Part shown: piece by piece, positions 1 to 36,378 of the stretch
Position numbering within the stretch: the stretch's first letter is position 1
How the letters are laid out: each line of letters begins with the position of its first letter
DNA from: a virus
Length of the DNA: 36,378 nt
IMG/VR virus record: IMGVR_UViG_3300025941_000427
Coordinates: 1-36,378 of that record
Strand: one strand, 5' to 3'
The notes under the pieces: model-generated
Database searches by the model: none
Seen by the model: the letters and a program-made list of their open reading frames with translations, nothing else
What the model was told of the DNA's origin: nothing
Made by a program: the position numbers and the translations under genes

Positions 1-36
1 GGCGTTCATTTCGCCATGATTGTTAAACATATTCAT
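1..36 (-). CDS. Start of a gene cut by the left window edge
   Basis: The minus strand has an AGGAGA ribosome site (41-46) followed by ATG and 12 open codons (MNMFNNHGEMNA) that run off the window. A second in-frame ATG two codons later sits about 10 bases from the ribosome site and could be the true start. It lies just downstream of the beta-rich structural gene at 157-807, so it is probably another virion gene. The major capsid protein is missing from this window and could be this gene, but 12 residues cannot show that. Confidence 0.55.
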   Translation of the reverse strand, partial: MNMFNNHGEMNA

Positions 37-77
37 AATGTCTCCTAGTGGAATTTTTTGCCAGTCTTACCAGCGAC

Positions 78-99
78 ACACTCTCGTGTGATAGAGTGT
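78..99 (-). other. Hairpin between the last two structural genes
   Basis: A perfect 7-bp stem (ACACTCT/AGAGTGT) with an 8-base loop lies between the stop of the 157-807 gene and the start of the left-edge gene. It is not followed by a run of T on the minus strand, so it is not a standard intrinsic terminator. It could be an mRNA-processing or stabilising structure at the 3' end of the upstream transcript. A second, AT-only hairpin (145-160) sits right at the stop codon of that gene. Confidence 0.3.
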
Positions 100-156
100 T
101 CTATGAACGTTAATCCATAAAACACTTGAACTTTATTCAGTCAGCTAATTAATCAA

Positions 157-807
157 TTAGACTGGTGGGCTGAACCAGAAGGTTGCAAACGCAAACTGCT
201 TGGTAGTGGTGTTAAGAGCCTGTACCAAGTTGCTTGGAGTGGTTACCAAAGAACCGTTGGTCTCGAATCCAAGGAAACGAGCTACGGTGGTTCCAGTACC
301 AGCGGCTGGAGTCAAAAGACCAGCAGAGGTAAAGTTAAGAGCTGCACCGATACCTAGGGTAACGTTGGTTGGTTGAAGACCGGTAGTAGCGTTAGTGTCA
401 CATGCGTCAAGAGAGACGGCATATAGACCCTGCTTGTCCCAGCAAGTTACCTTGCCAGAGCCAGTTGCAGTGTGAGGTCCAAGGACCGCACCGCCAGTTA
501 CCTGTTGACCAACAGTTCCACCAACAACAGAACCGAATAGGGTTCCGTATCCAGTGATACCTTCATCGGCCAAGAACAATGGACGGTCGCTACCAGAAGT
601 AGCTAGAGTTACAACTGGACGGTGCTCAACAGAACCGGAGTTGTCGTATCCGTCACGGAATACATCATAAGCAGCCTTATCGGAGCTGGCGGCTGGGTAG
701 CCCTTGATAGTAACAACTTCACCACCCTTAAGTAGCAAGGATGCTGCATCATAACCGTCAAACTGACCTAATGGCTGAGTGCCTGGTTGCAATAGTTTTA
801 GAGACAT
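157..807 (-). CDS. Probable virion structural (decoration-like) protein
   Basis: This 216-residue protein is rich in Gly, Thr, Ala and Val, with almost no long charged helices, as expected for a beta-rich capsid-surface or tail component. It appears paralogous to the protein at 7512-8201: both have a GSG[KR]VT-x-W segment (residues 116-123 here), then a 'SAGLLTP' type turn (161-167), and both end in an aromatic C-terminus (FWFSPPV). The start is supported by AGGAAAA upstream. The gene has the longest leader (about 130 bases) among its neighbours, with two small hairpins, which may mean independent or enhanced expression. Its shape resembles phage head-decoration proteins, but I cannot assign it to a named family. 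It could instead be a small major capsid or tube protein. Confidence 0.6.
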   Translation of the reverse strand: MSLKLLQPGTQPLGQFDGYDAASLLLKGGEVVTIKGYPAASSDKAAYDVFRDGYDNSGSVEHRPVVTLATSGSDRPLFLADEGITGYGTLFGSVVGGTVGQQVTGGAVLGPHTATGSGKVTCWDKQGLYAVSLDACDTNATTGLQPTNVTLGIGAALNFTSAGLLTPAAGTGTTVARFLGFETNGSLVTTPSNLVQALNTTTKQFAFATFWFSPPV

Positions 808-937
808 TTTATTTTCCTATAATCTCAATATCACATTAACGTGATGTTGGTTACTTACACCTTAAACTTACAAAATCTAACAAACATATTCCCTTATTAC
901 CAGATTTTGGTAAAAAAGTGATTTAAATTCCATTTAA
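808..937 (-). other. 130-base leader with two short hairpins
   Basis: This gap separates the 938-2194 gene from the 157-807 gene. On the minus strand it holds TACCA/TGGTA (898-912) and, nearer the start codon, ATCAC/GTGAT (830-845), each a 5-bp stem. Neither has a downstream T-run, so neither is a clear terminator. No convincing -10/-35 pair is visible. The hairpin at 830-845 is placed as a 5' mRNA structure about 20 bases upstream of the start codon. Confidence 0.3.
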
Positions 938-2194
938 TTATGTTGGAATTCCATATTCTTTAAGAGCGTTATCCAAATCATCATCTGGTTTGTTGGAAAC
1001 CATTACATTTCCAGGGGTTTTGCTTCCTGGTGGAACTTGATAAGGAACGTTCTGATATTCAGAGCCAAAATCTTTATTAGCCTTGGATTGGGCCGCAATT
1101 AAATCACTTGAGGCTTTTTCTTCAATTGATTTCGCATCTTTAAGCATCTTAAGAATTTCCGCAACGGAAGATTTAAATGGAGAAATAGCCCTTACTACAT
1201 CTTCAAAATCATCTGCCAATAAAGAAGTCTTACCTCCAACTAAGTGAGTATCTTCAACAAGAGAAGTTAAAAATCCCTTATCTTTGGTATGACGAGTTTT
1301 ATAAGCAGTGGAACTGAAATTAGCTTCTACTTGATCCATGAAGCTAGACATATTATAAATCAAAGACTGTAAATTCTTATAAGCTGCAAGAACGGTCTGA
1401 GTTTTTGGTTGTTGAGCAATTTGCATCAATTCAGATGCGTCTCTTGGCTTTTCTAGCTCTCTAATGGCTCCCTGGCTGGCATCATAGGCCGTCATAAATG
1501 CATTTAATCTAGCCTTTAAACCTTGTACGTCTTGTTTAAGCTCTTGATCATATTCATGACCAACACCCCAAGAAACGCTGCTGGCTAAGAAGTCATCTAG
1601 TTCGCCCTTAAGTCTTTCAGCGTTCTGTTGCAAACCTTTATCAAGATTTGGTAAATGCTGATGAGCGTAAATAGCACCCAAAGCAACTGCCACAATGGCA
1701 ACTATGGCTAAAGGGCCGATGGCCTCTTTCTTTAGTTGGCCCTGATTAACTTGCTCTAAACAAGTATCAGCCAATACACGTAGCTCATCTTGATTCTTAT
1801 TATCAAGATCATTACCAATTCTAACAAGAGATAGAACTAATTCTTTTTCGGCATATTTGCGATGTGTAGATAGTCCATCTGGAGTCTTGTGAACGATATG
1901 TAAATTGATGTTTTGTCTCTCAATTTCGCTCTCAACAAGACCATTTAACTTATCATAGGAAGGAGATACCACTACGGAATTTGGGTGAGCAACTTCCATA
2001 ATGTTCTTTTTATATTCCATGCTCTTTGGAGCATCTGGTTTGACGCCGTACAACGCTTCAATAGCGGAGGCATCCAAGGAGTCAGCTCTACCAGTTTGTT
2101 CTAGCTTTTTCTTAGCTTCGCTAGAATCATTGGAGATCATGCCTTTTTCTTGGGCTATCTTGACAAAACTGTCGAAAATCTCACTTCTACTCAT
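938..2194 (-). CDS. Virion-block protein with one membrane-like segment
   Basis: This 418-residue protein is not recognised by function. The N-terminus (SFVKIAQEKGMI, 9-20) and a region at 67-108 (AHP motif, then a Gln-Asn-Ile segment and K-x-P-x-G-L) match the protein at 6294-7421, so the two share an N-terminal architecture. A hydrophobic stretch at about 159-177 (Ala/Val/Ile-rich) looks like a transmembrane or membrane-insertion segment. It is preceded by LKKEA, an example of the KxA motif seen throughout this block. The rest is helical and ends in an acidic tail. The segment could help DNA ejection across the membrane, but that is inference from its place in the block. Confidence 0.55.
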   Translation of the reverse strand: MSRSEIFDSFVKIAQEKGMISNDSSEAKKKLEQTGRADSLDASAIEALYGVKPDAPKSMEYKKNIMEVAHPNSVVVSPSYDKLNGLVESEIERQNINLHIVHKTPDGLSTHRKYAEKELVLSLVRIGNDLDNKNQDELRVLADTCLEQVNQGQLKKEAIGPLAIVAIVAVALGAIYAHQHLPNLDKGLQQNAERLKGELDDFLASSVSWGVGHEYDQELKQDVQGLKARLNAFMTAYDASQGAIRELEKPRDASELMQIAQQPKTQTVLAAYKNLQSLIYNMSSFMDQVEANFSSTAYKTRHTKDKGFLTSLVEDTHLVGGKTSLLADDFEDVVRAISPFKSSVAEILKMLKDAKSIEEKASSDLIAAQSKANKDFGSEYQNVPYQVPPGSKTPGNVMVSNKPDDDLDNALKEYGIPT

Positions 2195-2233
2195 TGTTTG
2201 CTCACCATAGATTAATTGTAATAATATGCCCGG

Positions 2234-3337
2234 TTATGCCACTTTTTCGGCTACGTCATCAATAAACATGTCCACAATCTGCTTTTTGGAAGTAAAATAT
2301 CTAGGGATTAAAACAATATTGTCTCCCTCTGATACTTTGTTATTTGAAACAATTCTACTCTTTATAACTTGAAAGGCTGGAGAAGATCGAATGAGAGCTT
2401 CTTTACCTTCTAGTCCAGAATATACTTCTTTAGCAAACATAACTAACATGGTCTCAATAGAAGACTCATTATTTGGAACAGCTTCTGCCCAAACACGATT
2501 TACATTTTTTTGTTCATTTCGGTAACTTGTATTAACTTTGAATTTAGTTTGTGTGGAAGTTGGGGCCGCTGGAGCGGTAGTTGGGGCTGCCGTATCACTA
2601 ACAGGCTTTCCTTTTTGAACTGTATTGTCCAATGCGTTTGGTCTATCCAAAAACTTATTGACCACATCACCAGCAACCATTAAACCTGCTGATGCAATAG
2701 CGATCTTAAATACCCATCCCAATACTTTACCTAATAGGTTAGCGGTTGCACCCTTACGACTACTGAACATTGAAAAGAAAGGAGATGCAGCTTCTTTTGT
2801 AAAACTCATGCTGTCTTTTTCAAATTCAATCATTGCTAGTTTAAGAAGCTTCGCATCACGAAATAATTGTCTGCTTGATTTCTTCTGCTCTAGCATTTGG
2901 GCGGCTTTCTCAGCTTCATCTTCAGTTGGTGCTTTATTATGCTCCTGAACAGATGATGCAACCATTCCATCAACTTCTGATGAGGAAACTTGTTTCCCAC
3001 CACTTAGCGCTGACTTTAATTTATCCCAAATAGACTGAAGAATACTACCAACATCAATATGGAATATTCTCATAGCTAAACCAAAAAGTATTCCAAGCCA
3101 ACCCAAGCCCATTGCACGAAAGGCAATGGAAATGGCGCCTGGAGCTAATAGATTTAATAAGCTACCAGTTTTGTCTTCCGGATTAATGTTGTTGCCAACA
3201 TACCCTTTAACTTTATCAATCAGTGATGAAATAGCACTACCCGCTTGAGCAGTTTTAGACAAACCCTCATCGGATAATAGTGTTTCCACTATCATAGTAT
3301 CAACTATAAAACTAATTTCACTGTTGGTGTGGGTCAT
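2234..3337 (-). CDS. Virion-block protein with two hydrophobic segments
   Basis: This 367-residue protein has no firm family. Its ATG overlaps the stop codon of the upstream gene (ATGA), which implies translational coupling and fixes the start. LSKTAQ lies at 26-31. Hydrophobic segments at about 63-92 and 201-223 are long enough to insert into a membrane. A Thr/Ala/Pro linker (about 247-264) leads to a C-terminal domain ending in a 'GDNIVLIPRYF' segment that is faintly LysM-like. Two membrane segments in a late virion gene suggest an ejection or pore protein, or a membrane-anchored assembly factor. Confidence is high that it is a gene and low on role. Confidence 0.55.
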   Translation of the reverse strand: MTHTNSEISFIVDTMIVETLLSDEGLSKTAQAGSAISSLIDKVKGYVGNNINPEDKTGSLLNLLAPGAISIAFRAMGLGWLGILFGLAMRIFHIDVGSILQSIWDKLKSALSGGKQVSSSEVDGMVASSVQEHNKAPTEDEAEKAAQMLEQKKSSRQLFRDAKLLKLAMIEFEKDSMSFTKEAASPFFSMFSSRKGATANLLGKVLGWVFKIAIASAGLMVAGDVVNKFLDRPNALDNTVQKGKPVSDTAAPTTAPAAPTSTQTKFKVNTSYRNEQKNVNRVWAEAVPNNESSIETMLVMFAKEVYSGLEGKEALIRSSPAFQVIKSRIVSNNKVSEGDNIVLIPRYFTSKKQIVDMFIDDVAEKVA

Positions 3338-4941
3338 CTTTTAAACCTAATAACCTCATTGGAACGATCTTGTAAATCGTCCAATTTTCTCATATTATCT
3401 TTGGCAATAGTAGCTTGATTACTAATAACTGCCATTTCTTGGCTATTGAAGTTTGCTTTTTCAGAAGTTGCATCGCGAGAGATGGCATATGTCTGATAGA
3501 ACAATAGAATAGTAGCTTCGGTAATTTGTACAATCTTCTTTAGTGTATCAAGAAAGGTGACATATTGACGAGGCGGATCTTTTAGCCAGGTGGTAATTCC
3601 CTCTGGTCCAACTAGTAATCCAAAATTAACCTTAGACATTTTCAAATAATCTGAGTTAATTAATCCAATTTCTTGAACTACAGCAGTTGCAGAGCTTTGG
3701 ACTTGAGCGGCCTGTGGGCTCTTAGCATTTCGTGTAAGGGCCTTGTAAGCTTCAAAGAACTGAAGGATTCTATTCAAATCAACAGCTTCCAAAGTTAGAG
3801 GCATTGCTCTGATAACAGGATCCAACATTTCTGGTGTAACCTGTCCGCCCTGACCTGGTTGTCCTCCTGGTTGCTGACCTGGCTGAGCGCCTGGTTGAGT
3901 AGTTCCAGGAGTGACAACAGCGCAAGGCTTTCCATTAGCTCCAGTTAACTTGCTACCATATTCTTGAACAATTTTTAGATATTTAGCTGCTAGTTTGCTG
4001 TAATTAGCCTTTTGCTTATCAGCGGCGGCTCCATATTGAGCTAACCATTGTGCTCTACGATACAGTACATTAACAGCAACACATGGGGCATCGCTATCAG
4101 CTTGCGTGGCGCTAATAGTAGTTGCTGGTTTCTTATCTACGGCTGGTAATACTACCTTCATATTGCTTAGCCAGGCCATAAATGCGCCAGAATCTGCAAT
4201 GTCACTTGCTAGTAATTTGCGAGTAGCCCTATCAAAATGTGGGAATCCTCTAGTTCCTTCGAAGATGTCGCCTTCACCAAGAGTGTCACTCATAAATCCG
4301 TCTACAACATCCTTTGGATCAAATTCGGCCTTTTGTTCTGGCTTGGATACGGCATCAACAGGTGGGCGCTGAGCAGTTACTAAATAACCATTTAGCTCAC
4401 CAATCATTTTGCTCAACATCAATTTGGTAGCATTACTCTTTTCGTTATCTCTCAAATACACCAAGTATTCGGTCAGTGCTTTAACGTTAGCAACGGCTGG
4501 TACCTTAATTGGACGGCGAGTTATTTCTTCTCTTGATCTATCGCTACGCATAGATTCGAAATCCCAAATATCTGGGTCATCTGCTTGCGTTGGATGTGCT
4601 TCGTCTGGGGACCAGGCAAATCTTTTACCTTCCCAAGTAAACTTTTTAGCAGCGCACCACAAAATGAAGTCGCCAAGAGTTCTTAAATTCTCTGGAGTGG
4701 CAGTTAGATTGTTTGGATCGGCACCCTGCTCAAGACCTAAAGGGTTTCCTTTGGCGGGAGCATCGGCAGTGTTGTATTGTCTTTGTAGATTTGTAACTAA
4801 AGCATGAGCCGCATGATAAGTAAGAAAATCTGTAGGCGGAACGGTGCTCTTGGCTGCGTTCTGGGCCTCTTTAACTAAAGAGGTAGCGCCAGACACCAAA
4901 AGATCTTTTAGTAATTTTTTATCGTCATAGATGAAACTCAT
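3334..4941 (-). CDS. Large virion-block protein with Gly/Pro/Gln linker
   Basis: This 535-residue protein has an unknown function. The N-terminus carries LVKEAQ (22-27). Residues about 346-364 form a low-complexity PGQ-rich linker separating an N-terminal mixed domain from a C-terminal all-helical domain. The segment PDIWDFESM (123-131) weakly resembles PDGVWDFRTQ in the neighbouring 4953-6293 protein, so these two may be distant relatives. Its stop overlaps the start of the next gene by four bases. It is probably a virion or internal head protein from its context and the shared N-terminal motif. Confidence 0.5.
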   Translation of the reverse strand: MSFIYDDKKLLKDLLVSGATSLVKEAQNAAKSTVPPTDFLTYHAAHALVTNLQRQYNTADAPAKGNPLGLEQGADPNNLTATPENLRTLGDFILWCAAKKFTWEGKRFAWSPDEAHPTQADDPDIWDFESMRSDRSREEITRRPIKVPAVANVKALTEYLVYLRDNEKSNATKLMLSKMIGELNGYLVTAQRPPVDAVSKPEQKAEFDPKDVVDGFMSDTLGEGDIFEGTRGFPHFDRATRKLLASDIADSGAFMAWLSNMKVVLPAVDKKPATTISATQADSDAPCVAVNVLYRRAQWLAQYGAAADKQKANYSKLAAKYLKIVQEYGSKLTGANGKPCAVVTPGTTQPGAQPGQQPGGQPGQGGQVTPEMLDPVIRAMPLTLEAVDLNRILQFFEAYKALTRNAKSPQAAQVQSSATAVVQEIGLINSDYLKMSKVNFGLLVGPEGITTWLKDPPRQYVTFLDTLKKIVQITEATILLFYQTYAISRDATSEKANFNSQEMAVISNQATIAKDNMRKLDDLQDRSNEVIRFKR

Positions 4942-4952
4942 TATTTAGTTCC

Positions 4953-6293
4953 TTATGCTGTAGCATTGCCTCTAGAATTTGTGTTCAATACAGGTGTACT
5001 CATATCCGTTTTAGGCTTTGGTGGTACTGGAAGCGGCTCATTAGCTAAAGTATTCTTGATATGTGTAGCTAATCCTGAAAGAACTTTAGCTATAATATCT
5101 GGATTCTTTATATCATTTTCATCATACTTAAGAGACTGCATCATAAACTGCCTAAAAGAAGCTTGGTCTTTAAAATTTGCCAATGAAAGCTGAGGAAAAG
5201 TATATGTTGCATTAGGGCTGCTTCCTTTATATGGAAGCGTTACATTGAATAAATTAGCTGCACCTAAATTGTTCATTACTGACTTATATTCTGGTTTGAT
5301 TTGTCCGGGATCTTCTCCGCCCAATTTAGCCGTAATCATTGGTGATTGCTTGGAAATAGCAGCCTTATAAGCAGGATGATTAAGAACATACTTATAGAAA
5401 TACTGATAAAAATATGATAGCTTATCAACTATCTCAGTGATTACTTCGGCACTCTTACCCAGTTCTGCTTGAGATACTTTACTTAAAAACACATTGGATT
5501 TGGATGTTGCTGGATATTCTTTTACCTTAGGGATAACGCTAGCAAATCTTGCTAAATCCTTAGCCGTAAAAGTATGGCTAGCTTTTTGTGCAACCGTTCC
5601 CATAAAGGTAGTAATTTGCACCAACGCATCAGCTAGGGCATATGTATCCATGACTGCATTTTGAGTTCTAAAATCCCAAACACCATCCGGAATTTTCTCT
5701 CCTGGTTTTGGAGAACCAATTCTTCGAAGGCCATCTAAAACATTATCCATCTCAATATTATCAGTTGGTTTTTTATCAGCCCTATCCACAGCGTCTGGGT
5801 TTGGATCAAATTCTACTCCATGAATAGAAGAGCCATTCGTATACTGTTCGGCAATAAAGTCATTAAAATCTTTTCTAGGATCGTTCTCTACTAGAACTTC
5901 TTTGGTGACGGTCTTCTTAGGATTTTTCGGATCTGGAGCCTGGGTAAATTTAGTCTTGTAATCAACTGCAACTTTAGCAAAATTCTGAATTGACTTTTGC
6001 ATTTCCTTAATTGCTGGTGCTGCACTTGGAGCAACAGCATGACCACCGCCACCACCACCAGTATTCTGGCGTTGTTGGGCAGGTGCTGTTCCACCTAGCA
6101 TATTTTCTGCTCCACCATAATCGGCCTTTGGAGCTGGTTGATTTGCGCCACCAGTATTATTGGCGGGTGCCTTAACCGGTTGAACGGTCGCAGGACCAGT
6201 AGCACCAGGTGTAGCCTTAGCTTTACCTAGTTGTGCAAACTGAGCCTCTTTTTTTATTTCAGCTACAAGCTTTTTAAGTCTCTCATTACTCAT
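4953..6293 (-). CDS. Virion-block protein with Gly-rich N-terminal linker
   Basis: The protein has 446 residues. An N-terminal helix ends in IKKEAQ (13-18), followed by an Ala/Pro/Gly/Asn-rich linker to about residue 93 that includes a run of seven Gly. A long helical domain follows. DG-x-WDFRT-x-NAV (203-213) has the look of the end of a peptidoglycan-binding-1 repeat (usual form DGxWGxxTxxAV), but the rest of that fold is not evident. ATG follows directly on the stop codon of the upstream gene (TAAATG). Most likely a virion component. A cell-wall-binding role is only a possibility. Confidence 0.5.
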   Translation of the reverse strand: MSNERLKKLVAEIKKEAQFAQLGKAKATPGATGPATVQPVKAPANNTGGANQPAPKADYGGAENMLGGTAPAQQRQNTGGGGGGHAVAPSAAPAIKEMQKSIQNFAKVAVDYKTKFTQAPDPKNPKKTVTKEVLVENDPRKDFNDFIAEQYTNGSSIHGVEFDPNPDAVDRADKKPTDNIEMDNVLDGLRRIGSPKPGEKIPDGVWDFRTQNAVMDTYALADALVQITTFMGTVAQKASHTFTAKDLARFASVIPKVKEYPATSKSNVFLSKVSQAELGKSAEVITEIVDKLSYFYQYFYKYVLNHPAYKAAISKQSPMITAKLGGEDPGQIKPEYKSVMNNLGAANLFNVTLPYKGSSPNATYTFPQLSLANFKDQASFRQFMMQSLKYDENDIKNPDIIAKVLSGLATHIKNTLANEPLPVPPKPKTDMSTPVLNTNSRGNATA

Positions 6294-7421
6294 TTAAGCC
6301 CCTGCATTTCCGCCTAGAGCGCTTCTGATTTCACTAAATAATGAATTAGCTTTATTTTTAACACTTTGCATGTAAGGTTCATCAAAATCAAATCCCGGAG
6401 AAAACTTATCATAAATTAAGTTTCCCAAACCTCGCTTCATATTATTGAGTGAGCTAAGAATTTCTGTGAACGAATTTGCTTTTCCAATAGCTGACTTTCC
6501 AAGATGTCCTGTCTTAAAGTTTCCACCAACCTCAGAAAAAGTAACTTTGCTTTGTTCAATATCATCAACATTCTTTAATCTTTGTAACTCTAAAGCTCTT
6601 GCTTTATCAAAAGCAGATTTACATGCTTGCATATACTCACTTACGAAAGTAACTAAATATTCCTTACCGGTTTTAACGGCTGGTGCTACTTCTTTAGGAA
6701 ATCTATCATCTGATGCTAGTTGAGCAAGTTGATCCAATAAAGTTACTACTTTACCAAGTGGTCCAATAGCTCCACCCAAAGTTTCACTGATGTATCTTGC
6801 ATTTGCTCTGTTACCATCACTCCAAGGTGGGTTAGAAATTAACTTCATCTCAAGAGGATCTGTTTTAGGAGCTGGTCCCAAATCAAGTTTGAAAGGAAGT
6901 GTTGGCCCGTAGTTTGGACGAGGCTTAGGATCAGGATAAGGTTTCCAATCTTGTCCTAAAACCATTTTCACCGCATTAACAATTTCAGCAGAAGAGGCAA
7001 GTTTACCGGTTGGCATCTTGTCAATCATTTTGATATTTTGAAGATGTTGGTCTAGAATGGTTTCAAACACAGCTTCATCGGCATCTACGCCTTCAAGCTT
7101 GTGACTTCCCTTTGGGTGAGCCTCCTCAACCAAGTCTTCGCCCTTTTCTTTGGAAGTTTGATAAAGGGTATCGGCCTGCTTAAAGGCCATAAATTTGGTT
7201 TCAACTTCATCAGCATACTTGTCAAATCCGGCCTCTCTAAGGCCGACAGAAAGCTTAATAAGATTAGCCGTAAGCGTAGATGAAGGGGTTAGATCGGCCT
7301 TCTTAGTAATAGAGGCAGTCTTAACAAGGTCTTGTTCCTTTACAAGGCCCTTTTCCCTTGCAACCTTCTCTAAAGAGCGCATCACAGCGGAATCTTGAAA
7401 TTTTACATGCTTAAAAGTCAT
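6294..7421 (-). CDS. Virion-block protein related to the 938-2194 product
   Basis: I place the start at ATG 7421 (375 residues), not at the upstream TTG, because GAGG sits 6 bases before this ATG and overlaps the TTG reading. SLEKVAREKGLV (16-27), EEAHPKGS (99-106) and the Gln/Asn-Ile...DKMPTGKL region (about 125-141) match equivalent blocks in the 938-2194 protein. LVKTAS lies at 32-37. A helical hairpin with REAGFDKYADE (about 62-72) matches the hairpin motif seen in several neighbours. The remainder is helical, with a Pro-rich stretch in the middle. Function unknown; presumably an internal or structural virion protein. Confidence 0.55.
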   Translation of the reverse strand: MTFKHVKFQDSAVMRSLEKVAREKGLVKEQDLVKTASITKKADLTPSSTLTANLIKLSVGLREAGFDKYADEVETKFMAFKQADTLYQTSKEKGEDLVEEAHPKGSHKLEGVDADEAVFETILDQHLQNIKMIDKMPTGKLASSAEIVNAVKMVLGQDWKPYPDPKPRPNYGPTLPFKLDLGPAPKTDPLEMKLISNPPWSDGNRANARYISETLGGAIGPLGKVVTLLDQLAQLASDDRFPKEVAPAVKTGKEYLVTFVSEYMQACKSAFDKARALELQRLKNVDDIEQSKVTFSEVGGNFKTGHLGKSAIGKANSFTEILSSLNNMKRGLGNLIYDKFSPGFDFDEPYMQSVKNKANSLFSEIRSALGGNAGA

Positions 7422-7445
7422 AAGTAGCCTCAATAGGTGGATTTA

Positions 7446-7470
7446 TTCTATAATATGCGAGATTATAGAA
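7446..7470 (-). promoter_or_regulatory. Perfect 9-bp palindrome containing TATAAT
   Basis: TTCTATAAT and ATTATAGAA flank a 7-base spacer in the 90-base gap upstream of the 6294-7421 gene. On the minus strand TATAAT (7462-7467) could be a -10 box about 41 bases before the start codon, although no good -35 is visible. The symmetry could equally be an operator or an mRNA hairpin. There is no T-run after it, so a terminator is unlikely. Confidence 0.35.
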
Positions 7471-7511
7471 AGCTTCTACTAAATAAAAGAATATGCAGCT
7501 AAATTACTGCC

Positions 7512-8201
7512 TTAGAACCACAAAGCTTCAATCATTGGGTTCATTGGCGTTGGTGGGGCTGTAACCATCGCTACAGCAGGATGAACGCTGCTTGGTCTTC
7601 TAGTAGTCAAGAAGCCCGTCTCACTAACGTATAAATTAGCACGGACTGGGTATTGCTGGTTTGTTTCATACTGGTCGGTTTGAAAAAACATTCTATTAAA
7701 CCAAACAGTTACTCTACCAGAACCCTGAGTGCTATCATCACCGGGAATATTAGCTACTTGATAAGTATAATTTACAATTGCTCTAATAGCATTGGGCGAG
7801 CCAGATCCTGTTAAATCGAAATTTAATGGAGTACCAGCTATGAATGTAATTACACCATTAACAGGATTCAAAACAACGTTGACAGTGGATGTAAAGCTGC
7901 TTTTTACTATATTAGGTTTTTTTAATTCCGCTTTAATATCAATGGGAGTCACTATGCTTCCACCGGGGCCTGGGACACCAACAGCAGGAACAATAACAAC
8001 TTCATTCCAAGAAACGTTGGTAAATGCTTTAGTTTTAATATCGTCAATAATACCAATGGGGGCAGTTCCGTTACTAACGGTAGCCATTACTTGATTACCA
8101 ATAACAGTTAATTCAGCGATTTGACCCGGCTGAAATTCAGCGGAGGGATCGACTATAAAATTGGATGGAAGTGTATTACCTACTTGTACTAATCTTAGCA
8201 T
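7512..8201 (-). CDS. Probable virion structural protein, paralogue of 157-807
   Basis: The protein has 229 residues and is beta-rich, with many Val, Thr, Asn, Pro and Gly and few charges. GSGRVTVW (160-167), a DQYETN segment and SETGFLTT (193-200) align with the 157-807 protein, and both end in an aromatic residue. The pattern of a Val-rich strand, then 'Y-V-x-x-x-G-x-L-T', is common in phage capsid decoration and related structural proteins. AAAAGG precedes the ATG at good spacing. It is placed after the protease/scaffold region, where head surface proteins often lie. Which virion part it forms is not shown. Confidence 0.6.
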   Translation of the reverse strand: MLRLVQVGNTLPSNFIVDPSAEFQPGQIAELTVIGNQVMATVSNGTAPIGIIDDIKTKAFTNVSWNEVVIVPAVGVPGPGGSIVTPIDIKAELKKPNIVKSSFTSTVNVVLNPVNGVITFIAGTPLNFDLTGSGSPNAIRAIVNYTYQVANIPGDDSTQGSGRVTVWFNRMFFQTDQYETNQQYPVRANLYVSETGFLTTRRPSSVHPAVAMVTAPPTPMNPMIEALWF

Positions 8202-8246
8202 GAGAATCCTTTTCTACGTATACCGCTCTCATACCTATATAACAGA

Positions 8247-9326
8247 TTAGTCGCTATCCTCAAAGGTTTCACCTGAACTACCATCGTGAATTGATGATGG
8301 TTTTTCATCAATTTCAGCATTCAAAATGTCATCAGATTGAGCATCATCCATTACAATAAGACCTTCTAAATCACCAAAATCTGGTCTTGGCTTTGGTCTG
8401 CTGGATGGTTGTCTGACAGTTGGAGGTGGCTCTTCGATGCCCTCTTCCATCATTTTATGAGCCTTCCATTTCTTGTAAAATTCATCAAAAGATTTTGGTT
8501 GAGGAACGTCAACATTATTATCATCAGCCATATTGAATTCAGTGCCGTGATGCTTAAGGTTTTCCACCATTTTCTCTGGCGTCAATCCCTTAGTATGCCA
8601 ATCACTCACTGAAAGCGGATTCTTTGGCTTATGTGGCTTTCCTCTAACATCATTATCATCAAGCCCTAATTCTTGAGCAATGCTCTTGAAAACTAATTCA
8701 TCTGGACTTGGCTTATCATCTTGCTTTGGTTGCTTGAGAAGACTTTGCATCTCAATTTCTTGACCGGGTTGAACTCCGACTGGACCAGGGTTAGCCATCC
8801 ATTGAGAAACATTTTGTTGAAAATTTTCAGATTCGGATGGTCTATTCGGATCAATTGGAGCCATTGGATTCTCGATCCATGACATGAATCTCTGAGGAGA
8901 GCCCTCTGGATTCATTAATTCGGCAGCTTCTTCTTCACTCATAAGATTATGTCTACCAATGAAAGAAGCAATTTCTTTATCAGTATATCCTAATCTTCTA
9001 AATGCAGTATTTACTCTAGCTTTAGAAAAAGCATCACCCTTACCTAATCCTTTTAGATCGGCTTGGGTTACACCATTTTCCATCAATGATTGCATTGATG
9101 GCATCATCTTTACTTTAGTATCATGCTGAGCGGCAATTTTAGATAAAATCTGAAGAACTTGTTCTGCCTTAGCAGTCATGCCAGCCTCTTCAAAAATTTG
9201 AGCCGCAGAATGAAGATACTCCACTGCCTGAACAAGACTATTCATGCCTTGCTTTTTTTCATGAGAGTGTAGCTCGCGCTGCATTCCATGGATTAGCTCA
9301 TTTTCAAAAAGACTTTTTTTGATCAT
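8247..9326 (-). CDS. Helical virion-block protein, long paralogue of 9338-9565
   Basis: This protein has 359 residues. The first ~67 residues (MIKKSLFENELIHGMQ..., then an EEAGMTAKAEQV hairpin and LSKIAAQ) match the whole of the 75-residue protein encoded just upstream, so this looks like a tandem duplication in which one copy gained about 290 residues. The added part is hydrophilic, rich in Pro, Asp and Glu, with an acidic C-terminus (GETFEDSD) and little predicted globular structure. GAGG lies before the ATG. Possibly a head-core or assembly-adaptor protein; no enzyme motifs are seen. Confidence 0.55.
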   Translation of the reverse strand: MIKKSLFENELIHGMQRELHSHEKKQGMNSLVQAVEYLHSAAQIFEEAGMTAKAEQVLQILSKIAAQHDTKVKMMPSMQSLMENGVTQADLKGLGKGDAFSKARVNTAFRRLGYTDKEIASFIGRHNLMSEEEAAELMNPEGSPQRFMSWIENPMAPIDPNRPSESENFQQNVSQWMANPGPVGVQPGQEIEMQSLLKQPKQDDKPSPDELVFKSIAQELGLDDNDVRGKPHKPKNPLSVSDWHTKGLTPEKMVENLKHHGTEFNMADDNNVDVPQPKSFDEFYKKWKAHKMMEEGIEEPPPTVRQPSSRPKPRPDFGDLEGLIVMDDAQSDDILNAEIDEKPSSIHDGSSGETFEDSD

Positions 9327-9337
9327 TATTCCTCAAA

Positions 9338-9565
9338 TTAAGAAGTCTTGCCGGAAAGCTGTTGAGCCAATCCCTGCAAGACTTCAGTTACTTCATCAGC
9401 TTGTTCGGTCATGCCGGCCTGATCAAAGATCTCGGCAGCAGCATTTAGATAATCAGCAGCTTGTGCTAGCTTACTAAATCCATGCTTATCTTCAACTTGT
9501 TTTGCAACAAGTTGCTTTTCCATCGAATGATAGATCTCGTCTTCAAAGCTGCTTTTTTTAAACAT
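9338..9565 (-). CDS. Small helical protein, short paralogue of 8247-9326
   Basis: A 75-residue protein made almost entirely of the module shared with the next gene: MFKKSSFEDEIYHSM, then FSKLAQ, then an A-x-I-F-D-x-A-G-M-T-x-x-A-D hairpin. GAGG precedes the ATG at a normal distance. Predicted to be two or three helices. Because it is a free copy of a domain attached to a larger neighbour, it may dimerise with it or dock on the same partner. Function unknown. Confidence 0.55.
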   Translation of the reverse strand: MFKKSSFEDEIYHSMEKQLVAKQVEDKHGFSKLAQAADYLNAAAEIFDQAGMTEQADEVTEVLQGLAQQLSGKTS

Positions 9566-9579
9566 AGGTTACCTCAGAA

Positions 9580-10311
9580 TTACTTCTTAGAAGAAGAGGA
9601 AGACTTAGATGCCTTCTCTTTTTCCTTGGCAGCCTTTTCCTTAGCCTTTTCCTTGTCAGCTTTTTCCTTGGCCTTAGCCTTTTCCTTAGCTGCCTTGTCC
9701 TTAGCCATTTGGGTATCACGCTTCTCTTTTTCCTTAGAAGCTTTTTCCTTGGCCTTTTCCTTAGATGCCTTATCCTTAGAATCTTTCTTGGAATCCTTTT
9801 CCTTCTTCTTGGCTTCAACAACCATAGAAGCTAGCTTCAAACTGAAAGCAGCGGATTTTTCCATTCCAACAGAGTCAAGGGCGGCAGAAGCAGTTAGCAA
9901 GCTGTCAATAGCAACATCGAAAGCTGCACTGGAATCCATGTCGTCAGCGTAAGAGCTGTCGTCAGAGTCATCCTTCTTTTTCTTGGCATCTTGGTCATCA
10001 GCACTTGCAGAGTCGCTGCTTGAAGATGAAGATTCTTCCTTCTTCTTTTTCTTAGCATCGTTGTCATCTGCAAAGAAGCTGTCGTCAGCGCTGCTAGAAT
10101 CAGAGGAGTCATCCTTCTTCTTCTTTGCATCCTGGTCGTCAGCCATAGCAGAGTCACCACACTTGCAGGCGTCGCTTCCGCACTTTGGGCACTTTGCATC
10201 ATTTTCATCTGATGCAAACTTGTATTGAGTATTGAACAAAGATTTGTGGGCTTCGCTCTTTAGAACTGCATCCATTGTTGCAGCGACAAAATCTGATACA
10301 CTTTTAGTCAT
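9580..10311 (-). CDS. Highly charged, repeat-containing zinc-motif protein (head-core candidate)
   Basis: This 243-residue protein has an unusual layout. A CPKCGSDACKCG cluster (41-52) could bind zinc. Three repeats of ADD[QN]DAKKKK separated by Ser/Asp runs follow (about 57-126). A helical hairpin (LDSVGMEKSAA, 145-155) matches those of the neighbours. The C-terminal third (about 168-243) is nearly pure Lys, Ala, Glu, Asp and Ser and should form a single charged helix or a histone-H1-like tail. AGAGG precedes the ATG. Directly downstream of the protease/scaffold gene and rich in charge, it resembles T4-type prohead core proteins in composition only. A DNA-condensing internal protein is an alternative. 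Confidence 0.55.
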   Translation of the reverse strand: MTKSVSDFVAATMDAVLKSEAHKSLFNTQYKFASDENDAKCPKCGSDACKCGDSAMADDQDAKKKKDDSSDSSSADDSFFADDNDAKKKKKEESSSSSSDSASADDQDAKKKKDDSDDSSYADDMDSSAAFDVAIDSLLTASAALDSVGMEKSAAFSLKLASMVVEAKKKEKDSKKDSKDKASKEKAKEKASKEKEKRDTQMAKDKAAKEKAKAKEKADKEKAKEKAAKEKEKASKSSSSSKK

Positions 10312-10340
10312 AATATCCTCTATTTATTTTGTTGTATTGC

Positions 10341-12722
10341 TTAGAACATTCTCTTGGAAGTCTTAGCAAGTGCTGCGGACAATTGAGACCAATCATCTTC
10401 TGCTGAGACAGCAGTATTGATTTCACCAGAACCAATTACGCCAACTTGTGGTAGACGACCGGCAGTTCTACGTAGAGGTTCATGCTTTGCAACTACTCTC
10501 TTAAGAGTTTCGAAGTTTGCTTCGTTGAAGCTCATTAGCTCATCAACGTGAGCGGAGATAACATTTCTGTCATTAGCAACTAAGCCACGGTCAACCATTT
10601 CATAGGTCATCTCGTAAGCTCTGGCCATCTTGACCTTGAACTTGTTAAGTTCTTCTTCAAGTTGAGCCTTAACGTGCTCCTTGACTAGTTCGCTTGCGAA
10701 CTCAGATCCACCGTCTACTTGACCGTAGAACTTCTTGTAGTAAGAAACTGCATCCTTATCCAAACCTTCAGCTACTAGAGCGTCCAAATCGGATGGGTCA
10801 AGCTTTCCTTCAGAAACTAGTCTGTGGATTGCTTCTGCTTCCTTACGAACCTTAGGTGGAGCCTTTGCAAGTTCCATCATAGCCTGGTTGACTTCTGGTA
10901 AGGTTTCGACCTTTCCTAGATTATCAGATGGCTTTACATCAAGTTCAGTCTGGCCATCAGCAAGCTTATCGGCTGCATCAAGCATGTCGCTAAACTTAGC
11001 GTGAGACATATCTTGAATTTCACCGTCATCTTGCTTGCCTAGTGCATCGGCAGCTAGCTTGGCACGAAGTGCGGCACGACCTTCTCTGGAATCAAAGGAA
11101 GCCTGAACAGTTACTTCGGTACCTGGCTTGACATCTAGACCCTTCTTCAACTCTTCTGGAGTTGCCATTAGGTCATTTGCGTCATCAACGGCCATGCCAG
11201 TCATTTCAGCTAATTCATCATGTGCTTCGCCCATGTGATCATTATCATCATCAGCCATTAATTCCTTGACAGCATCCAAATCGGAGTTGGTGTCAGAAAT
11301 CATGGCCATCAAGTCATCGCCATTGTTGGCGTCTAGTTCGCCTGTCATATTCTCTCCTTCAGCTAATGCTTCAAGTTCTGCTTCAATTTCTGCGCGCTTG
11401 ACAATAGCTTTGGTTCCACGAGCATATTTGACGAAAGCGGTCATCAATTTGAATCCATCTGCTACGGCAGACTTGGCTTCATTTAGCGCATCTTCAACAA
11501 TAGTACCAACAAACTCTTGGTTAGAGTTAGTTACAGCGCCCTTGTCGTAAAGACCAGAGATCATGTCAAGCTCTTGTGCATGGTCATTTAGGTTAGCAAC
11601 TGCTTCCTTCATGGCATGGGTAAGTGCGCCATTAAGTTCTTTTCTCAATCCGTTTAAGGTTGAGGTGCTAAAGGATGCTGCTGCGCCCATTTCTGGAGCA
11701 GAAGCGCCTTCCATCTCGCCCATTTCGGCTTGTTCACCAGTTAATGCTCTAACAGCTTCAACAAGGTCTGAACTTAGGTCTCTAACTTTTTCTGCCAAAT
11801 CAGCAGCGGCTGCCTTTGGATCACCAGACTTGCCAGTGTCTTCGGCTGGAGGTGCACCTGCATCAGGAGCTGGTGCAGAAGAATCGGCTGGAGGTGGAGC
11901 ACCTGCGTCAGCGGCTGGAGGTGGAGGAGCAGCCTGTGCACTCTTTACAAGTGCGGCTACCTTCTCAACTCCACTAGTCTTTACCTTCTCAAGTAAGCTA
12001 GTTCCAAATTCCTTAGTAGCGATACTTCCGTATAGCTTGCTTGGACGACCACCAGATAGATCATTAACAGAGGCGGTTAGAATAAGTTTGTCACCACGGT
12101 AAACTTCCCAAGCACTGTCGCCTAGGTTACGGGTACCATCTTCATTGGTAGCGTAAACGAACTTGGCACTTAATGCGGAAGCTCTACGTAGCATTTCCTT
12201 ACGCTTTAACTCATCAGAGGTTTCAGCGGATTGTGGGGATGGGTGCATACCATCGACTGGGCCAACACCTGGGAATGGCTTTTGACCAACCATGTGCTTG
12301 TCGTCTCTCTCACGAAGGACGTACTCAAGCTTGTCAACTGGATACTTTGGCTTGCCTGGAGTTGGAGTTCCTGGGTTGTTGCCATCACCGTTTTGGAAGT
12401 AAGCAGTCTTGTTTTCAAGAGCTTGCTTAGCAAGGTTCACGATTGCAGAACGGCGAGCAGCTCTCTCTTCGGATTCAGCACGAGCAAGCATCTTCTTACG
12501 TTGTAGTTCGTCAGAAGGGTCGGCGGAATCTGGAGATGGGTGCATACCATCTACGGAGCCAACTTCTGGAAATGGGGATTGACCCACCATTTGCTTATCC
12601 TCTTTTTCACGAAGTTGCTCGTTGAGAGGATCTTTTGGATACTTGGCTTGACCTGGGGTAGGCTCGTTTACGCCACCAGCGCCTTGATAATAACCCTGCT
12701 TATTAATATTTGTACCTGACAT
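10341..12722 (-). CDS. Nested scaffold protein from internal start (predicted)
   Basis: Within the protease gene, AGAGGA (12727-12732) precedes an in-frame ATG at 12722. This ribosome site and spacing closely match AGAGGATATT-ATG of the 9580-10311 gene. The product would be the last 793 residues: two MVGQ-x-PFP-x-VG-x-VDGMHPSP repeats, an Ala/Pro linker and a long helical acidic region, all without the protease. This matches the plan of phage lambda C/Nu3, where a scaffold is made from inside the protease gene in the same frame. The alternative is that the site is fortuitous and only the full-length protein is made. Confidence 0.5.
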   Translation of the reverse strand: MSGTNINKQGYYQGAGGVNEPTPGQAKYPKDPLNEQLREKEDKQMVGQSPFPEVGSVDGMHPSPDSADPSDELQRKKMLARAESEERAARRSAIVNLAKQALENKTAYFQNGDGNNPGTPTPGKPKYPVDKLEYVLRERDDKHMVGQKPFPGVGPVDGMHPSPQSAETSDELKRKEMLRRASALSAKFVYATNEDGTRNLGDSAWEVYRGDKLILTASVNDLSGGRPSKLYGSIATKEFGTSLLEKVKTSGVEKVAALVKSAQAAPPPPAADAGAPPPADSSAPAPDAGAPPAEDTGKSGDPKAAAADLAEKVRDLSSDLVEAVRALTGEQAEMGEMEGASAPEMGAAASFSTSTLNGLRKELNGALTHAMKEAVANLNDHAQELDMISGLYDKGAVTNSNQEFVGTIVEDALNEAKSAVADGFKLMTAFVKYARGTKAIVKRAEIEAELEALAEGENMTGELDANNGDDLMAMISDTNSDLDAVKELMADDDNDHMGEAHDELAEMTGMAVDDANDLMATPEELKKGLDVKPGTEVTVQASFDSREGRAALRAKLAADALGKQDDGEIQDMSHAKFSDMLDAADKLADGQTELDVKPSDNLGKVETLPEVNQAMMELAKAPPKVRKEAEAIHRLVSEGKLDPSDLDALVAEGLDKDAVSYYKKFYGQVDGGSEFASELVKEHVKAQLEEELNKFKVKMARAYEMTYEMVDRGLVANDRNVISAHVDELMSFNEANFETLKRVVAKHEPLRRTAGRLPQVGVIGSGEINTAVSAEDDWSQLSAALAKTSKRMF

Positions 12723-13913
12723 ATTTTCCTCTTGTTTGTTTGTAGAAGTGTTTGCTAACTTATCCAAGCTTTCTTTCATTTGGCTCAACTTGGTCTCGAT
12801 GGCCGTTGTGACCTCTCGAAGTTCAGCGATAGGGTCCACCCCTACTTCAGCGGTCGCGTATCTTGCATGTGGGGGAGCCAATCCAGAATCAGTACTTGGA
12901 ATTTCCTCCAAGCCTTGATCCGATGCCAAATCATTAGTATCTTTTTCAGAAATTTTAGCAGAGGCATTAATCTCGCTTAATTTCGCAAAAGCTTTATCAA
13001 CGTCTTCCTTGAACTTGGCAAGGTCGGTTGAGTTTACTGTAAATTGTGCACTGCCTCCACCTTCATGACCTTTAGGATCATTAACAGTTAAAGTGGCGGA
13101 GAATGATAAATCTGCTATTCTGTTAAGCTCTTCTTGCTTACTCTCGACATAGCTGTTTAGTGTATTTGCAGCAGCAATAATATGTTTAATATTAGCTTTT
13201 GGATCTGCACCATTTACAACAATGGATAATTCAATTGGGTTTAAATCTACGTTAATTTCACCATAGCAACTCTTACGTCTCATATGGTCACAGAAGTCAG
13301 CTTCTGTACGGGCTACCTTGGCACAATCTGAACAGATGGCCTTTCCAACAGCGGTACCCATGGACACACAGTTAGAAACTCCGGTAGCTACTTGTCTTGC
13401 TAATTGTGGATACCCGGCCTTGTCTAAGGCACATAGAGCAATTACTCTCTTGAGATTGCGGTCATAATAGGTATCAACAATAAAGCCTCTTACATGATCT
13501 ACTGAACTTGATTTATGATCAATGCAAAGAGGCTTTCCGACCCATTTCCTATAAGCTCTTACTAATTCTTCCTCTGGAAAGATATCTCCGTTGGAATTCT
13601 TATAAGGCTTAATGCTAGGGTCATTACTCATCCAGCGCCAAGTACCACCAGCTTTATCCCAGCCTACTTGGACAGTCTCTCCTTTAGCGTTTAGCTTTGG
13701 AGTTCCATCATCATTAAGGCAAGATGCTTCAGCGGCATGCATCATGACAGCAGAGAAGTATAAAAAGTCTTCTGCCTTTGGAGCAACCTTCTTTAGGTTG
13801 GCTGCAAACTTTTTAAAGTTCTCCAAAATTTCAGGGCTGACAGCAGGAAGACACGACTCCGTGGCCTCTACTCTGCTAATCTCAATCAGTTCACCTAGTT
13901 TTACAAATGACAT
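10341..13913 (-). CDS. Prohead protease fused to scaffold-like C-terminus
   Basis: This 1190-residue protein starts with a capsid-maturation serine protease. H133/H140 sit in a 'DHKSSSVDHVRGFIVDTYYD' segment (132-151). A Ser nucleophile candidate S184 lies in VSMGT, and ELSIVVNGADPKAN (228-241) matches the E-x-S-x-V-x-x-x-A-x-P end typical of the HK97-type protease family. Between the last two lies CSDC-x10-C-x7-C (194-216), a probable zinc site not usual for the family. After about residue 260 the protein is helical, acidic and Ala/Pro-rich, like a scaffold. It has a tandem repeat at 405-479 and 502-578 and an Ala/Pro linker near 660-700. An in-frame start at residue 398 with its own ribosome site suggests a separate scaffold product. 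It is three times the length of a normal protease. Confidence 0.75.
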   Translation of the reverse strand: MSFVKLGELIEISRVEATESCLPAVSPEILENFKKFAANLKKVAPKAEDFLYFSAVMMHAAEASCLNDDGTPKLNAKGETVQVGWDKAGGTWRWMSNDPSIKPYKNSNGDIFPEEELVRAYRKWVGKPLCIDHKSSSVDHVRGFIVDTYYDRNLKRVIALCALDKAGYPQLARQVATGVSNCVSMGTAVGKAICSDCAKVARTEADFCDHMRRKSCYGEINVDLNPIELSIVVNGADPKANIKHIIAAANTLNSYVESKQEELNRIADLSFSATLTVNDPKGHEGGGSAQFTVNSTDLAKFKEDVDKAFAKLSEINASAKISEKDTNDLASDQGLEEIPSTDSGLAPPHARYATAEVGVDPIAELREVTTAIETKLSQMKESLDKLANTSTNKQEENMSGTNINKQGYYQGAGGVNEPTPGQAKYPKDPLNEQLREKEDKQMVGQSPFPEVGSVDGMHPSPDSADPSDELQRKKMLARAESEERAARRSAIVNLAKQALENKTAYFQNGDGNNPGTPTPGKPKYPVDKLEYVLRERDDKHMVGQKPFPGVGPVDGMHPSPQSAETSDELKRKEMLRRASALSAKFVYATNEDGTRNLGDSAWEVYRGDKLILTASVNDLSGGRPSKLYGSIATKEFGTSLLEKVKTSGVEKVAALVKSAQAAPPPPAADAGAPPPADSSAPAPDAGAPPAEDTGKSGDPKAAAADLAEKVRDLSSDLVEAVRALTGEQAEMGEMEGASAPEMGAAASFSTSTLNGLRKELNGALTHAMKEAVANLNDHAQELDMISGLYDKGAVTNSNQEFVGTIVEDALNEAKSAVADGFKLMTAFVKYARGTKAIVKRAEIEAELEALAEGENMTGELDANNGDDLMAMISDTNSDLDAVKELMADDDNDHMGEAHDELAEMTGMAVDDANDLMATPEELKKGLDVKPGTEVTVQASFDSREGRAALRAKLAADALGKQDDGEIQDMSHAKFSDMLDAADKLADGQTELDVKPSDNLGKVETLPEVNQAMMELAKAPPKVRKEAEAIHRLVSEGKLDPSDLDALVAEGLDKDAVSYYKKFYGQVDGGSEFASELVKEHVKAQLEEELNKFKVKMARAYEMTYEMVDRGLVANDRNVISAHVDELMSFNEANFETLKRVVAKHEPLRRTAGRLPQVGVIGSGEINTAVSAEDDWSQLSAALAKTSKRMF
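12180..12410 (-). repeat. Copy B of the YFQG module (scaffold residues 502-578)
   Basis: Encodes KTAYFQNGDG, a TPGKPKYP segment, LRERDDKHMVGQKPFP, GPVDGMHPSP and DELKRKEML. The MVGQ-x-PFP and DGMHPSP blocks are nearly identical to copy A, whereas the YFQ start is closer to the nucleotidyltransferase copy. Confidence 0.7.
12477..12701 (-). repeat. Copy A of the YFQG module (scaffold residues 405-479)
   Basis: Encodes KQGYYQGAGGVNEP, then KYPKDPL, REK-D, MVGQSPFP, VDGMHPSP and DELQRKKML. It is in tandem with copy B, 97 residues later, and is also found in the nucleotidyltransferase at 25661-25903. The first ~41 bases match that third copy at about 32 of 41 positions on direct comparison, which suggests duplication rather than chance. 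Confidence 0.7.
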
Positions 13914-13915
13914 AT

Positions 13916-14074
13916 TTATCTCCCTGATTTCTTCATTTCTGAAGGATCAGCTTCTTCCTCAGATGTCTTGATTACTTTTTTGGATAGATCTTTAGCAGCT
14001 TTTTTCTGCGCGTCAGTCATCTCTTCGGTTTCGACAACTGATAAAATTTTTCCATCACCGTGTTTTATAAACAT
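13916..14074 (-). CDS. Small charged protein upstream of the protease gene
   Basis: A 52-residue gene fills most of the gap before the protease. GGAGAG lies 3-4 bases before the ATG, and the stop lies two bases before the protease start codon, whose own ribosome site (AGGGAG) is inside this gene's end. The product (MFIKHGDGKILSVVETEEM..., ending KKSGR) has a short beta-like N-terminus and a Lys/Glu-rich helix. Tight coupling suggests it is translated with the protease. It could be a protease partner or inhibitor, but nothing in the sequence identifies it. Confidence 0.6.
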   Translation of the reverse strand: MFIKHGDGKILSVVETEEMTDAQKKAAKDLSKKVIKTSEEEADPSEMKKSGR

Positions 14075-14109
14075 CTACTCTCCAAACGGGAGCATCACAA
14101 TAACTCTTA

Positions 14110-14115
14110 ATTATA
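14110..14115 (-). promoter_or_regulatory. Candidate -10 box (TATAAT) before the small gene and protease
   Basis: An exact TATAAT on the minus strand lies about 36 bases upstream of the 13916-14074 start codon, in the largest non-coding gap of the head block. No good TTGACA-like -35 is visible at 16-18 bases. It would drive the small gene plus protease/scaffold. AT-rich sequence alone could produce such a match. Confidence 0.3.
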
Positions 14116-14179
14116 ATGGATTATTGCCACAAAATTCTCATTTCCGGCAGTAACTTCAATCATATATGTTAATATTCCC

Positions 14180-14185
14180 ATTATA
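14180..14185 (-). promoter_or_regulatory. Second candidate -10 box (TATAAT)
   Basis: A second exact TATAAT lies 70 bases upstream of the first, in the context CAGTTATAATGGG, just after the stop of the 14195-14848 gene. It has the same lack of a clear -35. Two such matches in one 120-base gap strengthen the idea that transcription restarts before the protease gene. Confidence 0.25.
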
Positions 14186-14194
14186 ACTGAGGTT

Positions 14195-14848
14195 TTAATT
14201 ACCTGATTGTGATGATTTCTCCTTGATAATGTCGTTAAGCTGATCCTGACGTTGGTTGAAAAGGTCAATAATTAGTGGTGTTTTCTCTTCAATATTCATT
14301 TGAAGATCGGTACTAACATTGTCCACCCAGCTTGTAGCTAAGATATTAGTTTGAATATGGTTTTTAATTCTTTCATCAATAATTTCATCAATTTCTTCGC
14401 ACTGCTTTTGAATATCTTCAAGCGCCTTCACTACATCTTGTGGGAAAGACTTGGCCTCTAAATCAGCAAAAAGATCGACAAGTTTATTAACCTTGACTTC
14501 TAAATCATCAATTGATGAAATAAAAGATTTCATTAATTTCAAGGTCTGAGTATCAGATGAAAAAATCTGCATTACATTAACGCAGTTAAAAGCTGCTTTT
14601 TTGAACTTATTGAAATTATCGACGGCTTTATCTCTAAATCGTCTAATAGCAGCTCTAGCCTTCATTACTTCCTGGGGATCCATTTCTGGGTTATCCTTGA
14701 AGGGAGTCTTCATAATATCCAAATGATCAGATGCCATCTGTAGCATCTTAGCGGCATGCTCAAAATACAAAAGGGCCTGTTCTGCCTGCGTTTTCTCCGC
14801 ATCAGACACATCGTAGGTCATTTGTACTGCATAAGCCTTCTTAATCAT
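14195..14848 (-). CDS. Helical virion-block protein
   Basis: I set the start at ATG 14848 (217 residues, MIKKAYAVQM...), which overlaps the phosphatase stop by eight bases. A longer reading to 14953 would bury 113 bases inside the phosphatase gene. The protein is all-helical, with heptad-like stretches and a hairpin (ALLYFEHAAKMLQMASDHL) similar to those in neighbours. It starts with a KxA motif. No enzyme motif, zinc site or membrane segment is seen. Probably an assembly or internal virion factor. Confidence 0.5.
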   Translation of the reverse strand: MIKKAYAVQMTYDVSDAEKTQAEQALLYFEHAAKMLQMASDHLDIMKTPFKDNPEMDPQEVMKARAAIRRFRDKAVDNFNKFKKAAFNCVNVMQIFSSDTQTLKLMKSFISSIDDLEVKVNKLVDLFADLEAKSFPQDVVKALEDIQKQCEEIDEIIDERIKNHIQTNILATSWVDNVSTDLQMNIEEKTPLIIDLFNQRQDQLNDIIKEKSSQSGN

Positions 14849-15611
14849 AGATAAAATTACCTGGGTTTGGTTCAACGGGTCCGAAGCCTCTACCACCCGC
14901 ATCGTTGTCGTAAACGCCAACCATTGGAACAGTATCTTCTTCCTGAAGATCATGTTCTTTTATTGACTTGCTAGAATGATAATTTTCACGGGTTGGAGAC
15001 TGATCCATAATGAAATTATACAAAGCATCCATAGGATTTTGCTTCGTAACACTTAAATAGGGAGCAAAAGAACCCTGATGCCCCTCATCTAAGAATGAGT
15101 CTCGATTATCGCCAATGTACTCTCGTTCGTTGGAGACTATATCAGCTTTGTTCTCATCTTTCGATGGCTTACATTTTCTAATAAGCTTTTCAAAAGTTGA
15201 GATGGGTCTTGGATCAACATCTAATCCGAATCCTAAAGACTTAGCTTCTTCAATAGCTTTCTCAGGATCTTTGCCTAGATACTTGCATTGAACTAGAGCT
15301 ACAGCCAAACCTGTTCGGTCTTTTCCGGCCGCACAGTGAACGTAAGTAGGGCCGCCTTCTAGAAATAACTTCTTTAGATCATGACTAAGAAACTTTAATA
15401 GAGAGTGTTTAAAATTTTCCATTTCAATAGGAAGCTCTATATGATTAATTCCTAAGAGCTTACATGCTCTATTAATTCTATCGCCAGCAATCTTATCAAG
15501 ACTAACGATCTTTTTAATCCCTAATTCCTCTTTTAACCACTGAACATCTTTTGGGGATGGGGCGCTGCCTCGGTATAGATCTTTGGTTACTTTTCTTAGC
15601 CTGTGAATCAT
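14841..15611 (-). CDS. Tyrosine/dual-specificity protein phosphatase
   Basis: This 256-residue protein opens with LYRGSAPSPKDVQWLKEELGI, the usual start of the small dual-specificity/Tyr phosphatase fold, and has the P-loop HCAAGKDRTG (92-101) with nucleophile C93 and R99. It should hydrolyse phosphotyrosine, phosphoserine/threonine or a phosphoinositide-like substrate. The catalytic domain ends near residue 150. The last ~100 residues are a polar extension ending in a Gly/Pro-rich tail (GGRGFGPVEPNPGNFIYD). Being inside the head gene block, with a non-catalytic tail like other virion proteins here, it may be packaged and injected, or act in assembly. The upstream ribosome site is weak; a one-base gap to the previous gene suggests coupling. 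Confidence 0.8.
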   Translation of the reverse strand: MIHRLRKVTKDLYRGSAPSPKDVQWLKEELGIKKIVSLDKIAGDRINRACKLLGINHIELPIEMENFKHSLLKFLSHDLKKLFLEGGPTYVHCAAGKDRTGLAVALVQCKYLGKDPEKAIEEAKSLGFGLDVDPRPISTFEKLIRKCKPSKDENKADIVSNEREYIGDNRDSFLDEGHQGSFAPYLSVTKQNPMDALYNFIMDQSPTRENYHSSKSIKEHDLQEEDTVPMVGVYDNDAGGRGFGPVEPNPGNFIYD

Positions 15612-15612
15612 G

Positions 15613-16353
15613 TTATAAATTACTCACTAAGTTGTTGATAACCTCACGGACATATCTCGAATCCTGATTAAATAAAACATGTTTAACGAAGGTGATGGAC
15701 TGACCAATAGCCGAAGTAGGTGGAAGATTCTTTTGCGAAATTTCATCTGCATTAAAAGCATAAAATTTTCTTCTCAAGCTCTCGATAGCCTTAGTCCTCT
15801 TCTCTAATGGAACTCTATTTAAAGTAAATCTAACAATGTCAGCTAAGTACTTACCTACCATGACTGGATCTCCTAGCTCACTAACGGCAGCATTCTTAAC
15901 TAACTTCTTCTTGACTTTAATCTTATGTTTCTTATTAAATTTAACCAAAGAATTCTGTAAAGCTACTTTCTCTGGCTTTTGAATCTTAGCCTTAACTGCT
16001 TTATCAAATTCCTTCTTAAACATAACTAAGAATAGTTTAACCTGCTCTTTAGATGCCTCTTGGCGCATTTCACGCATGATGGCAGAAAAAGAAAAATCAG
16101 TAGCACCCATTAGATCAATGACTTGCTCTTCTTCAGCATCATTATCATCCTGGTGTTTAAAATATTCTACTTGCCTTAATCTTTTGACAGCTTCTTCCTT
16201 TGAATCGGAGGTTCCTAAATTTTTACCCTTTTCAGAGAGTACACGATACTTACCTCCTGGAAGCTTCCTTATGCGGGCAAGCTTAACCAAGCCTTGTAAA
16301 CAACTTTCTTCATAGTTGTTGGCTAGTTGTAGGATGGAATTGATATCGTACAT
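15613..16353 (-). CDS. Virion-block protein with KYRVLSEKGKNLG module
   Basis: The protein has 246 residues. Residues 33-67 hold GGKYRVLSEKGKNLG, then a S-x-EEA-x-KRLRQVEYFKH segment, a short beta-hairpin/helix module I recognise as recurring in phage and plasmid proteins, often next to enzymes or virion proteins. It has no agreed function that I know of. GLVKLA (21-26) and LVKNAA are KxA motifs. The C-terminal ~150 residues are Lys-rich and helical and may bind nucleic acid. The gene sits between the phosphatase and a small unknown gene with 1- and 6-base gaps. Confidence 0.5.
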   Translation of the reverse strand: MYDINSILQLANNYEESCLQGLVKLARIRKLPGGKYRVLSEKGKNLGTSDSKEEAVKRLRQVEYFKHQDDNDAEEEQVIDLMGATDFSFSAIMREMRQEASKEQVKLFLVMFKKEFDKAVKAKIQKPEKVALQNSLVKFNKKHKIKVKKKLVKNAAVSELGDPVMVGKYLADIVRFTLNRVPLEKRTKAIESLRRKFYAFNADEISQKNLPPTSAIGQSITFVKHVLFNQDSRYVREVINNLVSNL

Positions 16354-16359
16354 AATTCA

Positions 16360-16743
16360 TTACTTCTCAAAGCTTCTCTTAATATCTAAAGAATCCTTAC
16401 TTCTGGTAAATAGGTCTTCAAAAACGCCTTTACCATCTACTTCATTAAGTCCTCTAATAGCTCTTTCATTGATGAACATTAGTTGTCCTAATTCCATTTT
16501 CTTTCCAGCAATATAAGCGCAATTAATAACCAAACACTCTCTATAGGCAGCAACTACCTTACCAACGAATACGGCTGGATAAGAAGTAGAAATTTGCTCT
16601 GTTTTAACTTCTTCGTAAGAGTCGCCAAGATAAATTTCAATAAACTTATCTTTAAAGACAGTTACCAAAAACTCTGCTAAGGTTTTTACCCTATCCTTAT
16701 TGCATTCCTGCACTGCATCTAAAATATTTTGTTCAGTTACCAT
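16360..16743 (-). CDS. Small mixed alpha/beta protein, unknown
   Basis: A 127-residue protein with an AGAGGA ribosome site. It has an N-terminal helix, a central beta segment around YPAVFVGKVVAAYRECLVINCAY, and a polar C-terminus. No known catalytic motif is visible. The size and position (between transglycosylase and phosphatase genes, downstream of portal) would suit a head-completion or neck protein, but nothing in the sequence proves it. Confidence 0.45.
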   Translation of the reverse strand: MVTEQNILDAVQECNKDRVKTLAEFLVTVFKDKFIEIYLGDSYEEVKTEQISTSYPAVFVGKVVAAYRECLVINCAYIAGKKMELGQLMFINERAIRGLNEVDGKGVFEDLFTRSKDSLDIKRSFEK

Positions 16744-16755
16744 CGCTATGTCCTC

Positions 16756-17970
16756 TTAGATAAATTTGAGCAGGAATTTCCTGTATTGATTATTTGCAGT
16801 TTTTAAACTGATTTCTTGGTAAGATGACGTTTTATTGGTAATAAATTGGGTCTTAACTCCAATACCACCAATTTTCTTAGTAGCCGTCTTAAAAGAATCT
16901 ACGACCGAGTTTGTTAATTGTTGAGCGGCCTCAAAACAAGGGGAGCTTGGTCCAGGGATTGCACAATCGACTTCAACCACCGTACCATCCGTATGAGTGA
17001 AAGCGCGGGCCATCAATTCCTCATGTAGCGCTGAACACAAAATACGTGCAAACTCTACTGAATCGACAAAATTTCCAGCTTCAACGCGAATTACCATATG
17101 ATTAACAGGTAAGAATTTTTTGTATAGCTTCTTGTTGGTTTTCTCTGAAGCCGCGACCTGTTGTAAATAATTAGTCAAAGTACTTAAAAGACCAGGCGAA
17201 GAAACGTTAGATGGAGCGGTAGGTGCACTAGGCTTTCTAGCCATTTCATCGTACACATTGTCTCCCTTATTCTTCTCTAGATATTTTTTAGTCCAATTAT
17301 CGGCGACCATAGTGGGCTCCTGTTTTCCTGGAGCATATCCAGTTGACTCATTCATAGCCATCATAGCTTTTTGATATAATGGATTTCTTTTATTAATTTC
17401 TACTTGCTTCATCATATCACCATAAGTGATAGATCCCTTCTTATCTCTATCAAACAAAGGATTATACTTATGAGCATTGCTTTCCATAGTTGGGTCTATT
17501 TTGATACCTATGTCGTAATATTTCTTACTCCATTTATGGCCGGTCTTATCAGTAACCGTTTCAGGATTAGCTTCAATGAAAGCAGTGTTTGGATCGCCCT
17601 GTCTAATACCTGGTAGTTTTAAAGCTACTGGCCATAAATTAGCTACGTAGTATTGTGCGGCAGACTTCAATGGGCCACCATTAGTAGCAGCATACCCTTG
17701 AACTAACTTCTTCAACCAGTCCAATTGCTCTTCACCGGAAAGCTTAGTAAAATCTTCCCAAGTTCCCTTGAATTTTAGACCCTTGAGAGTGTCGGGCATG
17801 AATCCAACTAGTCCAGCTCCTTTGAATTTAGATTCATAGGCAGACGGATTCAGTCCAGATTCTGATACCATAACAGCAATCAGATCTTCTGGCTTCATTC
17901 CTAGTTCAGAGGCTACCTGAACTAATTTGGGATAAAAATTAGGTCCTAAGTTAGCTTTGCCGGCTGGCAT
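16756..17970 (-). CDS. Lytic transglycosylase (SLT-like) with EF-hand-like loop
   Basis: This 404-residue protein should cleave peptidoglycan during genome entry. Residues 30-63 match the SLT family: the catalytic Glu is E37 in SESGLNPSA, followed by GAGLVGFMPDTLK. The usual ESG-x-NP and GLxxFMPxT elements are both present. DRDKKGSITYGD (174-185) fits an EF-hand calcium loop (D1, D3, G6, I8, D12). A linker rich in Pro/Ser leads to a separate C-terminal domain (about 290-404) that I do not recognise. No signal peptide is seen, so it is more likely a virion-associated muralytic enzyme than a secreted lysin. A GGGGG ribosome site precedes the ATG. Confidence 0.75.
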   Translation of the reverse strand: MPAGKANLGPNFYPKLVQVASELGMKPEDLIAVMVSESGLNPSAYESKFKGAGLVGFMPDTLKGLKFKGTWEDFTKLSGEEQLDWLKKLVQGYAATNGGPLKSAAQYYVANLWPVALKLPGIRQGDPNTAFIEANPETVTDKTGHKWSKKYYDIGIKIDPTMESNAHKYNPLFDRDKKGSITYGDMMKQVEINKRNPLYQKAMMAMNESTGYAPGKQEPTMVADNWTKKYLEKNKGDNVYDEMARKPSAPTAPSNVSSPGLLSTLTNYLQQVAASEKTNKKLYKKFLPVNHMVIRVEAGNFVDSVEFARILCSALHEELMARAFTHTDGTVVEVDCAIPGPSSPCFEAAQQLTNSVVDSFKTATKKIGGIGVKTQFITNKTSSYQEISLKTANNQYRKFLLKFI

Positions 17971-17973
17971 AAC

Positions 17974-19530
17974 TTACCCCCTAATACTCTTGACAATTTG
18001 CATTAACTGGATAGCTACACTTGGATCAGCTTTCTGAATGGTAGTAGCGTATCTCTTAATGTAATTAGCCATTACTAATGGTGATTCATTTGCCATACTT
18101 TCAAGAGACTCATAAAATCTCTTGTGCATGTTAGCCTTAGATGTTTGACTCTCTCTCATTACACGAGCCAAATTAGAACCACCCAATTCTTCAATTTCTC
18201 CGGCACTTGGAGGGGGCTCACTCATCATTGGGGCTGGAGCCAAATCGGTTGGATGGGAGTCTCTTGGAGCTACACCGGAGTGTTGAGATGGTGGTTGTGA
18301 AAGAGCTGGAGCAGGAGAAATTTCTGTATCTCTAATTGAGCCTTGTGGGAGAGAAGGCATTCCACGCATTGTTGATGGTGGTTGAACACCAGCGGCAGGC
18401 ATAGTTGGCTGATAAACCATCGGCATATCAGAAGGTGGTCCGGTACGAACAGTTTGTGGCGCACTTCCAGGAGGTAAAGTTTTGCGTTGAATTAAATCAA
18501 ATGGAATGCTGCTGACTGGTTTATAACTTTGAGTTTTTGGATCCCATATTGCAGAGGATGGTCCCTGATTTAGGGTCTTTGGCTTAGATGATGGTACATG
18601 CACAGTTCCATGACCCTCTTCAACTGTAGGTGGACCATTTAGATCTTTAATGGTATCTGGAGCGCCTGGAATGCTATCTGGAACACCATCTGGAGCTTTA
18701 TCTACTGGAACCTCTTGAGAGCCAAGTTCCTTATTTTCTTTCTTGTCAGTCTTTTCAGTTGGAGAAATTAATTCAACCTTCTCTAAAAAGCCTTTGACAT
18801 TGGCCGTGTAGTAATCGCGGAATGTCTTATCATATCCTTGGTAGGACTTAGTAATCTTGTCGGCGGCCTTGGTGTAAGCGTCGACATTACGAGTTGAACG
18901 AGCGGAAGCCATTTCCTTCAAAGCAGATAATACCTGTGCTAACAAGCCTTCTGAACGAGCTTGTAGCATAGCAGTATCTTTCTTAAGTTTACCAACTTGC
19001 TTTGGATATCTCTTTTCCCAAGCAGCAAGGGCGCGGCCCCTCTTGGTTCCAATATTATAAAAGAAATCCATGATGCTTGCTTCTTTAACAAGAGCGGCAT
19101 TAGATTCTTTAGCAAATCTAGTTTTTAAATCTTGAAGGTGTTGCTTCTTTTCTTCATCCAAATCTTTGAAAAGGAATTCATGATGGACCTTGTCAACATC
19201 AAAAGCTAATTTTCCAATTTCTTGAACTACGTCAAAAAGCTTCTTGTGGAAACGTCCTAACTCAGCAATAGCTGACATATATTCTCTTCTATTCAAATTT
19301 GACTTAGAAGATTTAAGGAGTTCTTTTAGAGAAACTGCATCGCTGCCAGGATCGCCCATACCAATAGAATCGCCGGCAACAAGAGACCTAATTTGGTCGT
19401 CTTTTTCTCTAAGACTTTCCATGACCCTTTGAAATTCTGGATTAAAGAATTTTTCGGCAGCAATACCGCTAACATTGGTCATTTCTCTTAATTTATTGAG
19501 AACACTTCTTCTTTGGGCAATTTTCTGCAT
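17974..19530 (-). CDS. Coiled-coil and Pro-rich virion-block protein
   Basis: The protein has 518 residues: an N-terminal helical region (1-270, starting MQKIAQ and holding LVKEAS), a disordered Pro/Ser/Gly-rich middle (about 285-440) and a short helical C-terminus. No domain is recognised. It sits right after the portal gene and right before the transglycosylase, so a portal-associated, head-vestibule or ejection role is reasonable. AAGGG precedes the ATG. A TATAAATA sequence 60 bases upstream could be its promoter. Confidence 0.5.
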   Translation of the reverse strand: MQKIAQRRSVLNKLREMTNVSGIAAEKFFNPEFQRVMESLREKDDQIRSLVAGDSIGMGDPGSDAVSLKELLKSSKSNLNRREYMSAIAELGRFHKKLFDVVQEIGKLAFDVDKVHHEFLFKDLDEEKKQHLQDLKTRFAKESNAALVKEASIMDFFYNIGTKRGRALAAWEKRYPKQVGKLKKDTAMLQARSEGLLAQVLSALKEMASARSTRNVDAYTKAADKITKSYQGYDKTFRDYYTANVKGFLEKVELISPTEKTDKKENKELGSQEVPVDKAPDGVPDSIPGAPDTIKDLNGPPTVEEGHGTVHVPSSKPKTLNQGPSSAIWDPKTQSYKPVSSIPFDLIQRKTLPPGSAPQTVRTGPPSDMPMVYQPTMPAAGVQPPSTMRGMPSLPQGSIRDTEISPAPALSQPPSQHSGVAPRDSHPTDLAPAPMMSEPPPSAGEIEELGGSNLARVMRESQTSKANMHKRFYESLESMANESPLVMANYIKRYATTIQKADPSVAIQLMQIVKSIRG

Positions 19531-19589
19531 GATAAACCCTTCGTTTATGAAAATCCGTAAACTTATGCAGGATTATCCATAAGTATAGG

Positions 19590-19597
19590 TATTTATA
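19590..19597 (-). promoter_or_regulatory. TATAAATA, matching the T4 late-promoter box
   Basis: The exact octamer TATAAATA lies on the minus strand in the 70-base gap after the portal gene, about 60 bases before the 17974-19530 start codon. In T4, this -10 element alone defines late promoters read by a phage sigma-like factor. A sigma-region-4-like gene is present at 33203-33643. A related TATAAATG lies at 25070-25077 and CATAAATA twice at 21527-21542. Confidence 0.4.
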
Positions 19598-19600
19598 CTA

Positions 19601-21472
19601 TTAGGTTGGAGGTGGAGGAGGGGCTCCGCCTGCTGGTGGGCCGCCTTCCGGTGGTGGAGGAGGTGGTGGGGGCGCTCCGCCGCCACCGCCTGGAGGAGGT
19701 GCTCCTAAATCTAATCCTGGTAATCCGCCGCCTGGAGGAGGTGGTCCGCCGCCTGGAGCTTCTCCTGGTAATGGACCTTCACCACCACCTGGTTGACCTG
19801 GCTGTCCTTCTGGCTCTGGAATTTCATCTTCCTCATCCAAAGAACGAAGAGCATTCAAATCCATGGCCTCAAGAGCAGCCTTTTCTTTCTTATTAATAGC
19901 AATTTGAATTGCTTCTTTGCGCATTTTACGGACTTCGTCTTCAAATTCTAATCCAAGAGAACGATACAAAGTATGCAAAGAGGCTCTTTTAGCTGCGTCT
20001 TCACCCTGGGTCAAAGTCACAAGACCGTTGATATAATCGCCAGCATCAAACAATGACATGTGGTTCCAATCAATATCTGGAACGATCAATTGCTTTTCTC
20101 CACCCGAATAGTCGTAAAATCCTTGAATCTTAGAGATTGGGGCAAAAATCTTTCTTTTAAGCCAGGTTGACATCATGTTACGGAATTGCATGTAACGCTG
20201 TCTCAAAACGTCAAGAGCCACACCACCGTTCGCATAAGTAGTATCAGCACCCCCGTCCATAAGAACAGGTGGAACTTGTAAGCCCACATAAATTTCTTTA
20301 ATGATTTGAGTAATGTCACCAGAAATGTCATAGATGCCTTGGCCATATCCAACACGCTCAACAGCTACGCCGGCATGGGTAAAGATCTTAAAATCTTTAT
20401 CATATTGAGCTTCCTCGAAAACGTTTCTCCAGGCTTCCAAGTCAGCGAAAGTTGGATGCAATCCATCAGGACCATCCGTACCAACCTTGACCAAAGTAAG
20501 CGGATTAATCATGTTGTCTGCTTGTGCGTACTTCGATTCACGCAACTTGTCGAAAAGCATCAACTGACGGAAAATACAGACTGGCAGACCGGTTCCACGA
20601 ATTTCGTAAGGGCTAATTCTACGGGCCAAATGAGAAACATGGAAATTGTCAAGCGGGATATTTTCGCCACGCTTAACAGAATCAATGATGTGATTGTTGA
20701 GTTGCTTGCGTTGTTCAATATCAGTTGGTCTATTGGAGAAAACAATCTTCTTCAAGTTTTCGTCAGGACGTAACATGATGATTGGTTCGTTGGCAACAAC
20801 AGTACGCTTAACAATCATGTAGTCTGGGTTTTGAATAAGAATCCTGCTCCATTTACCACGGCTTTCATCAAGCTCAGCATAAACGAATGATTCACCAAGA
20901 AGCCAATACTCTTGGGCAATTTGGACACAAATATTCATCAAATCAATTTCTTCAATCATGTCATTGAAGAATTTTTCGATGTCTTTGTTAGGACATTTGA
21001 TATTTAATTTGCTAATTGGGTAAGTACTGTGTAAGTTAATTGCGTTGTGAACGAAAGGGTTCAAAGCATAAAAACTACGGCACCAAGCGTTGATAGTAGC
21101 TCTATCACGTGGAAGGTTAAGGTTGGAATTTAACCAAAGAGGAGAATAAACTTCTGGTGTCTGCTTGACGGTATCGCCACTGCCACCACGAAAATTACCA
21201 CCGCCACCACTGCTAACGACTTGAGCAAATTTATGAACACCGACAGAAGAAACTACGCGACCATTAGCGGTAGCAGCATTCTCTTTGTTGGAAGGTCCAG
21301 AGCCGTCTCTGAATAATCCTTCTTCTACTTCACCGGCAATACCCTGCCTTCTAATATCTGACACACTACGAGACATTAGAGAGCTAACTTGTGGTAAAGT
21401 CGATCTATTTCCCAAGTATTGTTCAGAGTTGGAGGGTCCTACCCATGTTTTCTGAGTCTTATTGATAGCCAT
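19601..21472 (-). CDS. Portal protein
   Basis: A 623-residue portal, the ring at the capsid vertex through which DNA is packaged. Support includes the conserved region around RGTGLPVCIFRQLMLFDKLR and a following AQADNMINPLTLVKVG segment, the position directly after the large terminase, and a typical helical stem/clip region near VPPVLMDGG...DVLRQRYMQFRNMM. The last 74 residues (550-623) are almost only Pro and Gly with a run of eight Pro, an unusual tail for a portal and a likely disordered internal extension. GAGG precedes the ATG. Confidence 0.85.
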   Translation of the reverse strand: MAINKTQKTWVGPSNSEQYLGNRSTLPQVSSLMSRSVSDIRRQGIAGEVEEGLFRDGSGPSNKENAATANGRVVSSVGVHKFAQVVSSGGGGNFRGGSGDTVKQTPEVYSPLWLNSNLNLPRDRATINAWCRSFYALNPFVHNAINLHSTYPISKLNIKCPNKDIEKFFNDMIEEIDLMNICVQIAQEYWLLGESFVYAELDESRGKWSRILIQNPDYMIVKRTVVANEPIIMLRPDENLKKIVFSNRPTDIEQRKQLNNHIIDSVKRGENIPLDNFHVSHLARRISPYEIRGTGLPVCIFRQLMLFDKLRESKYAQADNMINPLTLVKVGTDGPDGLHPTFADLEAWRNVFEEAQYDKDFKIFTHAGVAVERVGYGQGIYDISGDITQIIKEIYVGLQVPPVLMDGGADTTYANGGVALDVLRQRYMQFRNMMSTWLKRKIFAPISKIQGFYDYSGGEKQLIVPDIDWNHMSLFDAGDYINGLVTLTQGEDAAKRASLHTLYRSLGLEFEDEVRKMRKEAIQIAINKKEKAALEAMDLNALRSLDEEDEIPEPEGQPGQPGGGEGPLPGEAPGGGPPPPGGGLPGLDLGAPPPGGGGGAPPPPPPPPEGGPPAGGAPPPPPT

Positions 21473-21526
21473 GAATCCTCATTTATTTCCACACCCTATA
21501 CTATACTTAACTAATAATATATCAGA

Positions 21527-21542
21527 TATTTATGTATTTATG
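21527..21542 (-). promoter_or_regulatory. Tandem CATAAATA octamers upstream of portal gene
   Basis: Two directly repeated CATAAATA units lie 55-70 bases before the portal start codon, the same distance as TATAAATA before the next gene. Each differs from the T4 late box at one position. They could be promoters or protein-binding sites, or reflect the AT-rich gap. Confidence 0.3.
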
Positions 21543-21549
21543 GGCTTGG

Positions 21550-23442
21550 TTAAAACTTACGAGGGATAAAGGCGGTCGTAACCAGTGGTTTATTACGTTG
21601 TGCGAAACTCTGCTGCTGAAGAATTGGATTATTATTAGTGAAACCCCTTGTAATGATGAACTTATATGCCAAATAGGCATTCAATAAAGCCATAAAACCG
21701 TCGTTAGGGGTACTACCCTTGACATAATGAATGGTTGGGTCAGCTCCCATCCTAGAAATGGATGGCTTAATTTCCATGCTACAACAATGGTCAATCAGCC
21801 AAGCAACCTTTTCATAATCTCCAAAAGGAAATTTAATCATTCCCTTTTTCATTTGATCATATAGCTCACCAATGTAAAAGTCTCTTTCAAAAACTAATTC
21901 TTTAGGAAAAGCATCCGCTGAGAACTTAATATGATCATTAACCTTATTATGAGCGCGGGAAACTAAATACTTATCGCCATAAATATTATGCAACATTGCA
22001 GAGAAGTCATTAGAATAACCAATGTCTCCAATTGCTAATTGAACACTGTATTGTCGCATTATTTGATCAATAAGACCCTTTTTGCTTTCCATGTCATTTC
22101 TTTTGAACTTGGTAGCAAACTCAATATTTAATAAATTTGGTCCTTTGGCAGATAAGACTACGGCCGTACTATAAGACTGTCCTGCCGCTCGTATCTTATC
22201 CGGGTTCGCTAATTGCTCTAAGTCTGCCCTAGCACCATAGTCGATTCCTAGTACCACTATTTGCGGATTAATACTATTTCTTACTGGAACAATACGGGCC
22301 GCAAACTTCCTGTCGTCTCTGCAAAATTCTTTAATTTCTTCTGGAGTAATAGGGCTAGAATCACCTTGGAAAAATTCTCCCAAGACTTCGTTCATGAATA
22401 CACGCTCGGTGTTGATTGGATGTTTACCAGGCATTTCATTATCAATGTCCTCTCTGGTAAACATTGGCATGTAAAGCTGATTAATATGAAAACCAACCAT
22501 CTGGCAATCTTCATCATCTGGATCTTTAAGAGCGACCCACTTGCCACGTTCGGCGGCCTCTAGTTTGTTTTGTTCGTGTCCGCAGTGAGGGCACTTGACA
22601 ATGAATCCGTGAATCCAAATCTTCTTCCAATCATCTGATCCTGGAGTATAAAGTGGGAAATGTTTATCACAACCCTCACAACCAAGATAATAGTATTGTT
22701 GGGAAGAAGTCTGCCACATCTTGTGAAAGTCAGATCCCTTGCGTCTTGGAGTTCCAAAATAAACTTGTACTCCCTTGGATGGTCTACCATACTTGGCAGT
22801 GGTTAGAATCTTTAATGCGTTTCCAATGGCTTGACCGGTGGTCTTCTGAACTTCGTCAAAGAAAAGAATATCAGCAGTACGACCCATGATTCTGTCAGCG
22901 TCTAAACCAGTTGACTCAACCCATAAATGGTTTCCACCTTGGAACTGTTTAAAGTGCAAGGAGTCATTGGTTGCGGTTGATTGATCAAGCAAAGTCTGCA
23001 TGTAAGACTTTGGTTTAGCGGCAGTCTTTTTATCCGTCTCTTGTCCCATCTGAACTGATGATGAGATGATTTGGTTTAACTTGGTCTTAGAATAAGCAGC
23101 AGCCAATTCCAATTGAGGAAAGGCATGAATGATTCTAATTGGTGGCTTTTCACTTGTTCCAAATAATCCGCAGCCCATGAAATACATTTCAAGGGCGCTG
23201 GCCATGGTAGTGGCGCCGACCTGACGGCCTTTAACGATAATGAGCGGCTTAGAAGTTGGTTCTAGAGCTTTAATACCAATGTATCTGTAAATGTCGGCGA
23301 AAGGTTTATACCCATTGCCTCTTAACCTAAATGGCTTTCCATCAAGTGTTAAATACGTTTCGCAAAAATAAACTGGATCAAGATTCAGTAAATCTTTCTT
23401 TAATTTGTTAAATAGGTCTTTATCATTACTGCTAGCGGGCAC
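21550..23442 (-). CDS. Terminase large subunit (GpA-like)
   Basis: This 630-residue packaging motor starts with GTG behind AGGGGA. The ATPase has Walker A GRQVGATT (72-79) and Walker B ILFFDE (192-197). A zinc finger (C255, C258, C284, C287) lies between ATPase and nuclease, as in lambda GpA-type terminases. The RNase H-like nuclease begins at VVLGIDYGAR (D401) with a second acidic motif near GDIGYSNDF (D473). Length is near normal for the family. It translocates DNA into the prohead and cuts the concatemer, and directly precedes the portal gene. No obvious small subunit is adjacent; the 28491-29252 product is a weak candidate. Confidence 0.9.
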   Translation of the reverse strand: MPASSNDKDLFNKLKKDLLNLDPVYFCETYLTLDGKPFRLRGNGYKPFADIYRYIGIKALEPTSKPLIIVKGRQVGATTMASALEMYFMGCGLFGTSEKPPIRIIHAFPQLELAAAYSKTKLNQIISSSVQMGQETDKKTAAKPKSYMQTLLDQSTATNDSLHFKQFQGGNHLWVESTGLDADRIMGRTADILFFDEVQKTTGQAIGNALKILTTAKYGRPSKGVQVYFGTPRRKGSDFHKMWQTSSQQYYYLGCEGCDKHFPLYTPGSDDWKKIWIHGFIVKCPHCGHEQNKLEAAERGKWVALKDPDDEDCQMVGFHINQLYMPMFTREDIDNEMPGKHPINTERVFMNEVLGEFFQGDSSPITPEEIKEFCRDDRKFAARIVPVRNSINPQIVVLGIDYGARADLEQLANPDKIRAAGQSYSTAVVLSAKGPNLLNIEFATKFKRNDMESKKGLIDQIMRQYSVQLAIGDIGYSNDFSAMLHNIYGDKYLVSRAHNKVNDHIKFSADAFPKELVFERDFYIGELYDQMKKGMIKFPFGDYEKVAWLIDHCCSMEIKPSISRMGADPTIHYVKGSTPNDGFMALLNAYLAYKFIITRGFTNNNPILQQQSFAQRNKPLVTTAFIPRKF

Positions 23443-23451
23443 AGAATCCCC

Positions 23452-24102
23452 TTATTGTTTAACGGGAGTCAGAGCATAAAACGCATCGGTATTGGAAGGA
23501 TCGATTTCAGAATCTGCTCCAGTATCGCGTGTACCTAGATTGGTATTCTGATCATAGCTATTTGGATTATCTACTTTAGCTTTTAGATTAAGTTTACTAA
23601 CTAAACGAATCAATTTTTCATCATCCCAATCCTTGGCATCAGAAACGTCGGATTGATGAATCGATCTAATCTTTTCAATGATGGCTGGAACCGGTAGATT
23701 GCCCTTGGTATCCCTAATATAATTCTCCAAAGTCTTAGCAATTGGAGGGAACTTCTTCATTACAACTGGAGTCATTTCTATTTTCTTATCAATGACCTGT
23801 TGCTCATCAGCAGAAGCTACTTTTTTAGCTGGAGCTTTTACATCAGAAGATCCGCTAACTTTATCTAAGTAAGCGGTTAACCCGCTTCTTTCTTTCATGT
23901 CTTGAACGGCTGCATCAACAGAAGGAAATTTAGATTTACCATTCATGATGGAATTAATCTGATCAAACAAGGACGCTTGTTGTCTTGGTTGGACCGCTCC
24001 CTTTTGCAAGTTCTTTTGAAACTGCTTGAGCCAGTGATCTTCTCCAATTGGTTCGTCGGCCTGTCTTGCAATCACAGGCTGGTGTCTGATGTATTTAGAC
24101 AT
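23452..24102 (-). CDS. Unknown protein just upstream of the terminase
   Basis: A 216-residue protein with AAGGGA before the ATG. A central segment with a D-x-INSIMNGK...SVDAAVQDMKERSGLTAYL pattern recurs, to my knowledge, in uncharacterised phage proteins. A later helical part (EIPP-like PAIIEKIRSIHQ, then KLIRLVSKLNL) may be a small helical bundle. ARQADEP and KKVAS resemble the KxA motif. Its position next to TerL would suit a terminase accessory protein, but there is no DNA-binding motif I can name. Confidence 0.5.
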   Translation of the reverse strand: MSKYIRHQPVIARQADEPIGEDHWLKQFQKNLQKGAVQPRQQASLFDQINSIMNGKSKFPSVDAAVQDMKERSGLTAYLDKVSGSSDVKAPAKKVASADEQQVIDKKIEMTPVVMKKFPPIAKTLENYIRDTKGNLPVPAIIEKIRSIHQSDVSDAKDWDDEKLIRLVSKLNLKAKVDNPNSYDQNTNLGTRDTGADSEIDPSNTDAFYALTPVKQ

Positions 24103-24103
24103 G

Positions 24104-25033
24104 TTATCCCTTGTAGTTTGCTGCCCAGTCCATATTGTCGCTAGAAGCTACATCTACGTCTTGGTCTGGCATGAATCCTCTGTCTTGCTTGACAGCATAG
24201 CCCATGTCAGCTAGTAGTTGCATAACTTCAGCTTGCTCACGATCATTTAGTTTATAGAACTTAACTTGTCTTGCGTACAAGTCTTCGATATCATGTCCGC
24301 CAGAAACCATGCCGTTAATACAGACTCTGGCAACTCTGGAAATCAAAAGAGGAACAGTAACGAACACACCTTGAACGCCAGTAATCTTCTGAGCTTCTTT
24401 AACTAGTCCTTCAGAGAATTCTGCCTTCTTCTTGCGGCTCTTTTTCTTGCTGCTCTTAACTTTATCAAGACGGTCATGCAAGCGCTCAATACCGTTATCA
24501 ATGATGGAACGAACTTTTTCAATTTGATTGGCATCTAACTCACCATCGATGTCATTTCTCATGGCCTTGGAAACTTCGTTGTCTAATCTTTCAAGATAAG
24601 CAACTGCTCTCTCAAGTCCTGCGGTGTCATAACCAGAGTGCTTTGGAACGTCATCACAACGCTCTTTAACCCATGCAATAAATCCGGTTGGACCACGCTT
24701 GGACCAATCCCATTTTTCATTCTTAGCGGCCTTAGCTGGGTCTTCATCCATGGCCTTGCTTTTATCTTCTTCAGGTTCAGATACTTCAAGAACAGGCTCT
24801 GGGTCTTCGGTTCCTGGAGGGGCGCCTGGAAGATCCATTACAATTTCTAATTCTACTGGGTGATCGGTAACTTCTACTGGAGAAAAGTCTTCTTCGTGGT
24901 GGTGATGACCGCCATGTTCTTCTGGCGAATCAACTACTTCCAAGGGGACCAATTCCATTCCGCCACCACCCATTGGGGCGCCCATAGAAGGGTCGACAAC
25001 TATTAGTTCTTGTGCTGTTGACTGTAATGACAT
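24104..25033 (-). CDS. Unknown protein with acidic, His-rich N-terminus
   Basis: The protein has 309 residues. The N-terminal third is Pro/Glu/Asp-rich and disordered and holds GGHHHHEED. After WDWSKRGPTGFIAWVKERC comes a helical domain, then a Lys/Ser-rich basic patch (KSSKKKSRKKK), GLVKEAQ, and a compact C-terminal domain. The C-terminal domain looks globular. AGAGG lies before the ATG. Stop and start of the next gene are one base apart. Role unknown; the basic patch could bind DNA or RNA. Confidence 0.5.
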   Translation of the reverse strand: MSLQSTAQELIVVDPSMGAPMGGGGMELVPLEVVDSPEEHGGHHHHEEDFSPVEVTDHPVELEIVMDLPGAPPGTEDPEPVLEVSEPEEDKSKAMDEDPAKAAKNEKWDWSKRGPTGFIAWVKERCDDVPKHSGYDTAGLERAVAYLERLDNEVSKAMRNDIDGELDANQIEKVRSIIDNGIERLHDRLDKVKSSKKKSRKKKAEFSEGLVKEAQKITGVQGVFVTVPLLISRVARVCINGMVSGGHDIEDLYARQVKFYKLNDREQAEVMQLLADMGYAVKQDRGFMPDQDVDVASSDNMDWAANYKG

Positions 25034-25069
25034 TTAGGTACCTCTAGAGTGCTTTTTCACACATGTATG

Positions 25070-25077
25070 CATTTATA
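25070..25077 (-). promoter_or_regulatory. TATAAATG, near match to a T4-type late box
   Basis: On the minus strand this octamer lies 37-44 bases before the 24104-25033 start codon in a 63-base gap. It differs from TATAAATA at the last base only. Confidence 0.3.
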
Positions 25078-25096
25078 TGTAGTAATATCCGCAGTT

Positions 25097-26656
25097 TTAA
25101 ATATTCCATTTATCTTCATAGATGAGACTTTCCGGTCCCAAAGTTCCATAATCTGGATTCATTTCATCAATTATGGTATCTTCTTCTTCCGAATGGTTAA
25201 ACCCATCTGGCAAGCCGTATAAATCTGAATCTTGTTCATGAGATAAGTATTTATCCATTATTTGGCTTAATAATTCTTCATCTACCGAATCACCATCTTC
25301 CTCATAGTCGCGGCCATAATTTAAGGTAGTTGGTGGTTTACCCTCAAAGTCAGGGTAGAATAGGGGAGGCTCGCCTCCACCAATTTCGGTGGCGTGCATA
25401 AAACTGGAGTTATCTCCTAGATTTGGGAATCCAGGGAAAGTACTCATATCACCAGGTTCACCTTCAGGTCCAAGCATAAAAAGCCTCTGAAAAGAAGCGT
25501 CGTCATGCTCAGGAGGAAGGGTCTCAATTTCATCATCTATTGGAAAATCAATAGCAGTTTTCATAATTTGCGAAATTAATTCGGCACGTGCTTTGATTTG
25601 AGGATTTTTCTTGGTAATTTCCCCACTGTCCTCAATCCAGGAATCATCAGCCTTGTACTTGTCCTTCATCTTCTTGCGCTTGGCCTTTAGAAATTCAGAG
25701 ACGCTTTTATACTTTTCCATGGAGTGCCAACCGGCTCCGGGGCCGATGTGCTCGAATCCAGGGATGTCGTAAAGGTCGTAATTACGATAGAAGGGTTCCT
25801 TGAAGCGCGTTTGATTGACAATGGCTGGGTCAGACTTGTATTTTTTCTTTTTAGGAGCTGGCTCATTAACACCACCCCCGCCTTGGAAATAAGCCTGCTT
25901 TGGCATCCCCTTAGCTTTCATATAGTATGGTTGAACTACTTCGGTAATTGGAATCTCTTCCCATAAATTCATTTTGCTAATATAGAAAGCGGCCTTATCA
26001 GCATCACGATTAAATGCTTCATTCAATTTTTCAGTCATTGCTTTTTCACTAGCAATTTTAACTGAAGATGGATTTCTAGTAACGTAATCAATGATACTTT
26101 GATCAATATCAAAATCTAATTTGGAAGCTAAATAAATAGCTCTAATTACTCTATTCTTGTTAGAAGTTAAAGTAATTTCTGGAGACAAACAAGTTTTGAT
26201 TTTTCTTTCCTTAATATCTTGAAAGCCTTTGTGAGTTGGATCTATTAGATTTTTAAGATCTAAAGACAATAGTAGAGCGTTACAGGTAAAATCCCTGCTA
26301 AACATCTCTTTTTGCATCTCAGTTGGGCGAGCAATTCCTTGCTTAGCAAGAATGGCATCAATATTTGGTACATTAAAATTGGAAGAAAAGTCCATTTTAA
26401 ATGAACCAATGTAAATGGAACTATGACCATCATCATGATCTCTTCTAGTTACATTGTATTTTTTGCCTAAAATAGTGCCGAATTCTGAAGATAAATATCC
26501 AACTGTCTTGTCACCAGTTGTAATGTCTAAATCCGAAATATTCTCCAAGTGCTTGAGATAGCGATCTCTAGGCGTACCACCGCAGATATAGGCTTCAGAT
26601 GAGCCTATTTTCTTTTGGGTATCCTGCATTTGTTGGAGAAGTTCTCGAAGTTTCAT
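25097..26656 (-). CDS. tRNA nucleotidyltransferase-like enzyme with virion-type extension
   Basis: The first ~245 residues are a class II nucleotidyltransferase of the CCA-adding/poly(A) polymerase type: GGTPRD (26-31), catalytic Asp pair D42/D44 in SDLDI, RRDHDDGH, RDFTCNAL (121-128) and the R-V-I-R-A...K-L-x-F-x-I-D element (169-184). It should add nucleotides to RNA 3' ends. The rest is not the usual tRNA-binding body. Residues 252-332 are the YFQG module also found twice in the scaffold (PKQAYFQGGGGVNEP, later GPGAGWH...SEFLKAKRKKM), and the tail is long and acidic. The start codon is not backed by a clear ribosome site. This placement and fusion suggest a virion-packaged or assembly-linked RNA-modifying enzyme, though a role in repairing host or phage tRNAs is the family default. 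Confidence 0.8.
   Translation of the reverse strand: MKLRELLQQMQDTQKKIGSSEAYICGGTPRDRYLKHLENISDLDITTGDKTVGYLSSEFGTILGKKYNVTRRDHDDGHSSIYIGSFKMDFSSNFNVPNIDAILAKQGIARPTEMQKEMFSRDFTCNALLLSLDLKNLIDPTHKGFQDIKERKIKTCLSPEITLTSNKNRVIRAIYLASKLDFDIDQSIIDYVTRNPSSVKIASEKAMTEKLNEAFNRDADKAAFYISKMNLWEEIPITEVVQPYYMKAKGMPKQAYFQGGGGVNEPAPKKKKYKSDPAIVNQTRFKEPFYRNYDLYDIPGFEHIGPGAGWHSMEKYKSVSEFLKAKRKKMKDKYKADDSWIEDSGEITKKNPQIKARAELISQIMKTAIDFPIDDEIETLPPEHDDASFQRLFMLGPEGEPGDMSTFPGFPNLGDNSSFMHATEIGGGEPPLFYPDFEGKPPTTLNYGRDYEEDGDSVDEELLSQIMDKYLSHEQDSDLYGLPDGFNHSEEEDTIIDEMNPDYGTLGPESLIYEDKWNI
25661..25903 (-). repeat. Third copy of the YFQG module, in the nucleotidyltransferase
   Basis: Encodes KQAYFQGGGGVNEP followed by a Lys-rich stretch and a block around FEHIGPGAGWH...SEFLKAKRKK, aligned with FPGVGPVDGMH...SDELKRKEM of the scaffold copies. 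The first ~41 bases are about 78% identical to copy A by eye. Confidence 0.65.
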
Positions 26657-26664
26657 TCATTTGT

Positions 26665-28494
26665 TTAGGCTGGAGGTGGTGGAGCTTTCGGAGGGGCTGC
26701 TACTGGTGGAGGAGCGGCTGGGGCACCTAAGTCTTCTTCAATTTCAACTTCTGGTGTCTCTTTAGCATTACCGGCTAATTCAGCAGCTTCCTGATCTTTT
26801 CTCATCTGCTTACGAGCCTTTTCTTTTTCTTCATCAGATTGTAGCTTGTTTTTAATACCAGCTACTTCTGGACTCTCGGGTACGTTACCGCCCTTAAGAT
26901 CAACGTCCTTAGTGGATAGAGCACCACGTAGTTTTGAAAGAATATCTTCTACACGGCTAGAGATATAGTTGTTGGATTCTAGAGCTTTGTTTTGAGCTTC
27001 AGAAAGAGATGGGAAATAAGATGCTAATCCCTTGCTGTCTAACATCATATCTACAAGAGCTAGTCTTCTAGGAATTTCTCTAACTTTAAATACCTTAGCC
27101 AAGTCTTCTAACTCAGCTACGATATCGGAGATGGAAACATTAGCCATCATAGAGTCCATCTTAGCGTTAAAGTCGCCACCACCCGTATCCGTCTTTTCAC
27201 CTTCTGGTGGGGCGGTAGGGGCAGCAATTTCATCTTCTGTTACTTCAATAGGCTCTTCTGCAACCTCTGGAGCGGCAGGCTCTTCAGCGGCAGGTGGGGC
27301 CACTGGTGCTGGATTTAGTGGAGCTGGTGCAGGAGTAGTCGTCATTGGTTCAGCAGCCTGAGCCTCTGTAACTAGTAACTCATCATCCGCTTCGTTAACC
27401 TCAAGAGAATCTTCAACCTCTAAATCATCTTCTACCTTGCTGTCATCGCTTGGAGAGAAGTTTACCTTTTCCAATCCCTTTAGGAATTTTTCAATTCCAG
27501 GAGGCGCACTCTTCTCGCTTTGAGGCATGGTAACATTTCCATCTGGTTGAGCTGGGGTACCAGCACCGCCTGATGGGACGCCTGGATTTCCGGCCCCGGT
27601 TGGATCTGGTGGTGGCGTTGGAGTTGGAGCTTGGGCTACAGAATATAGAACGCCAGCAGCTTTAGTAAAACCTTGTTTGATTAAAACATTAGCCTGACGG
27701 ATAATCATATCTTCATACAATCTAGTAGAAGAACTAATCTTATTTACCATTTGAATTTTCTTCTTAAGTTGATAAATAGATTCTAATAGACTTTCAAATT
27801 CTTTTCCTGCGAATAAGTGGCCGTCTTTAGAACGAAGCAATTTTTCGGCAGAGTCTAAACGACCAATAATTTTGTTTCTTTGCTTCTCAATGATGTCTCT
27901 TCTTTCAGACTCATCAGTAGCGCGACTCTTGGCAAAATCGATATCTGCTCCGGAAACTTCAGGGGCAGGGGCAGGCGACTTATCTGCATCGATAGGTAGG
28001 GCATATCCTGGAAGTTCTGGATTTTGGTACCACTTTTTTGGACCAGACTCCTCGAACCATAGTTGTGCAAATTTATACTTCATATGATCTCCCGCCTCAT
28101 AGAATTTAACCCAGTTAAGAAAATCAAAAGTTTCCATGACATTCCAACCAGAAGTTACTCTGCGAATAGCTGTTACTCTGTTTTCGCCAGACTTTTCTTT
28201 ACGGTAGATATCACTAATGGCCTGTAACCACTTCTGGGTGTCATGCTGTCCAGGGACGTGCATGTACACCTCTGTGTTTGGATAAGCCTTTCTTTTGCTA
28301 AAATCCAATCGTGGAATTGATTCAGGATCAAACTTTCCATAATCAATACCATATTGATCAAAAAATTCCATTAACTTTTCAAGTTTAGGCTGCATCTCCT
28401 CCGTCACCTCTAATTCTTTATCAGAATAAGGGCGCTTGGCCAAATCTGGTTTTGGCGGATCCTGTAGTTTTGAAAAGCGATTGATGGAACTCAT
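26665..28494 (-). CDS. Large virion-block protein with Pro-rich linkers
   Basis: The protein has 609 residues. An N-terminal globular part (about 30-170, with YMHVPGQHDTQKWL and many aromatic residues) is followed by a helical part ending in QANVLIKQGFTKAAGVLYSVAQ (267-288), the hairpin motif seen elsewhere here. Two Pro/Ala-rich disordered linkers flank an acidic segment and a second helical domain (about 430-520). The protein ends in a poly-Pro tail (APPKAPPPPA), as the portal does. The start overlaps the upstream stop by ATGA. No named family. Probably structural or assembly. Confidence 0.5.
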   Translation of the reverse strand: MSSINRFSKLQDPPKPDLAKRPYSDKELEVTEEMQPKLEKLMEFFDQYGIDYGKFDPESIPRLDFSKRKAYPNTEVYMHVPGQHDTQKWLQAISDIYRKEKSGENRVTAIRRVTSGWNVMETFDFLNWVKFYEAGDHMKYKFAQLWFEESGPKKWYQNPELPGYALPIDADKSPAPAPEVSGADIDFAKSRATDESERRDIIEKQRNKIIGRLDSAEKLLRSKDGHLFAGKEFESLLESIYQLKKKIQMVNKISSSTRLYEDMIIRQANVLIKQGFTKAAGVLYSVAQAPTPTPPPDPTGAGNPGVPSGGAGTPAQPDGNVTMPQSEKSAPPGIEKFLKGLEKVNFSPSDDSKVEDDLEVEDSLEVNEADDELLVTEAQAAEPMTTTPAPAPLNPAPVAPPAAEEPAAPEVAEEPIEVTEDEIAAPTAPPEGEKTDTGGGDFNAKMDSMMANVSISDIVAELEDLAKVFKVREIPRRLALVDMMLDSKGLASYFPSLSEAQNKALESNNYISSRVEDILSKLRGALSTKDVDLKGGNVPESPEVAGIKNKLQSDEEKEKARKQMRKDQEAAELAGNAKETPEVEIEEDLGAPAAPPPVAAPPKAPPPPA

Positions 28495-29252
28495 AACTCG
28501 TTGATTTTCTTGTTGATGGTTTCGTTAAGGAGTTTTGCTTCGGCAAGCTTCATTTCTTGTGAAGGTGCTGTTTCAGGGGTTGGAGGCTTCAATTTGGACA
28601 TTTTTTCATTAAAAACTTCCAAAAAGTACATAGAAGTCTCTAAATCCATCTGAGACAAAACTTCTTTGATTACATCATGAAATACAGAAATATGCTGATC
28701 TACGACCTGCAAAGTCACGTTATGTTGAATAATTTGGTCAGGAGTGCGCCCTTCCTTCCATTTATGATACTTATCCAATAAGTTACCCAAAGCATCAATG
28801 TATTCAATCAATACACGCTCAACCTTGGTATTAATATCGTTTGGATTATCCTGCACAATATCATAAATTTGGGCAACACGAGCCTCAACATTGATGGCCA
28901 TCTTAGCCATAATGGTATCAATATCTAATTCGTTATTGGCAATCTTTACTAAAGCATCTTTATACGATGGATTACTCTTAACAGCCAAATCTAATTGATC
29001 GGTTGAATTGGTAGTAATAGCTCCCTTTACTTTTGAAAGGTCTTGCATTACATCATTATAAAAATCCAAATAAGTATTTTGGAATGACTTAATCAGTTTT
29101 TCTGATAAAACAAATTTAGCTTCGCTAACGTTTGTGTACTTTGCTTTTAACCAATCATGGATATCGGTTGGTGAGCTACCAATTACCAACTTAGAGATAA
29201 TTTCGTCTTTATCTGGATGCTCCAGAATTTTCTTGTAAGTTAGTTTGCTCAT
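28491..29252 (-). CDS. Helical protein; possible small terminase candidate
   Basis: A 253-residue all-helical protein. The first ~50 residues (KDEIISKLVIGSSPTDIHDWLKAKY) read like a helix-turn-helix that picks DNA, followed by a long helical bundle. That plan fits phage small terminase subunits, but there is no signature residue to prove it, and the gene is five genes upstream of TerL. ALVKIA is a KxA motif. AAGGA precedes the ATG. Alternative: a coiled-coil scaffold or adaptor. Confidence 0.45.
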   Translation of the reverse strand: MSKLTYKKILEHPDKDEIISKLVIGSSPTDIHDWLKAKYTNVSEAKFVLSEKLIKSFQNTYLDFYNDVMQDLSKVKGAITTNSTDQLDLAVKSNPSYKDALVKIANNELDIDTIMAKMAINVEARVAQIYDIVQDNPNDINTKVERVLIEYIDALGNLLDKYHKWKEGRTPDQIIQHNVTLQVVDQHISVFHDVIKEVLSQMDLETSMYFLEVFNEKMSKLKPPTPETAPSQEMKLAEAKLLNETINKKINEL

Positions 29253-29261
29253 TTAATTCCT

Positions 29262-29972
29262 TCATGGCTTATTATATCCTAATCTGCCTTCACGGGTATC
29301 AAAGATGGCATGATAAGGAACATTAAGACCTTGAGTCTGTTGAGCAACATCACCACCAGGAACCTTAGCTCCGTTATTTAATTCAAAACCGGTTTCAAAG
29401 TTGTAAGACTTCTTATCTAATTCGCATTGCCACATGTGCTCGCCTACGCGCGCAATCTGGACGCCTGGATGATCTGGACAGTATCTAGTGCTCAAAGGAG
29501 CCTCTAAAATATCGTACTGCTTGGTCATTTGGCTCTTATCAATTGCTTTTTCTGATTCGCCAATCTTATTGGTATCGTGAAGCTCTTTACGAGGATTCTC
29601 GTACTTCTTCTTTAACTCTTCGGTTCTAGCGTCTAACAAATCCTTGCGACCTTCAACTGGAGGAGCAGCAATAGATAGAAGTAACTCATCTAGAACGGAA
29701 GCTTGCTTTTTAAGAGCTGGGTCACCAGAGGCATCAAAGGCCGCAGCTAGGGCAGCAATTTCTTCAATGGCTTGTGGGGTAATTTTGGACTCTTCAGGTG
29801 GTTCCATTTCGCTGACTTGTTCAGCAGCGTTCTTTAATAGAGCGGCAGCTAGAACACAAGATTCAGCTACAACCTTCATGCTACCCTCGTGGTATTCGGC
29901 TAGCAGGACGGCTTCATTGTTTGGGCTTTCCAACCAGGAAGCGATTGCGCTTAACATTTCAGAAATTCTCAT
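29262..29972 (-). CDS. Virion-block protein with CPDHPG zinc-like C-terminal domain
   Basis: The protein has 236 residues. The N-terminal half is helical and Ala-rich (two hairpins, with LKKQAS at 87-92). Residues 161-196 (STRYCPDHPGVQIARVGEHMWQC, then a Y-N-F-x-T-G-F end) form a small beta domain with C165, H168 and C183. I have the impression that this type of domain recurs at the ends of many uncharacterised phage proteins. The tail carries FDTREGRLGY; a similar FDSREGRAAL segment lies in the scaffold. Possibly a structural or zinc-binding virion factor. Confidence 0.5.
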   Translation of the reverse strand: MRISEMLSAIASWLESPNNEAVLLAEYHEGSMKVVAESCVLAAALLKNAAEQVSEMEPPEESKITPQAIEEIAALAAAFDASGDPALKKQASVLDELLLSIAAPPVEGRKDLLDARTEELKKKYENPRKELHDTNKIGESEKAIDKSQMTKQYDILEAPLSTRYCPDHPGVQIARVGEHMWQCELDKKSYNFETGFELNNGAKVPGGDVAQQTQGLNVPYHAIFDTREGRLGYNKP

Positions 29973-29975
29973 CGT

Positions 29976-30941
29976 TTACTCCTCTCCCTCATCAACACCT
30001 TCTTGTTTTTGCTTCTTTCTCTCATGCATCTGCTTGCTCCATTCTTCCTCAGGAGGAAGTTGGTTTAGCTGTTGCTGAGCCTGCTCTTCGGGTGCTTCAA
30101 ATAAAGGAGCATTAGTGGCCATTCGTTCGGCATGTTCTTTAAAAATTTGTGCAAGCTGCATTTTGACTGAAGCTTCATCCCTAGGAGAATGACCTCTCTT
30201 TAAGGCGTTAATAACGGTATGAATCTGTTCCTTAAATGAAGGGTCATTTTCAAAAGCAATTCTCCAGTCATCATTTGATTGAATACCAAACTCCAAACCA
30301 TATTGTCTAATAAATGGAGTAATATCATATTCAGACAACGGGGCCCTACGTGGCTTCAACCTTGGTCTGTCGTAAGTTCTGTACTCATTCTCAGCATCTT
30401 CAATGGCTTCTTCTGATTTTCCAGATTCCATCATCTTTAATTTATTTAGATTAAAGAGTCCATCAGAAATAATACCGTAAAGATTAATTAAACCAGTTCT
30501 AGCCTTGGCGTATTGTCCACCCTTTTGTCTTTCGTCATGTTTCTTAGCTGCTGGGACTAAAAAGTAAACCAACATAGAAACAGATGGAAAATCTTGCTTT
30601 CCTCTATCATCAGCCTTCATTTGGCTATCAATAAGGGCTTTCATTTCACGAAACTTAGCTCTTAGAGTCTTTAAATCAACAGTAGCTTGATTTACTTTAA
30701 GAACGTCAATCGTATTAAGTAAAGATTTAGTAAAGTTGTAACCTGCTTCGGCTAACTTTTCATCAGGCGTGTTGGCGCCGGCCACTCCTGATTCGGCACA
30801 AGAGCGAAGGATATTAAATCTTTTATTAGCAATTTCCCATAGCTGGGTAATAGAACGGCGAACATCGCCTTCAATCTCTTCAGGCTTAGCGGCGACCTTG
30901 TATTTGTACGCTAACAGTTCGGCTAACCTAATCATTTTCAT
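29976..30941 (-). CDS. Helical virion-block protein, unknown
   Basis: A 321-residue protein with an N-terminal KVAAKPEE motif and a mostly alpha-helical body. It has basic patches (LKPRRAPLSEYD) and a Gln/Glu-rich C-terminus ending in an acidic tail. No recognised catalytic residues. It is joined to its neighbours by 3-base gaps, so it is almost certainly co-translated. Role open: internal head protein or assembly factor. Confidence 0.45.
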   Translation of the reverse strand: MKMIRLAELLAYKYKVAAKPEEIEGDVRRSITQLWEIANKRFNILRSCAESGVAGANTPDEKLAEAGYNFTKSLLNTIDVLKVNQATVDLKTLRAKFREMKALIDSQMKADDRGKQDFPSVSMLVYFLVPAAKKHDERQKGGQYAKARTGLINLYGIISDGLFNLNKLKMMESGKSEEAIEDAENEYRTYDRPRLKPRRAPLSEYDITPFIRQYGLEFGIQSNDDWRIAFENDPSFKEQIHTVINALKRGHSPRDEASVKMQLAQIFKEHAERMATNAPLFEAPEEQAQQQLNQLPPEEEWSKQMHERKKQKQEGVDEGEE

Positions 30942-30944
30942 AGA

Positions 30945-32558
30945 TCACCCGAAGATTTTAGAGTTATTGAAAACGGCTCCTTCGTAAGTTTCATCCATTC
31001 CTCTACGATAAAGTGGTCTGCAATTTCCATCCTTATCTTGGTATACCTTGTGAGCTGGTAGGCCGGTATGGGCACAAACAGGGTGCTCACTAGTAGAGGT
31101 CTTAATCATATGGGAACACTTAGATGGTGCGGAAGCTTCCTTCTTGTTGCCAGACAAACCCTGCATCAACAACTGGAATCCAGTTGCATAAGCCTTGGTG
31201 TCACCTGATCTAGACAATACATTTAAGGCATCTTCAGCCTTTTCGTTATTTCCCTCAGCAAGAGCGGTTCTTAGGTTGTTAAGTACATCACTTGGCTTCA
31301 ATCCAAATAATGGAGAAGCAGCAGCGGCAGCCTTGAAGTCACTAGCGTTGTTAACATACAAACCGTTAACGCCATCAGCATTAAATGGAGCAACAGTTCC
31401 GTTGCATAGCATTACACTTGGCTTTACTACTTTACCTTCGGCAACCTTGACTGGAACAGTAAATCCAACTCTGCCAGCATCAAGAGCAACGCTGTAGAAA
31501 ATAGTAGCATCATCACTCTTGGTGACTGTTACTTGTGGATTCTTGTGACCATAACCAGTTAGCTCTCTGATAATGTATTCTCTTGCAACCTTGACCTTAT
31601 CGGCTCCAAACTGCCATGCAGCCTGTCCGTAAGGAGAAGTAAATTGCTTTTCAAAAGAAACGAACTCATCATACTTTGGAAGTTCAACTTCCTTAGCGGA
31701 TGCTTCGGCAACCTTTTGTCCAACGATTTGGTTGGTGAAAAATTCAGACTTGCCCTGACGGGTAGCGGTTAGCTTGGTTAATGCAATCTCTGCATCGCTA
31801 ATCTCTCTATTCTCGGAGGCAGCCTTGGTTAGAACAGACAAAATACCAGTGGCATTCATCTTTAGCTTGGTGCCAGCTTGGGTAGTTAAGTAAGTCTTGA
31901 TATTGGTGTGATTTAGTTCTTGTGGGCCAGTGTTACCCATGAAAACAGAAGCTTCAACAACTTTGTTATCTGGTGTTTCAACTGGAATATAAAGACTAGT
32001 GACACCCTTTGGAGTCTCATAGTCAGCTTTGATAACAAGGAACTTATCGTTACCATCATCGACTGCAATTGCAGTTGGTTTCAAGTTCCAGGCATCCAAA
32101 GAACTAGCCACTGAGGCTAATGCTTTGTTAGCTAACTGTTGGGAGTACATCTTCAATGGAGCATGCTTATCAAAAACACTATTAAGTGCATTGGCAAGAA
32201 CGGCATCGCCAACTTCGAAAGGATTAACTTCCTTGGTGGCCTCATCACGCTCAAAAATTTGTGGGGTAGCTAGCTCAGTCATAGTGCCAAGTTCGTTTTG
32301 AAATAATTCAGCGAACTTAGTATTACGAGAATGTAGCTTAGTGTAGAGGGCTTTCAATTCAGCCTTACGAATAAACAAAGTGTTATTAGCTGCCATCTTT
32401 CCAATTACTCTGGACATGGCGCCAATGGTTTGATCACCTGGATAGGCATCAACGGCCTTGGCCAACTTTGCCGCTAGGATTGGAGTAGCAATTCTCTCAT
32501 TGTCTTCCACTGACTTAGCTAGAGAACCTACTAATTGTTGTATTTTGTCGAGGCTCAT
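30945..32558 (-). CDS. Virion-block protein with internal beta-domain duplication
   Basis: I use ATG 32558 (537 residues), not the GTG at 32567, because AGGTG makes the better ribosome site for the ATG. Residues 161-224 and 341-401 look like two copies of one beta-rich domain: each has [LF]-[YT]-[IV]-PV, then KVV-x-x-SV and a Gly/Asn turn followed by N-x-x-x-x-x-x-Y. Helices link and follow them. The C-terminus has C481, C495, C513 with nearby His (CSHM, HPVCAHTGLPAHK), a possible zinc knuckle. It is an early gene of the block and large. A capsid or vertex component is possible, but no capsid fold is evident from sequence. Confidence 0.5.
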   Translation of the reverse strand: MSLDKIQQLVGSLAKSVEDNERIATPILAAKLAKAVDAYPGDQTIGAMSRVIGKMAANNTLFIRKAELKALYTKLHSRNTKFAELFQNELGTMTELATPQIFERDEATKEVNPFEVGDAVLANALNSVFDKHAPLKMYSQQLANKALASVASSLDAWNLKPTAIAVDDGNDKFLVIKADYETPKGVTSLYIPVETPDNKVVEASVFMGNTGPQELNHTNIKTYLTTQAGTKLKMNATGILSVLTKAASENREISDAEIALTKLTATRQGKSEFFTNQIVGQKVAEASAKEVELPKYDEFVSFEKQFTSPYGQAAWQFGADKVKVAREYIIRELTGYGHKNPQVTVTKSDDATIFYSVALDAGRVGFTVPVKVAEGKVVKPSVMLCNGTVAPFNADGVNGLYVNNASDFKAAAAASPLFGLKPSDVLNNLRTALAEGNNEKAEDALNVLSRSGDTKAYATGFQLLMQGLSGNKKEASAPSKCSHMIKTSTSEHPVCAHTGLPAHKVYQDKDGNCRPLYRRGMDETYEGAVFNNSKIFG

Positions 32559-32579
32559 TTTCAGCACCTATTCCGTATG

Positions 32580-33038
32580 TTATACTAACTCAGGGTATTT
32601 ATCTAATACCAATTTTTTAGCTGATTCTGGCAATTGATTCAAAAGAGCTTTGACCAGCTTCTTATTGGTAGCCAACTTAGCAGGCAAATATTCTGGAACT
32701 TTTGAAACTTCACTAGAAGGAATGCCCAACTTATTGGAAGCTACCCTTACGATTGGGTCTCCCTTGTAATACACCTGTAGCTCGCCAGCAGTCTTGCTAA
32801 CTAGTACTTCCCAGTGGTTGGCAGTCTTCTGCTCTTCCTCTGGTTGGTATAAGGCTACAATGTACTCGCCATCTTCAGCGCTTTGTACTTGCCATAAATC
32901 GGCGGCTTTATCACTGTCCTTGAATCTAACAATGTCAAAAGCAACGGTCTCAAGACGGTCTTTTACATCGCTGAGTCTGTAAGCCCTCTTGTAGATCTTG
33001 TTCTCCAAACCTGAGTAATCTATCGAAAATTTTGACAT
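32580..33038 (-). CDS. First gene of the head block, unknown
   Basis: I start at ATG 33038 (152 residues), since GGGAG is 6 bases before it; an ATG 12 bases earlier has no ribosome site. The product is a mixed alpha/beta protein. Its middle (WQVQSAEDGEYIVALYQPEE) is a strand-turn-strand unit and the C-terminus is helical. A KxA-like KTAN occurs at 100-103. It follows a long non-coding stretch with a TATAAT and comes after the strong terminator, so it should be the lead gene of a new transcript. No function can be named. Confidence 0.5.
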   Translation of the reverse strand: MSKFSIDYSGLENKIYKRAYRLSDVKDRLETVAFDIVRFKDSDKAADLWQVQSAEDGEYIVALYQPEEEQKTANHWEVLVSKTAGELQVYYKGDPIVRVASNKLGIPSSEVSKVPEYLPAKLATNKKLVKALLNQLPESAKKLVLDKYPELV

Positions 33039-33092
33039 TACATCTCCCATTAAACAGAATATGCCTTACATAGATAAAGAAATATTGATACG

Positions 33093-33098
33093 ATTATA
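33093..33098 (-). promoter_or_regulatory. Candidate promoter -10 box for the head operon
   Basis: An exact TATAAT (context AAGTCTATAATCGT) lies on the minus strand, just after the 33141-33182 terminator and 55 bases before the first head-block gene. The upstream -35 region is C-rich (ACCCCT) and not TTGACA-like, so a phage-modified polymerase or an activator would be needed. Position is the best argument. Confidence 0.4.
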
Positions 33099-33140
33099 GA
33101 CTTTATTTCGGCCCAAGGGGTACTAATAAGTCCATTTTTA

Positions 33141-33182
33141 AACAAAAATAAAGGGTGTACCCTATTCAAAGGATACACCCTT
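33141..33182 (-). terminator. Strong intrinsic terminator after the sigma-like gene
   Basis: On the minus strand, AAGGGTGTATCC and GGGTACACCCTT form a 12-bp stem (one T-G pair) with an 8-base loop, followed by TATTTTTGTTT. It ends the replication/control transcript and separates it from the head block. On the plus strand the same stem has a much weaker T-rich tail. Confidence 0.85.
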
Positions 33183-33202
33183 ATAACATTTTAGTATTTG
33201 AT

Positions 33203-33643
33203 TTACCAGCGCTCGTCTCTTAAATCTCTCATCTTGACCAAGATTTCTTTGATTTTATCATCATTTTCAATAATCTTGCGGATTTTCTTTCTAGCCCCAC
33301 CATAAATCTTCTTACCATTCTTGTAATCAACGTTTCCGTTAAGCGACTTGGTAATAGAACTTTGATTGACATTTAGCATTTTGGCTATTTCCATCTGAGT
33401 ATATCCATCGGCATATAATCTGATGACTTCTCTTTGTCTTGGAGTTAATAAAGTATCAACTACGCGCCAAAACTCTTTCTTTAACTGCTCTTCTAGCTCC
33501 ATGAGCCCTTCATTGTATTCAAATGGATTAAGTCTGGCTGAGATACTGTCCTCGTTGCAAAAAGACTCAAGCATGTCATTTGAGCAAACAGTTTCTAATA
33601 ATACCCATTGATACTTATCTGATCGATTTTTTCTACGTTCCAT
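33203..33643 (-). CDS. Sigma-region-4-like transcription regulator
   Basis: A 146-residue protein with a clear helix-turn-helix at 66-102: LTPRQREVIRLYADGYTQMEIAKMLNVNQSSITKSL, the form found in sigma-70 region 4. A short Lys/Gly-rich loop (NGKKIYGGARKKIRK) follows. It has no region 2, so alone it would not melt DNA. It could act with another phage factor or as an activator that docks on host polymerase. It lies just before the terminator and the head operon, a good place for a late-gene switch. GGAG comes 5 bases before the ATG. T4 gp55 is the functional analogy, not a sequence match. Confidence 0.7.
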   Translation of the reverse strand: MERRKNRSDKYQWVLLETVCSNDMLESFCNEDSISARLNPFEYNEGLMELEEQLKKEFWRVVDTLLTPRQREVIRLYADGYTQMEIAKMLNVNQSSITKSLNGNVDYKNGKKIYGGARKKIRKIIENDDKIKEILVKMRDLRDERW

Positions 33644-33717
33644 TTATACTCCACAGTAAAGACTAGACTGAATCAGAATATATCAATAATTAAGTGCCGA
33701 AAATTTAACTTAAAATT

Positions 33718-34485
33718 TTAACCCTTAATGTCAAAAGACACTGACTCATCACCAGTCTTTGTAAAGTACTCGTCGATGTCTTTGTAACTTTCTGGTAAGT
33801 AAAAATTTTGAATATTGGCTAATTTACCGAATTTTTCGACAATGCGTTTCCTCCCCTTTTCCCCGGCTTCATCATTGTCCAACAACAAAAATATGTTATC
33901 GGTGTATCTGCTAATGACAGAAAATTGATAGGAAGTCATATGAGAATTACCCAAAGCTACAATATTGGTAAATCCCTTCTCTACAGCTTTTATCACATCA
34001 AATTGACCCTCTACTATATAGACACAATCTTTCTCTATAATAGATTGTTTATTCTCGTATAAACCAAATAATAGATTACCCTTCTTAAAAGCATTGGTCT
34101 CTGAGGTATTCTTATACTTGGGTATTTTCAATGCCTTCCATTCTGGCTCAGGCATCATGGTACGACCTACCAAGGCTACCACTTCACCATAAACGTTACG
34201 GAAAGGCATAATGAGAGGGTGATGCTCAAAATAGCACATAGGAATGCTGCGCGGGCATAAGGAATCTTCTATAGTCTTGTAATATAAGAGTTTTTCTTTA
34301 CAAAGAGTATCTTCCCCTACCATATCAGTTAGGGCTCGAAGGTTCTTCATTCCAGGAAAGTAACCAAACGCAAAACGCTCTTGACTTTCAAGAACTAGTC
34401 GAGAGTCCAAGTACTCTTTGCAGTCTTGAGCTTCTGGAAAGTTGTTAAGAAGATATCTGCAAGATTCTACAATTTTATCTAACAT
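33718..34485 (-). CDS. DnaG-type primase core (TOPRIM), short form
   Basis: This 255-residue protein has the DnaG pattern: EVVALVGRTM, then a PKYKNTSET...NLLFGL segment, the TOPRIM glutamate motif VEGQFDVI (158-165; E159), LLLDNDEAG (201-208; D203, D205), and a further Asp near the end. It should make RNA primers for replication. It is much shorter than host DnaG (about 600): no zinc-binding start and no helicase-binding end are present. The zinc-ribbon protein encoded 17 bases upstream may stand in for the missing zinc domain. AAGGA precedes the ATG. Confidence 0.85.
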   Translation of the reverse strand: MLDKIVESCRYLLNNFPEAQDCKEYLDSRLVLESQERFAFGYFPGMKNLRALTDMVGEDTLCKEKLLYYKTIEDSLCPRSIPMCYFEHHPLIMPFRNVYGEVVALVGRTMMPEPEWKALKIPKYKNTSETNAFKKGNLLFGLYENKQSIIEKDCVYIVEGQFDVIKAVEKGFTNIVALGNSHMTSYQFSVISRYTDNIFLLLDNDEAGEKGRKRIVEKFGKLANIQNFYLPESYKDIDEYFTKTGDESVSFDIKG

Positions 34486-34502
34486 GCTGCTTCCTTCGAT
34501 GC

Positions 34503-34841
34503 TTAAACGTCTTTATCAGTCGTTCGCAGCTTGTCTTTTAACATATTCTTGAATATCGGACTTAGGTTATCAAGCGGCTGAGAGCAAGCTCCACACACTA
34601 TATCGTCCTGCACCAGCTTCGGGCGCTCTTCTCTCCCGCATTTAGCACATTTAACGGCGAAAGGCTTAGCTTTCTTCTGCCTAAATTGCTTCATGCTCTT
34701 CATCTGTACTTTAACAAAGTGTGTAATGTTAGTGATTTCACCGTCACACAAGGAGCAGTAGACTTTGTTATCTTGCGGGTCTAAATAGGGTTCTTGTATC
34801 TTACCGCATCCTTTATTTGTGCAAAAAGTAGAGAACGGCAT
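34503..34841 (-). CDS. Double zinc-ribbon protein
   Basis: A 112-residue protein with two Cys4 sites: C7, C12, C29, C32 and C65, C68, C83, C86, joined by a basic helix (KSMKQFRQKKAKP). It has the look of a nucleic-acid-binding adaptor. Lying between DnaJ and the primase core, with AAAGGA before the ATG, it may supply template recognition to the primase or act as a transcription factor. These are plain zinc ribbons and not the CHC2 type of DnaG. Confidence 0.65.
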   Translation of the reverse strand: MPFSTFCTNKGCGKIQEPYLDPQDNKVYCSLCDGEITNITHFVKVQMKSMKQFRQKKAKPFAVKCAKCGREERPKLVQDDIVCGACSQPLDNLSPIFKNMLKDKLRTTDKDV

Positions 34842-34843
34842 AA

Positions 34844-35782
34844 TTATCCTTTATTGTCCAGAATATCAATTAACTTACTGACATCTTTGGGGTAAGTAAC
34901 GTCCAGAATGACTTTTTGATCTCCTTGACCATTGACACCTAAACGCGGGATAATTACCTCATCCTTGTTTTTGGATTTAGGTTTAATATCCACTTCTTTG
35001 CTTCCTAGAATAGTTTTAACGGATTTCTTGCACCCTTTAAGGGCTTCCAGGAGAGAAATCTCTAAAGAAGATACCACCTGATTACCATCTAAACGAAGAC
35101 CCGGCTCCGGGGTAACCGTCAAGTGTAAATGAACATCTGTATGCTGTTCTATCTGTCCCATAAAGAAACCAGCGAAATTACCCATTCCGCTTAGGCGTAA
35201 AACATTTCCAGTCTGAACGCCTCCTGGAATGGATACGTTAATAGAAGCTTCGGCATCCAGTATTCCGTCAGTTTTACAATACGTGCATGGATCAGTTTGC
35301 ATTCTTCCATAACATTTATCACAGGTCTGAATCATTACAGTATTCCCCTGACGAGACACTACCTGTCCACGACCCCCACACTTATCACAGCCATTGTTTC
35401 TGGTAATTTGGCCTTGACCATTACAAGACGGACATTTGGTCTTTCTAGTAAACTTAAATTCTTTCTTACAGCCTAAGATAGAATCTTTAAATGAAATAGT
35501 AGTGTGTATTGGAATGTTTTCTGGTTGAATGAAAACTTGCTGGCCATTAAATGGATTATGAATACCATTCTGCTGCCAATGCTGCGCTTCACGGTCAGTA
35601 CTCTTTCCAGAAGAGACTACCTGATATGCCTCATTGATCTTCTTGAACTTGTCCTCAGCACCCGCTTCCTTGTTTACATCAGGGTGGTACTTCTTAGTAA
35701 GTTCGCGATACTTTTTCTTAGCCTCTTCCGGGGTAGCCGTCTGAGGTATTTCTAAGATTGAGTAGGCTTCCTTAAGATTCAT
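34844..35782 (-). CDS. dnaJ: DnaJ-like co-chaperone
   Basis: This 312-residue protein has a J domain with HPD at 33-35 and a zinc domain with four CxxC pairs (117-120, 132-135, 154-157, 166-169). It also has the C-terminal peptide-binding part (VSIPGGVQTG...LRLSGMG). It is shorter than host DnaJ (about 375): the Gly/Phe linker is nearly missing and zinc repeats 3 and 4 lack the usual CxxCxGxG ending. It would steer host DnaK, for example in replication initiation as host DnaJ does for phage lambda, or in virion protein folding. The start overlaps the resolvase stop by ATGA. Confidence 0.9.
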   Translation of the reverse strand: MNLKEAYSILEIPQTATPEEAKKKYRELTKKYHPDVNKEAGAEDKFKKINEAYQVVSSGKSTDREAQHWQQNGIHNPFNGQQVFIQPENIPIHTTISFKDSILGCKKEFKFTRKTKCPSCNGQGQITRNNGCDKCGGRGQVVSRQGNTVMIQTCDKCYGRMQTDPCTYCKTDGILDAEASINVSIPGGVQTGNVLRLSGMGNFAGFFMGQIEQHTDVHLHLTVTPEPGLRLDGNQVVSSLEISLLEALKGCKKSVKTILGSKEVDIKPKSKNKDEVIIPRLGVNGQGDQKVILDVTYPKDVSKLIDILDNKG

Positions 35783-36333
35783 TTCTTTTTACCCTTGCGC
35801 TTCACTTTTCCGGTCAATACAAAGGCGTAATATAACGCGACAGCTACGCCGTCAGCCATGTCAAAACTTTCAACTTTGACGGTTCCCTTTTTATTAACCT
35901 CGTAAGGGAATGTAATTCCTAAATGTTTGGCGACAAGTTCAGGCATATCTTCTTTTTTTGGCAAATCCTTGCCGGTCTTTAACCCATGCCTTATAGTCAT
36001 TACGCTAAACAACTCGGGAGAAGATTTCAAATAATCATAAGCGCACAAACCTATCATACGATTAAATGTTGTTAACATTATAATAGTCTTGGCTGTGCTC
36101 TTACCCTGCATGAACTGAATGATATCTTCAATCCCAATATAATCAGGTTTTACTTTATCAATAATAGATTGAATCTTATCTCTTGTATCAACAATACGTT
36201 CAATGATAGTTCCTTTCTTAGCAGGCTTCAAATAAGAAGCGCCAACAAAACGAATATCATTATTGTCTAATTCTAATACGCAATATCCAATAGTAGTAGA
36301 AGAAACATCGAACCCTAGTATCCTTTTAACCAT
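35779..36333 (-). CDS. RuvC-like Holliday-junction resolvase
   Basis: I choose ATG 36333 (184 residues), which gives MVKRILGFDVSS, the normal RuvC start; a TTG at 36366 would add 11 residues and has only AGG before it. RNase H-fold acidic residues are present: D9 (GFDVS), E69 (YIGIEDI) and D158/D161 (FDMADGVAVAL). It should cut four-way junctions and so help resolve branched DNA before packaging. The C-terminus is basic (KVKRKGKKK). The right end of the window lies just beyond, so any upstream gene is not visible. Confidence 0.85.
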   Translation of the reverse strand: MVKRILGFDVSSTTIGYCVLELDNNDIRFVGASYLKPAKKGTIIERIVDTRDKIQSIIDKVKPDYIGIEDIIQFMQGKSTAKTIIMLTTFNRMIGLCAYDYLKSSPELFSVMTIRHGLKTGKDLPKKEDMPELVAKHLGITFPYEVNKKGTVKVESFDMADGVAVALYYAFVLTGKVKRKGKKK

Positions 36334-36378
36334 ACTGGGTAATATATCAAATAGAAAGAGATCCAAGAGTTAACCTGG

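Follow-up and report, generated by a model that had tools for sequence, protein, structure and literature searches.

Two proteins encoded about 13 kb apart share a peptide of about 26 residues, the YFQ motif, which occurs twice in the prohead protease-scaffold protein and once in a small disordered partner of a nucleotidyltransferase (NTase). With a probability of roughly 0.45, this motif would be a linear head-assembly element of the scaffold that is carried also by the partner and recruits it, together with the NTase where the two are fused, to the prohead. The sequence analysed, here called the window, is a virus fragment of 36,378 bases from IMG/VR (IMGVR_UViG_3300025941_000427); the records of the large relatives with which it was compared reach 481 kb. 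All main genes of the window are on the minus strand, among them those for the large terminase, the portal and the protease-scaffold fusion, and the NTase and its partner are encoded beside the terminase and portal genes. The features concerned are as follows.

10341..13913, minus strand: prohead protease-scaffold fusion, 1190 aa (phrog_18299, head maturation protease, E 1e-14; phage G gp19)
13158..13811, minus strand: protease domain, homologous to phage G gp19 (H133 and SMGT 184-187 invariant in 22 relatives)
12477..12704, minus strand: scaffold repeat 1, with the YFQ motif at 12627-12704
12180..12413, minus strand: scaffold repeat 2, with the YFQ motif at 12330-12413
25916..26656, minus strand: NTase domain, aa 1-247, head and neck of class II only (Pfam PolyA_pol, E 1.3e-10)
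25826..25900, minus strand: enzyme-side copy of the YFQ motif, aa 253-277, common to the scaffold, predicted disordered
25664..25798, minus strand: GLY motif, NYDxxx..GPGxG..xMxKYKSVSEFLKxKRKK, basic, absent from the scaffold (profile A5, E 8.5e-23 in the window)
25553..25564, minus strand: MKTA, aa 365-368, a hydrophobic-K-x-A candidate site for the prohead protease
25097..25660, minus strand: disordered C-terminal part of the fused partner, with the terminus GLPDG...YEDKWNI

The scaffold protein has the properties of a tailed-phage prohead protease-scaffold, namely protease homology, the Ser/His pair (S184, H133) and a portal-scaffold-capsid gene order; in the relative L049, a match to a phage G-like major capsid protein is found about 10 kb beyond the scaffold gene. 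The match to gp19 of Bacillus phage G spans aa 35-237 of the scaffold ORF (E 3e-20; 34% identity across 17% of the query), and gp19 also contains the sequence L-V-K-T-A; it is, however, a separate protein of 300 aa without a motif-bearing scaffold, and phage G yielded no match to the NTase protein. The predicted structure of the scaffold is largely of low confidence, and an interaction surface is not readable from it. Two copies of the motif are present in 108 of 109 distinct scaffolds, the remaining one having one clear and one degenerate copy. Between the portal and protease-scaffold genes of the window (14841-15611, minus strand) a dual-specificity/tyrosine phosphatase-like enzyme is encoded (Pfam Y_phosphatase3, E 1e-8), and 3' of the scaffold gene two proteins (8247-9326 and 9338-9565, minus strand) have an N-terminal segment in common, KKSxFExEixHxM...; judged from this sequence, they are possibly paralogous core or internal proteins.

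The enzyme ORF (25097-26656, minus strand) contains KQAYFQGGGGVNEPAPKKKKYKSDP at aa 253-277, and two related stretches are present in the scaffold ORF. The original prediction, that a module of the enzyme ORF recurs twice in the scaffold, is borne out in part: in composition-preserving shuffles of the window copies, none of 2000 scored as high as the enzyme copy against scaffold copy 1 (z = 15.6), and a scaffold-only profile, built from 160 scaffold copies without enzyme-side sequences, matched 33 enzyme-side proteins (E 2.6e-10 to 5e-3) and picked up nothing unrelated from 7,869 other ORFs. The module had been thought to keep its order of blocks over 81 aa, and here the prediction went too far. 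The first 30 residues (z = 14.5) account for nearly all of the score against copy 1; beyond about aa 280, the similarity to copy 1 is at chance level (71 of 2000 shuffles score as high) and that to copy 2 is weak (4 of 2000). As the profile alignments are almost confined to model positions 1-27, and as a profile of the second half (the last ~50 residues) found no enzyme-side protein while that of the first half found 34 (E 2e-13 to 9e-3), the common element is a peptide of about 26 residues, with the consensus NKxAYFQGGGGVNEPTPxxxKYxxDP, and not an 81-residue module. The motif is predicted to be disordered and AlphaFold yields no structure for it; neither relatives of the module among solved structures nor the module itself in annotated phage records were found.

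The identity at the DNA level, estimated by eye at about 78% for part of the sequence, is 72% when measured over the 39-base core in the window. Since the identity of the core between the enzyme side and the scaffold is no higher within genomes (0.758) than between genomes (0.762), a recent exchange between the two genes by recombination or gene conversion is ruled out, and the identity stems from conservation of the protein rather than from a recent copy of the DNA. Across genomes, the core has an amino acid identity of 0.83-0.88, while the codons at identical residues agree in only 0.47-0.53 of the cases; conserved residues without conserved codons indicate that the peptide has long been under selection in the two proteins. 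An alternative core, GTEEP, also occurs in both proteins and is found simultaneously in both in four sampled lineages, with G002, G004 and G017 being discordant; counted per sampled lineage, this is suggestive of co-variation between scaffold copy 1 and the partner.

In whole relatives, the motif is present twice in the scaffold, once in the NTase partner and in no further protein; a search with a 26-aa profile of 21 records, from 113 kb for the smallest to 481 kb for the largest virus record, gave matches at E < 0.01 in these two proteins only. For the relatives searched, a packaging tag of general use, borne by many proteins, is thereby ruled out. The motif is not obligatory either: 8 of 45 partners lack it at the same locus, with the scaffold copies still in place, and such a loss without a change of position is what the original prediction had itself named as a refutation.

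That a non-catalytic module is common to enzyme and scaffold proved half right: the segment is shared with a chain linked to the enzyme but is not part of the NTase, and mostly belongs to a separate gene. Among 45 distinct NTases, 30 end before the motif, which then opens a separate, overlapping gene downstream, 13 are fused to the motif-bearing partner and two have another C-terminal fusion. On the tree, fusion to the motif amounts to three changes, only one of which is forced by well-supported (starred) branches, and the window ORF lies in one of the fusions; two further relatives have NTase fusions of the GLY type. Where the genes are split, the motif begins 2-8 residues past the start codon, the position expected of a targeting peptide; in the fused form of the window it is internal (aa 253). 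The partner is a small, disordered and basic protein adjacent to the NTase, and in the window ORF 270 residues after the NTase domain are predicted by AlphaFold to be disordered. Its GLY element (NYD...GPGxGLYxxMxKYKSVSDFRKKRRK) directly follows the NTase in 18 of 18 large relatives.

The locus varies in several ways. In L079 (3222-5597), the ORF of the NTase is 792 aa long; about 340 additional residues, among them a J-domain-like stretch in which YPD replaces HPD, separate the NTase from the YFQ motif. The partners in L054, L058, L073 and L074 are longer and contain additional GLY copies (NFDYGKGLYxNMxKYKSVxDF) as well as short Cys-rich inserts. In L012, an in-frame TAA (11082-11084), either a sequencing error or natural, splits the partner into a motif piece of 107 aa and a C-terminal piece of 131 aa, and G008 (L220:3-5844, minus strand) contains, as insertions among the genes surrounding the NTase partner, two HNH-like ORFs and one for a small repeat protein. 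The contig of one relative, 383 kb long, was binned with a Chitinophagales MAG, perhaps wrongly, and offers a lead to the host.

The NTase resembles class II CCA-adding enzymes in its head and neck fold and in the GG..RD, DxD, RDFTxNA and DPT motifs; AlphaFold models aa 1-250 with a pLDDT of about 50-89, followed by disorder, and Foldseek gives matches to 4wby (8e-10) and 1vfg (1e-9). The motifs GGTPRD, DLD and SRDFTCNA are intact in the window, and the catalytic residues G26, G27, R30, D31, D42, D44, R121, D122 and N126 are kept in 45 of 45 small NTases. The differences lie in what selects the base and holds the tRNA. In class II enzymes, the template Asp and Arg pair with C and A, and the body and tail domains hold the acceptor and T-psi-C helices of the tRNA (PMC3925840). 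The small NTases, which as separate genes encode about 250 aa, lack body and tail and have a disordered partner instead; they have [ST]NxxR for EDxxR (SNKNR in the window), the Asp position being taken by Asn in 42 of 45 sequences and by Ser, Gln or Lys in the remaining three, the Glu mostly Ser or Thr, and the Arg kept. The curated CCA-enzyme family NF009814 is not reached (57.9 bits versus a cut-off of 290). Because the tRNA-binding domains and the base-selecting Asp are both missing, the protein should not be named a tRNA CCA enzyme. (U,G)-adding mutants of the template residues have been engineered (Cho et al., as cited in PMC8563995 and PMC3925840), and, judged from its chemistry, an Asn at the template position could favour U or G.

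A first alternative to head recruitment is that the NTase acts on RNA 3' ends in the cytoplasm, in the maturation or repair of phage tRNAs, with the partner supplying the missing RNA-binding surface and the motif stemming from an ancient duplication with a role outside assembly. The intact catalytic residues and a partner that is basic and always adjacent fit this, as does G006 (L222-L232), where some 30 tRNA genes, many of which do not encode the 3' CCA, occur with the small NTase as the only one found. Yet the template Asp is replaced throughout the 45 sequences, and selections of the human enzyme for CCA or A addition yielded no variants in which the Asp or the Arg had been replaced (PMC11784652). 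Further, body and tail are lacking, and while the small NTase is encoded in 20 of 20 large relatives searched, eight of these (L212-L219) have in addition a full-length CCA-adding enzyme (ORFs of 415-466 aa) in which the template motif is intact (EDGLR in 8 of 8); in seven of the eight it is encoded about 30 kb from the small NTase. A cytoplasmic role thus appears rather unlikely, without being far-fetched. Two unannotated "phage" matches, MT835510 and MT837203, were set aside, as their neighbouring ORFs indicate that they are apparently bacterial contigs with ordinary CCA enzymes.

Recruitment to the head is what a segment common to a scaffold and an enzyme-linked chain naturally suggests, namely an assembly partner shared by both, and the proposal draws on the sharing of the peptide, its conservation, its N-terminal position, the genomic place of the genes and the repeated fusion. 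The motif of the scaffold is likely to make contact with some other head protein while the head assembles, and would be reused by the partner. According to this scenario, the small disordered partner of a divergent head-and-neck NTase gained the motif, or retained it, at its N-terminus; the motif would bind a common head-assembly partner, either the capsid shell or some other protein of the core, and the partner protein would thereby be pulled into the prohead core together with the scaffold and the NTase carried along wherever it is fused, as in the window, before the prohead protease would trim the assembly at K-x-A sites. Several points count against recruitment: 8 of 45 partners do without the motif at an unaltered locus, AlphaFold predicts no structure for it, adjacent, overlapping genes can become fused by chance, and the motif is present on only one protein beside the scaffold, unlike a general cargo signal.

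A close known analogy comes from phage T4 with its capsid targeting sequence (CTS), an N-terminal propeptide of 10-19 residues by which proteins are brought into the core; foreign enzymes fused behind it have been packaged (PMC9026906). As in the CTS of the T4 internal proteins IPI-III, the YFQ peptide is short and N-terminal in the split genes, and the T4 head protease is related to the protease encoded here. It differs from the CTS, which is shared by several internal proteins, in being found on the scaffold, where it occurs twice, and on one partner per genome, and in being internal when fused; its packaging and removal are putative. In phage SPN3US, N-terminal propeptides of head proteins are removed by the prohead protease, which cuts after A-X-E (PMC10052503); the scheme proposed here likewise involves N-terminal segments of head proteins, but the candidate site is K-x-A.

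This candidate bears on a second alternative, in which the prohead protease would recognise the YFQ motif or dock to it, and the motif would mark the partner as a substrate of this protease. The scaffold copies of the motif do share a polypeptide with the protease domain, and 31 of 34 partners have a conserved hydrophobic-K-x-A about 110 residues past the motif, C-terminal to the GLY element. The extended form hydrophobic-K-x-A-[QSR], a motif class picked after the fact, is about 3-fold enriched in the structural proteins of the window and G006 and not in the rest of G006; many structural ORFs of the window (938-25033, minus strand) provide examples such as LVKEAQ, FVKIAQ, LVKTAS and LVKLAR. 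However, the K-x-A specificity of the protease is putative, other structural proteins have such sites without a YFQ motif, and the partners in L013 and L017 retain theirs though the motif is lost, which makes docking to the protease an unlikely explanation.

Chance or low complexity, for which the glycine run inside the core might speak, which the original prediction had named as a possible refutation, is practically dismissed by the shuffles and the scaffold-only matches, by bias-corrected profile E-values down to 1e-13 and by the conserved flanking residues Y, Q, NEP, P and KY.

If recruitment of the partner to the head is taken further, the NTase itself may have become a virion-associated, head-assembly-linked enzyme, derived from a CCA-adding enzyme of which head and neck remain, with Asn for the template Asp and with entry into the prohead by way of a partner bearing the scaffold peptide. 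Its base choice would possibly be shifted toward U or G, and it would perhaps be delivered into the next host. Taken together, this is a doubtful proposition. A search of the open-licence literature turned up no paper in which virions contain a tRNA nucleotidyltransferase, and no virion proteome, binding test or cleavage data for this clade.

A peptide common to scaffold and cargo is a concrete candidate for how giant phages choose their internal head proteins. The NTase, in turn, is found throughout the clade and is automatically annotated as a tRNA enzyme though two defining features are absent; if it is present in virions, or if its base preference differs, it would represent a new use of the CCA-enzyme fold.
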